Positions 1 to 64,000 of a DNA stretch of 64,000 nucleotides are shown here, one piece after another. The position numbers were made by a program, and so were the translations under genes. This stretch comes from Gimesia maris (GTDB taxonomy: Bacteria > Planctomycetota > Planctomycetia > Planctomycetales > Planctomycetaceae). The stretch covers positions 1,322,001 through 1,386,000 of the forward strand of contig NZ_CP042910.1 of assembly GCF_008298035.1 (NCBI RefSeq), in the 5' to 3' direction. The first letter of the stretch is position 1. The number at the start of each line of letters is the position of its first letter. The notes under the pieces were generated by a model. It worked only from the letters and a program-made list of their open reading frames with translations. It had not been told where the DNA came from and searched no databases.

Positions 1-226
1 CAATGACCATGCCAGTAATCGCAATACCTTGGTTGATGCCGAAGAATCCGCCTACTAACGACGCGGTAAGGATAGCGGCAGAGAATGCGGCGGAATATCC
101 AGTGTAGTCATCATTGAATCGGTTGCGGGCTTCATCAACCACAGATGCAACACGTTTAGAGTGCTCCTCGAAATGCTCCACGTGTTTATGAAGGAAGGAT
201 GATGTTTGCCAGTCAAGTTTTGCCAT
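1..226 (-). CDS. Partial small membrane protein, 3' end outside the window
   Basis: Reading the minus strand from the ATG at 224-226 gives 75 codons with no stop before the window edge. The first 45 residues are polar and charged (MAKLDWQTSSFLHKHVEHFE and on). They are followed by a hydrophobic, Gly/Ala/Ile-rich stretch containing AAILTASLVGGFFGINQG, which looks like at least one membrane segment. I do not recognise the family. The layout of a charged helical N-terminus followed by a short hydrophobic hairpin is common in small uncharacterised membrane proteins. No strong ribosome-binding site precedes the ATG; the nearest GAGG is about 14 bases upstream. The gene is divergent from hisH. It could be spurious, but an open frame with this composition up to the edge argues that it is real. 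Confidence 0.5.
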   Translation of the reverse strand, partial: MAKLDWQTSSFLHKHVEHFEEHSKRVASVVDEARNRFNDDYTGYSAAFSAAILTASLVGGFFGINQGIAITGMVI

Positions 227-518
227 TATGTTATGTTCTGCCTCAATACTACTGATAAACAGATTAAATCCAGGTTGAATCTACCAGTATTTTGTATAGT
301 GTCAACCAGAATTCACCAGAACCTGTATGCACAGAAAAAACATTCAACTCAGACCAGGCGGGCGTAAAAACCGCTGAATCAGCCATTTTTGGGGGCATCA
401 TTCACAAAAACGGGTGGAGAGACTAGAATCGGTCGCACGTACTGAACTTTGCCGGGGCGGATGTGTCCTCTCCCTGTCGCGGTACGCCTGAAATTGAGAC
501 CTTAAATTAGAAACCACT
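227..518. other. Intergenic region between the divergent membrane-protein gene and hisH
   Basis: About 290 bases without a supportable gene. It must carry the hisH promoter on the plus strand and the promoter of the partial gene on the minus strand. I see no convincing -35/-10 pair, RNA gene or long inverted repeat. Confidence 0.5.
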
Positions 519-1124
519 ATGATTACAATTGTCGATTATGGAATGGGAAATCTGCGGAGCGTCCAGAAGGCCTTTGAGAAGGTCGGGGCGGAAGCAGAGA
601 TCTGTGCCGATCCGGATAAAATTGCCAAAGCCTCCAAACTGATTCTGCCCGGCGTTGGTGCCTTTCGCGATGCGATTCAGGCACTCAAAGATCAGTCGCT
701 GGTCGAACCGATTCTGGAACATGCGCAGTCCGGCAAACCCTTTCTGGGTATCTGCCTGGGGTTGCAGCTGCTGTTTGATGTCAGCTACGAGGACGGCGAA
801 TACGAGGGGCTGGGCCTCATCCCCGGTAAGGTGGTTCGCTTCGAAGATCAACCCGGTCTGAAGATCCCCCACATGGGCTGGAACCAGATCGAACGGACCG
901 CCGAACACCCGATCCTGGCAGGCATTCCTGCTCACGAACATTTCTATTTTGTACACAGCTACTACGTGGCCCCCGATAACGCAGCAGACGTCGCCGCCTA
1001 TACCGATTACGGTTGCCGCTTCGCTTCGATGGTTGCTCGCGATAACATTGTCGCCTCTCAGTTTCACCCTGAAAAAAGTCAGAACGCGGGACTCAAACTC
1101 CTGCAGAATTTTGCTTCCTTTTAA
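519..1124 (+). CDS. hisH: Imidazole glycerol phosphate synthase, glutaminase subunit HisH
   Basis: HisH hydrolyses glutamine and channels the ammonia to HisF, which makes imidazole glycerol phosphate and AICAR in histidine biosynthesis. The 201-residue protein is a class I glutamine amidotransferase of normal length. It has the N-terminal IVDYGMGN, the oxyanion strand LPGVGAF (about 44-49), the nucleophile elbow GICLGLQLL with Cys79, and the His183/Glu185 pair in FHPEKSQ, so the catalytic triad is complete. The ATG at 519 starts directly on the conserved MITIVDYG motif. hisA follows 36 bases downstream on the same strand and is probably co-transcribed. HisF is not in the window. Confidence 0.97.
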
Positions 1125-1160
1125 AACCACCACATCAGCGAAAAGAAAGTCAGCTCAGTT

Positions 1161-1901
1161 ATGGAAATACTGCCCGCCATCGATATCCGGGGAGGCAAAT
1201 GCGTGCGTCTGCGACAAGGCGATTACGGACAGGAAACCGTGTTCGGCGATGATCCGACCGAAATGGCCCGTCGCTGGGCCGACGGCGGTGCGCAGCGTCT
1301 GCATCTGGTCGACCTCGACGGTGCCAAAGCCGGGCAGCCTGTGAATCATGAAGTCGTTCGCAAGATTGTGGAAGCGGTTTCGGTTCCCTGTCAGATGGGG
1401 GGGGGTATTCGCGATGAAGCATCCATACAACTCATGCTGGATGAGGTCGGCATCGACCGCGTGATCGTCGGAACCCAGGCACTCAAAGACCCGCAGTGGT
1501 TCAAACAGATGGTGCAACGTTATCCCAATCGTCTGGCACTGGGGCTGGATGCCCGCGATTCCAAAGTCGCGACAGAAGGCTGGCTCGATGTTTCGGAAAC
1601 CTCCGCCATCGATCTGGCGAAAGAATATGTCGGCGTTGAACTGGCGGCGGTAATCTACACCAACATCGCTAATGACGGCATGATGCAGGGCGTGGATGAA
1701 GGGACCATCCAGGATATGATCGCGCTGGCCGAACTGGGGCTGCCTGTGATCGCATCTGGCGGCGTGACAACGCTGAAAGATGTTTCGCGACTGGCAGAAG
1801 TCAGCCGCACTCAACCTAAGCTGGTGGGAGCGATTATCGGTCGCGCTTTATACGAGGGAACCATCGAAGTTCCCGCCGCCATTGAAGCCGCCGGTTCTTA
1901 A
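1161..1901 (+). CDS. hisA: Phosphoribosylformimino-5-aminoimidazole carboxamide ribotide isomerase HisA
   Basis: HisA performs the Amadori rearrangement of ProFAR to PRFAR, the step that supplies the substrate of HisH/HisF. The 246-residue protein is a single TIM barrel of family length. The N-terminal strand [10 protein letters not shown] carries the catalytic Asp8, and the half-barrel repeat strand ALGLDARD carries the second catalytic Asp. Phosphate-binding loops are visible at GGGIRDE and VIASGGV. HisF shares the fold, but the start ([18 protein letters not shown]) and the GGVTTLKD region are those of HisA. It lies in a short operon with hisH. Confidence 0.96.
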
Positions 1902-1934
1902 CATTTCCAGCAGGGCAGGATCGGAACACAGTGT

Positions 1935-2837
1935 ATGACCGAAGACGTCGATCAGGCTAAGCTGTTACGTGCGCGGTTGCTGGTGCTGCTGGCATCGGTG
2001 CTCTGGAGCCTGAGCGGCGTGTTCATCAAGTCCCCGCCGTTTCAGTCGATTCCCGAAGCCGACCGCGGGCTGATCCTTGCCTGTTATCGTGCGTTTTTCG
2101 CCGGGCTGTTTCTGCTGCCGTTTGTGAAATTTCAACATGTCCGCTGGCGTCCCGCTCTGATTCCCCTGCTGATTGCGTTCGCATCGATGAACTTCCTGTT
2201 CGTGACCGCGATGACGAAAACCTCTGCCGCCGCCGCGATATTTCTGCAGAATACGAGCGTCGTCTGGGCCATGCTGTTCGGCTTTCTGTTTCTGAAAGAA
2301 CGCATCGAAGCGGGTTCGATTCTCGCCATGTTTATTGTGCTGGTGGGCATTTTCTGTATTGTCGTCGGCGACTGGTCGGGCGAAAACTTCGCCGGCAACC
2401 TGATCGCGCTGCTCAGCGGCATTTCTTATGCGCTGGTCGTGATCTTTTTTCGCGTGTTGCGCGATGAGCATCCGGCCTGGCTGGTGGCACTCAGTCTGCT
2501 GGTCTCCGCAGCGGTCGTCGCGCCCTGGGTGATGGCGCTGGGAATCTCATTGACCTGGCTGCAGTTGTTTCTGATCGCGTTGCTCGGCGTCGTGCAGATG
2601 GGAACGCCTTACGTGGTCTTTTCCCACGCGGTTAAAACCGTCAAGTCGCAAGAAGCGGCGCTGCTGGTGTTGACCGAACCGATTTTGAACCCGATCTGGG
2701 TCTGGCTCTTCTGGGGCGAGACCGTGTCCCTGCATACGCTTATTGGTTGTGCACTGATCATTCTGGGGCTGCTCGTCCGGTTCCTGTTCTTCCGACCCAA
2801 ACCACTGCCGAAGCCGATCAACGCTGAGGCAGTTTGA
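1935..2837 (+). CDS. EamA/DMT-superfamily inner-membrane transporter
   Basis: The 300-residue protein consists almost entirely of hydrophobic helices, about ten. It is arranged as two EamA repeats: the first starts at LLVLLASVLWSLSGVFIKSP and the second at GNLIALLSGISYALVVIFFR. The second repeat ends with the conserved TEPILNPIWVWLFWGE block, typical of drug/metabolite exporters. Substrate cannot be read from sequence; such proteins export amino acids, nucleotides or small metabolites. It begins 33 bases after hisA and could be the last gene of that operon. Its 3' end overlaps the convergent thpR gene by 20 bases. Confidence 0.9.
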   Translation: MTEDVDQAKLLRARLLVLLASVLWSLSGVFIKSPPFQSIPEADRGLILACYRAFFAGLFLLPFVKFQHVRWRPALIPLLIAFASMNFLFVTAMTKTSAAAAIFLQNTSVVWAMLFGFLFLKERIEAGSILAMFIVLVGIFCIVVGDWSGENFAGNLIALLSGISYALVVIFFRVLRDEHPAWLVALSLLVSAAVVAPWVMALGISLTWLQLFLIALLGVVQMGTPYVVFSHAVKTVKSQEAALLVLTEPILNPIWVWLFWGETVSLHTLIGCALIILGLLVRFLFFRPKPLPKPINAEAV

Positions 2838-3390
2838 CCGTCTGCATTTCGTGATAGCGGGCCTGCGGCGTTTTGAGTTCTGACTGGAAAAACTTGATCG
2901 TATCCACAATCACTTCCCCCCATTCGGCATGCTTACGATCCCGCAGGATGTCGAACAGTTCGTCGGCAGGTTTGGCTTTGACGCGGGCTAGTGTCAGATG
3001 GGGATGAAAACCTTTTCGCTCGCGGGGGTAGCCCAGCTTCTGGGTTTCTTCTTCCAGGTATTCGACCATTTCCAGCAGGGCCTCTGCATCCGAGATGCCG
3101 GCCCAGATGACGTTCGGATGGTCTTCCCGGGGAAACGCGCCCAGCCCTTTGAAGGCCAGTTTGATTCGCTTGAAGCGGCTGCGCATCTCTTTCAGAATTC
3201 TGCTGACGGGCATGATGTCTTCCAGTTCCGTCGGTCCGAGGAACTTCAGCGTGATATGCATCTGTTCGACATCAATGGGTTTGACAGCCGGTGCCAGCTT
3301 TTCCAGGCGGGGCATCAGCTTTTTCAGTCCACGGGGAGGCTGGATGGGAATGGCGATAAAGGTGCGTGTGCGCTGATTGGTATGCATCAT
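2818..3390 (-). CDS. thpR: RNA 2',3'-cyclic phosphodiesterase (2H family)
   Basis: A 190-residue member of the 2H phosphoesterase family (ThpR/LigT), which opens 2',3'-cyclic phosphates on RNA ends. Both catalytic H-x-T-x motifs are present: HITLKFLG near residue 46 and HLTLAR near residue 130. The N-terminus RTRTFIAIPIQPP matches the family strand. The gene is convergent with the DMT transporter gene and overlaps its last codons. It lies 44 bases downstream of tex on the same strand, so the two RNA-related genes may share a transcript. There are two candidate ATGs in a row; the ribosome-binding site is weak. Confidence 0.92.
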   Translation of the reverse strand: MMHTNQRTRTFIAIPIQPPRGLKKLMPRLEKLAPAVKPIDVEQMHITLKFLGPTELEDIMPVSRILKEMRSRFKRIKLAFKGLGAFPREDHPNVIWAGISDAEALLEMVEYLEEETQKLGYPRERKGFHPHLTLARVKAKPADELFDILRDRKHAEWGEVIVDTIKFFQSELKTPQARYHEMQTVKLPQR

Positions 3391-3434
3391 GGTTCAAGGG
3401 GTGAGCCAGCAGAAAAGCAGGGGGAGAAAACTCC

Positions 3435-5921
3435 CTATTTCTTCTTCTGGTTCCAAAGTGCTTTCAATTGATCAAAGCCCTGCAGGGGCTTTTCTCCGGT
3501 TTTCATTTCGTCAGTCAGCTTGGGAAGCGGACCTTTATTTTTAGCCCGTTTACGATTCTGGTGCGGCGGCTTTTTCTGCTGATGGCCTGTGTTGTTTCCG
3601 CTGTCTGCTGTTTTTTTAGCGGATGCTGTTGCCGGCTTTGCTGTTTTCGCTGATGCTGGTTTCTCAGCAGGTTTGGTGGGACGTTGTGCTTTTTTGGGCT
3701 GACGATCGGTGCCCGGTCTGATCAACGTCAGTGAGACCCGCCGCCGTTCCAGATCTACACCCAGGACCCATGCCGTGATCACATCACCGACCGAGACAAA
3801 CTGGTAAGGATTCTCAATGAAGTGGTTTGCCATTTCGCTGACGTGAATCAGGGCGCTGTCTTTCAAGCCGACATCCACAAAGGCACCGAAGTCGACCACG
3901 TTGAGTACCGTGCCCTGCAGTTCCATGCCTTCGGTCAGTTGTTCCAGTTTGAGCACACCCTGTTTGAAAATGGGGCCGGGTAAATCCGCACGGGGATCGC
4001 GACGGGGACGGACGATGGCCTCCAGAATATCCTCCAACGTGGGCAAACCGATTTTCAGATTCTTACTCAGGCCCCCTTTATCGATCTGTCCGACTTTTTC
4101 AATAATTGAGGCACGATCCTGGGCCGACGACTTCAGGCTGTCGGGGGGCAGTTCCAGTTGCTCGAATACTTTGTAAGCGTGTTCGTAACTTTCGGGGTGA
4201 ATCCACGTCGAATCCAGCGGTTCGCTTCCCTGGTCAATTTTCAGGAAGCCCGCCGCCTGGGTGAACGTCGCTTCGCCGACGCCTGCGACATCCAGTAATT
4301 GTTTGCGATTCTGAAACGAACCATGTTTTTCGCGCCATTCGGTGATCCGGCGGGCGATTAACTGATTCATGCCGGAAACGTGACGCAGCAGCGAGGCGCT
4401 GGCGGTATTCAGATTGACGCCGACGTAATTCACGCACGATTCAATCACTTCGTCCAGCGACTCTTTGAGCCGCTTGGAATTGACGTCATGCTGATACATG
4501 CCGACACCCAGATGCTGAGGATCGATTTTCACCAGCTCACTCAGCGGATCCTGCAGGCGGCGGCCAATGGAAATCGTACCGCGAATCGTCGCATCCAGAT
4601 CCGGAAATTCTTCGCGGGCGACCGGGCTGGCCGAATAGATGCTGGCACCCGCTTCATTGACAATCAGGTAGCGGGCCTGGGGCAGGTCCTGCTCAATCAT
4701 CTCTGTAATGATCTCTTCTGTTTCGCGACAGGCGGTTCCATTGCCGATCGCCACCAGCTGGCACTGATGTTCGGTCATGACTTCCGCCAGTTTTTTGCGG
4801 GCGAACTCTTTTTTGTCAGCCGAACCCGTCACGTACACCAGGTCTGTCGCGACACAGTATCCCAGCTCATCAAGAACCGCCAGCTTGCAGCCGGTTCGTA
4901 AACCGGGATCGATGGCCAGAATCCGCTGTCCCTGCAGGGGAGGCTGCAGCAGCAGGTTTTTCAGGTTCTGTGCAAAAACGGAGACCGCGTGTTTCTCTGC
5001 TTTTTCTGTCAGTTCGCGACGGATTTCACGATCGAGACTGGGCTGGATCAGTCGCGAGAGCGCATCGTTAATCACTTCGGTCAGAAATTCATGGAACCGA
5101 TGTCCGTTGAGATTCAGGTGACGGGCAATCGACATGCAGGCGGAATCGTCGGCCCATTCAAAGCGGACCCGTAACGCGCCTGATTTCTCGCCGCGGTTCA
5201 GCGCCATCGTGCGATGGTGAGGAACTTTGACCACCTGTTCCGAGTAGTTGAAGTAATCGCGATATTCCTGCCCGGACTCTTCCGCTTTTTTGGTGGCATT
5301 CACGGTCAGTTTGCCGGAACGCCAGGCGATCTTACGCGAGATCTCACGCACGTCGGGATCTTCGCCGATTTTTTCGACCAGGATGTCGGCGGCACCTTTC
5401 AATACATCTTCGGTGGTGCGGGCGCCGTCTTCCGCCTTGGTATATTGTAATGCGGCGTTTGTCAGATTATCGATGCTGGCATCGCCGGCCCAGATGGCGT
5501 TGGCCAGTGGTTCAAAGCCGTGCTTCCGCGCGGTTGCGGCACGCGAAGTACGCTTGGGACGATACGGGCGATACAGGTCCTCCAGGCGCTTGAGTGTATC
5601 CGCTTTTTCAATCTCGGCTTTCAGTTCGGGAGTGAGCTGCTGCTGTGCTTCTATCAAGCGCAGGATGGTCGAAGCCCGTTCCCAAATCTGACGTTTGGAC
5701 TGCACGCGCTTCTGGATATCGCGGATCTGCACTTCATCCAGATTGCCCGTCCGCTCCTTGCGATAGCGGGTAATGAAGGGGACGGTGTTTCCTTCATCCA
5801 GCAGCGCAATGACATTCAGAATCTGTTGTGATGTGAGATTCAGTTCCGACGCAATCTGCTCTGCGTCTCGCTCAGAGAAGCGGGCGCTGGAATCGTTTGC
5901 TTGTATCTCAACCGCATCCAT
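3435..5921 (-). CDS. tex: Tex-family RNA-binding transcription accessory protein
   Basis: An 828-residue Tex homologue, a cytoplasmic nucleic-acid-binding protein linked to transcription and RNA processing. Domains run in the known order: N-terminal helical region (residues about 20-190), a YqgF/RNase H-like domain starting at ILAIDPGLRTGCKLAV, tandem helix-hairpin-helix segments (LLDVAGVGEATFTQAAGFL), and a C-terminal S1 domain (GTVLNVVDFGAFVDVGLKDS, then ALIHVSEMA). After the S1 domain comes a Lys/Pro/Ala-rich basic tail of about 100 residues, longer than in model Tex proteins and probably disordered. ATGs at 5921 and 5917 are close; 5921 is in frame. thpR lies immediately downstream. Confidence 0.95.
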   Translation of the reverse strand: MDAVEIQANDSSARFSERDAEQIASELNLTSQQILNVIALLDEGNTVPFITRYRKERTGNLDEVQIRDIQKRVQSKRQIWERASTILRLIEAQQQLTPELKAEIEKADTLKRLEDLYRPYRPKRTSRAATARKHGFEPLANAIWAGDASIDNLTNAALQYTKAEDGARTTEDVLKGAADILVEKIGEDPDVREISRKIAWRSGKLTVNATKKAEESGQEYRDYFNYSEQVVKVPHHRTMALNRGEKSGALRVRFEWADDSACMSIARHLNLNGHRFHEFLTEVINDALSRLIQPSLDREIRRELTEKAEKHAVSVFAQNLKNLLLQPPLQGQRILAIDPGLRTGCKLAVLDELGYCVATDLVYVTGSADKKEFARKKLAEVMTEHQCQLVAIGNGTACRETEEIITEMIEQDLPQARYLIVNEAGASIYSASPVAREEFPDLDATIRGTISIGRRLQDPLSELVKIDPQHLGVGMYQHDVNSKRLKESLDEVIESCVNYVGVNLNTASASLLRHVSGMNQLIARRITEWREKHGSFQNRKQLLDVAGVGEATFTQAAGFLKIDQGSEPLDSTWIHPESYEHAYKVFEQLELPPDSLKSSAQDRASIIEKVGQIDKGGLSKNLKIGLPTLEDILEAIVRPRRDPRADLPGPIFKQGVLKLEQLTEGMELQGTVLNVVDFGAFVDVGLKDSALIHVSEMANHFIENPYQFVSVGDVITAWVLGVDLERRRVSLTLIRPGTDRQPKKAQRPTKPAEKPASAKTAKPATASAKKTADSGNNTGHQQKKPPHQNRKRAKNKGPLPKLTDEMKTGEKPLQGFDQLKALWNQKKK

Positions 5922-6494
5922 TTCGATCTCGATTCGTTTCGGTTACAGGACCCGAAAACTGAGTCTGGAAATTTGATAAGTTACAGGATCTACTTTTCAG
6001 TTACTTAAGAATAACCGTTTTGAGAAAAAATAGAAATGGTCTTGTTACGACACAGGTGCCAGAGGCAGGAGCGCTTCTGTCCCGGCTTTCGAAAGTGTAG
6101 TGGTAGTGACGACACATTAACAGGCTCAGGCAACCGAAATTCGAGTGGCCAGTACGTCCGTTTGACAGGGCAGGGTTTATTAACTCTGTTTTCAAAGAGT
6201 TCGGTTGCGGTGCCGTATCGCGCAACTGCCTGGATTCTCTCACAGCCGCTGAATGCAGGTGTTCTAGAGAACGATTGTATTTGCATGCGGACCGCGGATA
6301 GCCATGCGGTAACAGCTGTAAATTATCTCTCTTATTCTCCCGTTAGAATCGTTTTTCTCGTCAGGACCAGACCTGCCTGCAGCCGATAATTTGACAAAGG
6401 ACTGTCGCAACAGAGGTCTGTTCTGACTTGCGCAAATCAATCTTTCGTGAAGGGTCTGGCGATTCCGGCACGATCAATACAGGGGGGAGATGGC
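5922..6494. other. Gene-free region between tex and a secreted-protein gene
   Basis: About 570 bases between two divergent genes. Short open frames here have no ribosome-binding site and no recognisable product. A TTGACA hexamer lies at 6391-6396 on the plus strand, but no matching -10 follows at the right distance. I see no RNA gene or repeat. Confidence 0.4.
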
Positions 6495-7193
6495 ATGGCT
6501 ACTGCCGTCAAAATGCAATCGTATCTACTTATCGTTTTTGCAGTTAGCCTGATGAATGGCGTGACGGCGGAAGCAGGCTGGCCCTGGTCCAGTGCCACCT
6601 GTTCGGAAGACAATTCCAAGGAAGCCAAATGGGCCGAACGGGCCTCGCGACCGGTGGGCTCTCGACAGAAATACAAGTTCGGCGAACTCTGGCCTCCTTA
6701 CCCTCGCCCCACCGGACCGAAACAGCATTACTGGAACCGCTATCATCATGCCCACTACTGGCCTTATCCCTATACCTGCCAGGACCGGGCATACGTAGCG
6801 GATATCATGGACCGGCAGATTCACAATGGCTGGACCGAACAGAATACACTGTATGCTTACCACTTCGACAAAGATGGTAACAAGTTGACAGAAGCCGGTT
6901 TACTGCATCTGCGCTGGATTATGGAACACGCACCGGAAGAACGTCGCATGATCTTTGTGCAGACGACCAACAATTCGATCTCCAGCCAGGAACGACTGGC
7001 CAATGTCCAGTATGCAGCCTCCGAGATGTCTGATGGACGAAATGTTCCTTCCGCCATGTTGCGGGTCAGTCCGACCTATGGTCGTCCGGCACGTGAAGAA
7101 GATATGAAATACCGCGCCTACGTTGGTTCGATTCTGGCTCCCCGGATTCAGTATACGACAGGTGGCGGGTCGGCAGCCAACGGAAGTAATTGA
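6495..7193 (+). CDS. Secreted protein of unknown function
   Basis: The frame is open from 6447, but the ATG at 6495 is preferred because a strong GGGGGGAG ribosome-binding site ends five bases before it and the protein then begins with a signal peptide (VKMQSYLLIVFAVSLMNGVT, cleavage near AEA-GW). The mature part is about 210 residues. It has an aromatic, His/Tyr/Pro-rich region (PPYPRPTGPKQHYWNRYHHA) followed by a helical segment (LLHLRWIMEHAPEERRMIFV) and a second helix with ERLANVQYAASEM. I recognise no catalytic motif or named domain. The AAA ATPase gene follows after 72 bases on the same strand, suggesting a functional link. Confidence 0.75.
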   Translation: MATAVKMQSYLLIVFAVSLMNGVTAEAGWPWSSATCSEDNSKEAKWAERASRPVGSRQKYKFGELWPPYPRPTGPKQHYWNRYHHAHYWPYPYTCQDRAYVADIMDRQIHNGWTEQNTLYAYHFDKDGNKLTEAGLLHLRWIMEHAPEERRMIFVQTTNNSISSQERLANVQYAASEMSDGRNVPSAMLRVSPTYGRPAREEDMKYRAYVGSILAPRIQYTTGGGSAANGSN

Positions 7194-7265
7194 AGTAGAT
7201 ATCTGCTTTCTGCCGATTTCGATTTTTTCTCTCTCAACAAGTCAGCTTGAACGTAAACTGCCATC

Positions 7266-8759
7266 ATGATTGATCGCCCTGGTGAAGATGAATCAAAAGA
7301 TGCCTCCGGGCAGGCATTCCGGGAAACCGACTCACAACATGATTTGAATGACCTGTATAGTGATCTGTTTCCCGGATCGCAGGCAGGGGAGTGGAAGCAA
7401 CCGGAAAAAAAAGCAAATGCTTCTGCCGCTGCAGCGAAACAGGATCATTCCATCCCGGCCCCCAATACGCTGGAGCAAACAGGCCTGTCATTAAACCAGC
7501 TGTGCAATCTGGTGTTGAAGCAGCTGTATCTGCAGGGCAGTGCCCTGGGGATCGAAATCTCGCGCAGCGCCCATCTGCCGTTCACCATCATTGATACAGC
7601 GCTGGTGTTTCTGAAAGATGATAAATGCATCGAAGTCACGTCCGGCAATCTGATTGGACGTTCTTCGTACCGCTTCAATCTGACCGAGTTGGGACGGATT
7701 CGGGCGCGGGAAGCATTCGAGCAATGCCGTTATGTGGGGCCGGCGCCTGTGCCTTTAGACGCGTATGTCAAACAGTGTGCCCTTCAGACCGTGGTCGGGA
7801 TCGACTGCACTCCGGAGCGGCTCGAAGCTGCCTTTTCCGACTTCATTATTCGAGAAGGGCTGCTGGACGAACTCGGACCAGCGGTCTGCAGTGGGCGCTC
7901 CATCTTTATCTATGGTCCTCCGGGTAATGGTAAGACCTTAATTGCCAAAGGCCTGGGACGTTTTCTGAATCGGCAGGGGGGAGAAATTTATATCCCTTAC
8001 GCGCTGCAGATGGAAAACAGCATCATCACGCTGTTCGATCCAACCATTCATCAGACCACCGACGATCTGGAACTGCAGGATCGGGCACCCACCGATCTGC
8101 AGAAGGGGAGTCGGATTCCGGAAATGAAGGACTGGGCCAAGCCCGAAACCGACCTCCGCTGGAGACGCATCAGACGTCCTGTTGTGATTACCGGCGGAGA
8201 GCTCAATCTGGAAATGCTGGACCTGCGTTACAACAAAGTCAGCAACTTTTATACAGCGCCCCTGCACATCAAAGCCAATGGGGGCGTGTTCCTGATCGAC
8301 GACTTTGGTAGACAACTCGTCAGTCCAAAAGACCTGTTGAACCGGTGGATTATGCCGCTCGAAGACCGGATTGACTACCTGACACTGGCTACCGGAAAGA
8401 AATTTGCGGTTCCGTTCGAACAATTAATCGTCTTTTCAACCAACCTCGATCCGAAGGAACTGGTTGACGAAGCGTTCCTCAGACGCATACGTCATAAGAT
8501 CGAAATCACTGCCCCGCCTCAAGATGTGTTCACAGAGATTGCCAGACTCTGTTGTCGGCAACGTGATATTGAATATGACCCAGTTTTTGTAAATTACCTG
8601 TATGACAATTTCTACAAGCAGGGAAAAGCGCCCCGATCGAGTGACCCGCGAGATTTACTGGAGATTATTCAATCAATTTGTCGATTTAAAGGAAAGAAAC
8701 CCGTTCTATCCGCTGAATTAATTTCAGAAGCAGCGCAACGTTTCTTCTGTCAATTATAA
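7266..8759 (+). CDS. AAA-type ATPase with N-terminal winged-helix-like region
   Basis: A 497-residue cytoplasmic P-loop ATPase. The first 75 residues are low-complexity and probably disordered. Residues about 75-150 look like a winged-helix domain (LSLNQLCNLVLKQLYLQGSA, with RFNLTELGRIRAREAF at its end). The Walker A motif is GPPGNGKT near residue 217, and Walker B is GVFLIDDFGRQ near 340. LIVFSTNLDP (sensor 1) and AFLRRIRHKIEI (arginine finger/sensor region) follow. This resembles uncharacterised AAA proteins found near secretion or pilus genes, but none of those genes are here. It lies between a secreted protein and a TPR lipoprotein, all on the plus strand. Confidence 0.85.
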   Translation: MIDRPGEDESKDASGQAFRETDSQHDLNDLYSDLFPGSQAGEWKQPEKKANASAAAAKQDHSIPAPNTLEQTGLSLNQLCNLVLKQLYLQGSALGIEISRSAHLPFTIIDTALVFLKDDKCIEVTSGNLIGRSSYRFNLTELGRIRAREAFEQCRYVGPAPVPLDAYVKQCALQTVVGIDCTPERLEAAFSDFIIREGLLDELGPAVCSGRSIFIYGPPGNGKTLIAKGLGRFLNRQGGEIYIPYALQMENSIITLFDPTIHQTTDDLELQDRAPTDLQKGSRIPEMKDWAKPETDLRWRRIRRPVVITGGELNLEMLDLRYNKVSNFYTAPLHIKANGGVFLIDDFGRQLVSPKDLLNRWIMPLEDRIDYLTLATGKKFAVPFEQLIVFSTNLDPKELVDEAFLRRIRHKIEITAPPQDVFTEIARLCCRQRDIEYDPVFVNYLYDNFYKQGKAPRSSDPRDLLEIIQSICRFKGKKPVLSAELISEAAQRFFCQL

Positions 8760-8776
8760 AGTCCTTTCCCGAATAT

Positions 8777-8810
8777 CTTTTTCAGACTGAAATGGACCAG
8801 ACTGAAAAAG
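8777..8810 (+). terminator. Possible stem-loop after the AAA ATPase gene
   Basis: CTTTTTCAGACTG (8777-8789) pairs with CAGACTGAAAAAG (8798-8810) apart from one A-A mismatch, leaving an 8-base loop. There is no U-run immediately after it on the plus strand, so it may be a processing or weak termination element rather than a classic terminator. Confidence 0.4.
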
Positions 8811-8985
8811 CAACCTGATTCACTCATGATCACTCGTTTCTAATATGACCGTTTCAGCAATATCCGTGTGATATCACAGATAGGCTGTAATCGGAACTGG
8901 CAGAATTCAAAGGCGTGTTCTTTTGAGCGTCAAGTGAGAAGTACTCATATCACGTCTTACAAGTGGACCTCATGGAGGTAATAAA

Positions 8986-9939
8986 ATGTCCGGATTATTA
9001 ACCAAACAGACATGGATGGCTGTCATCACCTGTGCCTTGCTTTTATGTAACGGCTGCAGCTCGATGCGGGATAAGTTTGTCGCAAAATCAGATGAAGCAC
9101 CCACGACATTGAAAGACAAAATCTCTGTCGCGAAAAACAAACTTAAAGACCCGGATAAATTCTATGTGACTCACGGACAGCTTCAGGAAAAAATGGGAGA
9201 TATGGATTCGGCCCGCAATTCGTATGAAGTTGCGCTGGGTGAGAATCCCAAATCGGTCGAAGCCGTACTGGGACTGGCCCGCCTGGATCAGGTTGCCGGT
9301 CGCAAGATCGAAGCAGAAAAAGGATTCCAGAAAGCACTGGAGATGTCTCCCAAAGATCCCCAGGTGCGTGCCAGCATCGGTCAGTTCTATGCTGCTGAGA
9401 AAAAATGGGATCAGGCAATCGCCCTGCTGGGTGAAGCCAGCAAAGCAGCACCTGCCGACAAAAATATCCGTTATCAACTGGGAATCGCGATGGCTTCTGC
9501 CGGCGATTACCAGGCAGCCATGCCTCACCTGATTCGTGCGGTCGGTGAAGCGGAAGCACACTATAACATTGGCTACATCTTACGGGATCGTGGAGAACTG
9601 CAGGCCAGTGAGTCTCAGTTCCTGCAGGCCGTACTGCTCAAGCCGGAATTCAACGAAGCTCAGTACTGGCTCGATGAAATCCGCCGCGAAAAAGAAAACC
9701 GCCTGATGCTGGCCGGTGTCTCTTCCGATGCCAGCGCCGGTCTGAACCAGGGAGCAAAACAGGCTTCCTATTCACAGGCCAAACCCAAAAAGACAGCGGC
9801 TGTCAAAACCCGGGCCCAGGTAAGTGGCATGCAGGCAGCGAATGTCTCGCCCTCAGCAAGTACCACACAGACAGCGAAGGCACCTGCGAATCTGACTGCC
9901 GAACAGCTGGAGCAGTGGCGCAACCAGCGACAGCTGTAA
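8986..9939 (+). CDS. TPR-repeat lipoprotein
   Basis: A 317-residue protein with a lipoprotein signal: a hydrophobic stretch (TWMAVITCALLLCNG) followed by the lipobox LCNGC with Cys near residue 24. TPR units follow, including DPDKFYVTHGQLQEKMGDMD, SVEAVLGLARLDQVAGRKIE, PQVRASIGQFYAAEKKWDQA and AHYNIGYILRDRGELQASES. It is probably an envelope-anchored scaffold. The C-terminal 80 residues are Ala/Ser/Lys/Thr-rich and likely disordered, ending LTAEQLEQWRNQRQL. GGAGG lies 8 bases before the ATG at 8986. A strong terminator follows. The 226-base gap from the ATPase gene suggests a promoter of its own. Confidence 0.88.
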   Translation: MSGLLTKQTWMAVITCALLLCNGCSSMRDKFVAKSDEAPTTLKDKISVAKNKLKDPDKFYVTHGQLQEKMGDMDSARNSYEVALGENPKSVEAVLGLARLDQVAGRKIEAEKGFQKALEMSPKDPQVRASIGQFYAAEKKWDQAIALLGEASKAAPADKNIRYQLGIAMASAGDYQAAMPHLIRAVGEAEAHYNIGYILRDRGELQASESQFLQAVLLKPEFNEAQYWLDEIRREKENRLMLAGVSSDASAGLNQGAKQASYSQAKPKKTAAVKTRAQVSGMQAANVSPSASTTQTAKAPANLTAEQLEQWRNQRQL

Positions 9940-9967
9940 TCGTTGATCGAGACAATAAGTCATCAAT

Positions 9968-10006
9968 AAAAAACAGGCCCCGAATGAATCCGGGGCCTGT
10001 TTTTTT
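9968..10006. terminator. Bidirectional rho-independent terminator
   Basis: A perfect GC-rich stem (ACAGGCCCCG at 9973-9982 with CGGGGCCTGT at 9991-10000) is flanked by an A-run on the left and a T-run on the right. It therefore ends transcription of the TPR lipoprotein gene on the plus strand and of the convergent aminotransferase gene on the minus strand. Confidence 0.95.
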
Positions 10007-10026
10007 AATTCGAACTTCAACGCTGC

Positions 10027-11433
10027 TTATGCAGATGCAGTCGCACCCTGCAACTGTTCAGCCAGTTTGACGCACATGCGATTTAGCAGCGCGATCGAGG
10101 CTTCGGCTTCGGCTTCGGTCATCGTCATCGGCGGGCTGATGCGTAACACGTTTCCAGCCAATGCACCCAGCAGATGGATGCCATCGCCGTCCGTTTCACC
10201 CAGGTAGCAGGTCTTCACCAGCTCAATGGCGACTTCCTGGCTGGTCTTGCCACCCAGCTCGGCACACTCGATCCCGAAGACCATGCCTTCGCCACGCACT
10301 TTGGCGATGATGCCGGTTTCTTTCAACGCATTCAGTCCATCGATATACAGCTGGGACAGTTTCTGGGTGTTGTCCATCACATCAGTCCCTTCGAACTCAT
10401 CCAGAGTTGCCAGTACGGCGGCAGAAGAGAGCGGGTTGGCACTCCAGGTGTCAGACGCTTCCCCGTATTTCAGGCTGGCAATCACATCGTTGCGACCGAC
10501 GGCAGCGGCGACAGGTACACCGTTCCCCAGGCCTTTACCCAGGACGACAAAGTCCGGTTCGATCTGATATTTCTCGAAAGCGTACATGCAGCCGGTGCGA
10601 CCGAAATTGGCCTGGACTTCATCCAGGATCAGCATAATGTCATGGGCACGGCAGAAATCCTGCAGCACTTTGTGATAAGCGACCTGAGGATGATAACTGC
10701 CCCCGCCACCCAGGTAAGGCTCGGTAATCAGGCAGTTGATCCGTGTACCATATTCGGTCCACATCTCTTCCAGTTCTTTCTGATAGACAGAAACGTCAAG
10801 CGTATCATCGGCTTTGCTGATGTCATCGCATTCCGTGCGGGGAAAGCTGATGAACTTCACGCGTGGATCACGGTCGGCATCGGTTTCGGAACCGGTGACA
10901 GCGCCGGCCAGACCTTTTTTCCCGTGGAAACCATAGCGAGTTGCCAGAATGATATCGCGTTCCGAATCACGATGCAGACAGGCCCAGAGTGCTTTCTGGA
11001 CGGCTTCCGAACCGGAGGCGGCCCACATGACTTTGTCGCAGCGATTGCCACCTTTAAACGATTGAATACTGGCAATCAGTCGTTTGCTGGCTTCGGTTTC
11101 AATCGGAGTGACGGCGTTATAAGCAGTCAGGGTAAGAGCGTCGAAGTACTCGCCTTCTCCTTCACCAGTTACATGTTCCGGTTTCCAGCCCATGTAATCG
11201 CTGAAGCGTTTCATCCAGCTGCGGGGATTGTGTCCCAGGTTGGCCACCAGTACGCCCGATGTGAAGTCGTACAGCCGACGTCCTTCCGGAGTCCAGTGGT
11301 AACAGCCGGCGGACTTCGCCAGTACAGCCTGGCTGGGGGTAAAGGTACGTAGTGCCAGTGGCTCGGTCTGAAACAGATCGTCGCGGACGGCGTTGGATTG
11401 ATTTTCATTGTCGAAGTGAATGGCTGTGGTCAT
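10027..11433 (-). CDS. Class III PLP-dependent aminotransferase
   Basis: A 468-residue fold-type I aminotransferase of class III (the ornithine/4-aminobutyrate/diaminobutyrate group). The cofactor site is visible: SGSEAVQKALWA binds the PLP phosphate, LILDEVQANFGRTGCMYAFE contains the PLP-nitrogen Asp, and VVLGKGLGNGVPVAAAVGR holds the Schiff-base Lys. The N-terminal SAGCYHWTPEGRRLYDFTSG and the C-terminal GNVLRISPPMTMTEAE are family blocks. The amino donor and acceptor cannot be assigned. It follows the Gfo/Idh oxidoreductase gene on the same strand after 92 bases and is probably in the same operon, diverging from the GntR regulator. Confidence 0.92.
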   Translation of the reverse strand: MTTAIHFDNENQSNAVRDDLFQTEPLALRTFTPSQAVLAKSAGCYHWTPEGRRLYDFTSGVLVANLGHNPRSWMKRFSDYMGWKPEHVTGEGEGEYFDALTLTAYNAVTPIETEASKRLIASIQSFKGGNRCDKVMWAASGSEAVQKALWACLHRDSERDIILATRYGFHGKKGLAGAVTGSETDADRDPRVKFISFPRTECDDISKADDTLDVSVYQKELEEMWTEYGTRINCLITEPYLGGGGSYHPQVAYHKVLQDFCRAHDIMLILDEVQANFGRTGCMYAFEKYQIEPDFVVLGKGLGNGVPVAAAVGRNDVIASLKYGEASDTWSANPLSSAAVLATLDEFEGTDVMDNTQKLSQLYIDGLNALKETGIIAKVRGEGMVFGIECAELGGKTSQEVAIELVKTCYLGETDGDGIHLLGALAGNVLRISPPMTMTEAEAEASIALLNRMCVKLAEQLQGATASA

Positions 11434-11525
11434 GATTTTCTCTTTTACAAATCAGGTAATGAACAGTTTGAATGAAGTTGAATCAACGTCAGAATGGTTC
11501 CGAAGTGATTCGCATGATTTTTTAC

Positions 11526-12806
11526 TTACACGGTTCCGTCGTAAAGGACTTCTGCCTCGTCCGAACCGGGACGATACAGGACAAGTCCGCCTTTTTCATC
11601 GTTTACACGCACGACACAGTCAGGATCGCCGGCAGCCTGGTGTTCCAGAATCGCTTCCAGAGCCTGCACGGTGGCGACCGTCTGGCGGTCGGCGGATAAA
11701 TCGTTGTAGCCCAGCGAGCGAATCTTCTCGAGTCGTGCCTGACGCTCTGATTCAGGGCCGCCAAATTCGATCTCCGCGACTTCTTTGGCAAACTGCTCAA
11801 TCACTTCAATCCCATATCCACGCTGCGAACGTTCGTTCCAGGGTTCGATGAAGGTCGCATTGAAGTGGTTGTTCATGGAGTTCTTGAGCTCAAACGGCGT
11901 TTTTTCTTCAACCGTACATTCCACACCACGCTTGCGTGAATGGCCATTCCATAAGCCGTTGTCGAAACGGAAAGAGACTTCCTGTTCGACGTAGCCGGGG
12001 AAGTTGTCTGGAGTAACCCAGGATGTATGAATATCGAAGGCAGCTTCACGGCCGGAATCGTATTCGTAAATCATCCGCAGCTGGCAGCTGTCCCAGGTGG
12101 GGCCATCCTTGTCGCCGACCAGGCCGCGCTGACCAGTGGCTGTGACTGTCTTCAGTTTTCCGCCGAACGTGTAGTCGATCAGCTTGATGTAGTGGACGGC
12201 AACATAGGTTCCAGGGTTTCGGCCGGTAATCCACTGCGCGAACTGTTTGCCGGAAATCGCCTTGGGCTCCAGCAGAGAACAATAGCCGCTGTTCACGTGC
12301 TTCAGGATGTTGTCATAGACCAGTGTCCGCATCTTTTTGTGATCGGGATCGAACAGTTTGTGGTACACCACCTTGGCAGTGACATTATTTTTATCAGCCA
12401 GCGCGACCAGCTCGTCCAGTTCCTGCAGTTTGAGGACAGACGGCTTTTCCACAATCAGGTGTGTGCCCGCTTCCAGCAGTCTTTTACAGGAATCGAAGTG
12501 ACGGTCGTCGGGAGAAGCAACGCAGGCGAAGTTCAAGCCGGTCGATGTCATCTCTTCGATCGCGTTTTCGCCAGCGAAGCTCTGGAAGCCACCCACTTTG
12601 TCACCACGTTCTGCCAGATACTTCTCCGCCCGTGACCCAGTACGGGTCGCGACGGCGTCCAGGGAAACCTCAACCGGGCCCGTGGATCTCTGGTAAAGTG
12701 CTGTTTCATGAACCGTTTCAAAGAAAGGGCGATAGGTTTCGTCGACAATCATGCCGAATCCGACCAGGCCGGCTTTCAGGGTTTTTTCGTTTCCCGCAGA
12801 ACTCAT
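11526..12806 (-). CDS. Gfo/Idh/MocA-family NAD(P)-dependent oxidoreductase
   Basis: A protein of about 426 residues with an N-terminal Rossmann domain (LKAGLVGFGMIVDETYRPFF), the family's strand-end motif ACVASPDDRHFDSCKRLLEA, and the signature EKPS (LIVEKPSVLKLQELDELV), followed by the substrate-binding alpha/beta domain. Such enzymes oxidise or reduce sugars, inositols or related polyols. The frame extends upstream to 12830, but the ATG at 12806 is preferred: a GGGA lies about 8 bases before it and the upstream start would overlap a candidate operator. It is divergent from the GntR regulator and is first of the two-gene minus-strand operon with the aminotransferase. Confidence 0.9.
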   Translation of the reverse strand: MSSAGNEKTLKAGLVGFGMIVDETYRPFFETVHETALYQRSTGPVEVSLDAVATRTGSRAEKYLAERGDKVGGFQSFAGENAIEEMTSTGLNFACVASPDDRHFDSCKRLLEAGTHLIVEKPSVLKLQELDELVALADKNNVTAKVVYHKLFDPDHKKMRTLVYDNILKHVNSGYCSLLEPKAISGKQFAQWITGRNPGTYVAVHYIKLIDYTFGGKLKTVTATGQRGLVGDKDGPTWDSCQLRMIYEYDSGREAAFDIHTSWVTPDNFPGYVEQEVSFRFDNGLWNGHSRKRGVECTVEEKTPFELKNSMNNHFNATFIEPWNERSQRGYGIEVIEQFAKEVAEIEFGGPESERQARLEKIRSLGYNDLSADRQTVATVQALEAILEHQAAGDPDCVVRVNDEKGGLVLYRPGSDEAEVLYDGTV

Positions 12807-12974
12807 AGTAGTATCCCTAAGTGAATTCAAAAATGTTTGGTTTTATGGGTGTGGATTTCAGTTTTATTGCTATAATGAGCAATATGTTGCTGTGGAATGT
12901 GTCCGTATGGCTCAAAAGTGAATTCACTTTATGGGTCGGGAGCAGAATTGTCAAGCCCTTGAATCGAGATTCAT
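12807..12974. promoter_or_regulatory. Divergent control region with candidate GntR operators
   Basis: Four inverted repeats lie in 168 bases. A perfect 16-bp palindrome AAAGTGAATTCACTTT is at 12915-12930. A partial copy of the same site, AAGTGAATTCAA, is at 12819-12830, about 97 bp away. TATTGCT (12865-12871) and AGCAATA (12878-12884) form an inverted repeat around a consensus TATAAT at 12871-12876. TGAATC-GA-GATTCA is at 12960-12973, next to the GTG start. The repeated GTGAATTCA core is the best candidate operator for the FCD-type GntR protein encoded alongside; that assignment is inference. Confidence 0.65.
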
Positions 12975-13709
12975 GTGAAAAAAGAGATCTCTTTATTAAC
13001 GGAACCTGAGGAACAGGAACTTCAGCAGGAGGACGATAGTCTATCCCTGGTGGATGAGGTCTATCAGAAGCTGCTGCTGCGGATCATTCGTTGTGAGCTA
13101 CCTGGCGGATCTGAGCTGAAAAGTACGCGTCTGGCCCGGGAAATTGGCGTCAGCCGTACCCCTGTCGTGCAGGCTCTGGCCCGTCTGCAGGCCGATGGGA
13201 TCGTCATTCAGCAGAAAAATCACCGCGCGGTCGTGCGGGAAGGGGCGGAAAACTGGCTGGTCGAAATCCACGAACTGCGTCTACTGCTGGAGCCGAGTGC
13301 CGCAGGCATGGCTGCGCAACACATCAGTGAGGAAGAAATCACACGTTTGCAGGAGATGGCGGCGGAAGTCAAAGCCTGTCAGCAACAGTATGAAGACGGC
13401 GATCAGTCAGCCGAACACCTGCAGAAATGGGGAACCGCTTCCCGTTCCTTCGATTATGCACTGCATCTTACCATCGCTGATCACTGTGGAAATCTCCCTA
13501 TTTCAGAGGCCATTCATAAATGCTGGAGCTACAAACGGGTTTCGTATTCCGCAGCAGGGGAAACGCCGGAGATCATGACCCGGGGACTGTATGATCATCT
13601 GGTGCTGCTGGATGCGCTGAAACAGCACGATGCCGAGACTGCTGCCGCCGCGATGACCATGCATCTCAGAAATGCGTCCCGTATGCGACCTGATCGTTTG
13701 ATTGTGTAA
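12975..13709 (+). CDS. GntR-family transcriptional regulator, FadR/FCD subfamily
   Basis: A 244-residue regulator. The winged helix-turn-helix spans about 30-95 (LKSTRLAREIGVSRTPVVQA, then LARLQADGIV), and the all-helical FCD ligand-binding domain spans about 100-235, with the metal/ligand-region residues in HELRLLLEPSAAGMA, LHLTIADHCGN and DHLVLLDALKQHDAE. It starts with GTG at 12975; the ATG two bases earlier is immediately followed by a stop. FCD regulators usually repress neighbouring catabolic operons and bind their substrate or an intermediate. It diverges from the oxidoreductase-aminotransferase operon, and the sugar-isomerase gene lies downstream. Confidence 0.92.
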   Translation: MKKEISLLTEPEEQELQQEDDSLSLVDEVYQKLLLRIIRCELPGGSELKSTRLAREIGVSRTPVVQALARLQADGIVIQQKNHRAVVREGAENWLVEIHELRLLLEPSAAGMAAQHISEEEITRLQEMAAEVKACQQQYEDGDQSAEHLQKWGTASRSFDYALHLTIADHCGNLPISEAIHKCWSYKRVSYSAAGETPEIMTRGLYDHLVLLDALKQHDAETAAAAMTMHLRNASRMRPDRLIV

Positions 13710-13900
13710 TCACGTTCCTGCTCGCTTTAAGGAATGATTTGTGAAATGAACTTGAAAAAGAGACGTCGAACTTCGCGTAGCTCTTGAAACTTGACCCGAA
13801 CCTGTCAAAAATGACTCCCGCACAGTCCATGCCGCATGCATCAATGCATTGGACTCTTCTCACTCGCTTACGATTTAGATTTAAAAGGCAAACATCCGTC

Positions 13901-14920
13901 ATGTCAGATAACCCACGCGTGATTTTAAGTGCTTTTGCAGATGAAGCAGCAAACCATAAAACGGCCGTTGAGCAGATGGTAGCACTTTCGGCATTAGGAC
14001 TGCGCTATTACAGCCCCCGGTTTATTGATGTGAACAGCGATGGCAACATCAAGCATGTGGTCGATCTGAATAAATCCGAATACAAGTCACTGCTCAAACT
14101 GCACGACGAGTATGGCATCAACGTGACCAGCATTGGTGCCCGCGTGGGTAAGATCAAACTCGTAGACAAAGACGATGGCTCACACAATGTCTTCGTCCCC
14201 TTCAAAGAGTACCTGAAAAAAGAAGTCGCCAACACCATCAACGCGGCGACGACCCTGGGAACCAAACTGATTCGCGGTTTCTCATTCTATCCCCCCAAAG
14301 GCGAAGACCCCAAACCTTACATGAACCAGGCCGTGGACCAGATCGGCCAGATTGTCGACCTGTGTGCCGCGGAAGGTCTTGTGTACGGTCTTGAAATCGA
14401 ACCCAACCTGATCGGGGAAACCGGCCCGCTGCTGGCAGAACTGGCCCGCAAAGTCAAGCGGCCGAACATGGTCACCATTTATGATGGCGGTAACATTGCT
14501 GCTCAGAATAAAGATGCCATGCAGTGCCTGAGCGAATTCAACGACATGAAGAAATCCATGGGCTGGCTGCACATCAAAGATTACGCCGTCGATAACGATC
14601 TGGAATGGACGGGAGTCGTCGATGAAGAACGCCTCAAGAATTTCGTGCCCGCCAACGTGGGTGACGCCGGTCATGAATTCGTTCTGCGTGAACTACGCGA
14701 GATGCTTCCCAAAATGGAAAAGAAAATGAAGAAGCTCGGCGTGCCGGGTGTCTTCCTGGAAGTCGAACCCCATCTGAAGGGGGGCGGACAATTTGGCGGC
14801 TTCAGCGGTCCCGATGGAATCGGTGTGGCTGTCCGGGCGCTCTGCTCTGTGCTGGATTATGTCGGCATCGACTATGATCTGCGAACTTTCAAAGATATCC
14901 AGGAATTGCGTGGTTTCTAA
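13901..14920 (+). CDS. Sugar phosphate isomerase/epimerase (xylose-isomerase-like TIM barrel)
   Basis: The frame is open from 13784, but the ATG at 13901 begins a normal TIM-barrel N-terminus ([20 protein letters not shown]) with an AAAGG about 13 bases upstream. The protein is about 339 residues. Family strands include [58 protein letters not shown] and [12 protein letters not shown]. Their Glu, Asp and His residues form the usual divalent-metal site of AP endonuclease-2/xylose-isomerase-like enzymes. The substrate is unknown; inosose dehydratases and sugar epimerases share the fold. It follows the GntR gene by 190 bases and is probably under its control. Confidence 0.85.
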
Positions 14921-15041
14921 TTGAGAGGTACAGACAGTCTGAGTGGGTTGCGTGTTTCAGGAACGTCAGCTTGATAAGAAAACTGTCGATTTGCTGTCTC
15001 AATCGCTACAATGAAGTGAAAGTTGTTCGAGAGTAAAAATA

Positions 15042-15281
15042 ATGTTATTTGATCCACAGCATCTGCAGGATATTATTGCCTGTCCGAAAACCAAGGCGAA
15101 ACTGATCTGCGAAGGTGAGTTTCTGATTTCTGTCGATCCTGAAACACGACTCAAGTACCCGATTAAAGATGGAATTCCAGTGATGCTGGTTGACGAAGCC
15201 GTTGAAGTCCCACAGTCTGAGTGGGCCGAGATCATGCAGCGTCACCAGCGGAATCCTGAATCAGGAGAACTCGTCTCCTGA
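15042..15281 (+). CDS. Trm112/UPF0434-like small protein
   Basis: A 79-residue protein with the Trm112-like layout: LQDIIACPKTKAKLIC, then a short beta region and the conserved YPIKDGIPVMLVDEA block. Trm112 proteins are small partners of methyltransferases or of other enzymes. Only two of the four zinc-site cysteines seen in archaeal and eukaryotic members remain (in ACPK and LICE), as in many bacterial UPF0434 proteins, so zinc may not bind. The exported methyltransferase gene begins 26 bases downstream on the same strand, which makes a partnership tempting but unproven, because that enzyme appears to be exported and this one is not. Confidence 0.85.
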   Translation: MLFDPQHLQDIIACPKTKAKLICEGEFLISVDPETRLKYPIKDGIPVMLVDEAVEVPQSEWAEIMQRHQRNPESGELVS

Positions 15282-15307
15282 AACGTTTCCCCGCCTGAGG
15301 AGCTCTG

Positions 15308-16108
15308 ATGAGAACTGCGTCGAAGAAATTCGTGTCTGAAAACTGTTTCATCGGAATTCTCACTTGCCTGCTGATGGTGTTGTTGCAGACATCCTCTCTG
15401 CAGGCAGACGAGCCGGCGTCGGAGAAGTCGAAACCAGCAGACGAGAAAGACCGGTATTTTTATAACCTGCGCGATCACGATCGGAATGGGATCGGCAAGT
15501 TTTACCTGGGGCGGGAAATCGCCCGCGTGATGGGTTACCAGGGTGCGCCCTGGCTGGAGCGCAGGACCCGCGAGCAGGAAGAACGACTCTCACTGCTTCC
15601 CAAAGCACTCAAGCTCAAACCCGGTATGGCGATTGCCGACATTGGTGCCGGCAGCGGAGTGATCTCCGTGATCCTCGCCGAACATGTCAGTCCAGGCGGG
15701 AAAGTCTATGCCGTCGACGTGCAGCAGGAGATGCTGGATCTGCTGGATAAGAAGATGAAGAAGCAGGGGGTGGACAACATTGTGCCCGTGCTGGGCACAC
15801 AGAAGTCACCGGGCCTTAAACCCGAGTCCATCGACCTGGCGATCATGGTCGACGTCTACCACGAGTTCGAATTTCCCTATGAGATGATGCAGGAAATTTC
15901 CAAAGCCCTCAAACCCCAGGGCCGCGTTGTGCTTGTCGAATACCGCAAAGAAGATCCGGCCGTTCCTATTAAGCTCGTCCACAAGATGTCGGAGACCCAG
16001 GCCAAAAAAGAGGTCGCCCGGCCAGAACTGAATCTCAAGTGGAAAGAAACCATCGGCATTCTGCCCCGCCAGCACATTCTCGTCTTCGAAAAAACCGCAG
16101 AAGAATAA
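15308..16108 (+). CDS. Class I SAM-dependent methyltransferase with an N-terminal export signal
   Basis: A 266-residue protein. Residues 1-33 look like a signal peptide or membrane anchor (CFIGILTCLLMVLLQTSS, then LQADEP). After a charged linker (RDHDRNGIGKFYLGREIARV) comes a class I methyltransferase: motif I IADIGAGSGVISVILA, the acidic VYAVDVQQEMLDLL, and the later strands VDNIVPVLGTQKSPGLKPE, DLAIMVDVYHEFEF and LKPQGRVVLVEYRKEDP. GAGGAG lies 7 bases before the ATG, so the start with the signal is well supported. The target is unknown. SAM is a cytoplasmic cofactor, so the location is odd unless the segment only anchors the protein on the inner face. Confidence 0.85.
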   Translation: MRTASKKFVSENCFIGILTCLLMVLLQTSSLQADEPASEKSKPADEKDRYFYNLRDHDRNGIGKFYLGREIARVMGYQGAPWLERRTREQEERLSLLPKALKLKPGMAIADIGAGSGVISVILAEHVSPGGKVYAVDVQQEMLDLLDKKMKKQGVDNIVPVLGTQKSPGLKPESIDLAIMVDVYHEFEFPYEMMQEISKALKPQGRVVLVEYRKEDPAVPIKLVHKMSETQAKKEVARPELNLKWKETIGILPRQHILVFEKTAEE

Positions 16109-16269
16109 ACCTTTTCCGCAGGCGGTCATGCTCCAGAACCGGGTGGCCTCGAATGCAATTCGAGGTTGTCGCAGACAACAGGAAACTGCCAGCGTCGCGT
16201 TTCAAGCTCAGTGCAGAGTCTCGAATTCGATCAGGTTCAATTCCGGACCGCTGTGGTCATATAAGACTA

Positions 16270-16307
16270 AAAAAGAAACAGGCTCACACCACCTTGATGT
16301 GAGCCTG
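16270..16307 (-). terminator. Terminator of the DUF1559 gene
   Basis: CAGGCTCACA (16279-16288) pairs perfectly with TGTGAGCCTG (16298-16307) around a 9-base loop. On the minus strand the stem is followed by a T-rich tail (TTTCTTTTTTAG), just past the stop of the DUF1559 gene. Confidence 0.85.
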
Positions 16308-16335
16308 CATCGTTTCTCCTGTTAACTTGTGAGAA

Positions 16336-17229
16336 TCAATACTCGCCGATCACCTCACCGCCGGCAATCGTACCCAGTGCGTTGTAAAGCCCGAAATCGA
16401 TGCTGGAGCCGATCAATCTGACCGATCCATCTCCCAGCAAAAACTGCGCGAACCCCACATGCGGAGCTGAGACATCGCGGTCATCACTGGCCGGATTGTT
16501 GGGGACATGACCTGTCTGAAACAGGATCATATGCCCGTGGTCATCGGTGGCATCGGTAATTTCACGGACGGCGCCGGCCCAGGTGGTCTCGTATTCAAAA
16601 TGGTTTCCATGAGCGGCACCATTTCTGAATACGCCGTTCTGCCGTTCTCCCACACATAGTGTATTGGAGAGACCGTCGATCACATCACGGGGGCGTGTCG
16701 AACTGTTGCGGCTGAACATGCCCGCGCGTTTTTCCTGTGTCGCATCCAGATCGGGAGGACCGAAACTGGCAACATAGCAGCCCATGGCATAACGCTCGGC
16801 AGCACTCCCCATTTCGATAAAACCGTTTTCGGAAACCGGATCGGAGGGACAAAGCAGGCCCGGAATCTGACGTTCGCGGGGAACCAGATTCACGGGGCTG
16901 AAGATCGGTTCTTCCAGGTCAAACTGGTTGTACAGATTGGCCTGATCGATCATCGGCAGAATCATTGTCACCCAGCCAAAGCCGGACTGGTTGCCACTGG
17001 TTCCCGGCTTATATACATAACCGGGGGGATAACAGCCGTGGGTTTCCTGGTAATTGTGCAATCCCAGGCCCAGCTGTTTCAGATTATTTTTACACGAGAG
17101 TCTTCTGGCTGCTTCCCGTGCCTGCTGGACGGCAGGCAACAGTAAGGCAATCAGAATGGCGATGATGGCAATCACCACCAGGAGTTCAATCAGAGTGAAC
17201 CCCCTGTAAACAAAACGTTTATTTTTCAT
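16336..17229 (-). CDS. DUF1559 prepilin-like protein
   Basis: A 297-residue member of the large planctomycete DUF1559 family. It has a type IV prepilin-style N-terminus: a short basic leader, the GFTLIELLVVIAIIAILIAL methylation motif and hydrophobic helix, then LLPAVQQAREAARR. The DUF1559 body contains NNLKQLGLGLHNYQETHG and YPPGYV. Near the C-terminus sits FAQFLLGDGSVRLIGSSID, the H-x9-DG-type block. These proteins are likely pseudopilins or surface proteins processed by a prepilin peptidase; their exact role is not established. It has its own terminator and no obvious partner nearby. Confidence 0.95.
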   Translation of the reverse strand: MKNKRFVYRGFTLIELLVVIAIIAILIALLLPAVQQAREAARRLSCKNNLKQLGLGLHNYQETHGCYPPGYVYKPGTSGNQSGFGWVTMILPMIDQANLYNQFDLEEPIFSPVNLVPRERQIPGLLCPSDPVSENGFIEMGSAAERYAMGCYVASFGPPDLDATQEKRAGMFSRNSSTRPRDVIDGLSNTLCVGERQNGVFRNGAAHGNHFEYETTWAGAVREITDATDDHGHMILFQTGHVPNNPASDDRDVSAPHVGFAQFLLGDGSVRLIGSSIDFGLYNALGTIAGGEVIGEY

Positions 17230-17386
17230 GGAAAGGTATCCAACTTTCTGACAGAGACACTCGCTCAGTCCGTAAAATTTGCGCGGACAGAGATCGGTCT
17301 CTGAAAATCATTCGAGTAGAAAATGGGCGCAGCAAAATGCATACGCACTTTGACCGGAATGTCGCACGTGGACATTTCAGGGCGAA

Positions 17387-18013
17387 TTACGTGAATGAGA
17401 CAGAAAGTGGAGTTTCAGGGGGGGGGACAGGAGGCGCTTCTGCCAGCCATTCATAACAGCAGGCGGTGAGAGACAGCAGCGAGAACAGACCCTGTTGCGC
17501 AGGCATCCGGTTTTTGTCAGGGGGCAGGACCGAGTTCCAGCCCGCATACAGTTCCGCAAGGATCTGACCCCAGGAGACTGATGTGAAGAGTGGTCCGGTC
17601 GATCGCCTGGTCTGATGCCCGTGGATTCGTGGTTCTGAAGGCTCATCGCCTGGCTGTTCCAGGCTGGTGACAACAGTCGCTGGTTGGCTCTGAACTGAAT
17701 CCACATTCAACGTGAATTCCCACCAGAGCAGTGAAACGTGAATGTGTGTCTGGGGAATGCCGGAAGCAGCCGACTGAGGGGAATGCGCATGCCCCTGATG
17801 ACTGTGGGAATGGCTGTGTCCATGCGAATGCGAATGGCCGTGGCTGTGCGAGTGACCGTGGCCGTGTGAATGATTGTGACCGTGTGAATGGCTGTGGTCC
17901 ACATTTCCAGCTGAGTGCGTATGTTCCACCTGAACCTGCAGGCTCTGGAGGATCATCCCCAGCAGCCCCAGGCTTGCCAGGATCCAGGCAAGTTGACGAG
18001 ACAGGTATCGCAT
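17387..18013 (-). CDS. Histidine-rich secreted or membrane-anchored protein
   Basis: The frame is open to 18076; the ATG at 18013 is preferred because it begins a signal-like segment (RQLAWILASLGLLGMILQSL). The protein is then about 208 residues. It carries a striking run of alternating His with Ser/Gly/Asn over about 45 residues (HSHGHNHSHGHGHSHSHG and onward), followed by a Gln/Pro/Ser-rich C-terminal half with a hydrophobic stretch (LFSLLSLTACCYEWLAEAPP). Such His clusters bind Zn, Ni, Co or Cu; the function here (metal buffering or sensing) is inference. No transporter or metal-enzyme gene is adjacent. The ribosome-binding site is weak. Confidence 0.7.
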   Translation of the reverse strand: MRYLSRQLAWILASLGLLGMILQSLQVQVEHTHSAGNVDHSHSHGHNHSHGHGHSHSHGHSHSHGHSHSHSHQGHAHSPQSAASGIPQTHIHVSLLWWEFTLNVDSVQSQPATVVTSLEQPGDEPSEPRIHGHQTRRSTGPLFTSVSWGQILAELYAGWNSVLPPDKNRMPAQQGLFSLLSLTACCYEWLAEAPPVPPPETPLSVSFT

Positions 18014-18423
18014 TACAGTTCGACGATAATTCTCGCGAGAGGCAAAATCAATGATTGCAAGCCGGGAACAGATCACCTCTGTTCAAATAAAGAGCGAGCG
18101 CCAGCAATTCTTTTTGCTGGCTTAATGTTCAGCGTTTGGTGCAGCCAGGCGGGAGGACGGTACTTTACTGGAGTAATTTGCATTCAATTTATCCCTTAAA
18201 AAGAGGGGTTTTATAACGGATTGACCCATTTTTCCCTTCCCTGTATACTCCGCCGCGGTTGAGTATCAAATATTTTACAAACCAGTACTCTCTTCAGTTG
18301 GGAGAACTGTAAACAGGAACGTGCTCAAAGAATTCGGATACAATAACTCTTCCGCGCTCTACGGTAGCCTGTATTTCAATGTGCATCAGGTCCATGTCAT
18401 TTTCTAAAAGGTATCGTTGACAA
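18014..18423. other. Intergenic region between the His-rich gene and the WecA-like gene
   Basis: About 410 bases between divergent genes. It holds a GCCAGCAA/TTGCTGGC hairpin at 18100-18121 with a 6-base loop and the promoter described separately. I see no further gene. Confidence 0.5.
18221..18249 (+). promoter_or_regulatory. Sigma-70-type promoter for the WecA-like gene
   Basis: TTGACC (18221-18226) is separated by exactly 17 bases from TATACT (18244-18249), close to the housekeeping consensus. Transcription would start near 18256, leaving a leader of about 165 bases before the ATG at 18424. Confidence 0.6.
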
Positions 18424-19563
18424 ATGATGTTCGGCAACTTGATGGTACCATGCCTGATCGCTGTCGGCGTGTTTCTGGTATCTTTAATTTGTACCTGTGT
18501 CATGCTCAAACTGGCTCCCGTGCTGGGTCTGGTGAAGTCTCCGACCAGTCGCTGTTCTCATGTGATGCCCACGCCTCGAGGCGGTGGGGTCTCGTTTGTC
18601 GTATCGAGTCTGATCGCATTTCTGTTTTTGTATGTGTCAGGCTCCCTTTCTGGGGCTGCCATTCCAGTCATACTCTGTGGCGGTACTCTGATTGCTGCTC
18701 TGGGATTTTGGGATGATCTCTATAATGTCCCTGTCAGGTATCGACTGCTTGCCCAGGCTGCGATTATCGCTGCCTCTGTATATGCACTGACTCCCTTACC
18801 TGCTTTGGAATTCTGGGGATGGAAGCTGGATGCTACTCTGGTCACCTGGGGAATCGTCACCGTCGCCCTGATCTGGTGGTTGAACCTGTTTAATTTCATG
18901 GACGGCATCGATGGACTTGCCGGGGGAGAGGCCACCAGTATTCTGGTCGCTGCAACGCTGCTGATTTCCTTCAAGGTGGACTCCTTTGCAACAACCGAAC
19001 AGTCACTCATGCTACTGCTGACCGTTTCCCTGCTGGGGTTTATGGCATTCAACTGGCCTCCCGCGAAAATTTTCATGGGTGATGCCGGCAGTACTTATCT
19101 GGGGTTCACGGTGGGAATACTCGCTTTGAGTTCTCTCAACTCCGGTTTATTGAATCTCTGGGTCTGGCTGATTCTACCCGGTGTCTTCTGGGTCGATGCC
19201 ACGTTTACACTGCTCAGACGGATGATGCGACGCGACTGCTGGTACCAGGCGCATCAGTGCCACGCCTATCAAAGACTCTCACGATTTCTGGAGGCAACGC
19301 AAGTCGGAACCTGGGCAAGGCACCGTGCACATCGCAGGGTGAGCCTGGGAACGCTCTGCATCAATGTCTTCTGGTTGTTTCCGCTGTCAGTGATTGCTTT
19401 ATACTGGCCTGCCTGGGGAATGCTGACAGTCGCTGCCGCCTGGTCACCTCTCGTTCTGCTGGCGGTCAGTTGCGGGGCAGGGAAACCGGGAAATATCGAA
19501 CCGCATCAGCAGAAACATTCTAAAAAAATCGAATTGCAGGAAGGTGTCTCGCTCGAAACTTAA
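18424..19563 (+). CDS. MraY/WecA-family undecaprenyl-phosphate sugar-1-phosphate transferase
   Basis: A 379-residue polytopic protein of glycosyltransferase family 4, which attaches a UDP-activated aminosugar phosphate to undecaprenyl phosphate to start O-antigen or exopolysaccharide synthesis. Family motifs: PTPRGGGVSF, the DDLYNVPVRYRLLAQ Asp-Asp motif, LFNFMDGIDGLAGGEA, and FMGDAGSTYLGFTVGILAL. It lacks the longer MraY-specific blocks, and the neighbouring sugar genes favour a WecA/WbpL-type role in surface polysaccharide. An AAAGG lies upstream of the ATG pair at 18424. It converges with the epimerase-gmhB-gmhA operon. Confidence 0.9.
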   Translation: MMFGNLMVPCLIAVGVFLVSLICTCVMLKLAPVLGLVKSPTSRCSHVMPTPRGGGVSFVVSSLIAFLFLYVSGSLSGAAIPVILCGGTLIAALGFWDDLYNVPVRYRLLAQAAIIAASVYALTPLPALEFWGWKLDATLVTWGIVTVALIWWLNLFNFMDGIDGLAGGEATSILVAATLLISFKVDSFATTEQSLMLLLTVSLLGFMAFNWPPAKIFMGDAGSTYLGFTVGILALSSLNSGLLNLWVWLILPGVFWVDATFTLLRRMMRRDCWYQAHQCHAYQRLSRFLEATQVGTWARHRAHRRVSLGTLCINVFWLFPLSVIALYWPAWGMLTVAAAWSPLVLLAVSCGAGKPGNIEPHQQKHSKKIELQEGVSLET

Positions 19564-19584
19564 GCAGGATTCCTGCACTTTGAT

Positions 19585-20487
19585 CTAGGGGCCTGCGACA
19601 TCATCACTGTTCAGTTCAAACGGGCGTGGCTGAAATCCGAAGTCATGCACTGCCTCAGAATGATCAAAGACCAGATCCGCATTCATGCGTTCGGCCATCC
19701 CCGCAGTCAGATTCCTGAAACGGGGCAAAATGCGAACGATGGCGGTACCCACACGAAACAGTGTCAACGGGATCCGCACAAAGCGTGGTTTTCGCTTCAG
19801 AGCGTGAAAGACACGCACGATCATTTCGCGGTAAGTCAAGGTTTCCGCACCGGAAATGTTATAGGCCTGGTTCGCGACCGTCTCTGTTCGTAATGCCTGC
19901 AGGCTGGCGACTGCGACATCAGCCGCATGAATCGGCTGTCGCTTACCTTGTGCGTTTCCTAACAGGGGAAAACAGTTCCAGCGCCTGATGAATCGGGCGA
20001 CAGAAGCAATGTTTTTATCGCGACCAAAGCCATAGATCAAAGTCGGTCGCAGGATGATCCAGGAAATCTGACTGGCTTCCGCCCAGGTTTGCAGTTCCAA
20101 TTCCCCCTCTATCAACTGTTGGGCCATCTGTTGCTCGCCGGCGTCAATCGATTCTGTTTTGGTAAAGCGGCTCGTAGAGCTTAAGACGACGATCCGGCGG
20201 GCGCCGTATTCAGAGAGCAGCTTAAAATGTTCAGAAAGTGCCCAGATCGGTGCCAGGCTGATCCAGTCTGTGATCGGCTCCGCTTGAGCAGGCTGTCGGG
20301 AAGAATCGATTAAACTTCGCCATTCAACCGTTGTGCCAGTATTCTGTTCTTCTGGAAGATCTCCTCTGGTGAAAGCCACAAACTGTTCTACGCGGTCAGT
20401 TGCGTGGGGGATTTCATTTGAGAACAGACACTGTCCGACCGGACTCCGGGCTCCGATGACTCCAATCACACGGGTCGGGTTTGACAT
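19585..20487 (-). CDS. NAD-dependent epimerase/dehydratase (extended SDR-like)
   Basis: A 300-residue protein with a modified Rossmann start (RVIGVIGARSPVGQCLFSNE), a mid-domain RRIVVLSSTSRF strand, and ILRPTLIYGFGRDKNIASV, the family's substrate-loop block (LRPTLIYG). HAADVAVASLQAL and YNISGAETLTYREMI are also typical. The YxxxK catalytic motif is not obvious in its usual place, so it may be an atypical SDR or an NADH-ubiquinone oxidoreductase 39-kDa-like member. It is the third gene of the gmhA-gmhB operon, separated from gmhB by 16 bases, and may act on a sugar nucleotide such as ADP-heptose. Confidence 0.82.
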   Translation of the reverse strand: MSNPTRVIGVIGARSPVGQCLFSNEIPHATDRVEQFVAFTRGDLPEEQNTGTTVEWRSLIDSSRQPAQAEPITDWISLAPIWALSEHFKLLSEYGARRIVVLSSTSRFTKTESIDAGEQQMAQQLIEGELELQTWAEASQISWIILRPTLIYGFGRDKNIASVARFIRRWNCFPLLGNAQGKRQPIHAADVAVASLQALRTETVANQAYNISGAETLTYREMIVRVFHALKRKPRFVRIPLTLFRVGTAIVRILPRFRNLTAGMAERMNADLVFDHSEAVHDFGFQPRPFELNSDDVAGP

Positions 20488-20503
20488 GGTCTTGAGGTTT
20501 CCT

Positions 20504-21088
20504 TCAGTGACTGCCAGGTGATTCTGGAAATAAAAGTGTTTTCAACGCGGTGAGCGTCTCCGCATACATGTCGGCCGCCTGTTGATCTTCAGGGCTCACA
20601 GCATGTCCGGTTCCCACCAGCACTTTCGTGCCGATGCCGGCTGCGTGTCCTGCCTGGAGATCGGTCCGTTTATCTCCCACGAGGATTGACTGTGACAGGT
20701 CCAGATCATACTTCTGTGCCGCATCCAGCAGCATTTGCGGGCCCGGTTTTCGACAGTCACAATCGACCCGGTAATGCCCTGTCCCTTTAGTGGGATGATG
20801 CGGGCAGTAGAAATAATCGGTAATCGTCAAGCCGCGTCGGGCAAACTCGGCCAGTACCCAGGTCATCAGGTGCTGGAATTGTCGTTCTGTGTAGTAACCG
20901 CGGGCGATGCCTGACTGATTCGTGACGATGATCAGCGCGTAACCTGCTTCTGAGGCTGCCTGGCATAATTCAAAAATGCCGTCGATGAATTCGAAGTCCT
21001 GGATGCGGTGCAGATAGTCTTTTTCGACGTTGATCACTCCATCACGGTCGAGAAACAGCGACTTTTTACGTGATGACGGTATCTGCAT
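20504..21088 (-). CDS. gmhB: D-glycero-D-manno-heptose 1,7-bisphosphate 7-phosphatase GmhB
   Basis: A 194-residue HAD-superfamily phosphatase. Motif I is LFLDRDGVINVEKDYL with the nucleophile and acid/base Asp pair, motif II is LIIVTNQSGIARGYYTERQF, a zinc loop CPHHPTKGTGHYRVDCDCRKPGP supplies Cys/His ligands, and the final motif is LVGDKRTDLQAGHAAGI. The zinc loop is diagnostic for GmhB and related HisB-N enzymes. It removes the 7-phosphate during ADP-heptose synthesis for lipopolysaccharide. gmhA precedes it by 7 bases, making assignment to the heptose pathway rather than histidine synthesis more likely. Confidence 0.93.
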   Translation of the reverse strand: MQIPSSRKKSLFLDRDGVINVEKDYLHRIQDFEFIDGIFELCQAASEAGYALIIVTNQSGIARGYYTERQFQHLMTWVLAEFARRGLTITDYFYCPHHPTKGTGHYRVDCDCRKPGPQMLLDAAQKYDLDLSQSILVGDKRTDLQAGHAAGIGTKVLVGTGHAVSPEDQQAADMYAETLTALKTLLFPESPGSH

Positions 21089-21095
21089 GATTCAA

Positions 21096-21740
21096 TCAGG
21101 CTGCCAGCCTGGGGCGACTGGTCTGATTCAGATCGGATGAGCCGCAATCCAGATCAAAATTGAACAGGGCTGCTTCCACACATTCGCAGAGCGTATGCTC
21201 CAGCACGAGATGTACTTCCTGAATCTGGCTGGTCAACTGACCGGGAGCAATCACACACACATCACATAACCGGCGGACTGTTCCCCCCTCGTTCCCGGTA
21301 AAGATAATGCTGGGAACATTTTTTTCCCGGCAGGCCTCTACTGCTTTTACGATGTTGGGTGAATTGCCAGAAGTTGTAATTCCCAGGAAAACATCATTGG
21401 CTGTCAGCTTGCCCTCCAGTTGCCGGGAGAACACCACATCGTAACCATAGTCATTTCCGATGGCAGTGATGATCGAACTGTCGGTCGTCAATGCTTCTGC
21501 CGGCAGAGAAGCGCGATCCTTGCCCAGTCGACAGACAAATTCTGCTGCCAGATGCTGAGCATCGGCTGCAGAACCTCCGTTTCCCGCGAGATACAATCGG
21601 CCACCCTGCTGATAGCTCTGCAGGATGAGATCTACGGCTTTCGAAAACTCCTGCTGTATTTCGACATTTTCCAGCAGTTGTTTTTTGGCAGCAATCGATC
21701 GTTCCAAATTGCGGCAGATGATTTTTCTGGCTTGATGCAT
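21096..21740 (-). CDS. gmhA: Phosphoheptose (sedoheptulose 7-phosphate) isomerase GmhA
   Basis: A 214-residue SIS-domain protein that converts sedoheptulose 7-phosphate to D-glycero-D-manno-heptose 7-phosphate, the first step of ADP-heptose synthesis. Visible family blocks: LYLAGNGGSAADAQHLAAEF (phosphate-binding), ITAIGNDYGYDVVFSRQLEG, FLGITTSGNSPNIVKAVEAC, and the C-terminal metal/active-site QEVHLVLEHTLCECVE with His and Glu. First gene of a three-gene minus-strand operon with gmhB and an epimerase. The C-terminal extension after the SIS domain (about 15 residues) is unremarkable. Confidence 0.95.
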   Translation of the reverse strand: MHQARKIICRNLERSIAAKKQLLENVEIQQEFSKAVDLILQSYQQGGRLYLAGNGGSAADAQHLAAEFVCRLGKDRASLPAEALTTDSSIITAIGNDYGYDVVFSRQLEGKLTANDVFLGITTSGNSPNIVKAVEACREKNVPSIIFTGNEGGTVRRLCDVCVIAPGQLTSQIQEVHLVLEHTLCECVEAALFNFDLDCGSSDLNQTSRPRLAA

Positions 21741-22334
21741 GAGATCAGCTCTCCGTCCCTGGTATATGCTCTTTCGAAATCACGAAAATTCCGCAGCGGT
21801 CCGTCCTATGGACCGTCCGAGAGCCACTTTGAATGGTGATCACTTCAATCGATCAGACAGTATACTTCATTTCGAAAAACAGGGGCAATATAAGTTTTGT
21901 ACGTTGAGGCAGCGGCGACAGTGCAAAACAGGCTGTCTGTTAGTGAACGGATGGGTAATCTGTGATGCGCGTGCACTTTTATTGTTTTTTTTGTGGTAAT
22001 AGCAGTTTCTTCAGGTGAGCTGGCGTGAAGTGTTTGAGAGAACGATCTCTAAATTTGCCTTCATGATCGTATTTCAAGAGAGTCTTCAGATACTGATAAG
22101 TCAATTCAAAGCAGGAGTTTAGACTGTGCCCAGTTTTACTGTAGCGTCACCAGAGCCATTTGGGCCGAGTATCTCAGATTGAGAGACGCCATGGTTAAAT
22201 GTGATGCGCTCTAGAAAGGGAATCGCGTGGATTCAGAATTGTGATGAGAATTCTGGCGAGGCAGACATCAGAACAGAAACTCTCGGGGGCCGGATAGCTG
22301 TCAGGTATGCAGCCTGAGACCGGAAGAAGAAAAG
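21741..22334. other. Gene-free region upstream of gmhA, containing a dispersed repeat
   Basis: About 590 bases. It contains the repeat copy at 22121-22214 (separate entry). The remainder is AT-rich, without a coding frame I can support. It should contain the gmhA promoter on the minus strand and sequence 3' of tRNA-His. Confidence 0.5.
22121..22214 (+). repeat. Dispersed 94-bp repeat, copy 1 (possible mobile-element remnant)
   Basis: This stretch matches 35264-35357 over about 94 bases with roughly 15 substitutions and no gaps by eye. Both copies start AGACTGTG, share CTGTAGCGTC and AGATTGAGAG, and end in a short open frame beginning ATGGT. In this copy the frame ends after seven codons (MVKCDAL then TAG). 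Differences in that part are mostly at third codon positions, which suggests the start of a once-functional coding sequence. Confidence 0.75.
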
Positions 22335-22409
22335 GGTGAGTAACGGGATTTGAACCCGCGACCTCCGGAATCACAATCCGGCGCTCTAACCAACTGAGCT
22401 ATACCCACC
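22335..22409 (-). tRNA. tRNA-His (GTG anticodon)
   Basis: The minus strand folds as a full cloverleaf: acceptor arms GTGGGTA and TACTCAC (one G-U), D-arm with AGCTCAGTTGGTTAGAGC, anticodon arm CCGGATTGTGATTCCGG, and T-arm CGGGTTCAAATCCCG. The anticodon GTG reads His codons. An extra G precedes the acceptor stem opposite a C discriminator, the G-1:C73 identity pair of tRNA-His. CCA is not encoded. Confidence 0.97.
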
Positions 22410-22658
22410 ATAACAGTGTTTTGTATCAGGGTCGACCTGATTTTAACCAATTGTCGTGCCGCTGAAAAGCCTCTGATTCGCGACAACTGGAGCATGTGCT
22501 ACGTTATCGAAGCTGTTTTCGGGATGCAAGTATTCCAAGCCCCGGAATCAGGAATATTTCCTCTATACGTGCATCTCCTGCGGAGAATCTGTAGAATTGA
22601 ACCTTCTTTAGTTCCCGTATCAAGTCACACTGATCTATCTGAAAAACAGGGAAAAAGC

Positions 22659-23699
22659 ATGAAAACTATTAGATTCACCTGCATGATTCTAGCAACCTGC
22701 GTTTTGAGCCTTTGTCAGACAGAGCTATCTGCTCAGGATTCCACCAACTACCCCACGCTGGGAGAAGTCGTCCGTATCGATCCCGGGCTGGATGCTCTGA
22801 TAGACAAGGATGCCCGGATTGAGGTTCTCTCGTCCGGCTTCGACTGGTCGGAAGGTCCGGTCTGGATGGGAAGTGCGAAAGACGGATTTCTGTTGTTTTC
22901 TGACATTCCCCGCAACTCTGTCATGAAATGGAAAGAAGGGGAAGGAGCCTCACTGTTCATGAAACCGTCAGGCTATACAGGAGTGACTCCCTATGGAAAT
23001 GAACCGGGCTGCAACGGTCTGTTTCTCGATCCCGAAGGACGTCTGGTTTCCTGTGAGCACGGCGATCGCCGCGTCTCTGTTTTGACCAAAAAAGGCGGCA
23101 AACGAACGCTGGTCGACAACTACATGGGCAAACGGTTGAACAGTCCCAACGATGGGGTGTTCAAATCCAACGGGGATCTGTACTTCACTGATCCCCCTTA
23201 CGGGCTGCCCAACCGCTACGACGACCCGCGCCGCGAACTGGATTTTTGTGGCGTCTATCGTCTGGCGAAGGATGGCACACTGACTTTGCTGACCAAAGAA
23301 ATGACACGTCCGAACGGGATTGCGTTTTCACCTGATGAAAAAACATTGTACGTTGCCCAGTCTGATCCCGAGGCGGCACTCTGGAAAGCGTTCCCCGTCA
23401 ACCAGGATGGCACACTGGGAGCCAGCAAAGTTTTTTATGATGTCACAGACAAGGTCAGCAAACTGCCAGGGCTGCCTGATGGGCTCAAAACAGACGTTAA
23501 TGGAAACCTGTTTGCCACCGGACCGGGAGGCTGTTACATCTTCACTCCTGAAGGCAAACTGCTGGGACGCATCAGCACGGGCGAACGGACAGCCAACTGT
23601 GCCTGGGGGAACGACGGTACGGTTCTGTATCTGACCGCAGACACCTACCTGGTTCGGATTCCCACAAAAACCAAAGGACGCGTTGGTCCTGCGAAATAA
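22659..23699 (+). CDS. Secreted SMP-30/gluconolactonase-like protein
   Basis: The frame is open from 22416 across the tRNA flank, but the ATG at 22659 starts a signal peptide (MKTIRFTCMILATCVLSLCQ, cleavage near LSAQD) and a GGGAAAAAG purine stretch precedes it. The mature part of about 325 residues is a six-bladed beta-propeller of the SMP-30 family. Visible blocks are LSSGFDWSEGPVWMG (metal-ligand Glu), the Asn of LNSPNDGVFKSNGDLYFTDP, RPNGIAFSPDEKTLYVAQSD, and GLPDGLKTDVNGNLFATGPG (Asp). These residues bind a divalent metal in lactonases. Substrate is probably a sugar lactone, but the assignment is only by family. It has no obvious partner gene. Confidence 0.9.
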   Translation: MKTIRFTCMILATCVLSLCQTELSAQDSTNYPTLGEVVRIDPGLDALIDKDARIEVLSSGFDWSEGPVWMGSAKDGFLLFSDIPRNSVMKWKEGEGASLFMKPSGYTGVTPYGNEPGCNGLFLDPEGRLVSCEHGDRRVSVLTKKGGKRTLVDNYMGKRLNSPNDGVFKSNGDLYFTDPPYGLPNRYDDPRRELDFCGVYRLAKDGTLTLLTKEMTRPNGIAFSPDEKTLYVAQSDPEAALWKAFPVNQDGTLGASKVFYDVTDKVSKLPGLPDGLKTDVNGNLFATGPGGCYIFTPEGKLLGRISTGERTANCAWGNDGTVLYLTADTYLVRIPTKTKGRVGPAK

Positions 23700-23742
23700 G
23701 CCCGTTCAGAAACGAAGTTCTCCGCTGCTGCACCGCTGCCCG

Positions 23743-25362
23743 TTACTGGGGAGCGGTGGGGAGCGCGGGAGTTTCCGGATTTTTAAAGACAAACAGGACT
23801 TTAACGGGTGCCTCTGAGATCAATGTCCCGGCGGACTGATGCATCACCTTGCGGGGCTTTGCAGGACTGTCGCCGAAAGGCTTAGAAGCCATCAGGGGCG
23901 CATCCGTTGCTGATTTGAATGGCTGCGCGGAATCCTTTTTCTTAAGCAGGTTGGATCGCGCCATCTGCTTGGGATCGGGTTCGTTCTCCGCAGGAACCTG
24001 CATCCGATAGCGCATCTGGTAAGAGCGTTGCGAGCTACCTTTGGCCCGAGGCTTGGTTTGAGCAAGTTCATCCGTTACTGTTTTACGGCCTGCCGGGTTC
24101 TTAATGTACTGGTCAGACTTCTCTTCTTCCGGCAGCACCGCCAGGGAAGATGATTTTGCTGCTTCACGTTCTTTGAGGGGCTCTGACTGTCGTGCCAGCA
24201 GTTGAGGCAGGCTGGCCACTTCTTCTTTGAGAGATTGTTCGGTAATCGCTGGCTGCAATGCCAGGCTTAACATCTGATCCTGTTTGAGACCGCGTTGAAA
24301 TTCTTCCAGGGTGGAAGCCAGTTGCGCATCGGTGGCTTCCACGTAGACGGCAAACAACTGCTGGTCTTTTTCAGCTTTGCTTGGGCCCTGCAGTGCCTTG
24401 GCGTCAGTAGTATTATATGTCAGTGTTTGTGTGACTTTCAGTTGACGTTCGACTTCCGACTGTTTCTGTTGATCGACGGGGATATTATTTTGTGCCAGCA
24501 GCAGTTCCATCGTACCCAGAGCCTGTTTGACATCGACGACGCGGACTTCAATTACAGCCACTTTGCCATCAATATCACGGAAGTAAGGCAGCACATCCCC
24601 AATGCGGATTGAATCCAGTGGAATATGACTGGGAATCCCGGAGGAGGCGGCCAGACCCTGCTCGGTCAATTTGAGTTGTTTCGCCGCGGAATTCTGTTCG
24701 GCCAGCGTATTGTGAACGGAAAAGTCGGCGGGCGTTTTTTCCATGTGAGGCCGCATCGCCAGTTTCTCTTTTAATTCAACATTGCTGGGCTGCATTCCCC
24801 GCTTGTCCAACTGAAGTTCGACTGAGGGAACAGGATGAGGCTGGCCGGGTTTTCCAATGTCCGTACCTGCCTGGTAATTGAATTGGTTTGATCGAGCGGC
24901 AACCAGCTTATCATTCTTGACAGCTGGCGTGTTGAAGGATAGTTCTGACTCTGGCTGCAGTACCATGCGATCTGCCTGGGAGAGTTGCCAACTGCTTTCC
25001 GGGGGGCTGGTATTCAACAGCAACACAAATAAGACCAGAGCAGCTACGGAAGAGCAGGCGCTGATGGCAACCGCAATCCGGTAACGTAGCATCGAAGGTA
25101 CGCGTGTGACCGGGACCGTCTCAGGGGAAGTCAGCAGGGTTTCCTGTTCGATACGGCGACGGATGGATGGCGCCAGTTCGGGAGGCGCCGATTCCGTCGC
25201 GGTCTCCTGCAGCAGGCGGGAGAGTTCACCGAACTCGTGCAGTTCCTGCCGTGCGGCACCAGACTGTTCCAGTCGCGACTCCAGCTCAAGACGTTCCTCG
25301 GGGGAAACTTCATGATCGAAGTAGGCGGACAGATTTTCGTTAAAGGGGGGTTGGCTACTCAT
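23743..25362 (-). CDS. Transmembrane anti-sigma factor
   Basis: A 539-residue protein. The N-terminus is an anti-sigma domain (NLSAYFDHEVSPEERLELES) without the zinc-binding HxxxCxxC. One membrane helix lies at about residues 92-116 (RIAVAISACSSVAALVLFVL). The remaining roughly 420 residues would be periplasmic and are Gln/Lys/Ser-rich, with a structured middle part (VIEVRVVDVKQALGTMELLL, FAVYVEATDAQLASTLEEFQ) that may be a sensory domain. It overlaps the sigma gene by 4 bases, the usual coupled arrangement. The signal sensed is unknown. It converges with the lactonase-like gene. Confidence 0.85.
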   Translation of the reverse strand: MSSQPPFNENLSAYFDHEVSPEERLELESRLEQSGAARQELHEFGELSRLLQETATESAPPELAPSIRRRIEQETLLTSPETVPVTRVPSMLRYRIAVAISACSSVAALVLFVLLLNTSPPESSWQLSQADRMVLQPESELSFNTPAVKNDKLVAARSNQFNYQAGTDIGKPGQPHPVPSVELQLDKRGMQPSNVELKEKLAMRPHMEKTPADFSVHNTLAEQNSAAKQLKLTEQGLAASSGIPSHIPLDSIRIGDVLPYFRDIDGKVAVIEVRVVDVKQALGTMELLLAQNNIPVDQQKQSEVERQLKVTQTLTYNTTDAKALQGPSKAEKDQQLFAVYVEATDAQLASTLEEFQRGLKQDQMLSLALQPAITEQSLKEEVASLPQLLARQSEPLKEREAAKSSSLAVLPEEEKSDQYIKNPAGRKTVTDELAQTKPRAKGSSQRSYQMRYRMQVPAENEPDPKQMARSNLLKKKDSAQPFKSATDAPLMASKPFGDSPAKPRKVMHQSAGTLISEAPVKVLFVFKNPETPALPTAPQ

Positions 25363-25982
25363 TTTGATTCACTTATCGATGACTCATGGTCAGACTCGGA
25401 AACACGTGTGACAGGGGCATCCTGAAACAGCGTGTTCAGTTTCTGTTTTAGTTCATTCCTTCCTCTGAAAATTCGGCTTCTGACTGTTCCCAGTGGGATC
25501 TCCGTAATTTCGGCAATTTCCCCGTACGACATACCTTCCAGTTCCCGCAGGATCAAAGGCGTGCGATATTCTTCCTGTAGTTCATTCAATGCCTGGTGAA
25601 CGAGCTTTTTTCGCTCGGCGAGTTCGGCGACTTCGGGAGGGTGATTGGCGGGGTTTGTATCAACCAGCCAGGTACCGGCCGGGTTCTCTTGTGGATCGAT
25701 CGTTGCGGAAGTTCGTTTTGTTTTTCGTTTCTGAGTAATCGCGGCATTAAAAGAAATGCGAAACAGCCAGGAATAAAAGGCGGCAGTTCCTCGGAACGTT
25801 TTCAATTTAAAAAAGGCCTGGGTAAACCCTTCCTGGGCGGCATCGCGCGCATCGTCGCTGGAGCCCAGAACTCGCACCAGGGTTCGAAACAGGCGGTCCT
25901 GATATTTCAGGACCAGTTGATCAAACGCCTCGGTACGACCTGCCAAACATTCTTGAATCAGGTATTGATCATTGTTGGTCAC
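25359..25982 (-). CDS. ECF-type RNA polymerase sigma factor
   Basis: A 207-residue sigma-70 family protein with region 2 (AFDQLVLKYQDRLFRTLVRV, then DAAQEGFTQAFFKLKTFRG and FYSWLFRISFNAAI) and region 4 (LILRELEGMSYGEIAEITEI, PLGTVRSRIFRGRNELKQ). The start is GTG at 25982 with AGAGG 6 bases upstream. The long linker between regions 2 and 4 is rich in Asn, Pro and Glu. It is translationally coupled to the transmembrane anti-sigma factor gene, so it is expected to be held inactive until a periplasmic signal arrives. Its regulon is not identifiable here. Confidence 0.95.
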   Translation of the reverse strand: MTNNDQYLIQECLAGRTEAFDQLVLKYQDRLFRTLVRVLGSSDDARDAAQEGFTQAFFKLKTFRGTAAFYSWLFRISFNAAITQKRKTKRTSATIDPQENPAGTWLVDTNPANHPPEVAELAERKKLVHQALNELQEEYRTPLILRELEGMSYGEIAEITEIPLGTVRSRIFRGRNELKQKLNTLFQDAPVTRVSESDHESSISESK

Positions 25983-26129
25983 AGTACCTCTTGGACGATC
26001 CGGGGGGAAATGAAGTTCCCGTGGTTTGTCAAAAACCGGGATTTTCCGCGAAAAACGATTAGGTTAACGTCTATCTTCTTACTTTTCAGTAGCTTACGTC
26101 AATGTCAATCTGCGCGTGCAGTCGTCGTT

Positions 26130-27008
26130 TCAGGTTTTTTCTGTAGCAGCAGGGGCCAACTGGCAGTTATCAATCAGTCGCGTAGTGCCTACCCGGGCGG
26201 CAATCAGCGCGACCATCTCGGATTGAACTGTGGAGATGTCTTCCAGCGTGGTGGGATCAGCGATGGTGGCGTAATCCAGTTTGAGCAATGGTGTCGCATT
26301 TAACAACTGCTGCATGGCGGCCTTGATCTGCGCGATATCGGTTTCGCCGGCCGCGACTTTTTCTTCCGCCAGTCGCAGGGCCCGTGAAAGGGATAAGCCT
26401 GCTTCACGTTCTTCCGCAGAGAGATAGGCATTCCGACTGCTGAGTGCCAGTCCGTCCGTATCCCGGATAATGGGACAGGTATTAATTTCAACCGGAATAT
26501 TCAGGTCGAGGCACATCCGTCTGATGATAGCCTGTTGCTGGAAATCTTTCGCGCCAAAATAAGCGATGTCCGGCAGGCAACTTAACAGCAGCTTGGTGAC
26601 GATGGTAGTCACGCCCTGGAAATGATTCGTGCGGGTGGCGCCTTCCAGAATGCGCGAGAGAGCTTTGACCGTCACATCGGTTGAATACCCGTCCGGGTAC
26701 ATGATACTGGTATCCGGAGTCCAGACGAGGTTTGCGCCGGCCGCCGCACATTTTGCCAGATCCTGTTCCAGCACGCGCGGGTATCTTTCAAAGTCTTCAT
26801 CAGGCCCAAATTGGGTCGGGTTGACGTAGATGGAAACGACCACAAAATCGCAGTCAGCGTCAGCGGCTTCAATGAGACTGGTATGCCCTGCATGCAGGGC
26901 TCCCATGGTAGGCACAAAGCCGATGGTTGCACCCTGCTGGCGGCGTGATGCGACCAGCTTCCGCAAGGCCGAAATTTCACTGACGGTTTCCAGAGCCTGG
27001 TCAGACAT
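26130..27008 (-). CDS. panC: Pantoate--beta-alanine ligase PanC
   Basis: PanC condenses pantoate with beta-alanine using ATP, the last step of pantothenate synthesis before coenzyme A. The 292-residue protein has the nucleotidyl-transferase HIGH-type motif in GFVPTMGALHAGHTSLIEAA, VVVSIYVNPTQFGPDEDFER, the FQGVTTIVTKLL block, AYFGAKDFQQQAIIRRM, and the KMSKS-like region DGLALSSRNAYLSAEER. All catalytic blocks are intact. It is a single gene between the ECF sigma gene and the acidic-protein gene, all on the minus strand; panB is not in the window. Confidence 0.97.
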   Translation of the reverse strand: MSDQALETVSEISALRKLVASRRQQGATIGFVPTMGALHAGHTSLIEAADADCDFVVVSIYVNPTQFGPDEDFERYPRVLEQDLAKCAAAGANLVWTPDTSIMYPDGYSTDVTVKALSRILEGATRTNHFQGVTTIVTKLLLSCLPDIAYFGAKDFQQQAIIRRMCLDLNIPVEINTCPIIRDTDGLALSSRNAYLSAEEREAGLSLSRALRLAEEKVAAGETDIAQIKAAMQQLLNATPLLKLDYATIADPTTLEDISTVQSEMVALIAARVGTTRLIDNCQLAPAATEKT

Positions 27009-27086
27009 GATCGAAAACTTTCAGAACGGACCCAGGCACCGTTTCAGGCCTGGAGACCCAACCTGCTGGATACTGTTTGGTTTTGA

Positions 27087-28571
27087 TTATGTTTTTTTAG
27101 GAGCCTGGCTTCGGTTTCCGCTTCCGCCTCCGCTCCGTTTGCTGGAAGATCGCCTTCTTTTGGGCCGTCTGCGACTCTGATCGTCTGACTCGGCTGCTGA
27201 CGAATTTTTAGGATCTTCATCCTTATCGCTTTTGCTACCACCAACCAGTTTCGGGTTGAGCAGATAGGAAATCGCTTCTTCCCAGCTGGGGACGTTCGGA
27301 TATTTGTTTTCGACGACCTGTTTTGTCGGATTGGAAGACTCCACCTCTTCGATGTCTGCTGTTTCAGAAACAGCTTCACCTTCATCAGATTCCGCAGTCA
27401 CTTCGCTCTTACGTCTACGTGATCGACGGCGCGAACGTTTTGGTTTCTGTTCGGAATCGCTTTCGGACTCTTCTTCGTCCTCATCAGTTTCACTACTTTC
27501 CGCCTGGACTTCCTGCTTCCTGTCGTCCGTTTCTTCTTCTGCAGAATCGGTCGTTTCTTCAGGCTTGCGGGAGCGAGACCGTCGTCGGCGTCGACGGCGG
27601 CGGGGACGTTTGGTTTCCCCTGTTTCTTCTTCGCCCTCGGTTTCACTGGATGCTTCTGCAGCCGTTTCTGCTACCGCTTCACTCTGCTCTTCTTCTTCGT
27701 TGTCGTCTTCGTCGGCAGCGAACGCTTCCTGCTGGAATGCGACCTCTTCTGATATGAGCCCGAAACCAAACTCATTGTCATCATCAAGTCGCTCATCAGT
27801 CCGGGCAGTGATCTGTCGGGGGGCAGCTTTCGGTTTCTTCTCAGGACGCGGTTTCTTCTGCTCTGTTACTGCAGGCTTTTGGACTTCAGCGACTTCCTCT
27901 TCGTCTTCTTCGTCTTCTTCGTCTTCTTCGTCTTCTTCGTCTTCTTCGTCATCATCATCGCTGGCTGCAACGGCTTTTCGGGAATGTGAGGAATCGTCTT
28001 CGTCCCAGTTCCAGCCGTCCAGTGCGTCCCAGTAGGTGTCTTCCTCATCATCGCTCGAATCGGCTGACGTTTCTTCCTTCAGAGAGGCGGCGGGGGCAAA
28101 GTCTTCTTCGACTTCGTCTTCTTCGTCATCCTCATCGTCGTCATCAAAAGCAGCGATGATGTCATCATCATCATCTTCTTCCTCTTCAAAGTCTTCGTCA
28201 TCCTCTTCTTCGTCGTCGAAGTCGATTCCAGAGTCCAACTGCTCGACGGGGACCTTGTTTGCACGATGAGAGGCAGGTACCGGATCGTCATCTTCGAAGA
28301 TCGAAGCACCGAAGAACTGATCGTCGTCGTCGTCGTCGCTTTCCACAGATTGGGCAGCTACCGGAGTTTCAACTTGCTCCGTTTCAACGGGTTCAGACTT
28401 TTCAGCCTGTTCCGAGGTCTCCTCGTCTTCTGCGAGATCATCTTCAAAGTCGATGGGCAGCGGCTCAACCTGCTGGTCAAAATCGATACCAAACAGATCA
28501 CCTGCGAGAGACTCCCAGGAGTCACCTTCACCCGACGGATTGATGCCAAACGGCTCTTTGCTTTTATTCAT
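27087..28571 (-). CDS. Extremely acidic low-complexity protein with basic blocks
   Basis: About 494 residues from the ATG at 28571; a GTG five codons upstream is an alternative. The N-terminal half is dominated by Asp/Glu runs, built partly from a repeated 9-bp unit encoding EDE (plus strand TCTTCGTCT repeats at 27899-27946). The second half alternates acidic stretches with Arg/Lys clusters (RRRRRRRSRSRKPEE, KRSRRRSRRRKSE) and ends in an Arg/Lys/Ser/Gly tail. One short ordered segment near residue 425 (YPNVPSWEEAISYLLNPKLV) resembles blocks seen in planctomycete proteins with this architecture. No catalytic motif. The alternation of acid and base suggests a phase-separating, nucleic-acid- or ribosome-associated role; that is inference. 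Confidence 0.8.
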   Translation of the reverse strand: MNKSKEPFGINPSGEGDSWESLAGDLFGIDFDQQVEPLPIDFEDDLAEDEETSEQAEKSEPVETEQVETPVAAQSVESDDDDDDQFFGASIFEDDDPVPASHRANKVPVEQLDSGIDFDDEEEDDEDFEEEEDDDDDIIAAFDDDDEDDEEDEVEEDFAPAASLKEETSADSSDDEEDTYWDALDGWNWDEDDSSHSRKAVAASDDDDEEDEEDEEDEEDEEDEEEVAEVQKPAVTEQKKPRPEKKPKAAPRQITARTDERLDDDNEFGFGLISEEVAFQQEAFAADEDDNEEEEQSEAVAETAAEASSETEGEEETGETKRPRRRRRRRRSRSRKPEETTDSAEEETDDRKQEVQAESSETDEDEEESESDSEQKPKRSRRRSRRRKSEVTAESDEGEAVSETADIEEVESSNPTKQVVENKYPNVPSWEEAISYLLNPKLVGGSKSDKDEDPKNSSAAESDDQSRRRPKRRRSSSKRSGGGSGNRSQAPKKT

Positions 28572-28644
28572 ATGCGCAAAGTACACATTCCGTAGAGTTT
28601 TTTCAAGATTTGCGCCTGTACCGAATTTTTATATCTCAGGGAAA

Positions 28645-29130
28645 TCAGTGACTGTCTGAGTATTCGATATGGTGAATCACAGCCTGCAATTTACGCGCTT
28701 TTTCCAGCATGGAATGGTAGCGGGGAACCTTCGCATACCCTACCTGGCGGGCCAGCAGATCTGCCTCTGAACTCAAAACCACTGTGCAGGGGATCGATTT
28801 GACCTTCAAAACATCGGCAATCTTACGGTCTTTATCAAAATCCAGGTGCACCGGTTCAAAAGCCTGATTGAGGTAGCGGGACATCCGGGGATCAGAAAGC
28901 GTATCCTGTTCCAGTTTACGGCAGTAAGTACACCAGCTGGCGTCAAACACGATGAAAACAGGTTTGTTGCTCTTGAGTGAGGCCCGGTGAGCGGATTCCA
29001 GATCAGTATGCCAATTGATCGTATCTGCTGTCTTAGTCTCGGCTTTCGATAATTCAATTGAGATGCCAACGAGGGCAACGACCGAAAAACCAATAATGCC
29101 CCATTGAATCTGTTTGGGAAGTCTTTTCAT
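28645..29130 (-). CDS. Thioredoxin-like membrane-anchored protein
   Basis: The frame is open to 29163; the ATG at 29130 is preferred, with GGAG 8 bases upstream. The 161-residue protein has an N-terminal anchor (IQWGIIGFSVVALVGISIEL) and a thioredoxin fold. The active site is FDASWCTYCRKLEQDTLSDP (CxxC), followed by ADVLKVKSIPCTVVLSSEAD with the cis-Pro loop. It belongs to the DUF255/thioredoxin_7-like group of periplasmic thiol reductases. The substrate is unknown. Genes on both sides are on the same strand, but the gaps are large enough for it to stand alone. Confidence 0.88.
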   Translation of the reverse strand: MKRLPKQIQWGIIGFSVVALVGISIELSKAETKTADTINWHTDLESAHRASLKSNKPVFIVFDASWCTYCRKLEQDTLSDPRMSRYLNQAFEPVHLDFDKDRKIADVLKVKSIPCTVVLSSEADLLARQVGYAKVPRYHSMLEKARKLQAVIHHIEYSDSH

Positions 29131-29537
29131 TTCTGTGACTCCTTCACAAGCCTGAACTGTCATCCTTGACAGCTGAACTTATGTAGTAAAAACGTGATGA
29201 CCCGGTTAAGAGTGAGCAACTGATCTGAACGCAATTGATTGATTCAAGGCAGGACAGTCGCAGATTTTGCTCAATCTGAAATGTCTGTATGCCGTGACGA
29301 ACAGCCTTAACTCAGGTCGAATCGTCATAAATCATTCATTAAGCTTTATCGGAGTGAAGCGGGGAACTTCTATGACCGATTCGATCGGAATCACCTGAAT
29401 AACAGGAACATCGCCGGTAAAGTTTACCTAACCGGAACAGAGTTGACTCAGAAAGCAGCAAAAGCCAAAGCCGCAGACAGAATTGATGGGAAATCTGTCG
29501 CAGCTTTGGCTTTAAATCGCTGGATCTGGTCTTATGG
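29131..29537. other. Intergenic region upstream of the thioredoxin gene
   Basis: About 400 bases. It contains an inverted repeat GGTAAAGTTTACC at 29416-29428, nested in CCGGT..ACCGG, and the terminator of the upstream ABC operon (separate entry). I see no gene. Confidence 0.5.
29461..29513 (-). terminator. Terminator of the ABC/DUF4340 operon
   Basis: AAAGCCAAAGC (29461-29471) pairs with GCTTTGGCTTT (29503-29513). The stem continues, after a short mismatch, through CAGACAGA (29474-29481) and TCTGTCG (29494-29500). On the minus strand it is followed by TTTTGCTGCTTTCT, a moderately T-rich tail, just past the DUF4340 stop codon. Confidence 0.75.
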
Positions 29538-31379
29538 TCAGTTGTCGGGCGTTTTTTCCGGCTTTTCCGGCGTCGGTGCCGCTTTGGGTGGGGCCTCGGG
29601 TTTGCTGGCTGGTTTTTCAGCCTCGGGTTTTTTCGTGGCATCAGCCTCTTTTCCCGGTGTCCCGGTCTCAGGTTTCTTTACGGCTGGCTTTGTGGGAGCC
29701 GGTTTTTTCGCAGGCGCCGGTTCTGGTTTATTAACCGTCGGCGGAGAAGCCGGTTTACCAGCTGGTGGAGTGGCAGCACCCGGTTTAGCCGGGTCGCCTT
29801 CTGTTTTTTCGATCGGTTCCACCAACGCTTTACGTTTCAGTTTTAATGCTTCGAAGCTGTTTGCAGAGATGACATAGTACCAGTTTGCGAATCGCTCGTT
29901 GAGCTCTTGCGCGAGTTCACTCCCTTTAACCACCTTGTCATCGTATTCTTTCAGTTTTCGCTCATAGGTCTTCAGTTGAGACTGATAGGCCTTCATGGCG
30001 TTCTCGTAAGCTGCTTCCGGAGTGGGTTTTTCATCTGCCTTGGTCTCTTTTTTGTCTGCTTCTTTTTTATCTGCGTCTGGCTTTTCTTTCAGTCCGGCCG
30101 GTTTTTCCGGTGCTTCCGGTTTTTGTGGAGGATCGCCGAGGAAGGAAGGGTCAAAGGAAGCGGTTACCAGCAGATAACGGCTGGTTTTCAGCGCACTGTC
30201 GTTGCCATTTTCGGATTCTTTTTTCTCAGCCGGTTTTGAGTCACCGGATTTGGAATCATCCTGTTTCTTTTCTGATTTCTCATCCTGTTTTTCGTTACTG
30301 TTACCGACTTCGATGTCGAGTGTGCTACCCGTGAAAATTTCGCCGAAGTACAGGGAATATACCACGCCCTCGTTGGTGGCCAGAACCACTTCACCTTCAT
30401 TGGAAGCCAGCTGCGGAGTTCCCTGGGGGCCTCGCGCCAGAACAAAGCCTTTACTCTGCAGGTCGAACAGATCGAGTTGGGTCTTTGGTTTTAAAGATCC
30501 CGATTTTTTGAGACCTGCTGCGAGATCGCCTGACTTGGGTCGGATCCCCTGGAGCTTCAGGTCTGTCAGGGTATTCACCAGCTGGTTGACGTCAGCGGTA
30601 TTCAGCTTTTGCGTTGCTGTATCCAGCCCCTGCATCTCCCAGGGAGTCGTTGAATTTTTGCGTGTGAGCACCGTCACGTTTTCTTCTCGTTTGTCACTTT
30701 CATAGACGATTTTCTGCTGTGCTTCATCAATCGAATAGTGGCTGATCAGAATTTCCACCAGTCGATCGCGGTCGACTTTCAGAATATCGGGCTCAATCCA
30801 GTCAGAGAATTCGGACGAGAGATCGACATTCAGTTTCGTACGATAGACGGCATCTTCATCCACTTTGCGAACATAATATTGATCAGACTGTTCAGGAACT
30901 TTTTTACCGACGATGAAGTCCACCAGGGGGGCGCCTCCTTCTTTCGAGAGAGTCAGTCGCTGTCCGCGTCCCTTCAGATTGGTATTGGAATCATCCAGTG
31001 GATCAATCACACCGAAGCGTTCGTGGTCACTCTTGCGACGACTCTCCAGGGCACCTCGAACCACGCCCACCAGTGAAGTCGCGGTTTCTGCCAGTTCATC
31101 CTCAGCGTCGGCCGGATAATCGTGGTGCGAAGGAATGATCCAGGAACCATCTTTGTACTCGACATTGAAGACTTTCAACGTTGCTAAATCTTCATTGTAG
31201 CTCACTACACGCAGCGATTTGGCCTGCGTCGGATCTGTAAAATCGGGATAGAATTCTTTACCTACATTTTCATAACCGGTGAGTTGCACCGGCTGTGAGG
31301 CACGATCGGTGATATAGGCGGCGACTAAAGCAACCGCCGCGATTCCTGCAAATGTCAGTGTTCGGGTCGTTTCATTCAT
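29538..31379 (-). CDS. DUF4340 protein of a Gld-like ABC export system
   Basis: A 613-residue protein with one N-terminal membrane helix (LTFAGIAAVALVAAYITDRA) and a large extracytoplasmic region containing the DUF4340 pattern: FTDPTQAKSLRVVSYNEDLA, DFIVGKKVPEQSDQYYVRKV, and WIEPDILKVDRDRLVEILIS. The last about 250 residues contain Lys/Glu/Ala/Pro-rich low-complexity stretches, likely a flexible spacer, around a helical segment (YENAMKAYQSQLKTYERKLK). DUF4340 proteins usually follow GldG-like genes in ABC loci, as here. The role is presumed to be a partner of the transporter; its exact function is not established. Confidence 0.9.
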   Translation of the reverse strand: MNETTRTLTFAGIAAVALVAAYITDRASQPVQLTGYENVGKEFYPDFTDPTQAKSLRVVSYNEDLATLKVFNVEYKDGSWIIPSHHDYPADAEDELAETATSLVGVVRGALESRRKSDHERFGVIDPLDDSNTNLKGRGQRLTLSKEGGAPLVDFIVGKKVPEQSDQYYVRKVDEDAVYRTKLNVDLSSEFSDWIEPDILKVDRDRLVEILISHYSIDEAQQKIVYESDKREENVTVLTRKNSTTPWEMQGLDTATQKLNTADVNQLVNTLTDLKLQGIRPKSGDLAAGLKKSGSLKPKTQLDLFDLQSKGFVLARGPQGTPQLASNEGEVVLATNEGVVYSLYFGEIFTGSTLDIEVGNSNEKQDEKSEKKQDDSKSGDSKPAEKKESENGNDSALKTSRYLLVTASFDPSFLGDPPQKPEAPEKPAGLKEKPDADKKEADKKETKADEKPTPEAAYENAMKAYQSQLKTYERKLKEYDDKVVKGSELAQELNERFANWYYVISANSFEALKLKRKALVEPIEKTEGDPAKPGAATPPAGKPASPPTVNKPEPAPAKKPAPTKPAVKKPETGTPGKEADATKKPEAEKPASKPEAPPKAAPTPEKPEKTPDN

Positions 31380-31464
31380 GGCAAACGATTTTACTTATTA
31401 AACAGTGATTTAAAGGGAATTCTAAATTTATTTCCTGACCGGATTTCTGCATGGCAGGCATGCA

Positions 31465-34113
31465 TTATTTCTTCAGTCTCCGGTCGGGAGAAATATTCTG
31501 GTTTTCATTTTTCATTCTGAAAAACAGGAAGCAGATCCCCAGCAAAATGGCCGGAAACGGAGGGAAGAGGATCGCATACCAGCGGATGCGGTCTTCGATG
31601 GTCCGAATCTGTCGTTCCGTCTGCGCTTTGATTTTTTCAATCTGGCGCTGTTTTTCACGCTCGATATTGGCTTCATCGACTTCCAGTCGCCGGCTCTCAT
31701 TTTCTTCGGCCATTCGCAGCATCTGCTGTTTGGTATTCCCGTCGATGGTGGTGTCTTTGATGATTTTATCACGCTCCGCTTTCAGGCGATCGCGGGCTTC
31801 TTTCAGCTTTTCTTCCGCATTTTCTGTCGCTTTTTCCCGTTCCGCATTCCGTTCTTTCACAAACACGGATGTTTCGCGTTCGACCAGAGTCAGTGTGCGA
31901 AGTTTGGAGCGGCGTTTACGCAGTTTGATATAGGAATCATCGCCGGCCAGCTGGTCGACACAGTTCAATAAAAACGTCACGTTATCAATTTTCAATCCGA
32001 AGGCCTGACGTTCCCGGATATTGAACAGTTCATCCGAAATCAGGTCCGCATCAGCGACAAAGATGACATTGATATCTTTCACAGGGGACTTGTCTGTGGA
32101 GGTAATATGTGCGGCAAGCACGTGTCCGTATTTGTCAATCACACGTGGTGGTTCTTGCGTAATGCGGACCGAGTTGAAGAAGGGGCTTGTGATTTGTCCC
32201 CATTCCAGCAACCCCGAATTCGGGCCGGTTTTGAGCAGGGGTTCGAAATTCAATGTCATGTTGCTGAGTGGTCGAATACTACCCGGAAAGAATGTCAGAA
32301 TTTCCTGCAGGCCACTGGTAATATTGCTGTCCTGACTGAAAGCACCAGCGGTGCCGCTCTTCGGGCTGATGAAAATCAGTTCGGGTCGTACGACTTCGGC
32401 GAACTCTGGATGCGGGTTGAAATAATCAAATACAACCTGACCGTTGTCCCAGCGGATCTGTAACAGATTCAACAGGGGAGTTAAACGACCATCATCAGCT
32501 TTAGGGGTCGACGGTGGTTGCTGCATCCCGAACATGCCTCCCCCTGGACTGGGTTTGGGCATGCGTGGTGCATTCTGGATGCCGCGTCCCCCGCCATACA
32601 CGGGTAGCGGGTCGTCACAGATCAGCGTCGGCTTCCCTTTTTCAACGTATTCCACGAGGTTGTTTAACTGTGGTTCTGTCAGCGAGGATGGCAGTACAGC
32701 AATTAAAACATCGTAGGCGGTATCGCTGATCGGGGAATCGGGTGAGACCTGCTCAACTTTATATTGTTTCTTGAGCTCACTGACGATCAGCCACGGAGGC
32801 TGATTGCCACCCATACCCATATTCAGACCGCCAAAGATACTGGCATCGGTGTTGAGAATTCCGACGGTCAGACGCTCGTCTTTCGAAACGGTTCGAATGG
32901 AACGCGTCAGCTCATATTCAATCGGGGTGCCCACATTGAAGAAGGGGATCACCACTTCATCGGTACCACTTTTGACAACGGCCCCCATGAAAATGGTATC
33001 GACAAACGCACGGCCGCCGCGTTCGGTCTGGACCTGTTGAGGTGTAATATTCAGCAGGCGGGCTTCTTCTTCTGCTTTACTGAAAGGCTCGACATCGACG
33101 AACCGCACCTGGAGCCGTTTCCCGCCCAACTGATTGTATTCCCGCAGCAGACCAATCAGTCGTTTGCGGATCGGGACGTATTCGCGCGAGACTTCCGGGC
33201 TGATGAAGGCTTCGATGGTGATCGGATTTTTTTCGTCAATCTTGGAAAGCAGGTCTCGGGTTGTCTGTGAAACGCTGAAAACTTTTTCGCCCGTCATATC
33301 GATGCGGCTGCTGCCGTAAGAGACAATGACATTCGCGCTGATCAGAATCACTGCCAGTGAAACGGTGCGGATCAGGTACTGCAGACCCATCGAATTCTGC
33401 TGCTGGGCACTCCAGTGCCGCCGCGTAATCAGAATCCGGTTCAGATACAGCATCATTACCGCCAGCGAGATAAAGTACAGAACGGCACCGAGGGGAATAA
33501 CCCCCGTGCTGAAATCCTGGAACTGTTCGACCAGGCTCAGGCTCTGGATCAGTTCACTGGAGGGCGCGATCTGGCCGATGAATATGGGAATAGCACAGAT
33601 GACTGTTCCCAGCACAAACGCAACCGTGGTGCTGCTGGTCAGAGCCGAGGCAAACATGCCTGCTGCCAGCAGTGATGCGCCAGCCAGCCAGTAACCAAAG
33701 TAAGTGGTAAACATCAGCCCCATGTCGGGATTGCCTATCTTCCAGAGCACAAAAACATGTGTCACGGAAAACAGCAGTGCGATTGTGTAGACGGCAAGTA
33801 CAGCAAAGAATTTTCCCAGCAGAATTTCCAGGTCGGAAGCGGGCAGGGTAAACAGCAGTTCGTCTGTGCCCATTTTTTTCTCATCGGCCCAGGCGCCCAT
33901 GGTAATCGCAGGGATAATGAACAGCAGCAGCAGCGGGTACCACAGGCTCAGTTGATCGAGGTTTGCCTGGTTGTTCGCGAAAAACTGCTGGTTAAATGCT
34001 GCAAATGCGCCGGCTACAACGAACACGACGATAAACAGATAACCCAGCACTCCGGAAAAGTAACTCTGTACGTTTCGCTTGAATACGGCCAATACAACGT
34101 TGTTCCGCAACAT
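31465..34113 (-). CDS. Fused GldF-GldG-like ABC permease and periplasmic component
   Basis: An 882-residue protein joining two modules that are separate in many bacteria. Residues 1-245 are an ABC-2-type permease with about six helices (AVFKRNVQSYFSGVLGYLFI onward, GTDELLFTLPASDLEILLGK). Residues 270-700 are a GldG/IFT52-like extracytoplasmic domain (VSQTTRDLLSKIDEKNPITI, RLTVGILNTDASIFGGLNMG, DVLIAVLPSSLTEPQ). A coiled coil follows (about 770-850), and a C-terminal helix (WYAILFPPFPAILLGICFLF). The ATPase gene lies 60 bases upstream and DUF4340 follows, so the three form one export complex. Substrate and any role in motility are unknown. Confidence 0.92.
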   Translation of the reverse strand: MLRNNVVLAVFKRNVQSYFSGVLGYLFIVVFVVAGAFAAFNQQFFANNQANLDQLSLWYPLLLLFIIPAITMGAWADEKKMGTDELLFTLPASDLEILLGKFFAVLAVYTIALLFSVTHVFVLWKIGNPDMGLMFTTYFGYWLAGASLLAAGMFASALTSSTTVAFVLGTVICAIPIFIGQIAPSSELIQSLSLVEQFQDFSTGVIPLGAVLYFISLAVMMLYLNRILITRRHWSAQQQNSMGLQYLIRTVSLAVILISANVIVSYGSSRIDMTGEKVFSVSQTTRDLLSKIDEKNPITIEAFISPEVSREYVPIRKRLIGLLREYNQLGGKRLQVRFVDVEPFSKAEEEARLLNITPQQVQTERGGRAFVDTIFMGAVVKSGTDEVVIPFFNVGTPIEYELTRSIRTVSKDERLTVGILNTDASIFGGLNMGMGGNQPPWLIVSELKKQYKVEQVSPDSPISDTAYDVLIAVLPSSLTEPQLNNLVEYVEKGKPTLICDDPLPVYGGGRGIQNAPRMPKPSPGGGMFGMQQPPSTPKADDGRLTPLLNLLQIRWDNGQVVFDYFNPHPEFAEVVRPELIFISPKSGTAGAFSQDSNITSGLQEILTFFPGSIRPLSNMTLNFEPLLKTGPNSGLLEWGQITSPFFNSVRITQEPPRVIDKYGHVLAAHITSTDKSPVKDINVIFVADADLISDELFNIRERQAFGLKIDNVTFLLNCVDQLAGDDSYIKLRKRRSKLRTLTLVERETSVFVKERNAEREKATENAEEKLKEARDRLKAERDKIIKDTTIDGNTKQQMLRMAEENESRRLEVDEANIEREKQRQIEKIKAQTERQIRTIEDRIRWYAILFPPFPAILLGICFLFFRMKNENQNISPDRRLKK

Positions 34114-34173
34114 AACAGAAGGGTCCTTACGTCAGCTTTATCTGAAACTATAAACTGGTCGATAAAAGAAAAA

Positions 34174-34941
34174 TTACGCGTGTGTCAGCTTGTGGAAGTT
34201 GGTTTCCATGTCGTCCTGGCTGTTCCCCAGTTCGTCTACAGAACCGTCAAACACAATCGAACCCTGGTTGATCAGGATCACCCGGCTGCAGACCGCTTTG
34301 ACTTCCTGCAGAATATGTGTCGACAGCAGAATGGTCTTGGTTTTGCCCAGGTCTCGAATCAGGTCTCGCACAGACTGGTTCTGGTTCGGGTCCAGTCCAC
34401 TGGTTGGTTCGTCCAGAATCAGAATATCCGGATCGTGCAGTAAAGCCTGTGCCATGCCCACGCGTTGTCGAAAACCACGAGAGAGTTTTCGGATTGGTTT
34501 ATTCCACACACTGCTCAGGTCACACTTCTCCATGACAAATTCCAGGCGATTTCTGAGCTCGGCGGTCGACATGCCTCGCACGCTTCCGGCATAGGTCAGA
34601 AAACCCTGGGGAGTCATCTCCTCATACAGAGGGCCGTTTTCAGGCAGGTATCCGAGTTTCTGGCTGGCTTCAATTCGATGGGTGCTCACATCATATCCAC
34701 CCACACGTGCCTGACCTTCACTGGGGGAGAGAAACCCGGTCAGCAGTTTCATCGTGGTGGATTTTCCCGCGCCGTTAGGGCCCAGGAACGCAGCGACCTG
34801 GCCGCGGGGAACGGAAAATGTCACATCTTTTGTCGCGGCGAACTGGCCATAGAATTTACTCAATCCGATGGCTTCAATCATGTTCTCCCGGGACGAAGTT
34901 TCAGACTGCTCTGCAGGAGATTGCTGAACCTGTTCCGACAT
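34174..34941 (-). CDS. ABC transporter ATPase (GldA-like)
   Basis: A 255-residue nucleotide-binding subunit. Walker A is FLGPNGAGKSTTMKLL, the Q-loop follows in GYLPENGPLYEEM, the signature is KLSRGFRQRVGMAQALLHDP, Walker B is ILILDEPTSGLDPNQ, and the switch His is in TILLSTHILQEV. It energises the fused permease/GldG protein encoded next. First gene of the minus-strand operon, with GGGAG about 10 bases before the ATG. The N-terminal 20 residues are Gln/Ser/Glu-rich and not part of the domain. Confidence 0.95.
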   Translation of the reverse strand: MSEQVQQSPAEQSETSSRENMIEAIGLSKFYGQFAATKDVTFSVPRGQVAAFLGPNGAGKSTTMKLLTGFLSPSEGQARVGGYDVSTHRIEASQKLGYLPENGPLYEEMTPQGFLTYAGSVRGMSTAELRNRLEFVMEKCDLSSVWNKPIRKLSRGFRQRVGMAQALLHDPDILILDEPTSGLDPNQNQSVRDLIRDLGKTKTILLSTHILQEVKAVCSRVILINQGSIVFDGSVDELGNSQDDMETNFHKLTHA

Positions 34942-35396
34942 TACAATAATACTCCCGATGATTATCTCGTGGGTTGATTCAACAGAAAGACTGTAAGTTC
35001 ATGGTCTGCCGGCGGCCTCGCTCAAATCTTTTTACGAGAGAAGACAGTCGGCAGTTGGATGACTTGTTCATTTTTAACTGGAAACTGTTAAAAACACAAC
35101 TAAGGGGAGAGTACGTTTTGAGTTACGCGGATCTTATCGCAATTCAGCCCGACGCCGGGGGGCCGACCATTCTGGCTGAAAACATCCGCATTGTCTCTAT
35201 AGAAATAATCTCTGAATTTCCTGATGTCCAGCTTTTTTGAACCTGGTTTCTGAATTTTTTTCTAGACTGTGTCCAGTTTTGCTGTAGCGTCTCCAGAGCC
35301 TTTTGGACTGAGTAGCATAGATTGAGAGGCGCTATGGTGAAATGTGACTCGCTCCAGATCAGTCAAAATCAAATTACCTCAGGCAGATGACAAAAA
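34942..35396. other. Gene-free region upstream of the ABC operon, containing a dispersed repeat
   Basis: About 455 bases. It holds repeat copy 2 (35264-35357). An open frame at 34974-35240 has no ribosome-binding site or recognisable product, and I do not call it. The ABC operon promoter should lie here on the minus strand; I cannot place it with confidence. Confidence 0.5.
35264..35357 (+). repeat. Dispersed 94-bp repeat, copy 2
   Basis: Partner of 22121-22214, about 84 percent identical by eye. The ATG-starting frame near its end runs longer here, from 35334 to about 35390 (MVKCDSLQISQ and on, 18 codons), because the TAG of copy 1 is CAG. The sequence similarity stops shortly after this point. 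Both copies are in gene-free DNA and in the same orientation. Confidence 0.75.
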
Positions 35397-35431
35397 AAAT
35401 CGGTTGTACCCGGGTCTGGTACAACCGATTT
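35392..35431 (-). terminator. Terminator of the PpiD/SurA-like gene
   Basis: AAATCGGTTGTACC (35397-35410) and GGTACAACCGATTT (35418-35431) form a perfect 14-bp stem with a 7-base loop. The A-run at 35392-35399 gives the U-tail on the minus strand, immediately downstream of the gene ending at 35456. Confidence 0.93.
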
Positions 35432-35455
35432 CAATTTTTCAATACTCAGTTTTGA

Positions 35456-37918
35456 CTACTGGGCAACAACTTCAGGGCCTTCGACCTGCTCGAAGAATTT
35501 TTCGACCTGGTACTTTGCTTCCAGCTCCTGGCTCCATTCGAAGTTGGTCTGCTGCTGTTCCATCTGGGCCATAGGCAGATACGGAGAAAAGAAGAAGAAC
35601 ATATCTTCCTTCAGAAATTCCTGGTACATGGCCGTCAAACCGCCTGGTGTGGACGGGATACGATTGATGACTTTGACGACATAACAGATCGATTTGTCGG
35701 CATTCATCACCACGCCGACTTCTCCTTCGTCGAGGTTGTCGAACACCTGTTCCATGAATTCATTGCCGGCACCTTCAACGGCTGAAATACTTGACAGTTC
35801 AGGGCGGGGCATGGAAAACGGATTACTGGCATTGGCCGTTGAGGTTCGCATCCAGCTGAACGATTCGGTTGTGGTCGTGGACAGCTCGGTCCCTTCCTTT
35901 TTGCCGGTGATGGTCTGACCTTCGATCGCAGCCGCCATCTCTTTATCGCCGCTGATCAGTTTTTTCAGTTCTTCTCCCCGCTTCTGAGCCAGGGGACGGG
36001 CTTTTTCCAGCTTTAACTGTTCGGTGATCTGCTGATCAATTTCCGGATCATCGAATTCAGGAATGGTGGCATCAACATGCTTGATCTTCCAGTAGCAGAG
36101 TAATCCGCTGGAGAACGAGTCTTCTGCTTCGTAAGGGATATAGGTCAGATTGACGGGAGTTTCAAACAGCTGTTCGATGGCAGTCCGTGGTTGTGCTGCA
36201 AACTGATTAATCGTGGGCTCTTTCGCAGTGCCCAGCGGGTATTTCTCTGATTCCGACATCTCCTGGGCAGACATCATGGGAGTGATATTGTAAATCAGCT
36301 GATGTTTGGCAGCGTACTCTTTCAATGTCTTGGTAGCCTCTTCCGGAGTCGGCACTGTGGCGCCTTCTTCGGGATTGGTGATTTTGTCGCTGAGTTCATT
36401 CATGAACAACACAGCCTCTGAAATTTTATCTTTCATTAAATCCAGTGTGCGTTCACGCAACAGCTGATCGCGGATTTCGCTTTTCAAATCATCATTCAAA
36501 GGACGGTATGGCTCCAGTGGAGGGGGAGCCGTTGTTGTAGCTTCAGGTTTTGCTCCCGCAGTTTCCGCGCCTGGTTTAGGAGCGACAACGGGAGTGTCGG
36601 CTGGTTTTTCATCTAACAGAGAAACGAATGTGATTGACTCTGCAGCCAGCGCACTCGACTCTTCTTTCTTTTCTGTTTTTGGTTCGGGTTTTGATTCCGG
36701 TTCTGGTTTGGTGTCAGCCTTGGGTTTGGCAGGTGTCTCCGGTTTGGCTGGTGTTTCTGTCTTTGCAGGCGTCGCAGCCGGTTTCTTTGCCGGTTTCTCT
36801 GCCGGCTTTTCACCAGCGCCCGGTTTCGCTGCTTCCGTTGGCTTTTCGGTTTTCGGGCCAGAGGGAGCAGGCAGTTCGGGAGCCGTCGGTACGGTTGAAC
36901 CTGCAGGAAGATCCGGGATGGGATTGTTTTTGTAGAGACGTTCTTTATTGTCTTCGTAGAATGCCGCGATCTCTTTGTCTGTTATCGGGGGAACCTGTTT
37001 TTCGGTATCCACGTAATCCGCCATCAGGTATTCCACCTGTACCTTTTGAGGCTGGCGTAATCCCGGTGAACCTGGGCCTTTTTCGCCCGGGAAGACTGTT
37101 TTATAGGTTTCAAAGAATGCCTTTTTCTCCGCATCACTCGGCGCGGGAACTTCACCTTCAAAGTCTTTGACCGGTAGCGCAACCAGTTCCAGTTCTTCCC
37201 GGACATTGAACTTTTTATAGAAGTTCCAGTATTGATCGGGAGTCAGAGAAACTTCAGGACGCAGCATCTGGAACGCCAGACGTGCCTGCAACTGATCGCG
37301 GAAGATGTCATAAATCTGACCTTCGGTCTTTCCGAGTTGCTGACAGGTTTCCTGAAAGGCCTTGCGGCTGAGTTTATTGTTCGTGTAGCGGGAGATGTAG
37401 TTGGAAACCGCATCATCAGAGACGATCAGGTTCATCTTTTCCGCTTCTTTTCGGAACAGGTATTCGAGAATAATGTCATCTTCCATCTCCCGCCCGAAAC
37501 CGAACATGGCTCCGCGGGGAGGTTGAGGACGCTGCTGCTCTTCTTCCGTCAGTGAGGCCATGTAAGATCGCATGATAAACTGATTCGCAATCTGGCGATT
37601 CTGGACCATCTCCTGATACTGACGCATGTCAATATCACCGGCGGTGCTCGTGACCACTGTTTCAGCACCGACTTTGGGGATATAGAGATAACCCACGAAG
37701 AAGCCGATGATGATCCCTACAACTGCAAACTGAGTCCCTTTACCGCGGTCGCGACCCAGGTGCCAGAACACGAACCCGAAGAACAGCATTCCCGCAATCG
37801 GGGGAAACTGCGCCGGTGTCAGCTGGTCCATGACAATAAAGGCGAACAACGCCAGAATGGTGAGCGGAACCATTAATACTTTTTGTTTTTTACGAAACAA
37901 TTCCAGTGGCGAGGCCAT
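35456..37918 (-). CDS. Membrane-anchored PpiD/SurA-like peptidylprolyl isomerase-type protein
   Basis: The frame is open to 38026; the ATG at 37918 has GAAGGA upstream and begins the anchor (MASPLELFRKKQKVLMVPLT, then further helices to about residue 90). The protein is about 820 residues. The extracytoplasmic part has a SurA/PpiD-like N-terminal helical region (EDDIILEYLFRKEAEKMNLI, VSDDAVSNYISRYTNNKLSR) and C-terminal segments like a second chaperone half. Between them lies a Pro/Lys/Ala/Glu-rich linker of about 130 residues (PAKPETPAKPKADTKPEPES). A clear catalytic parvulin domain is not evident, so it may be a chaperone rather than an active isomerase. Confidence 0.8.
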   Translation of the reverse strand: MASPLELFRKKQKVLMVPLTILALFAFIVMDQLTPAQFPPIAGMLFFGFVFWHLGRDRGKGTQFAVVGIIIGFFVGYLYIPKVGAETVVTSTAGDIDMRQYQEMVQNRQIANQFIMRSYMASLTEEEQQRPQPPRGAMFGFGREMEDDIILEYLFRKEAEKMNLIVSDDAVSNYISRYTNNKLSRKAFQETCQQLGKTEGQIYDIFRDQLQARLAFQMLRPEVSLTPDQYWNFYKKFNVREELELVALPVKDFEGEVPAPSDAEKKAFFETYKTVFPGEKGPGSPGLRQPQKVQVEYLMADYVDTEKQVPPITDKEIAAFYEDNKERLYKNNPIPDLPAGSTVPTAPELPAPSGPKTEKPTEAAKPGAGEKPAEKPAKKPAATPAKTETPAKPETPAKPKADTKPEPESKPEPKTEKKEESSALAAESITFVSLLDEKPADTPVVAPKPGAETAGAKPEATTTAPPPLEPYRPLNDDLKSEIRDQLLRERTLDLMKDKISEAVLFMNELSDKITNPEEGATVPTPEEATKTLKEYAAKHQLIYNITPMMSAQEMSESEKYPLGTAKEPTINQFAAQPRTAIEQLFETPVNLTYIPYEAEDSFSSGLLCYWKIKHVDATIPEFDDPEIDQQITEQLKLEKARPLAQKRGEELKKLISGDKEMAAAIEGQTITGKKEGTELSTTTTESFSWMRTSTANASNPFSMPRPELSSISAVEGAGNEFMEQVFDNLDEGEVGVVMNADKSICYVVKVINRIPSTPGGLTAMYQEFLKEDMFFFFSPYLPMAQMEQQQTNFEWSQELEAKYQVEKFFEQVEGPEVVAQ

Positions 37919-38350
37919 TCTGTTTCCTTCTTCAGTCTGCAAGTCGAATGAATTCGATTTCCTGTAGTGAACTTCCGGTGTCAACGAGATCCGATTGAAG
38001 TAATCGCTGGTTTTCGTATCTTCCAATTGGAAAAGAGTTTTCCGTTTATTTCATGTGTTGTAATTTATTCCGGCCATTCGTGAAAGTCTTCTCTGAAAGA
38101 ATCCTGCTGTTTCCTGTCTGTTCTTACGCTCAAAAGTACCCGGTTTGGGGGCTGCCTGACGTATGAAAAAAATAATTACAGGCTTGACAGAGAGTTTTAA
38201 GGCGGTTAGAGATTGCCGATTGAAGTTTACAAACTGATTCGGATTCAGCAGATCCAATATAGAATAAACAGGAATGATTGAGCCGCGTATTGTAGCCAGC
38301 TTGACTCTGGAGGCAAGGTCGACGTCGGTTTCTCAGGAAGGGCAGGTCTG
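37919..38350. other. Intergenic region between the chaperone gene and topA
   Basis: About 430 bases between divergent genes. It holds the promoters of both and, in its last 20 bases, an AGGAAGGG ahead of the topA GTG. I see no RNA gene or significant repeat. Confidence 0.5.
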
Positions 38351-41080
38351 GTGGCAAAAAAGAAGCTGAAGGCACTGGTGATCGTGGAATCACCAGCAAA
38401 AGCCAAGAAAATCGGCAGCTATTTAGGCAGCGACTATAAAGTCCTGGCCAGCATGGGCCACGTACGCGATCTGCCTACGAAAGCCTCCGATGTTCCTTCC
38501 GAATTCAAGAAAAAACATAAATGGGCGACCCTGGGGGTCAATGTCGAATCCGAATTCGAACCTTATTATCTGGTCCCCAAAGAGAAGAAAAAGACGGTCA
38601 AAGAACTGAAAGATGCCCTGAAAGATGCTGAAGAGCTCATTCTCGCGACCGACGAAGACCGCGAAGGTGAAAGTATCGGCTGGCATCTGGCCGAGCTGCT
38701 TAAACCAAAAGTCCCCGTCAAACGCATGGTTTTCTCGGAAATTACCGAGGAAGCCATTCAGGAAGCGATCGCCAACCCTCGCGAACTCGATCTGAACCTG
38801 GTCTCGGCTCAGGAAACCAGGCGTGTACTCGATCGACTGTACGGTTTTACATTGAGCCCGCTGTTATGGAAGAAGATTGCCCGCGGTCTGTCTGCCGGCC
38901 GCGTTCAGTCGGTCGCGGTGCGGATTCTGGTTCAGCGCGAACTGGAACGACTTGCCTTCAAAAGCGGTACTTACTGGGATTTGAAAGCCCAGCTCAAAAC
39001 AGGTGAGGGCGCCGAATTCGAATCGATGCTGATGACGGTCGACGGTAAAAAAGTCGCCAGTGGTAAAGATTTCGACGAATCGACGGGTAAACTCAAAGAA
39101 GGCGCCGATGTACTGCTGCTCAATGAACAGCAGGCCGATGATCTGCTGGAACGCGTCAAGAAATCTGACTGGACCGTGACGTCTGTTGAACAGCGAATGC
39201 AGTCCCGCAAGCCGCCTGCTCCTTTTACAACCAGTACCCTGCAGCAGGAAGGTAACCGCAAGCTGAATATGTCGGCCCGGGAAACCATGCAGGTGGCCCA
39301 GCGTCTGTATGAAGACGGTCACATTACCTATATGCGTACCGATAGTGTCAATCTCTCCAACGAAGCGGTTTCTGCTTCGCGCAAACGGATTGAAGACATG
39401 TACGGTAAAGATTATCTCAGCCCCGAAATCCGCCGCTTCGATACCAAGTCCAAAGGGGCACAGGAAGCACACGAAGCGATCCGACCCGCCGGAAAATCGA
39501 TGAAAACCGTGGAAGAGCTTGGCCTCAAAGGACAACAGGCCAAACTGTATGCCATGATCTGGAAGCGGACCATGGCCACCCAGATGGAAGAAGCCCGTCT
39601 GCGTTTCCAGACTGTCACGATCACAGCCGACAATGCGGAATTCCGGGCCACCGGTCGTCATGTTGAATTTCCCGGTTTCTTCCGTGCGTATGTAGAAGGC
39701 TCTGATGATCCCGAAGCAGCATTGGATGACAGCGAATCAATGCTGCCTCCGCTGGAAGAAAATCAGGCGCTGGAAGCCAGCGAAGTGGAACCGCTCAAGC
39801 ATGAAACCAAACCACCGGCGCGCTACACGGAAGCGACCATCGTCCGCAAGCTGGAAAGTGAAGGGGTCGGCCGTCCGAGTACGTATGCTTCGATCATCGG
39901 CACCATCCAGGATCGCGGCTATGTCAAAAAGACGGGCAGTCAGCTGGTACCTACTTTCACAGCCCTGGCAGTGACACGTCTTCTGGAGAAATTTTTCCCG
40001 AACCTGGTCGATCTGCAGTTCACTGCTGCCATGGAGCAGGAACTCGATGACATCGCTGTCGGCGAAGGGGACCGTTTACCTTATCTGAACCAGTTTTATC
40101 GCGGGGAAGCAGGGCTCGACGAACAGGTCAAAGCCAAGGAAGAGACCATCGATGCGCGGGAAATCTGTACGCTGGACCTGGAAGGGATCACCTCGGCAGT
40201 GCGCGTTGGTCGCTATGGACCTTACGTTTCCAACGAGGCAGAAGAAGAACCGGTTTCGGCATCGATTCCCGACAATATTGCGCCGGCTGACCTGACGAAC
40301 GAACTGGCAGAAAAATTAATCCGCCTGAAAGCGGAAGGCCCCAAATCTCTCGGCATGCATCCCGAGGAAAACACTCCCATTTATAAACTGCATGGCCCCT
40401 TTGGTCCTTACCTGCAACTGGGTGATGTGGTCGAAGATGGTCCGAAGCCCAAACGTGTCAGTATTCCTAAAAACGTTGATCCCGATACGATCGATTTTGA
40501 AACCGCTTTAAAATATCTGAGCCTGCCTCGTGCACTGGGCGAACATCCGGAGACCGGTAAAAAGGTCAACGCAGGCATCGGTCGATTTGGTCCATACGTG
40601 CTGCATGACAAAGTCTATAAATCGCTGGGTAAGGAAGACGACATCCTGACCATTGATCTGCCTCGCGCAGTGGAACTGCTCAAACAGGCGCGTAAACGCA
40701 GTGCCCCGACACCGATTCGGGATCTCGGGAAACATCCGGAAGACGAAGAGCCGATCGGCATTTTCGATGGTCGCTACGGGCCGTACGTGAAGCATGGCAA
40801 AATTAACGCGACGATACCCAAGGGATACGAAGTAGACAACGTGACCTTGGATCAGGCCATGGAATGGCTGGAAGCGAAAGCGGAGAAAAAAGGCGTAAAG
40901 AAGGCAGCTAAAAAGAAAGCAACAGCCAAGAAGAAATCTGCGGCTAAAAAGACCACCAAAAAAACAGCCGCGAAAAAGACAACGAAAAAAGCAGCTGCAA
41001 AAAAGAAGACTACCAAAAAGAAAGCGGCGAAAAAAACAACAAAGAAGAAGACAGCTAAAAAAGAAGAATCTGAAGATTAA
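38351..41080 (+). CDS. topA: DNA topoisomerase I (type IA)
   Basis: TopA relaxes negative supercoils. The 909-residue protein starts with GTG at 38351 behind AGGAAGGG. The Toprim domain (KALVIVESPAKAKKIGSYLG, then ATDEDREGESIGWHLAELL) is complete. The active-site strand HITYMRTDSVNLSNEAV carries the catalytic Tyr. The GRPSTYASIIGTIQDRGYVK helix block is present. The C-terminal half has several topoisomerase C-terminal repeats (GRYGPYV three times: VGRYGPYVSN, GRFGPYVLHD, GRYGPYVKHG) instead of four-Cys zinc fingers. It ends in an 80-residue Lys/Ala/Thr tail resembling histone H1, which likely binds DNA. The tail is common in planctomycete TopA. Confidence 0.97.
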   Translation: MAKKKLKALVIVESPAKAKKIGSYLGSDYKVLASMGHVRDLPTKASDVPSEFKKKHKWATLGVNVESEFEPYYLVPKEKKKTVKELKDALKDAEELILATDEDREGESIGWHLAELLKPKVPVKRMVFSEITEEAIQEAIANPRELDLNLVSAQETRRVLDRLYGFTLSPLLWKKIARGLSAGRVQSVAVRILVQRELERLAFKSGTYWDLKAQLKTGEGAEFESMLMTVDGKKVASGKDFDESTGKLKEGADVLLLNEQQADDLLERVKKSDWTVTSVEQRMQSRKPPAPFTTSTLQQEGNRKLNMSARETMQVAQRLYEDGHITYMRTDSVNLSNEAVSASRKRIEDMYGKDYLSPEIRRFDTKSKGAQEAHEAIRPAGKSMKTVEELGLKGQQAKLYAMIWKRTMATQMEEARLRFQTVTITADNAEFRATGRHVEFPGFFRAYVEGSDDPEAALDDSESMLPPLEENQALEASEVEPLKHETKPPARYTEATIVRKLESEGVGRPSTYASIIGTIQDRGYVKKTGSQLVPTFTALAVTRLLEKFFPNLVDLQFTAAMEQELDDIAVGEGDRLPYLNQFYRGEAGLDEQVKAKEETIDAREICTLDLEGITSAVRVGRYGPYVSNEAEEEPVSASIPDNIAPADLTNELAEKLIRLKAEGPKSLGMHPEENTPIYKLHGPFGPYLQLGDVVEDGPKPKRVSIPKNVDPDTIDFETALKYLSLPRALGEHPETGKKVNAGIGRFGPYVLHDKVYKSLGKEDDILTIDLPRAVELLKQARKRSAPTPIRDLGKHPEDEEPIGIFDGRYGPYVKHGKINATIPKGYEVDNVTLDQAMEWLEAKAEKKGVKKAAKKKATAKKKSAAKKTTKKTAAKKTTKKAAAKKKTTKKKAAKKTTKKKTAKKEESED

Positions 41081-41097
41081 CTTGATCGCTCACCAAT

Positions 41098-41865
41098 TCA
41101 GGCCGACGCCTTCGAGGTGTCGGCCTGTTTTTTTTCCGACTCAGTCTCCTCCTGCTCGATTTCTTCGCATCGTTTTCGATCTGCTTCATCAACTTCCTCC
41201 TGGTCCAGATCAAATTCTTCGATCAACTCACGACGTCGTAATGTGACCTGGCGATCAAATTCACTCAGCACATCCAGGGCGCGATCGCGCGACGTCACGA
41301 GACCGATAATCAGATATTGGGTAATCGCGATTCCATAACAGACCCAGCCCACGGTTCCTTCCGTCGTTGCAGACAGAATCGCAAATACCGGCGAAGATCG
41401 GTTGATATGCTGACAGACAATTCCTTTCAAAATCAGCCGCCATTTTTCTTTTAACTCTCGCCAGATTCCATACTCCCGGGACAACTTTAATGAGGGAGGG
41501 CCTGGGTGAATAATAGAAAACAGTTCCTGGTCAGGCATGGCTTCAATTACACCAATCGCCAGGAGAATACGCAGTCCTGTCAGGATCGAAAGCTCGGTTC
41601 CCTGCAGGCTCAGCGGTACCCAGCCTGCAAATAGTGCCGACTCCATATTCGCGGTGGCAGCCAGCAGCAACAGGGAGCCACGAAACCACTGTTCCAGGTC
41701 TTTTTCAAGCTCGTCATCAATCTCCTGAACTCGGATGACCTTGTTCAGCATCAGGTGGAAGATCGGAATCGCAATCAGCCCGATAAAAAATCGCATTAAA
41801 GGTTTCAACAGGATGCGAATCAATCCACCCACAATAATTCCTATCTGATCGAAGGGTATTAGCAC
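41098..41865 (-). CDS. Polytopic membrane protein of unknown family
   Basis: A 255-residue protein starting with GTG at 41865 behind GGGAG (spacing about 7). Hydrophobic segments lie at about 5-40 ([16 protein letters not shown]), 66-85, 90-105 and 160-190 ([20 protein letters not shown]). The C-terminal 60 residues are highly charged and probably cytoplasmic ([20 protein letters not shown]). I do not recognise it. It lies directly downstream of the retron RT gene on the same strand, but a strong terminator separates them, so it has its own promoter. Being beside a retron it is a candidate effector, but that rests on position only. Its last codons double as the topA terminator. Confidence 0.75.
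41099..41135 (+). terminator. topA terminator, lying inside the neighbour's coding sequence
   Basis: CAGGCCGACGCC (41099-41110) and GGTGTCGGCCTG (41116-41127, one G-T pair) form a 12-bp stem with a TTCGA loop, followed by eight T. It sits within the last codons of the convergent membrane-protein gene, which ends at 41098. Confidence 0.93.
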
Positions 41866-41875
41866 GAGTTTTACT

Positions 41876-41910
41876 CCCTGACAGACTCAACGCAGATGCT
41901 GCTGTCAGGG
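41876..41910 (-). other. Inverted repeat between terminator and membrane-protein gene
   Basis: CCCTGACAG (41876-41884) and CTGTCAGGG (41902-41910) make a 9-bp stem with a 17-base loop. It is 11 bases upstream of the GTG start of the membrane-protein gene on the minus strand, and it partly overlaps that gene's GGGAG. It could occlude translation or act as an operator. Confidence 0.5.
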
Positions 41911-41913
41911 ATT

Positions 41914-41942
41914 AAAAAAGACCGCGGAAAATCCGGGTCTTT
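41914..41942 (-). terminator. Terminator of the retron RT transcript
   Basis: On the minus strand AAAGACC-CGGA-TTT-TCCG(C)-GGTCTTT folds into an 11-bp stem with one bulged base and a short loop, followed by TTTTTT. It is about 70 bases past the RT stop codon and isolates the RT from the next gene. Confidence 0.88.
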
Positions 41943-42011
41943 AGCGTAAGCTGTTAACCTATTATGCCTTAAAACGCTTTAAGGAGACAAGGCAAATCTT
42001 CTACGGGAGGT

Positions 42012-43286
42012 TTACCAGCGTATCTGTTCATAGAGATGCAGTAAACGTTGTCCCCGCTTCGGATTGAGTTGCTGGACATAAGCCACACGGCCGCGCAGGT
42101 GACTGGCAAAATCTGGATGATTCTCGCGGTTCTGAGTTCCCGGACCCTGGCGAATGCAGTTTGTGAGAATGGCTTTCAGCAGATCAAATTCTTTGCGTGG
42201 CACATTCGGGTGCTCGTTCACGACGACGCCTGTGACTTTCTGCTGTTGATTCTCTCGCAGTATGCGGCGTTTCATGTGATTCACCTGGAATCGTTCTGAC
42301 CGGATAATCTGATTGACCAGCGGAAGAAATACCTGTAATGATCGCAGAAACTGTTCCGATCCGGAAAAGGTCAGATCGTCGGCATAGCGTGTGTAGTCGG
42401 CATCGAAGGCGCGTGCCAGACCGGAAAGTCGTACGTCCAGCGAATAGGCCGACAGGTTCGCCAGGGCAGGGGATGTAGAAGCGCCTTGAGGCAGATGACG
42501 CGACAGGTAAGGAACCAGCGGTCGCAGGCTGCCATCCGGAAAAGGCAGGCTCATGGGAATCACGGAAGTCGTCAACCGCGCCAGATACAGAGATGCTTCA
42601 CGACAGTAACCCAGGTTGCGAAAGATGGCAACGACGCGGGAAAATTTGACACTGGTATAAAAATTCTCCAGGTCAAATTTCACAACCACACGTTTGCCCG
42701 TATGAGGAGTTGCATTCGTCACTGAAGAGCGGCCTCGTACAAATCCATGCGCAGCGGTGTGTACGGGGATCTGGTTTAAGATCTCATGCAGGATCTGCTG
42801 CTGTGCCATTTTTAGAAACGGGCGCGGTGATTCGATCAGGCGAAATCCGGATCGTTTCGGCTTCCAGTGATAAATATAATGTGAGTCCTGTGCATCATCC
42901 GGGCGATCAAATTGTGTGAAACGATGCGTCAGCCAGGCCAGCTTACCCAGAGGAATATTCAGCCACTCAGCGAGTTCGACAGGCGTCGAGAACAGGGGCA
43001 GTTCGTATCGCGCCAGTTTTTCAGTATCGCCGTCTCTGGTCATATCATAATAATGACCGGTCCGCGCTCCATAGCGTGCCAGCTCATAAGGGGGCGCTGC
43101 CACTTCTTCGATATTCTCGACCCGGCTCGAATGACTGCTGCTGTAGCGCAATGGTTCCAGTGTGGTTTTGCGTCGAGGCTGCCGGCTGCTGGTCTCTTCC
43201 GGGACGGGAGCGGACTCTACTGGCGAGACAGTCTGGCTCGGGGGAGAACCGAAGAAGATCCGTCGTAAGAAATCAAATAAACCCAT
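42012..43286 (-). CDS. Retron-type reverse transcriptase
   Basis: A 424-residue RT. The domain spans about 96-424 with all key motifs: HGFVRGRS (180-187), NATPH (191-195, the retron NAxxH motif), FDLENFY (204-210, catalytic Asp), LPQGASTSPALANL (265-278), YADDLTFSG (301-309, the catalytic Asp pair) and VTGVVVNE (351-358, the retron VTG motif). Group II intron maturase and endonuclease domains are absent. Residues 1-95 are an extension of low complexity with a hydrophobic start (GLFDFLRRIFFG); RTs of this kind usually begin near the LAEWLNI helix (105). A msr-msd-like RNA lies 62 bases upstream, and a terminator follows. Retron RTs make msDNA, used by phage-defence systems; no known effector is fused or co-transcribed here. 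Confidence 0.96.
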   Translation of the reverse strand: MGLFDFLRRIFFGSPPSQTVSPVESAPVPEETSSRQPRRKTTLEPLRYSSSHSSRVENIEEVAAPPYELARYGARTGHYYDMTRDGDTEKLARYELPLFSTPVELAEWLNIPLGKLAWLTHRFTQFDRPDDAQDSHYIYHWKPKRSGFRLIESPRPFLKMAQQQILHEILNQIPVHTAAHGFVRGRSSVTNATPHTGKRVVVKFDLENFYTSVKFSRVVAIFRNLGYCREASLYLARLTTSVIPMSLPFPDGSLRPLVPYLSRHLPQGASTSPALANLSAYSLDVRLSGLARAFDADYTRYADDLTFSGSEQFLRSLQVFLPLVNQIIRSERFQVNHMKRRILRENQQQKVTGVVVNEHPNVPRKEFDLLKAILTNCIRQGPGTQNRENHPDFASHLRGRVAYVQQLNPKRGQRLLHLYEQIRW

Positions 43287-43320
43287 TGAAAAAACCTGCA
43301 GTCATTCCGTTTCAATAGAA

Positions 43321-43335
43321 GGCATCAGCAATGCC
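43321..43335 (-). other. Short hairpin in the leader between retron RNA and RT
   Basis: GGCAT-CAGCA-ATGCC at 43321-43335 forms a 5-bp stem with a 5-base loop, 13 bases downstream of the a2 arm of the retron RNA and about 35 bases before the RT start codon. It directly follows a run of seven T on the minus strand. Confidence 0.5.
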
Positions 43336-43347
43336 TAAAAAAATGAC

Positions 43348-43517
43348 CAGCGGGCCGCACAACCGATCCTGTGACGAAGTGTTGCTACGATAAGCGTCTA
43401 TCGTAGCGACACTTCAAGTGTCGATGCATGGTCAATCCTTCTCCCACGGGGTATCCCCGCAGAACTCTGAGCGATCCGTCAAGATTCAGTCAGAGTCAGA
43501 ACTTGTGCGACCCACTG
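43348..43517 (-). ncRNA. Retron msr-msd non-coding RNA
   Basis: The minus-strand transcript of this 170-base stretch has retron architecture. CAGTGGGTCGCACAA (a1, 43517-43503) and TTGTGCGGCCCGCTG (a2, 43362-43348) pair over 15 bp with two G-U pairs. Right after a1 comes a G (position 43502), the candidate branch guanosine. The msr side then holds hairpins GACTCTGA/TCAGAGTT (43497-43490 with 43470-43463), CGGGG-ATA-CCCCG (43459-43447) and CGACACTT-G-AAGTGTCG (43423-43407). The last overlaps a long msd-like hairpin with 17-bp arms (43415-43399 and 43392-43376, one mismatch) and a 6-base loop. Reverse transcription would begin beside a2, near 43363. The exact msDNA ends cannot be read. Confidence 0.85.
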
Positions 43518-43533
43518 CCCATTATGTCTGCAA

Positions 43534-43561
43534 ATCGTAGCCTTTTCGTGAGATGCGTCAA
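43534..43561 (-). promoter_or_regulatory. Candidate promoter of the retron RNA
   Basis: On the minus strand TTGACG (43561-43556) and TACGAT (43539-43534) are 16 bases apart, matching five and four of the six consensus bases. Transcription would start near 43527, about 10 bases before the a1 arm, as expected for a retron RNA whose 5' end lies close to a1. Confidence 0.55.
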
Positions 43562-43831
43562 TGTTAAGTCTTGCGAATCTGACCATTGCATCCATTTTCT
43601 CTCAGGATAAAAGTTTAGTAAGCCGATGCGATCAATCGAACAGAACTTGGCGCTGAATCCGACATTCGGAACTGCAATTGCTTCGATTTCCAGACCCGGC
43701 TACAGTGCGACCAATTCAGAGGCTCACGGGAGTGCATTCTCATGCCAAATCAGATAAGCTGGCGCGGTCCTGGCGGAACGAATATGCGATGCGCCGGAAA
43801 TAGATAGATATACATACAGAAAGTTGAGCAG

Positions 43832-44527
43832 ATGCTGGGAAATGTCTCTCCCACCGAATTCGATTTGCGTTTTTCATTATTTGGAATCCCGATCCGCGTC
43901 CATCCTCTGTTCTGGGTGATGGCAGCGTTCATGGGCTGGTATCCAAATGATCCCAAAATCACGCTCATCTGGATCGCCTGCGTTTTTATTTCAATTCTGG
44001 TCCATGAACTGGGACATGCTGTCATGGCCAAATATTTTGGCTGGCCTCCCGAAATCGTGCTCTATCACTTTGGGGGACTGGCCATCTATCAGCCCTATTC
44101 CGGGCTGACAACACAGCGCTCCATCATCATTTCTGCTGCAGGGCCGATGGCTGGATTCGGGCTGTATGGCGCAATCTTTTTCTTCAGATATTTCTCCGTT
44201 CGCTATGGAATGTGGGATGGCTTCAGTGAACAGGCCCGCTTTTATATTGGTATCGCCTTTCATGATCTGCTGTTTATTAATCTGATCTGGGGGCTGATTA
44301 ACCTCGCACCGGTGTTGCCACTGGATGGCGGTCATATCTGCGAAGATATCTGCAAAACCGTCAAACGCTCACGCGGCGATGTACTGGCGATTCAGATCTC
44401 CATGGTCGTTGCCGGCGGTCTGGCCGTTTATTTCTTTACGCACCAGCAGCGCTATGCAGGCATCATGTTCGCACTGTTCGCGTTCTTTAACTACCAGGCG
44501 TACCAGTCACGCAACAATATCTGGTAA
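43832..44527 (+). CDS. Site-2 protease-like membrane metalloprotease (M50 family)
   Basis: A 231-residue membrane protein. The zinc motif HExxH is in SILVHELGHAVMAKYFGWPP and the second zinc-site motif is NLAPVLPLDGGHI (NPxPxLDGG-like). Five to six hydrophobic segments surround them (LFWVMAAFMGW, IWIACVFISILV, IIISAAGPMAGFGLYGAIFF). It is a minimal M50 protease without PDZ or CBS domains. Such enzymes cut membrane-anchored regulators, for example anti-sigma factors, and two transmembrane anti-sigma genes exist in this window, but no direct link is shown. It diverges from the retron. A TGAGC lies upstream of the ATG. Confidence 0.92.
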   Translation: MLGNVSPTEFDLRFSLFGIPIRVHPLFWVMAAFMGWYPNDPKITLIWIACVFISILVHELGHAVMAKYFGWPPEIVLYHFGGLAIYQPYSGLTTQRSIIISAAGPMAGFGLYGAIFFFRYFSVRYGMWDGFSEQARFYIGIAFHDLLFINLIWGLINLAPVLPLDGGHICEDICKTVKRSRGDVLAIQISMVVAGGLAVYFFTHQQRYAGIMFALFAFFNYQAYQSRNNIW

Positions 44528-44560
44528 GGATCTTGTGAGAAGTGACTGCTGCAAACTGAC

Positions 44561-45913
44561 TCAGAAGCCCAGTCCGTCACCGTTCAGTTCAGATGTCTTC
44601 ACTGTACCATCGGTGATGTTGAACATGCCCGGGTAAGAGCGTTTCCACTTCTTGTTCGGACCGGGGCAATACTGACGACCATTGCCTTCAATCGCAGCAA
44701 TCGAGGGGATGCGGGCAGCCAGGCTGGCAGAATGCAGGAACGAATAACCGCAGCAGGTCAGGTCCTGCACGCAGAGGAACATGTCAAACTTCTGAGCAGC
44801 GGCCCCCAGGAACAGCGATTCCGTCTGTCCTTTGCAGGCTTTCAAAGCCACACCCGAATAACCCAGCTCACGACTCAGCAGCAGCGATTCATAATCCACC
44901 AGCGATTCATCAATCACCACAGGTTTAATTTTGGCTGCTTCGTGCATTTTGTTTTCGGGATTGGCTTTCAGATCGCGGTTGGTGGGCTGTTCGATGTATT
45001 GCACGCGATCGAAAGCAGCCGGTGTCTGTTCACGGATTTTATTAAGAAAGTCCAGAACATAATCCACGTTCTCGCACTTCTCATTGAAATCGAGAGAGTA
45101 GACCCACTTATCCTGTCCGCGTTCCCCCTGTGCTTTGACCGCTTCATTTTCAACAGCGATCACACGACTGATATCCCAGTCCATGTTGTCACCGGACAGT
45201 TTGATTTTCAGGTGTGTCAGACCGTCGGCTTTGATCCACTCGCCCAGTGTTTCCGGCAGGCCGTCGTCAACGCGTTCTGAAATGTCCGCTTCCGTGATCG
45301 GGTCTAATGCACCGACCAGGTGGTACAGCGGCAGCGTCGGTTTGGGATCACGCAGGGTATACTGATCCAGGTATTCCCCTTTAAATTGATCATCCAGATA
45401 CTCGGTCAGATCATGGCTCATGTATTCGGCAGAAAGACCATTGTAACTGTTGATATGATTCGCACGACCGAAGCCGTCGTGAATTGCTGCGTCCAGCGGA
45501 CTGGAAGCGACCAGCTGCGCCAGTTCCGGAATTTCCTCAGCCAGACCGAGTCGCTTGGAAAGTTTCTTTGCCATGAAATGGTATTCAGCCGAGATGTGAT
45601 ACATCAGATCGATCGGATGCGCGACTTCCGGGCAGATATTGGCAATCTCGACCGCTTCTTTCAGAAATTCGATCATTGCTTTCAGCGAGTCTTCCGGACT
45701 GACGACCGCGGATGGCCAGGCCCAGATATTACCCGCCGGCATGCTGCCGATCCCGATACCCTGTTTTCCATTGCGTGTTTCAACGATGACTTCCACATTC
45801 AACAGAACGCTGCTGTCCATCACCCGACCACCAAATTTGAGCGGGGTCCGGAAGGGGACTTCTTCAGTTGAAAATTTTGCCTCAACGATTTTGATATCTG
45901 TTGACTTGGGCAT
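44561..45913 (-). CDS. Enolase-superfamily enzyme (mandelate racemase/muconate lactonizing type)
   Basis: A 450-residue protein with the superfamily's N-terminal capping domain (VEAKFSTEEVPFRTPLKFGG) and a barrel with the catalytic KxK motif (THLKIKLSG), three metal ligands (in VYSLDFNEKCE, VQYIEQPTN and PVVIDESLVD), and the opposite-face Lys (GVALKACKGQTES). It is about 80 residues longer than typical family members because of an enlarged capping region. Substrate is unknown; dehydration or epimerisation of an acid sugar or dipeptide is possible. It is a stand-alone gene, convergent with the M50 protease gene, and its start matches the ATG at 45913. Confidence 0.88.
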   Translation of the reverse strand: MPKSTDIKIVEAKFSTEEVPFRTPLKFGGRVMDSSVLLNVEVIVETRNGKQGIGIGSMPAGNIWAWPSAVVSPEDSLKAMIEFLKEAVEIANICPEVAHPIDLMYHISAEYHFMAKKLSKRLGLAEEIPELAQLVASSPLDAAIHDGFGRANHINSYNGLSAEYMSHDLTEYLDDQFKGEYLDQYTLRDPKPTLPLYHLVGALDPITEADISERVDDGLPETLGEWIKADGLTHLKIKLSGDNMDWDISRVIAVENEAVKAQGERGQDKWVYSLDFNEKCENVDYVLDFLNKIREQTPAAFDRVQYIEQPTNRDLKANPENKMHEAAKIKPVVIDESLVDYESLLLSRELGYSGVALKACKGQTESLFLGAAAQKFDMFLCVQDLTCCGYSFLHSASLAARIPSIAAIEGNGRQYCPGPNKKWKRSYPGMFNITDGTVKTSELNGDGLGF

Positions 45914-46027
45914 CGGTCTAAAATTATTCCTTCATGTTACGTGTAAGACCAGACGAAACGTTCATCTGTGAATTATATGTCGTCCTGTAGAACACCAGTT
46001 CTAAACTGGATTTTATAACCATTCAGT

Positions 46028-47350
46028 TCAATCTTCAAGAAACGAACCTGATACATTCCTGCTTGAGAAAAAACCCGAAAAATTCAGTTTTTCCGATTCC
46101 TTTCGGGGCCAGAGCATGTTACGGACCTCATTCCTGCTCAGATCCCGGGGCAGCTCTGGCTGAATCTGCCCCTGGCAGCGGAGAATTTGATCTGCCAGTG
46201 AAAGCAGGCATTCCCCCTGGTCGTCACCAGTCCCATACAGCGTGCACACCGGCGTACCAGCCGGAATTCTGGTTCCCCGATCAGGAACGTCTGCGATCGT
46301 GGGAATCTGCCAGGCTACCTGTCTCGGAGAGGATTCCCAAGGGAGATCAGGGGTTGTCAGGTCCGTCGGCGCGTACAAAATTCCTTTGGAAACAGTTGAT
46401 AATGTCCGTTTTTCCTTGGTTTTGAGCAGCTGAATCAGTTCATCGGCCAAGGTTCCTGCCACAGCCGATGATGCGTCGCAGGAACGACAGGCGGCAAAAT
46501 GCCACCGCAGCAGAGGCAGGCAATACTGCAGCTCAAACAGTTCAGTCAATGCAGTGTATCGGGGATTGACTTCGGTCAGCCATAAACCCGGCTGCCCGTC
46601 CGGATTCCAGATCAGATCGCAACCAAACAGGCCTCTCAGATGGCATCCGCGCGCGATATTGTGCCCCAGTTTTCCCAGAGCGTGACGCCATTCAGGGGGC
46701 ATAGATGGCAATGTCATTCCACCACAAAACTGAAAACCGGTAGCATGAAGTGCCCTGTTTCCAATAAATTGAACCGCAGTGCCAATCAGCACGCAACAAT
46801 CATCGCAGGCAAGGTACAGGGCAGACAAGGGAATACCAGGCTGAAACTGCTGCAGATAATATTGTGTAGAATCGGTTGGATCTGTCGTGTGTGAATCCGC
46901 AAAACTGATTCCCTGACCGGCAGCACTCAGGCGGGGTTTGCGCAGCCAGAGTTCCCGGGGAGGAGTTTGTGTATCGACGGGCAGGCAGGGGGAGATGGCA
47001 ATTGGTTGATCGACGAGCAGATCCTGCAGAAAAAACGGATCACGGACTTTTTTTAACGATTCTTCTGCGTTTCCCAGCAATGTGTGACGTTGATTGATTG
47101 CGTTGATCACTTCCGGCCGGTTTTCCAGGGCACCGGTGTAGATCCAGTTTTGTGGTTCCCGTTTCAGAATCTCTTCCAGCCAGTGACAATGCTCATCGAT
47201 TTTGATGACGACCTCAGACACGGCGCGGAGGTCGCGGTCTGCAAACTGATCCGCACAGACTGGCTGGAAGCCTGCTCGTACTGCAGAACAGGCGGCAGCC
47301 CGCGTACTGGCGCCGACGATCAGTAAAGAAGAGGATCCAGGAAAATTCAC
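46028..47350 (-). CDS. ATP-grasp protein associated with H4MPT C1 metabolism
   Basis: A 440-residue protein starting with GTG at 47350. It has an N-terminal Rossmann-like part (SSLLIVGASTRAAACSAVRA) and an ATP-grasp fold: LWLRKPRLSAAGQGISFADS (ATP-binding Lys and Gly loop) and LFGCDLIWNPDGQPGLWLTE with the metal-binding EVNPRYTALTELFEL. ATP-grasp proteins of this type occur in H4MPT gene clusters of methylotrophs and planctomycetes and are suspected cofactor-biosynthesis ligases. It diverges from fae (260 bases apart), supporting that role. Reaction not established. Confidence 0.85.
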   Translation of the reverse strand: MNFPGSSSLLIVGASTRAAACSAVRAGFQPVCADQFADRDLRAVSEVVIKIDEHCHWLEEILKREPQNWIYTGALENRPEVINAINQRHTLLGNAEESLKKVRDPFFLQDLLVDQPIAISPCLPVDTQTPPRELWLRKPRLSAAGQGISFADSHTTDPTDSTQYYLQQFQPGIPLSALYLACDDCCVLIGTAVQFIGNRALHATGFQFCGGMTLPSMPPEWRHALGKLGHNIARGCHLRGLFGCDLIWNPDGQPGLWLTEVNPRYTALTELFELQYCLPLLRWHFAACRSCDASSAVAGTLADELIQLLKTKEKRTLSTVSKGILYAPTDLTTPDLPWESSPRQVAWQIPTIADVPDRGTRIPAGTPVCTLYGTGDDQGECLLSLADQILRCQGQIQPELPRDLSRNEVRNMLWPRKESEKLNFSGFFSSRNVSGSFLED

Positions 47351-47609
47351 AGTTTTTTTCTATGCATCTCAAAGAGTTCAGGGGGACGGACATGACAATT
47401 TTATGAGGATTTAGAGTGATTACCAGCGGTTTACTGGCATTCCGCTTCTTAAATTGTTATTACTTGTTAGAGGCTACGAATGATCCAAGGTGAACCAGGC
47501 TTGAGAGAGTTTGTTTCGCCGTCCCTTCAGGACTGCGGTATTCGTGATCCGTTTTTAATTGTGCTAACAGCATAACTATGTGAACCTGATAAGAAATGGA
47601 GAACGAAGA

Positions 47610-48107
47610 ATGTCAATGTTTGTCGGTGAGTCACTTGTGGGTGAAGGTAATGAAGTTGCTCATATCGATTTGTTGATTGGTGACAAAACCGGTCCTGTCG
47701 GTGCAGCTTTTGCAAACGCTCTGTCCAGCCAGAAAATGGGTCATAGTAACCTGCTGGCTGTCTTATCACCCAACCTCGCAGTTAAGCCAGCAACCGTGAT
47801 GGTAACCAAGGTCACCATCAAAGGTGCAAAACAGGCGGTGCAGATGTTTGGCCCCGCGCAATACGCCGTCGCGAAAGCCGTCGCTGACAGTGTTGAAGCC
47901 GGCGTGATCCCGAAAGATCAATGCGAAGATCTCGTCATTGTCTGTGGTGTCTTTATCCACTGGGAAGCCGACGATGATAAGAAAATCTTCGATTACAACT
48001 ATGAAGCAACCAAAGAAGCCATTGCCCGTGCAATGAAGAATGAGCCTTCTGTGGATGAAATGATCGCCAAGAAGAGTGAAGCAACTCACCCCTTCTACGC
48101 TGGCTGA
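47610..48107 (+). CDS. fae: Formaldehyde-activating enzyme Fae
   Basis: Fae condenses formaldehyde with H4MPT to methylene-H4MPT, the entry point of the C1 detoxification/oxidation pathway. The start at 47610 (ATG behind GGAGAACGAAG) gives a 165-residue protein, the normal size; the frame's earlier start lacks a ribosome-binding site. Family blocks: MFVGESLVGEGNEVAHIDLL with the catalytic-region His, GPVGAAFANALSSQKMGHSN, LAVLSPNLAVKPATVMVTKV, MFGPAQYAVAKAVADSVE, and IVCGVFIHWEADDDKKIFDY. mtdB follows on the same strand. Confidence 0.98.
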   Translation: MSMFVGESLVGEGNEVAHIDLLIGDKTGPVGAAFANALSSQKMGHSNLLAVLSPNLAVKPATVMVTKVTIKGAKQAVQMFGPAQYAVAKAVADSVEAGVIPKDQCEDLVIVCGVFIHWEADDDKKIFDYNYEATKEAIARAMKNEPSVDEMIAKKSEATHPFYAG

Positions 48108-48138
48108 TCCAGGCAGTAAGGATGGCGGAATCGAATAC

Positions 48139-48171
48139 ATACCCCTGTTCTTCTGGAGCAGGGGTATTTTG
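48139..48171 (+). terminator. Terminator or attenuator between fae and mtdB
   Basis: ATACCCCTG (48139-48147) and CAGGGGTAT (48159-48167) form a perfect 9-bp stem with an 11-base loop, followed by TTT and then mixed sequence. The weak U-tail suggests partial read-through, so fae would be expressed more than mtdB. Confidence 0.7.
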
Positions 48172-48210
48172 TTGGGCTGTTTTCAGATTTGATGATTGTC
48201 GAGATCTCTC

Positions 48211-49074
48211 ATGAAAAAAATACTGATTCAACTTGATACCGATACGCACGCCAGTTCGTTTGATCGTGTGGTTGCCATTGATGCCGGCGTCGATGAGTTA
48301 ATGAGCTACAGCGATGTGACTCCCGTGAATGTGGAGTCCCTGGTGCATGGTGCCATGTTCACGCGCGGTCCCAAAGAGTTAAACAATACTGCGATCTTTG
48401 TCGGAGGCAGCGAAGTCCATTCCGGTGAAACTCTGTTTCAGAAAATACAGGACACGTTCTTCGGTCCCATGCGGGTTTCCGTCATGATGGACTCGAACGG
48501 CTCCAACACAACGGCGGCAGCCGCCGTTCTGGCAGCGGGAAAACATCTCGATTTCTCCGCGACAACCGCCCTCGTACTGGGTGGCACCGGCCCTGTGGGG
48601 CAACGGGCCGCGCAATTGCTGGCAAAACGGGGCGCGAAAGTGATTCTCGCTTCTCGCTCGATTGACCGGGCACAGGCGGCCTGCGATGCAATTGCCCGCA
48701 TTGTCGAAGGGGCACAACTGACGCCGCTGGGGCTCAAAGATCATAAACAGATCGAGACGGCCAATAAGGATACAAATCTCATCATTTCCGCCGGCGCAGC
48801 GGGAGTTAAACTGCTGCCCGCTGCCTGCTGGAAACCGATGAAACAGCTTAAGGTGGTCATCGACCTCAATGCGGTTCCTCCAGCCGGAATTGAAGAAGTA
48901 GATGTGATGGATAAGGCAACCGACCGGGACGGAATTCTCAGTTACGGAGCGATTGGCGTCGGCGGAACGAAAATGAAAATCCATAAAGCCGCCATCCAGA
49001 AGCTGTTTGAAAATAATGACCTGCTGCTGGATACAGAAGAAATCTATCAGATTGGGGTCGATTTGCAGGACTGA
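48211..49074 (+). CDS. mtdB: Methylene-H4MPT dehydrogenase, NAD(P)-dependent
   Basis: Oxidises methylene-H4MPT to methenyl-H4MPT. The ATG at 48211 gives a 287-residue protein; an in-frame TTG five codons upstream is less likely. The N-terminal catalytic domain has KKILIQLDTDTHASSFDRVV and FVGGSEVHSGETLFQKIQ; the C-terminal Rossmann fold is ALVLGGTGPVGQRAAQLLAK with SRSIDRAQAACDAI for NADP. IDLNAVPPAGIEEVDVMD and GIGGTK-type end blocks fit MtdA/MtdB. The nearby fae favours the H4MPT-linked MtdB over H4F-linked MtdA. Confidence 0.93.
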   Translation: MKKILIQLDTDTHASSFDRVVAIDAGVDELMSYSDVTPVNVESLVHGAMFTRGPKELNNTAIFVGGSEVHSGETLFQKIQDTFFGPMRVSVMMDSNGSNTTAAAAVLAAGKHLDFSATTALVLGGTGPVGQRAAQLLAKRGAKVILASRSIDRAQAACDAIARIVEGAQLTPLGLKDHKQIETANKDTNLIISAGAAGVKLLPAACWKPMKQLKVVIDLNAVPPAGIEEVDVMDKATDRDGILSYGAIGVGGTKMKIHKAAIQKLFENNDLLLDTEEIYQIGVDLQD

Positions 49075-49220
49075 TTCCAGATGGCAAAATGCCTCGGAAC
49101 TTCAGGTTCAGGTTGCATTTACTTATCGGGTACAGCTAGAATTAAATTTCCGGAACAAACTCCCTCCTGGCAGAAACTGGTGTTTCTCCAGATAATCATT
49201 CCCGATGGCCGTGAATCCAG

Positions 49221-49814
49221 ATGAATCAAAATCTGAATGATGCCGATCTCATGAAACGCGTTTGTGCAGGCGATTATCTCCTGTTCGACGAACTGGTACT
49301 ACGCTACCGGGAACGACTCTTGAGATTTGCCTGGAGCAAGTATGGTCGACAGGTCGCTGCCGAAGACCTGGTGCAGGAAGCCTTCCTGGCGGCTTTTGCG
49401 GCCCGGGAATCCTACAACCCGTCTTTTGCATTTTCGACATGGCTCTGGACGATATTTTTGAATTTATGTCGGCGACAGTATAAACATCAGATACGTCAAC
49501 CGCGGGAAGTGGTTCGTTCTTCTTTCAGTACCTCGGAAGAGACGGTGATCCCGGAACCCAGCTCCTCAGAGACTCCTCTGCACGCAGTATTGAAAACAGA
49601 ACAGTTTGAACTACTGACAATCTATCTTGCAGAACTGCCTGAAGTTCAGGCGGATTCGCTGCGGTTGCGTTTTTTCGGCGGTATGAAATTTACGGAAATC
49701 GCGTTAACTATGGACTGCAGTTTATCAGCAGCAAAAATACGTGTGAAAAACGGGTTGCTTCAACTGGCTCATCGTTTTTCTGAAGATACGACTTCGGAAG
49801 GAGATGTCTCATGA
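49221..49814 (+). CDS. ECF-type RNA polymerase sigma factor (second in window)
   Basis: A 197-residue sigma-70 family protein with region 2 (FDELVLRYRERLLRFAWSKY, EDLVQEAFLAAFAARES, FSTWLWTIFLNLCRRQYKHQ) and region 4 (SLRLRFFGGMKFTEIALTMD, CSLSAAKIRVKNGLLQLA). The region 4 start is less canonical than in the 25.4-kb sigma factor. It overlaps the next gene by 4 bases (ATGA), a translationally coupled sigma/anti-sigma pair. It sits inside the H4MPT gene group, so C1 stress such as formaldehyde is a conceivable trigger, but nothing in the sequence proves it. Confidence 0.92.
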   Translation: MNQNLNDADLMKRVCAGDYLLFDELVLRYRERLLRFAWSKYGRQVAAEDLVQEAFLAAFAARESYNPSFAFSTWLWTIFLNLCRRQYKHQIRQPREVVRSSFSTSEETVIPEPSSSETPLHAVLKTEQFELLTIYLAELPEVQADSLRLRFFGGMKFTEIALTMDCSLSAAKIRVKNGLLQLAHRFSEDTTSEGDVS

Positions 49815-50413
49815 ATTGTGACGAAGCGTTTGAACTGATCACCCATCCTACGGACCATCAGTGCGAAGAACTGCAATGGCATCTGCAGTTGTGTCCACGT
49901 TGTCGGCAGATGCAGGAAACACTGGCACCTGCGCTCAGCTCGTTTTACCAGATTCTGGACGAGTCTTCAGAGACGGATGAGTTAAGCGACCACTATTCCG
50001 AGATGCAACAGACAGCGGACCATCATGCACTACCCGCCTTTCCTGCTGCCGGTAAACCATTTCTTTCTGCCGAAACCGTACGGATGGCAGAGCAGGCAGC
50101 CACACGCCTGAGCGCAGAAACGGATGTAAACCGCAAGGCAGGCAGCCCTGCACCCCTTAAGTCAAATCATAAACGTCTGGTGAACGCCGCCCTGATTCTG
50201 ATGGCGGGAGTTCTCATGGGCTGGGGGATCTCTCTGGATGTACCCGAAAAATCAGTACCCGGCGCGGCCAGTGTGTCTCAGGGACAGCAATCCTGCCTCT
50301 GGATTGCCCAGCGGGAAGAGATCGCCAGGCATTCTGCCCGGATGGAAAAATCGTCGGTCAATAATGTAGTCCTGTCTTGTGTGGCTTGCCACCTGCAGTC
50401 GACTGCTGAATAA
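49811..50413 (+). CDS. Zinc-finger anti-sigma factor with a C-terminal CxxCH motif
   Basis: A 200-residue protein. The N-terminus is a zf-HC2 anti-sigma domain with HLQLCPRC (H-x3-C-x2-C) at about 24-35, which usually binds zinc and holds the sigma factor. A single membrane helix lies at about 120-140 (LVNAALILMAGVLMGWGISL). The remaining 60 residues would be periplasmic and end in VVLSCVACHLQSTAE: CVACH (190-194) matches the CxxCH haem c attachment motif and could also be a redox- or metal-sensing thiol pair. It is coupled to the ECF sigma gene upstream. Confidence 0.85.
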   Translation: MNCDEAFELITHPTDHQCEELQWHLQLCPRCRQMQETLAPALSSFYQILDESSETDELSDHYSEMQQTADHHALPAFPAAGKPFLSAETVRMAEQAATRLSAETDVNRKAGSPAPLKSNHKRLVNAALILMAGVLMGWGISLDVPEKSVPGAASVSQGQQSCLWIAQREEIARHSARMEKSSVNNVVLSCVACHLQSTAE

Positions 50414-50765
50414 TCCCGCTTCAATCGCCTCGGTCTGCTGCTGCGCCGTGCGCGTAATTATTACTTAAAACAGCTGCAAAACGGCCTGTTTTTGTAAGAC
50501 TTACAAGCTGCAATCTTCTGCAGAGTGATTTTTTCAAACGATCTCAGTAAATCTGAATGTCAATGAAAAACTCATCTTGCGGCTGTTTTACTTTTTCGTT
50601 ATTTCTACGCAACCCACAATTAACCTGAGGGCAACTTTCCTGTCTTACACTCCCTATTCTCAAATCCTCTCTGAGATTACAGGGCCTGAAACAACGTGAA
50701 TTCCATCCTGTCACAATTGAGTGAACCTCATATCTTTTCTCGTAAATATTACAATTGGATTCGAC
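50414..50765. other. Intergenic region before bamA
   Basis: About 350 bases. It contains an inverted repeat TTGTAAG-A-CTTACAA at 50492-50506. I see no supportable gene. Confidence 0.5.
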
Positions 50766-53411
50766 ATGATAAGAGGTGTCTTGTCTGACACCAGATGCGG
50801 AAACGCATTTCGATTGGCTTTTTGCCTGATCCTGGTACAGCTTACATTGTTCGGAGACTGCTTCAACGGAATGATTCCGCTGATCGACTCAGCCTGCGCT
50901 CAGGAACCAGCGAAAAAGTCGATCTCGTTGAACGATCCGATTTTCGATATCCAGGTAGAAGGAAATCATTCGATTCCCGCCCTGGCAATTTTACAGAAAA
51001 CAAAAATTCAACGCGGTCGTCCTGCTACCCGCGATCAGGTTCTGGAAGATGTTCGTCTGCTGTTTGCTACCCGCTGGTTCTCCAGTGTTCAACCTGTCTA
51101 TCGAAACACAGATCAGGGACTGGTACTGGTTTATAAAGTCAAAGAGCGACCGATCGTGGAGAAGGTCGAATTTCGTGGGAATAAAAAAGTGAAAACCAAG
51201 CGACTCGAAGCGACTACCGGTTTAAAAGTCGGTTCTCCTTTCGATGTCTCTGCCAACCAGGAATCCGTGCAGCGTATCAAGCAGCTGTATGTCGAACGTG
51301 GTTACCGCTTTGCCGAAATCAAACTGCTGAAAGGGGGCAACGCCGATGACCGCCAGGTGATCTTTGAGATCAATGAAGGTCCGAAAGTCATCGTCACGGG
51401 AATCAAGTTCAGCGGTAATAAATTCGTCAGTGATGGAGTCTTGAAAACCAAACTCCTCACTAAAAAAGCACCACTGGGCTTAAGTGTCTTCGGTGGTAAA
51501 TTTGATCCATCCACAGTCGAAGACGATCTGGTAGCTCTTAAACAGTATTACAACAGCCTGGGTTTCTTCGATGTGAAAATCGACGAGAAGATCGGCTTTA
51601 ATAAAGATCGTTCTCATGTACAGATTGAATATACCGTCAACGAAGGAAAACGCTACAAGATCCGGGACATCCTGATTGAGGGGAACCGCATCTTTTCAGA
51701 AGATGAAATTCGGGATAACATCAAACTGGCTTCCGGTGAATTCTTTAACAGCCGCACACTTTCAACCGACGTCGATAAACTGACGGTTAAATATGGCGAG
51801 CTCGGACATCTGTTTGCCAAAGTCAATCCTGTGCCCCGTTTTCTGGAAGCACCGGGTGAAGTCGACCTCGTTTACCAGATCAACGAAGACAAACCCTACC
51901 GCATCCGCAAAATTACACCACATATTTCTGGTGACAATCCTCGGACAAAAAGTTCCGTGCTGACCAATCCCCTGATGGTCGCACCCGGCGATCTGGCAAA
52001 TCAGCGATTGATCGCCAAAAGTAAACGGCGAATTGAAGGGAATAAAGTATTCCAGACCGGGCCACAAAATGGACCCAGAATCAACGTCACTCGCGTTGAT
52101 CCCCAGCGTGAACTGGCAGAAATCCGTCGGGACGATGTCGTGCGTGGTCAGAATTTCGAACTCGATCAGAAATTCGATCAGGGGGTCATCTATGATGATG
52201 GCATCATCCATGAACAGCGGCGAACTCAGGAAGTGTTTCGTGGTCAGAATTATGACAACGGCATACCAGAACCATTGAATCCGTTGTTCGGAAACAGCCC
52301 CTTGGGAGATCCCATGGGAACCGAGTTCCCTCAGCAGCAACCGGGCTGGGTCGACCTGGATGTGTACGCTTCCGAAAGTCGTACCGGTCGTCTGATGTTC
52401 GGCGTTGGTGTGAACAGTGACGCAGGGGTCGTGGGTTCGATCGTACTGCAGGAAGAAAACTTTGATATTCTCAGACCGCCCCGCAGTATGGAAGACATCC
52501 TGGATGGTACCGCCTGGCGCGGTGGCGGACAGCGGTTCCGTGCAGAAGCGGTTCCCGGTGATCAGGTCAGCCGATATCTGGTGAACTGGACCGATCCCTA
52601 TTTTCTGGATACAAACTTCAGCCTGGGCGTCAGTGGATTTTACTTCACCCGATTCTATACAGACTGGGATGAAGAACGCGTCGGGACCCGGCTCAGCCTG
52701 GGCCGTCAGTTGACTCAGGAATGGTCAGTCAACGGCCAGTTCCGTCTGGAAAATGTCGACCTCAGAAATCCACGTGTTCCCACGCCTGCCATCGTTCAGC
52801 AATCAGTTGGCAATAACCTGCTGAATACATTCCGACTGTCAGCCACACATGATACACGCGATGCGGCATTTCTGCCTGCCGAAGGACATATCCTGGAATT
52901 CGCTGCTGAGCAGGCTGTCGGTGATTACGATTATAGCCGCCTGGAAACAAACGCCAGTCAGTACTTTACCTTGTACAAACGGCCCGATGGTGGTGGACGG
53001 CATATCCTGTCGTTGAGTGCCTCTCTGGGCTGGACGGATACTGATACGCCGGTCTTCGAACGATATTATGCCGGTGGTTTCCAGACCTTCCGTGGCTTCG
53101 AATTCCGTGGTGTGACACCACGCGAAAATGGAGTCGCCATCGGTGGTCGCTGGAGCTTCCTGGGTAGTGCTCAATACATGGTCCCCATTACGGCTGATGA
53201 AATGGTCCAGATGGTCTTCTTCAGTGACTTCGGTACCGTCGAAGAGAGTGTCTCTCTGGACCAGTTCCGTGTCGCAGTGGGTGCCGGTCTGCGTTTGACA
53301 GTTCCTGCGATGGGGCCTGTTCCTGTTGCACTCGACTTCTCTGTGCCACTGGCGAAAGAAACGTTCGACGAAACCCAGGTCTTCAGTTTCTACGTCGGCT
53401 TCACCCGCTAA
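50766..53411 (+). CDS. bamA: BamA/Omp85 outer-membrane assembly protein
   Basis: About 881 residues from the ATG at 50766; a GTG 15 codons upstream is possible. A signal peptide (GNAFRLAFCLILVQLTLFGD, cleavage near SACAQE) is followed by about five POTRA domains, beginning at IFDIQVEGNHSIPALAILQK, VEKVEFRGNKKVKTKRLEAT, VTGIKFSGNKFVSDGVLKTK, KIRDILIEGNRIFSEDEIRD and IRKITPHISGDNPRTKSSVL. After a Gln/Asn/Asp-rich linker of about 110 residues comes the 16-strand barrel, with the lid motif GGFQTFRGFEFRG. It inserts outer-membrane proteins. It lies between the sigma/anti-sigma pair and more H4MPT genes. Confidence 0.94.
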   Translation: MIRGVLSDTRCGNAFRLAFCLILVQLTLFGDCFNGMIPLIDSACAQEPAKKSISLNDPIFDIQVEGNHSIPALAILQKTKIQRGRPATRDQVLEDVRLLFATRWFSSVQPVYRNTDQGLVLVYKVKERPIVEKVEFRGNKKVKTKRLEATTGLKVGSPFDVSANQESVQRIKQLYVERGYRFAEIKLLKGGNADDRQVIFEINEGPKVIVTGIKFSGNKFVSDGVLKTKLLTKKAPLGLSVFGGKFDPSTVEDDLVALKQYYNSLGFFDVKIDEKIGFNKDRSHVQIEYTVNEGKRYKIRDILIEGNRIFSEDEIRDNIKLASGEFFNSRTLSTDVDKLTVKYGELGHLFAKVNPVPRFLEAPGEVDLVYQINEDKPYRIRKITPHISGDNPRTKSSVLTNPLMVAPGDLANQRLIAKSKRRIEGNKVFQTGPQNGPRINVTRVDPQRELAEIRRDDVVRGQNFELDQKFDQGVIYDDGIIHEQRRTQEVFRGQNYDNGIPEPLNPLFGNSPLGDPMGTEFPQQQPGWVDLDVYASESRTGRLMFGVGVNSDAGVVGSIVLQEENFDILRPPRSMEDILDGTAWRGGGQRFRAEAVPGDQVSRYLVNWTDPYFLDTNFSLGVSGFYFTRFYTDWDEERVGTRLSLGRQLTQEWSVNGQFRLENVDLRNPRVPTPAIVQQSVGNNLLNTFRLSATHDTRDAAFLPAEGHILEFAAEQAVGDYDYSRLETNASQYFTLYKRPDGGGRHILSLSASLGWTDTDTPVFERYYAGGFQTFRGFEFRGVTPRENGVAIGGRWSFLGSAQYMVPITADEMVQMVFFSDFGTVEESVSLDQFRVAVGAGLRLTVPAMGPVPVALDFSVPLAKETFDETQVFSFYVGFTR

Positions 53412-53550
53412 CAGCTTGAAGTCCCCGCTGTTGAGTTGATCTGCAGCCGGATTCCACTTTCAGAGGCGACACTGGTTTCAATGTTTCTGACGCGCGTCTA
53501 TGATACAGGCTTATTGTCAGGAATTTGAAATTCTTCAGGAAGCAGCAGGC

Positions 53551-54126
53551 ATGATTCTGGAAGGAATGGTCACCAGTCAAAATGAATCGGGAGAATTAAA
53601 CATTGCTCCCATGGGACCACAGGTCGATCAGGGTATGACACGGTTCATACTGCGTCCCTTTCAGACTTCGCGCACATTCAGCAATCTGAAAGAGACCCGC
53701 AGTGGTGTCTTTCACGTGGTCGACGATGTATTGCTGCTCGCAAAATCGGCAATTGGAACGCTGCAGGAAATTCCAGAAACCTTTCCCGCAGAGAAAATAT
53801 CCGGTCGCGTGCTGGCATCCGCCTGTCGCTGGTATGAATTTCAGATTGAGTCCATTGATGAATCAGAGGCCCGCACGGTCATGCAGGCAAAGGTGATCCA
53901 TCGCGGTCGCATTCGCGACTATTTCGGCCTGAACCGCGCCAAACACGCAGTTCTGGAAGCGGCCATTCTCGCCACCCGCACCCACTTGATTGAGCAGGGG
54001 GATCTGCTGGCGCAATATCAGACACTGGCAGAAATAGTCAGAAAAACCGCAGGACCGGATGAAGAGACTGCGTTCCGTTTACTGGAAGAATTCATTTCAA
54101 AAGCGTATGCTGAAACAGAGTCATAA
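53551..54126 (+). CDS. DUF447 family protein linked to the H4MPT pathway
   Basis: The frame opens at 53500, but the ATG at 53551, with AGGAAG 9 bases upstream, starts exactly on the family N-terminus MILEGMVTSQNESGELNIAP. The 191-residue protein resembles FMN-binding split-barrel proteins (FILRPFQTSRTFSNLKETRS, then GVFHVVDDVLLLAKSAI). DUF447 occurs with H4MPT genes in methylotrophs, archaea and planctomycetes; its reaction is unassigned. The beta-RFAP synthase gene follows 47 bases later on the same strand. Confidence 0.92.
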   Translation: MILEGMVTSQNESGELNIAPMGPQVDQGMTRFILRPFQTSRTFSNLKETRSGVFHVVDDVLLLAKSAIGTLQEIPETFPAEKISGRVLASACRWYEFQIESIDESEARTVMQAKVIHRGRIRDYFGLNRAKHAVLEAAILATRTHLIEQGDLLAQYQTLAEIVRKTAGPDEETAFRLLEEFISKAYAETES

Positions 54127-54173
54127 AACCACTTTTTTTAACCAAACCTACTCAGTCTGAAACTGAAACTGTC

Positions 54174-55145
54174 ATGTCGCGTGAAGTGAATATCACGACG
54201 GGAAGTCGTCTGCATTGGGGGTTACTCTCCCTCGCTCCTCAAGTAGGACGCGAGTTTGGCGGCATAGGCCTCATGATCCAGGAGCCACAACTGAAACTGG
54301 CTGTCACAGAATCAGCTGGCAACTCAGACAGCATGCAGGGCAGCCCCGGCAGTATTACAAAAATCAGAGAGGCGCTTGCTGCGATCCGTAACACATGTCC
54401 CGAGCTGTACCGGGATCGGTTTTATGATCTGAAGCTGCATTCTGAAATCGCGCAGCACTGTGGGTTCGGTTCCGGGACCCAATTGAGTCTGGCAGTCGCA
54501 CAGGCACTTGCCTCATTGTCAGAGGAAACTTCACTGACGTCGGTGGAACTGGCACAGCGGGTTCAGCGCGGTGCCCGCTCCGCTTTAGGCATTCATGGAT
54601 TCACTACTGGTGGATTCCTGGTTGAAGGGGGCAAGCAGACTGCTGCTGAGATCAGTCCACTGGTGGTTCGGGCTGATTTCCCTGAAGACTGGCACATCCT
54701 TCTGGTGACTCCGACAAATCGTGCAGGAATCTCGGGTTACATTGAAGCTGATGCCATTCAGCAGCTGGGACCGATGCCCACAGCCACCACGGAAAAACTC
54801 TGCCGCCTCGCATTGATGCAACTGGCACCCGCTGTTCAAAGCCATGATTTCGAAGAATTAACAACAGGACTGACCGAATTTGGTCACGTGGTCGGTGAAT
54901 TTTTCAGACCCGCTCAGGGAGGAATCTTTGCCGATCCTCAGATGGTTGAACTGGAACAGAAGCTGATCACCCGGGGAGTTCGGGGAATCGCACAAACTTC
55001 GTGGGGACCGACTTTGTCCATCATTTGCCAGGATGCAGCAATGATAACAAGTCTAGTCACTGAATGTGGTTACGGTAAATATTGCGAGTTGAGGACAGTC
55101 CGCCCTCTGAACGAAGGGGCTCAGATTCAGATCAACGGAGACTGA
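54174..55145 (+). CDS. Beta-ribofuranosylaminobenzene 5'-phosphate synthase
   Basis: Beta-RFAP synthase joins PRPP and 4-aminobenzoate with loss of CO2, committing to H4MPT synthesis. The 323-residue protein is a GHMP-kinase-fold member. Blocks: SRLHWGLLSLAPQVGREFGG, GIGLMIQEPQL, the glycine-rich phosphate loop HCGFGSGTQLSLAVAQALAS, RGARSALGIHGFTTGGFLVE, and GIAQTSWGPTLSIICQD. Length is normal. It pairs with the DUF447 gene and completes the local H4MPT set (fae, mtdB, ATP-grasp, DUF447). Confidence 0.95.
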   Translation: MSREVNITTGSRLHWGLLSLAPQVGREFGGIGLMIQEPQLKLAVTESAGNSDSMQGSPGSITKIREALAAIRNTCPELYRDRFYDLKLHSEIAQHCGFGSGTQLSLAVAQALASLSEETSLTSVELAQRVQRGARSALGIHGFTTGGFLVEGGKQTAAEISPLVVRADFPEDWHILLVTPTNRAGISGYIEADAIQQLGPMPTATTEKLCRLALMQLAPAVQSHDFEELTTGLTEFGHVVGEFFRPAQGGIFADPQMVELEQKLITRGVRGIAQTSWGPTLSIICQDAAMITSLVTECGYGKYCELRTVRPLNEGAQIQINGD

Positions 55146-55226
55146 TGAACTTTGCGTTTTGTAACGGAAGTTCCAGAAACAGGTTGAATTCCAGAGAGGA
55201 ATTCTTCGACTATAGTGGAAGACTGT

Positions 55227-55232
55227 TATAAT
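55227..55232 (+). promoter_or_regulatory. Consensus -10 hexamer ahead of the DUF1501 gene
   Basis: A perfect TATAAT lies 55 bases before the ATG at 55288. The sequence 16 bases upstream (TTCGAC) is only a partial -35 match. Confidence 0.4.
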
Positions 55233-55287
55233 ATGGTGATCCCCGATTAACTCGAATCACACTGAAATGAAGTGAGTAATATACGCT

Positions 55288-56463
55288 ATGAGTTCCAGGC
55301 AAAATCAATCGGAAGTTTCACGACGTGATTTCCTGCGTGTTGGAAGTTTGAGCTTCGTCGGGCTGTCAATGGCGGAACGCGCCGCGATGGCTGCCACTCA
55401 GCGGGATCGTTCTCATAAAAACTGTATTTTCATTATGATGACCGGCGGCGCCAGCCAGCTGGAAACCTTCGATCCCAAGCCGGAAGCACCCTCGGAAATC
55501 AGGGGACCACTCAAAGCGATTTCAACCACGGTTCCCGGTGTCTTTCTGAGCGAAGCATTTCCCCAGCTCGCACAGCGAACCGGTCAGTTTTCTCTCGTCC
55601 GTTCCCTTTACCATGATGCCGCGCCGATTCACGAAACCGGCCACCAGTTGCTCATGACCGGTCGACTTTCACGGGGGGCTTTGAATTATCCCTGTTTTGG
55701 TTCTGTCATCGCGCGCCAGTGGGGACCTCGGGGAGATGCACCTCCGTTTGTTGTATTACCACGACAGGTCACTTCGCTGGGGGTGAATACCTATCGCGGC
55801 CAGCAGGCAACATTTCTGGGCGAAGAATTTGAACCGGCGACTGCCGTCGGTGAATCCACTTCGGCGGAATTTGAAATCGAAATTACAGGAGAATCCAAGG
55901 CGATTCAACAGCAGTACGGCAAGCATCGCTTTGGTCAGCTGTTGCTGCAGGCTCGTCAACTGGTAGAACGGGGAACGCGGTGTGTGGTCGTCAATCTGTT
56001 TGATGATCTGCATCAGCAGTTAACCTGGGACTGTCACGGCACCGGGGCAGGGACATCCGGAAAAGTTTACGAATATCGGGATTCACTGGGGCCCGCTTTT
56101 GATAAAGCACTCTCTACATTGCTCGACGATCTTTCCACTCGGGGTTTACTCGATGATACGCTAGTCATGGCTACGGGCGAATTTGGTCGCACACCCCAGG
56201 TGAATGCACACGGTGGTCGCGATCATTGGCCGCATGTCTGGTCTGCACTCGTCGCCGGTGGCGGAACTCCCGGTGGCCAGGTGATTGGCGCCAGCGATGC
56301 CCGGGCGAGCGCGCCTGTGGAACGTCCGGTGCATGCCTCGGAACTGACAGCGACTGTTTACCATCATCTGGGATTAAATCCCGGCAGTTGTCTGGCACGA
56401 TCAGAACAGGATGAAATCAGACTCGTCGATGCTGTTCCGATTGGCGAGTTAATCAGCGGCTGA
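55288..56463 (+). CDS. DUF1501 protein with twin-arginine signal
   Basis: A 391-residue member of a family abundant in planctomycetes and related to sulfatases/alkaline phosphatases in fold. The N-terminus is a Tat signal: SRRDFLRVGSLSFVGLSMAE. Mature blocks include NCIFIMMTGGASQLETFDPK, LPRQVTSLGVN, TLVMATGEFGRTPQVNAHGG and RDHWPHVWSALVAGGG, the last with the family's RDHW motif that may bind metal. Exact activity is not established. It lies downstream of the beta-RFAP synthase gene, but a 143-base gap and TATAAT suggest its own promoter. Confidence 0.93.
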   Translation: MSSRQNQSEVSRRDFLRVGSLSFVGLSMAERAAMAATQRDRSHKNCIFIMMTGGASQLETFDPKPEAPSEIRGPLKAISTTVPGVFLSEAFPQLAQRTGQFSLVRSLYHDAAPIHETGHQLLMTGRLSRGALNYPCFGSVIARQWGPRGDAPPFVVLPRQVTSLGVNTYRGQQATFLGEEFEPATAVGESTSAEFEIEITGESKAIQQQYGKHRFGQLLLQARQLVERGTRCVVVNLFDDLHQQLTWDCHGTGAGTSGKVYEYRDSLGPAFDKALSTLLDDLSTRGLLDDTLVMATGEFGRTPQVNAHGGRDHWPHVWSALVAGGGTPGGQVIGASDARASAPVERPVHASELTATVYHHLGLNPGSCLARSEQDEIRLVDAVPIGELISG

Positions 56464-56488
56464 GCCGCAATGGTGATACGCCTTAAGC

Positions 56489-57019
56489 TCAGGCAATCTC
56501 TGAACCCGGGGGACAGTCTTCTGCCAGAACCCGTTCGACTTCCTCGCGGGGGCACTGAAAACAGTTGCTGATTTCCTGAGCCGAAAAACCGGCCTGGCTG
56601 AGATAAACCATCATCAGTCGCTTTTCTGCAGTAGCAGACAGAGGCTGCGATTTTTCATAGACAAGAATATCGGGACCAGCTTTCTGGGTCGAATCATTCT
56701 GTTTCTGTTGTGTGAGCGCCAGTTGCTGACGTAGCCGGTTGATTTCCTGATCGGCTTCCCGCAACAGTTCATCGAGTACGCGCAGGCGGTCATCACTCCG
56801 CGATTCCACTTCTCTGCCATACTCATACAGCTTGATTTCCAGCTGATTGAGTCGATTGAACTGGCTCTGTTCCCGGCTGGAAAGTTCCTGCTGTGCTTCG
56901 TCCAGTGGGCTTCGATTTCTTACCTGATGCTGATAGCGAAAGTTTTTTCGCAGCATCCAGGCTACCGTTAAGAGTAACACCCCCGTCAGTATCATATTGG
57001 GATCGCTCAATTGAAACAT
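56489..57019 (-). CDS. Membrane-anchored coiled-coil protein
   Basis: A 176-residue protein: an N-terminal membrane helix (MILTGVLLLTVAWMLRKNFR), then a coiled coil (about 40-115; FNRLNQLEIKLYEYGREVES, VLDELLREADQEINRLRQQL), and a C-terminal helix-turn-helix-like segment (MVYLSQAGFSAQEISNCFQC). I recognise no named family. It converges with the DUF1501 gene and is 97 bases from the larC stop on the same strand. Its role is unknown. Confidence 0.75.
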   Translation of the reverse strand: MFQLSDPNMILTGVLLLTVAWMLRKNFRYQHQVRNRSPLDEAQQELSSREQSQFNRLNQLEIKLYEYGREVESRSDDRLRVLDELLREADQEINRLRQQLALTQQKQNDSTQKAGPDILVYEKSQPLSATAEKRLMMVYLSQAGFSAQEISNCFQCPREEVERVLAEDCPPGSEIA

Positions 57020-57115
57020 GATTGGCCAGTCATCCTTTACTACCAGACAATATTGAACTGCGGTTCTCTTTTTCCTGCTACGCGCGCTGGATCATCCTGA
57101 TCGTCTCGCGTGCGC

Positions 57116-58411
<1,296 letters not shown>

Positions 58412-58663
58412 AGTCAGGTATCCAGAGGGGCTAAGGTCGAGGTAAGCAGGCAAAATCAGAAGCGAATTTTAAAGATAACCAGTGGGTTCACCAAGGTCAA
58501 TTCGTGGAAGCCTTTGATTATCGGAATGGAGTAACCCCTTTATTAACAGGGAGATATCCAATAGTCGCACTGATCAGGAATACCCGGGTTCATCAGTTTT
58601 TCTGCGAATGTCTTCAGAAACATCTGTAAAACGGAATTTCTGCTTAATTCAAGTCCCCGGAAC

Positions 58664-59704
58664 TTACCGCTGGTAGATAGGCAGATACTGGTATTCTACC
58701 GCCAGCGCGAGCACTGCCAGGGAAGTCGCATAGACTTTTCCTGCCTGTTTTTCGCTCCCCTTGGTGGCGAGCCAGCTGCCATCGTGTTTCTGGGTTTCCA
58801 GCAGTTGCGGGACAATCGCGTCCCGTGTTTTCTGCCAGTACTGCCCTCCCATCTGAAACATACCGACGCTGCAGTAATACGCTCCGTAAAAGTAATAAAA
58901 TTCATCCGGATGCAATGGTTTCTGAAGCAGGTAGTCGCTGGCTTCCAGTGCATCCCGGGTATGATGTTGACCACAGATTTCCAGTGCTAAAATTCCGGTT
59001 CCCGTACGCGTCGCACTGGGGGCACCACCTGGCTGGTAGGCAAAACCCACGTTATTGCGACCGCGACAGTTGCGGACATAAGCGACCGCTTTGTCGATGT
59101 GGTCTTTGGAAATATCACAGCCAATATTCTTGGCGGCACGTAAAGCCAGCAACTGCCAGCCGGTCACGCTCAGATCACTGTCAGTACTGGTTTGTGTATA
59201 GCGCCAGCCTCCCGCGTTCCGTTTGTCTTTATTGACGTTCTGGGCAGACACGATCAGTTTCACCGCGCGTTCCAGCACCTCTCTGCATTTTTTCTCACGC
59301 TCACCTTTGAGCATCCCGGCGACTTCGGCGAGCATCAGTGTGCTGATACCGTGACTGTACATTGGCCCGTGACTCTTATGGTGAACGACCAGACCATTGT
59401 CAGCCTGATGAGCCAGGACCCAGTCGATCCCTTTGTTGATCTGGTCACCATACGGGCCTTCTTCGGGAACGTAACCAGCGGCCATGAATGCCATGATCGA
59501 CAGGGAAGTCGCAGCCGTCGATTCGCCGTAGGAATTAAAAGACCAGGCACCAGAGGGTTGCTGTGAGTTTGCCAAAAACTGAATCGCCCGCTGTATACTG
59601 GCATCCAGCTGTTTCTTCTGAGCGTCCAGTTCCTGGGCGTGGCTCAAGTTGGCAGGCAGCAACAGAGAAAACAGAAGTAACGAGGTCGGGAACCAGCGAA
59701 TCAT
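58664..59704 (-). CDS. Secreted prenyltransferase/squalene-cyclase-fold repeat protein
   Basis: A 346-residue protein with a signal peptide (MIRWFPTSLLLFSLLLPANL, cleavage near SHA). The body is an alpha/alpha toroid with repeats such as AIQFLANSQQPSGAWSFNSY, KGIDWVLAHQADNGLVVHHK, GGWRYTQTSTDSDLSVTGWQ and LLETQKHDGSWLATKG. The repeated QxxDGSW/GAW pattern is shared by squalene cyclases and prenyltransferase beta subunits. The catalytic DXDD motif of triterpene cyclases is not evident, so it is more likely a non-enzymatic or different secreted protein. The DUF4175-like giant gene lies 34 bases upstream on the same strand. Confidence 0.88.
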   Translation of the reverse strand: MIRWFPTSLLLFSLLLPANLSHAQELDAQKKQLDASIQRAIQFLANSQQPSGAWSFNSYGESTAATSLSIMAFMAAGYVPEEGPYGDQINKGIDWVLAHQADNGLVVHHKSHGPMYSHGISTLMLAEVAGMLKGEREKKCREVLERAVKLIVSAQNVNKDKRNAGGWRYTQTSTDSDLSVTGWQLLALRAAKNIGCDISKDHIDKAVAYVRNCRGRNNVGFAYQPGGAPSATRTGTGILALEICGQHHTRDALEASDYLLQKPLHPDEFYYFYGAYYCSVGMFQMGGQYWQKTRDAIVPQLLETQKHDGSWLATKGSEKQAGKVYATSLAVLALAVEYQYLPIYQR

Positions 59705-59738
59705 AAATTAATCCAGGGGATCTGTCTGAGAAATGAAT

Positions 59739-62700
59739 TCAGTTACTCTCAGGTTTTGACTTGGAAATCGCTTCAAAATAATGTTTGATCAGCCGGGCAT
59801 ATTCCGGGTCAGTACGTGTGCGTGAGCCTTGCAGGATCTCGGTGTCCAACTGGCCGGGAAGTTCACCCCAGTTCCGATCTGACATGGCCTGCAGTTTGAT
59901 TTTCAACTCGGAAAAGTCCACGTTCGTTTGTGCACCGCCGCCTTCACTTTCGCCTTGCCCTTTGCCTTGCGCCATATTTTTGGAAGCGGTCTGTGACTGT
60001 TGACCTTTGCCGGGATCGGAACCCTGCTGCGCTTTGGATTTCAGTTCTGTTGCCGCCTGAGACAAGGATTCCGCGGCCCGCTTGAGCGACTCGGCTGCTT
60101 CCCGTGATTTCGACGGTTTGCCCTGTTGCTCGGAATCTCCCTGTTGACTGTTCGCGTTTTCTGCCATCTTTTCCTGAGATTGTGATTTGTCGCCGGCTTC
60201 CGAGTTGGCCTGTGCTTTGGCATCCCCTGATTCGGTCGCTTTCTCTTTTTGATCAGCAGGACTGGACTGCTGCGAGTTTTCTTTCGCATCGCCGGGTGGG
60301 GACTGCTGTTGTTGTGCCATCGTCTGGTCGGACTGATTTTTGAATTCCGGACTCTGTTCCAGCTGCTTCTGTGCTTCGCGCAGCTGTTGGGCAGCGTCCG
60401 TTACCTGGTTTCCTACTTTTTCCGGAACGGGGGACTCCTTTGCTTTCTGCTTGCTGGCCTGCTGCGCCTGTCGGGCCGCTTCCTGCAGTGCCTGGGCTGC
60501 CTGTTGCGCCTGTTCTGCTGCCTGCGCCAGATTCTCATCCTGCAGACCTTCGACTGCTTTCTCCATCGCCTGGCCGGCGGTTTCGGTTTTCTTACGAGTC
60601 CGGTCCGCCTGCTGGCTCTCTTTTTTCAAGCCAATCGGCTCGGTTTCCAGTTTACGCGAAGTCTCAGACAGTTCCTTGGATAATGCCTGGGTCTGTCGGG
60701 CGAGCGCCTGTTGTGTATTCTGCAGGGCTTCCTGTCGCTTCGATTCGGAAGTGGAAGCCTGTTCCATTTTTTCCGCCTGAGACTGTTGCAGGTTTGCCAT
60801 ACGCTCGGCCTGCTCCAGAAAGGCATCCCGTTCGGTATTTTCTTTATTCTGCTCTTGATGGGCCTGCATGATTTCATCCGCCTTTTTTGAAGCTCGATTG
60901 GCTGCCTGGCTGGCTTCATGCAGACGGCCAGCGTCGGCTGCCTGTTGTGCTTTGATGGATTCTTCAGCGAGTTGAGTGGCTCTGCGGGTCGGCTCAGAAT
61001 CAGGACCGAATTGTTGTGCCGTTTCCAATACAAAGTTTGTTGCTGCTTCTGCCAGCATCTGCTGCTGTCGCTGGAGATCGCGTACGGATTCCTCTTTCGC
61101 AGGCTCCGCCCTGGCCCGTGCAGGCTCGTTGCTCATCTTGCTTTCAGCTGCTTGTGCTGCCGTCGCTGGTTTGCCGTCGGCTACTGTGGTTGCGGCATTC
61201 CGCGAAGACTCTGCAGCAGCAGGGGACGCTTGTCCGGCGGGGGTTGCTGCCGGTGGAGTATTGTTGTCTGCAGCTTGATTCTCTCCCGGCGCGGTCGCGG
61301 GTTGATCCGCTTCTGCCGGCGGTTCTGCTGTCTGGGGAGCTGCAGGTCTGCCTGCGGCGACCGGAGCCTGTTCCTGGATGGCTTCGGCCAGTTGAGTTTG
61401 TGGCTCTACCAGTTGAGAAGTCTGTCTGACCAGTGAATCCAGTTGTTTCATCTGATAGTTACGGGCAGCATCAACCAGTTCAGGGCGACGTTCCAGCAAC
61501 TGATCCAGATCTTTTGCCAGGCGGCTCTGACGATGTTTCAGTTCTGCCTGCAGATCGGCCAGTTCCTTCTCCATTTCGGGGGAACGCTGCTGATGGGCTT
61601 CCTCTTTCTTACGCTCCATTTCGGGTTTTTCAGTCGCCGGCTGTTTGCCGTCCGGATTTTCCTGTGGCCGGGGAGCCTGCTGCTCTGGTTGCGGTTTCGT
61701 TGATTCCAGCTTGTCATTGAAGGCCAGCAGATCATCCGCCAGATGATTTGTATCTTCTGCCAGCCGATTCAGATTCAAAAGATCATTTTCCAGTTCGATA
61801 AGTTTATCGTACTGCCGGGCCAGTTGATCCAGTTTCTGCTCGGTGCCTTTCATGGCCTTGGGAACCGGCTTCAGATCGTTTCGGGCCTGTTTGACATTTT
61901 CGGCATCCGCTGTTGATTTGAGGGTGTCGTGGTTTTTGACGAAATCGGTGCGCGCCACTTCCTGTGTCTGCTGCGCCAGCTTCTGATACAGGGGGAGCTG
62001 CAGAAATTCGTTGGCAAGGTTTTCCAGTTTTTGAGCCAGCTTGCGCTCCTGGTTACTCAGCTCCTGCAGCTGTTCCTGATCGGCTGCTTTTAAGGCTTCT
62101 TTTTCTTTGACCTGATTCAACTCTGCAATTTTCTGGTCGACCTGATTTTTGTGTTCTTTGTATTCCTGTTGGATTTTCTGCAGCTCACCCCGCAGTTTTT
62201 CCTGACGTGCGACAACACCCGCTGGTAACTGCTGATCCGCATTCTTATCAATGCCAAAGACTCGGGGGGTAGTCCAGACGACATTCGGTTCCGGAATTTC
62301 CCGATTGTCGGCTGCCCGGACACGATAAGTAAAGATATCCGACTGCTGCGCGCGTAACCCTTCCAGATCGATTTTAAACTCGTAATTCACTGAGCGTGTT
62401 CCCAGTTGTGAGGCGGGCACCTGAATCACAGTCGCTTTCTCATCCAGTTTCTGAACATGAATTTCCAGTTCAGCGACTGAAAAATCGTCCATCACTTTCA
62501 CAGGCACTGTTAATCCATCCGTGGGTTTAATGAACTCGGGCTGGTTGTAGAGGGAAAGTTCAATTTCCGGAGCCCGGTCTGGTATGACCTTGACCAGATG
62601 CTCTGAGGACTGAGTCGTCAGTTTCCCTTCCAGGCTTTCCAGTTTGAGGTGATACAGAAAGCTGTTTTTGTGAACCGGAAGCGAGAGTTCTGCAGACAAC

Positions 62701-63803
62701 TGATCTTCGCTGATGGAAAACGCTTTCTGTTCTACGGGGTGCCGCTCTTCTGTTCCCGATGTGTAACGCTGAGACTCAAGCGTGACTGCGGTGACGGGGC
62801 GGTCAAATTTCAATTTGAATTCCAGCAGGCTCTGCTCAATCACGCGGAACTCACTGGGGATGACCGTCAGTTGCTCTGCTGGTTTCTGAGTATAGCCGGG
62901 GGAATTGACTGTCAGCAGTGTTTCAGTGATCGAAGGAGGTTCTGCAATATGAATGGTATATTGTTTCGAACGACTGCGGTCGGATGAGATTGTGTACTGG
63001 AATCCGCTGAGCAGACGCGGAAACTGAGTCTGATAAAAACCGGATTCCTGGTCCAGATCCATGCGCCGCGAGTTCGCTTTGCCGGCGCTGTCTTTCCATT
63101 CAATCCAGACGTCGTTAATCTGTCCCGGTTCTTTGGTATGCCAGTGCGGTTCCGCCACGATTTTCAAATCGGTTCCCCGGGCGACGGTTTCATCGCCGGG
63201 CTGAACTTCGAAATAGAGTGAGCTAACCGTCGCAAAGTTGCCCCAGGGAATCACGCTGCGGGAGAGCAGCAATCTGTACGCATCGGGCCAGAACAGCAGG
63301 GGGGTGATAAAAATCAGAATTGCGATGCCGGCACTCATGATGAATCGCATGGCGCGATCGGAGGGAACGGAATCGGTAATATTAAAATTCGTCAGGGAGG
63401 CGATCGTTTCGCGCGCGAGTCGTTCCCGCATCATCACGGAACTGGTTTCATTCTGCGCGGAAGCCAGTTCCAGTACTGAGGTCAGTCGCTCATTCAGTGA
63501 GGACTGTGACTCTTCCACAATCGCAGCCAGTTCGACAGGCGTGCGTTTTCGAATGACACGACGCAGGATTCCAAACCAGAGGCAACCCGTCACTACAGCC
63601 AGTGAAAGGGAACTCATGATAATACGGGCTGTGGAATCGAGTGAAAACAGAAAGTCGATACTGATCTGTAGCGTAATCAGGCAGATCAGTACCAATATCA
63701 CCAGTCCCAGACCGCGCAACAGCGCCAGAGAGCGAATCCGGCGATCAAGCTGGTTCAATTGCCGTTTCAATTCGTTCACAAATTGATCTAACTGCCCATC
63801 CAT
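59739..63803 (-). CDS. Giant DUF4175-like membrane protein with long coiled coil
   Basis: A 1354-residue protein. Three membrane helices lie near the N-terminus (LALLRGLGLVILVLICLITL, IIMSSLSLAVVTGCLWFGIL, and FIMSAGIAILIFITPLLFWP at about 155). Ig-like beta domains span about 190-490. A very long Gln/Ala/Glu/Lys coiled coil (about 530-1290) contains a disordered Ala/Pro/Gln-rich insert around 815-900. It ends with a short conserved segment (LKIKLQAMSDRNWGELPGQL). This layout fits DUF4175-like proteins that sit with MoxR, DUF58 and VWA genes in planctomycetes; those would be to the right of the window. The downstream partner is the prenyltransferase-fold protein. Confidence 0.88.
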   Translation of the reverse strand: MDGQLDQFVNELKRQLNQLDRRIRSLALLRGLGLVILVLICLITLQISIDFLFSLDSTARIIMSSLSLAVVTGCLWFGILRRVIRKRTPVELAAIVEESQSSLNERLTSVLELASAQNETSSVMMRERLARETIASLTNFNITDSVPSDRAMRFIMSAGIAILIFITPLLFWPDAYRLLLSRSVIPWGNFATVSSLYFEVQPGDETVARGTDLKIVAEPHWHTKEPGQINDVWIEWKDSAGKANSRRMDLDQESGFYQTQFPRLLSGFQYTISSDRSRSKQYTIHIAEPPSITETLLTVNSPGYTQKPAEQLTVIPSEFRVIEQSLLEFKLKFDRPVTAVTLESQRYTSGTEERHPVEQKAFSISEDQLSAELSLPVHKNSFLYHLKLESLEGKLTTQSSEHLVKVIPDRAPEIELSLYNQPEFIKPTDGLTVPVKVMDDFSVAELEIHVQKLDEKATVIQVPASQLGTRSVNYEFKIDLEGLRAQQSDIFTYRVRAADNREIPEPNVVWTTPRVFGIDKNADQQLPAGVVARQEKLRGELQKIQQEYKEHKNQVDQKIAELNQVKEKEALKAADQEQLQELSNQERKLAQKLENLANEFLQLPLYQKLAQQTQEVARTDFVKNHDTLKSTADAENVKQARNDLKPVPKAMKGTEQKLDQLARQYDKLIELENDLLNLNRLAEDTNHLADDLLAFNDKLESTKPQPEQQAPRPQENPDGKQPATEKPEMERKKEEAHQQRSPEMEKELADLQAELKHRQSRLAKDLDQLLERRPELVDAARNYQMKQLDSLVRQTSQLVEPQTQLAEAIQEQAPVAAGRPAAPQTAEPPAEADQPATAPGENQAADNNTPPAATPAGQASPAAAESSRNAATTVADGKPATAAQAAESKMSNEPARARAEPAKEESVRDLQRQQQMLAEAATNFVLETAQQFGPDSEPTRRATQLAEESIKAQQAADAGRLHEASQAANRASKKADEIMQAHQEQNKENTERDAFLEQAERMANLQQSQAEKMEQASTSESKRQEALQNTQQALARQTQALSKELSETSRKLETEPIGLKKESQQADRTRKKTETAGQAMEKAVEGLQDENLAQAAEQAQQAAQALQEAARQAQQASKQKAKESPVPEKVGNQVTDAAQQLREAQKQLEQSPEFKNQSDQTMAQQQQSPPGDAKENSQQSSPADQKEKATESGDAKAQANSEAGDKSQSQEKMAENANSQQGDSEQQGKPSKSREAAESLKRAAESLSQAATELKSKAQQGSDPGKGQQSQTASKNMAQGKGQGESEGGGAQTNVDFSELKIKLQAMSDRNWGELPGQLDTEILQGSRTRTDPEYARLIKHYFEAISKSKPESN

Positions 63804-64000
63804 AGTTTATCTCAGCAGGAAGTAATTAGGAAATCTGTTTCAGCGAGCACACGAGTCGACTCTGGCTTGTCAGGTATCCGGGTAAAGAACCCTCTACAGT
63901 GCAGAACCTGCCCTCAAGCATTGTAACAAGATCTAAGGTGAAATAGGGATGAAAAAACGGTTTCGGAGCCAAAAAGCCGGCAAGCTGATTCAAGGTAATC
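63804..64000. other. Sequence upstream of the giant gene
   Basis: About 200 bases to the window edge with no supportable gene. The final bases from 63949 (ATGAAAAAACGGTTTCGGAG) could be a plus-strand start, but too little is visible to call it. Confidence 0.3.

Follow-up and report, generated by a model that had tools for sequence, protein, structure and literature searches.

Retrons studied in recent years are mostly patchily distributed, mobile phage-defence modules that carry an adjacent toxin. A retron locus in the planctomycete Gimesia maris is inherited like an ordinary gene, has a promoter-like sequence ahead of its RNA and lies beside no obvious toxin, and thus asks what a retron that has become a standing part of a lineage does. 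We analysed this locus within a 64,000-nucleotide stretch of the genome (the window, to which all coordinates refer unless a locus is named) and in relatives from the same family. An open-access literature search returned no paper on a planctomycete retron, in keeping with the original prediction that these elements are little studied. We are highly confident that, taken jointly, the locus is a retron, it descends vertically and its RNA is an independent gene.

The retron RNA and its reverse transcriptase

Positions 43521–43344 of the minus strand form a 178-nt msr-msd RNA element that lies 57 bp upstream of the gene for a reverse transcriptase (RT). The features of the locus, all on the minus strand, are as follows.

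43534–43561, minus strand: putative sigma-70-like promoter of the ncRNA, judged from sequence layout, with TTGACG (43561–43556), a 16-nt spacer and TACGAT (43539–43534)
43503–43521, minus strand: a1, the 5′ arm of the inverted repeat, pairing with a2 at 18 of 19 window positions
43502, minus strand: candidate branch (priming) guanosine after a1, in CAAGT, proposed from its resemblance to the retron AGC motif (PMC6868368)
43465–43495, minus strand: msr hairpin 1, from the fold, variable across the family
43444–43462, minus strand: msr hairpin 2, CUGCGGGG-AUA-CCCCGUGG, nearly invariant, with 99.5% of cells paired
43376–43415, minus strand: msd hairpin, 7 bp and 10 bp on either side of a 1x1 mismatch, from fold, consensus and covariation
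43363–43373, minus strand: CACAGGAUCGG, preceding a2 and conserved in the family RNA alignment; by analogy, the predicted start of the reverse-transcribed template
43344–43362, minus strand: a2, the 3′ arm of the inverted repeat, from alignment, covariation and fold
43337–43343, minus strand: T-run right after a2, a terminator-like ncRNA end, from comparison of T-rich tails
42012–43286, minus strand: retron RT of 424 aa (Pfam RVT_1, 4.3e-19; PADLOC RT_other, 3.9e-129)
43248–43286, minus strand: hydrophobic, amphipathic N-terminal helix of the RT, MGLFDFLRRIFFG, modelled as helix over residues 3–12 and recurring in the family
43110–43241, minus strand: disordered linker of the RT, residues 16–59, pLDDT under 50
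42702–42716, minus strand: NAxxH motif (NATPH, residues 191–195) of retron region X; N191, A192 and H195 are invariant in 14 RTs
42375–42386, minus strand: YADD catalytic motif (residues 301–304), invariant in 14 RTs
42228–42236, minus strand: VTG motif (residues 351–353) of retron region Y, mostly VTG among 14 RTs
41098–41865, minus strand: downstream gene for an all-helical protein of 255 aa, probably membrane-bound, next to the RT in 35 of 75 family loci

Folding of the minus-strand region 43540–43287, the check that had been proposed for the locus, gives −109.1 kcal/mol (z = −7.85), and none of 200 shuffled sequences is equally stable. The 15-bp helix with two G-U pairs that had been claimed for 43517–43503 and 43362–43348 is present exactly on the minus strand, as the inner part of a longer one: pairing continues past a G.G mismatch to 43521 and 43344, so that the a1/a2 helix (43521–43503 with 43362–43344) comprises 18 bp and one mismatch. 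Directly after the 5′ arm stands the expected G, at 43502, which is invariant in all 55 family RNAs aligned. The anticipated 17-bp hairpin corresponds to the msd hairpin, which covaries, and the order a1, G, msr hairpins, msd hairpin, a2 and then RT is borne out. All three short hairpins that had been proposed appear in the window fold. Comparison backs two of them; the third, a weak hairpin at about 43440–43416, is absent from the consensus structure and was dropped. Hairpin 1 is shrunken or missing in some relatives (for example, L047, L055 and L080). An Rfam search of the element gave no match.

Covariation was scored on an alignment of 55 diverse RNAs taken from upstream of RT orthologues in the family. 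Standard pairs occupy 91.3% of cells, and double changes are found at 27 of the 37 pairs, including 15 of the 19 in the a1/a2 helix. The covariation score is 0.436, compared with 0.171 for shuffled alignments; shifting the register by one to three bases leaves no more than 0.109. Because the consensus structure was derived from the very sequences scored, the slide control somewhat favours it; the double changes are independent of that choice. The original prediction had staked itself on covariation of a1/a2 and of the long hairpin among relatives that keep the RT. Both covary, and with pairing held at 91% and covariation above the shuffled level, it survives.

The msd hairpin differs in its letters among genera and keeps its pairing. 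Fast evolution of the msd sequence was considered as a general property and rejected: median within-genus identity is 0.98, and rapid change is confined to some genera. Hairpin 2, by comparison, is nearly constant across the family in the form CUGCGGGG-NUA-CCCCGYGG, and distant relatives also carry a hairpin resembling it. This hairpin is probably the element recognized by the RT. At the putative priming site, AAG is found in 57 of 58 family RNAs and is followed by C, A or T, a departure from the usual retron motif (T/C/G)AGC (PMC6868368).

Within the genus of the window, sequence conservation is 0.88–0.98 over 43566 to 43347 and drops to 0.6–0.7 on the 3′ side; that is, it starts at the −35 box, stops at a2, and reaches 0.95–0.98 in the hexamer region. 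The promoter layout precedes 53 of 58 family ncRNAs, whereas shuffling predicts 5.65, and consists of TTGAC(C/G)-like and TA..AT-like hexamers 15–18 nt apart, mostly 36–40 nt before a1. A T-rich tail follows a2 at 37 of the 58 loci, compared with 4 of 58 in a control stretch further down. A simple terminator scan of the window called no terminator at the ncRNA end, as it allows loops of no more than 8 nt. Together, the promoter layout, the T-rich tail and the limits of conservation suggest that the ncRNA is probably transcribed and terminated as its own unit. A second conserved block (43667–43706; 0.81–0.86 within the genus) lies between the retron promoter and a divergent M50 gene.

The RT carries the NAxxH and VTG motifs that had been noted from the sequence, as NATPH and VTG, in addition to YADD. 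Region Y reads VCG or ICG in one genus described below, in which RNA and RT are split, and IAG or VAG in two others. The AlphaFold model of the RT has a mean pLDDT of 87, and the top Foldseek matches are solved retron RTs, with Ec86 (Eco1) first at 26% identity; Ec86 has the same RNA order. Ec86 has a linked effector and a patchy, mobile distribution. After RT_other, the next PADLOC profiles are RT_outgroup (3.4e-122) and RT_XIII (5.4e-105), such that type XIII retrons show second-tier similarity (350.1 bits, against 429.9 for RT_other); unlike type XIII, the window RT has no PADLOC-recognized partner gene beside it. The locus belongs to the unclassified RT_other/outgroup retrons. Two further RVT_1 proteins are encoded in the same genome (G000:C1:3828716-3829306 and G000:C1:4205656-4206204), one of them within a 1,000-aa open frame, and neither is matched by the retron RT search.

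Retrons assigned to RT_other or RT_outgroup by PADLOC in Pyxidicoccus, Burkholderia, Rhodococcus and Acidobacteria have RT cores 42–49% identical to that of the window, share its best profiles where tested, and in many cases show weak matches to the same RNA model upstream of the RT. For example, a Pyxidicoccus RT is 48% identical and falls in the same PADLOC group, with a weak RNA match (E 0.0077). The planctomycete family differs in its own helix-plus-tether N terminus, in vertical descent and in matching the RNA model far more strongly. The myxobacterial retrons Mx162 (Mxa1) and Sa163 (Sau1) are also reported to be vertically inherited, and their RTs have extended N termini whose function is not known (PMC6868368). 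We compare them here by description: they share vertical descent and an extended RT N terminus with the planctomycete retron, and differ in the priming site (CAGC in Mx162 and Sa163, AAG(C/A/T) in the family) and in the msd, which is 162 nt in Mx162 and predicted to be about 65–80 nt here.

Vertical inheritance and a split genus

A covariance model of the RNA recovered about a hundred additional members. With presence defined as E < 1e-10, the RNA occurs in 106 of 170 family species, as a single family-type copy except in G052, where two lie in tandem. A second sample has it in 83 of 121 family genomes, every one of which also carries an RT orthologue, reduced to a fragment of the RT in the case of two drafts. 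RT-bearing genomes that lack the RNA are G035 and G118, both with partial RTs, that of G118 lying at a contig end. The tandem RNAs of G052 (L080:4253-4399 and L080:3934-4080) lie upstream of one RT and have near-identical msr and different msd stems, and represent a natural duplication.

Gene order around the retron is identical in all genomes of the genus of the window, two of which have an insertion downstream of the RT, and further out, scattered genera retain the M50 and 255-aa genes as neighbours. In a quick RT tree, all 18 genera with multiple species form single clades, the fewest changes possible. No close relative was found on phages or viral contigs (best 34–38% identity) or on plasmids (47% at most). 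A mobile-element reading was dropped because synteny and the RT tree contradict it; the retron is a single-copy, near-core element, inherited vertically with losses. It is missing from about a third of family species, including whole genera, and is thus not essential.

Searches with the RNA model at the order and phylum level gave only weak matches outside the family, upstream of RTs 42–49% identical in several phyla. Five class-level planctomycete relatives have an RT N-terminal domain that is longer than, and different from, that of the family. More broadly, class-level loci L106-L110 and L125-L132 combine such a domain with RTs 45–49% identical and a weak version of the RNA, and constitute a second retron group in Planctomycetes that is sometimes co-resident with the core one.

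In the window and most relatives, RNA and RT form a contiguous cassette. This arrangement fails in one genus of three species (G019, G074 and G099), where the RT lies beside its old 255-aa neighbour and the RNA is not there: the RNA model gave no match in 16–17 kb around each RT. Each species instead has one full-length RNA (107–114 bits) at a second locus common to all three (L119:8625-8788, L120:8671-8837 and L121:8758-8923), between genes that, read from their translations, are putatively sulfotransferase-like and transporter-like. These unlinked RNAs have their own promoter-like hexamers and T-run, and their pairing is preserved between species despite differing stem sequences. No related RT lies near them, and no other RVT_1 protein in these genomes scored as related to the retron RT. 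Contig breaks were rejected as the cause of the separation: both elements of G019 and G074 are well inside contigs and the three species share one RNA locus, which in G099 lies some 0.9 kb from the end of a contig. Separations of RT and RNA near contig ends in G060, G064, G069 and G098 were left out of the count. The genus apparently carries a natural split retron which, judging from these sequence arrangements, is likely to work in trans. In the limited open-access literature searched, neither a natural split retron nor a membrane-anchored RT of a retron was described.

The RT N terminus and the neighbouring genes

In the AlphaFold model, the RT fold begins only after the disordered linker, which is preceded by the short N-terminal helix (model confidence about 76). 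Across the family this segment stays short, hydrophobic and mostly amphipathic, to a moderate degree (mean shuffle p 0.16). Median dN/dS values within the genus, taken over few unsaturated pairs, are 0.155 for the helix and 0.47 for the linker, compared with 0.055 for the RT core. A transmembrane-like segment replaces the helix in L099 and L100, and L052 has one upstream of the aligned start. We consider it fairly probable that the helix, on its free tether, holds the RT at the membrane. In L043 (G001), the helix and the RT core are in different frames, with the shift in the linker just upstream of position 8181 (RT orientation) and the RNA intact; this is either a sequencing error or a natural separation of the anchor.

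Clustering of neighbours at 75 loci revealed no constant companion gene, and PADLOC gave no match for any RT neighbour tested. The 255-aa protein has no Pfam, NCBIfam or PADLOC match and a poor predicted model. Its gene is found family-wide and was rejected as a dedicated effector because it also occurs in genomes without the RT and is often unlinked; it is an ancestral neighbour. It is kept beside the RT more often than any other gene, so a functional link is possible. A mutL-like gene lies just beyond it at about seven loci (L045, L047, L049, L060, L082, L089 and L105). Since these represent several genera, mismatch-repair and retron genes appear to be old neighbours, possibly through gene order only. 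Among the 75 loci there is thus no constant, dedicated candidate for the linked or fused effector that defines a tripartite anti-phage retron, and nothing linked supplies the classical toxin-effector part. Its role could be filled by an unlinked partner or by the N terminus of the RT itself.

Proposed mechanism and role

In the model we propose, the RNA would be made from its own promoter and fold, with a1 pairing with a2. The RT would bind the constant hairpin and prime on the 2′-OH of G43502, and copying of the msd would begin just 5′ of a2 and proceed in the direction of the msr hairpins, yielding a branched msDNA with roughly 65–80 nt of DNA. As a separate transcription unit, the RNA would be able to act in trans, and apparently does so in one genus. 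The helix on its disordered tether most likely keeps the RT–msDNA complex at the inner membrane, and output might pass through the N terminus of the RT or through a core protein encoded elsewhere. The most likely role, put forward with some reservation, is that of a standing, membrane-located sensor or guard complex. More tentatively, the locus may be a domesticated retron, in which a membrane-tethered, effectorless RT and a stand-alone, trans-acting RNA gene, naturally split in one genus, would have been kept by descent across the family to serve some function outside classical toxin-based phage defence.

A somewhat more doubtful possibility is a housekeeping element whose msDNA serves the cell independently of phage, for instance by binding a repair protein or through regulation at the membrane. 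The vertical descent and wide retention of the retron, the strong purifying selection on it and its location among metabolic genes are consistent with such a role, as is the proximity of mutL, and the old, vertically inherited myxobacterial retrons (PMC6868368) raise the same question. However, about a third of species have lost the retron, and the mutL linkage may be plain gene order. We weight a guard role against phage somewhat more than a housekeeping role.

It is unlikely that the retron is self-contained, with the N-terminal helix as an effector that is masked in the RT–msDNA complex and, once released, inserts into the membrane and arrests the cell. A GLFDFLRRIF-like amphipathic helix does stand at the extreme N terminus on a free tether and is more constrained than that tether, the 75 loci offer no linked effector, and single-gene retrons exist, with RT-Toprim, RT-TIR and RT-protease fusions listed by PADLOC. 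But the transmembrane-like segments that occur instead in L099, L100 and L052 suggest anchoring rather than toxicity.

Less probable again is a tripartite anti-phage retron in which the 255-aa protein is a toxic effector, held inactive in the RT–msDNA complex until phage disturbs it. Its gene is the most retained neighbour, lies on the same strand, often within 0–60 bp, and is present in nearly all RT-bearing genomes, and the protein is all-helical with hydrophobic stretches. Yet at least ten RT-less family genomes keep the gene and many others have it unlinked to the RT; a toxin should not outlast its antitoxin. Old gene order likewise preserves M50 and further core neighbours. Finally, the T-run after a2 and the RT start 57 nt downstream could suggest that the paired region is just a terminator or the 5′ leader of the RT, but the structure is 178 nt long, has an invariant G and an msd hairpin, covaries throughout and is kept far from the RT in one genus, which makes this extremely improbable.

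The locus also bears on how such elements are sought and used. Surveys based on gene neighbourhoods would overlook split systems, and retron RNAs that act in trans are of use in genome editing. The split genus is a natural experiment, and suggests that a retron RNA and its RT can be maintained together in a lineage without being adjacent.
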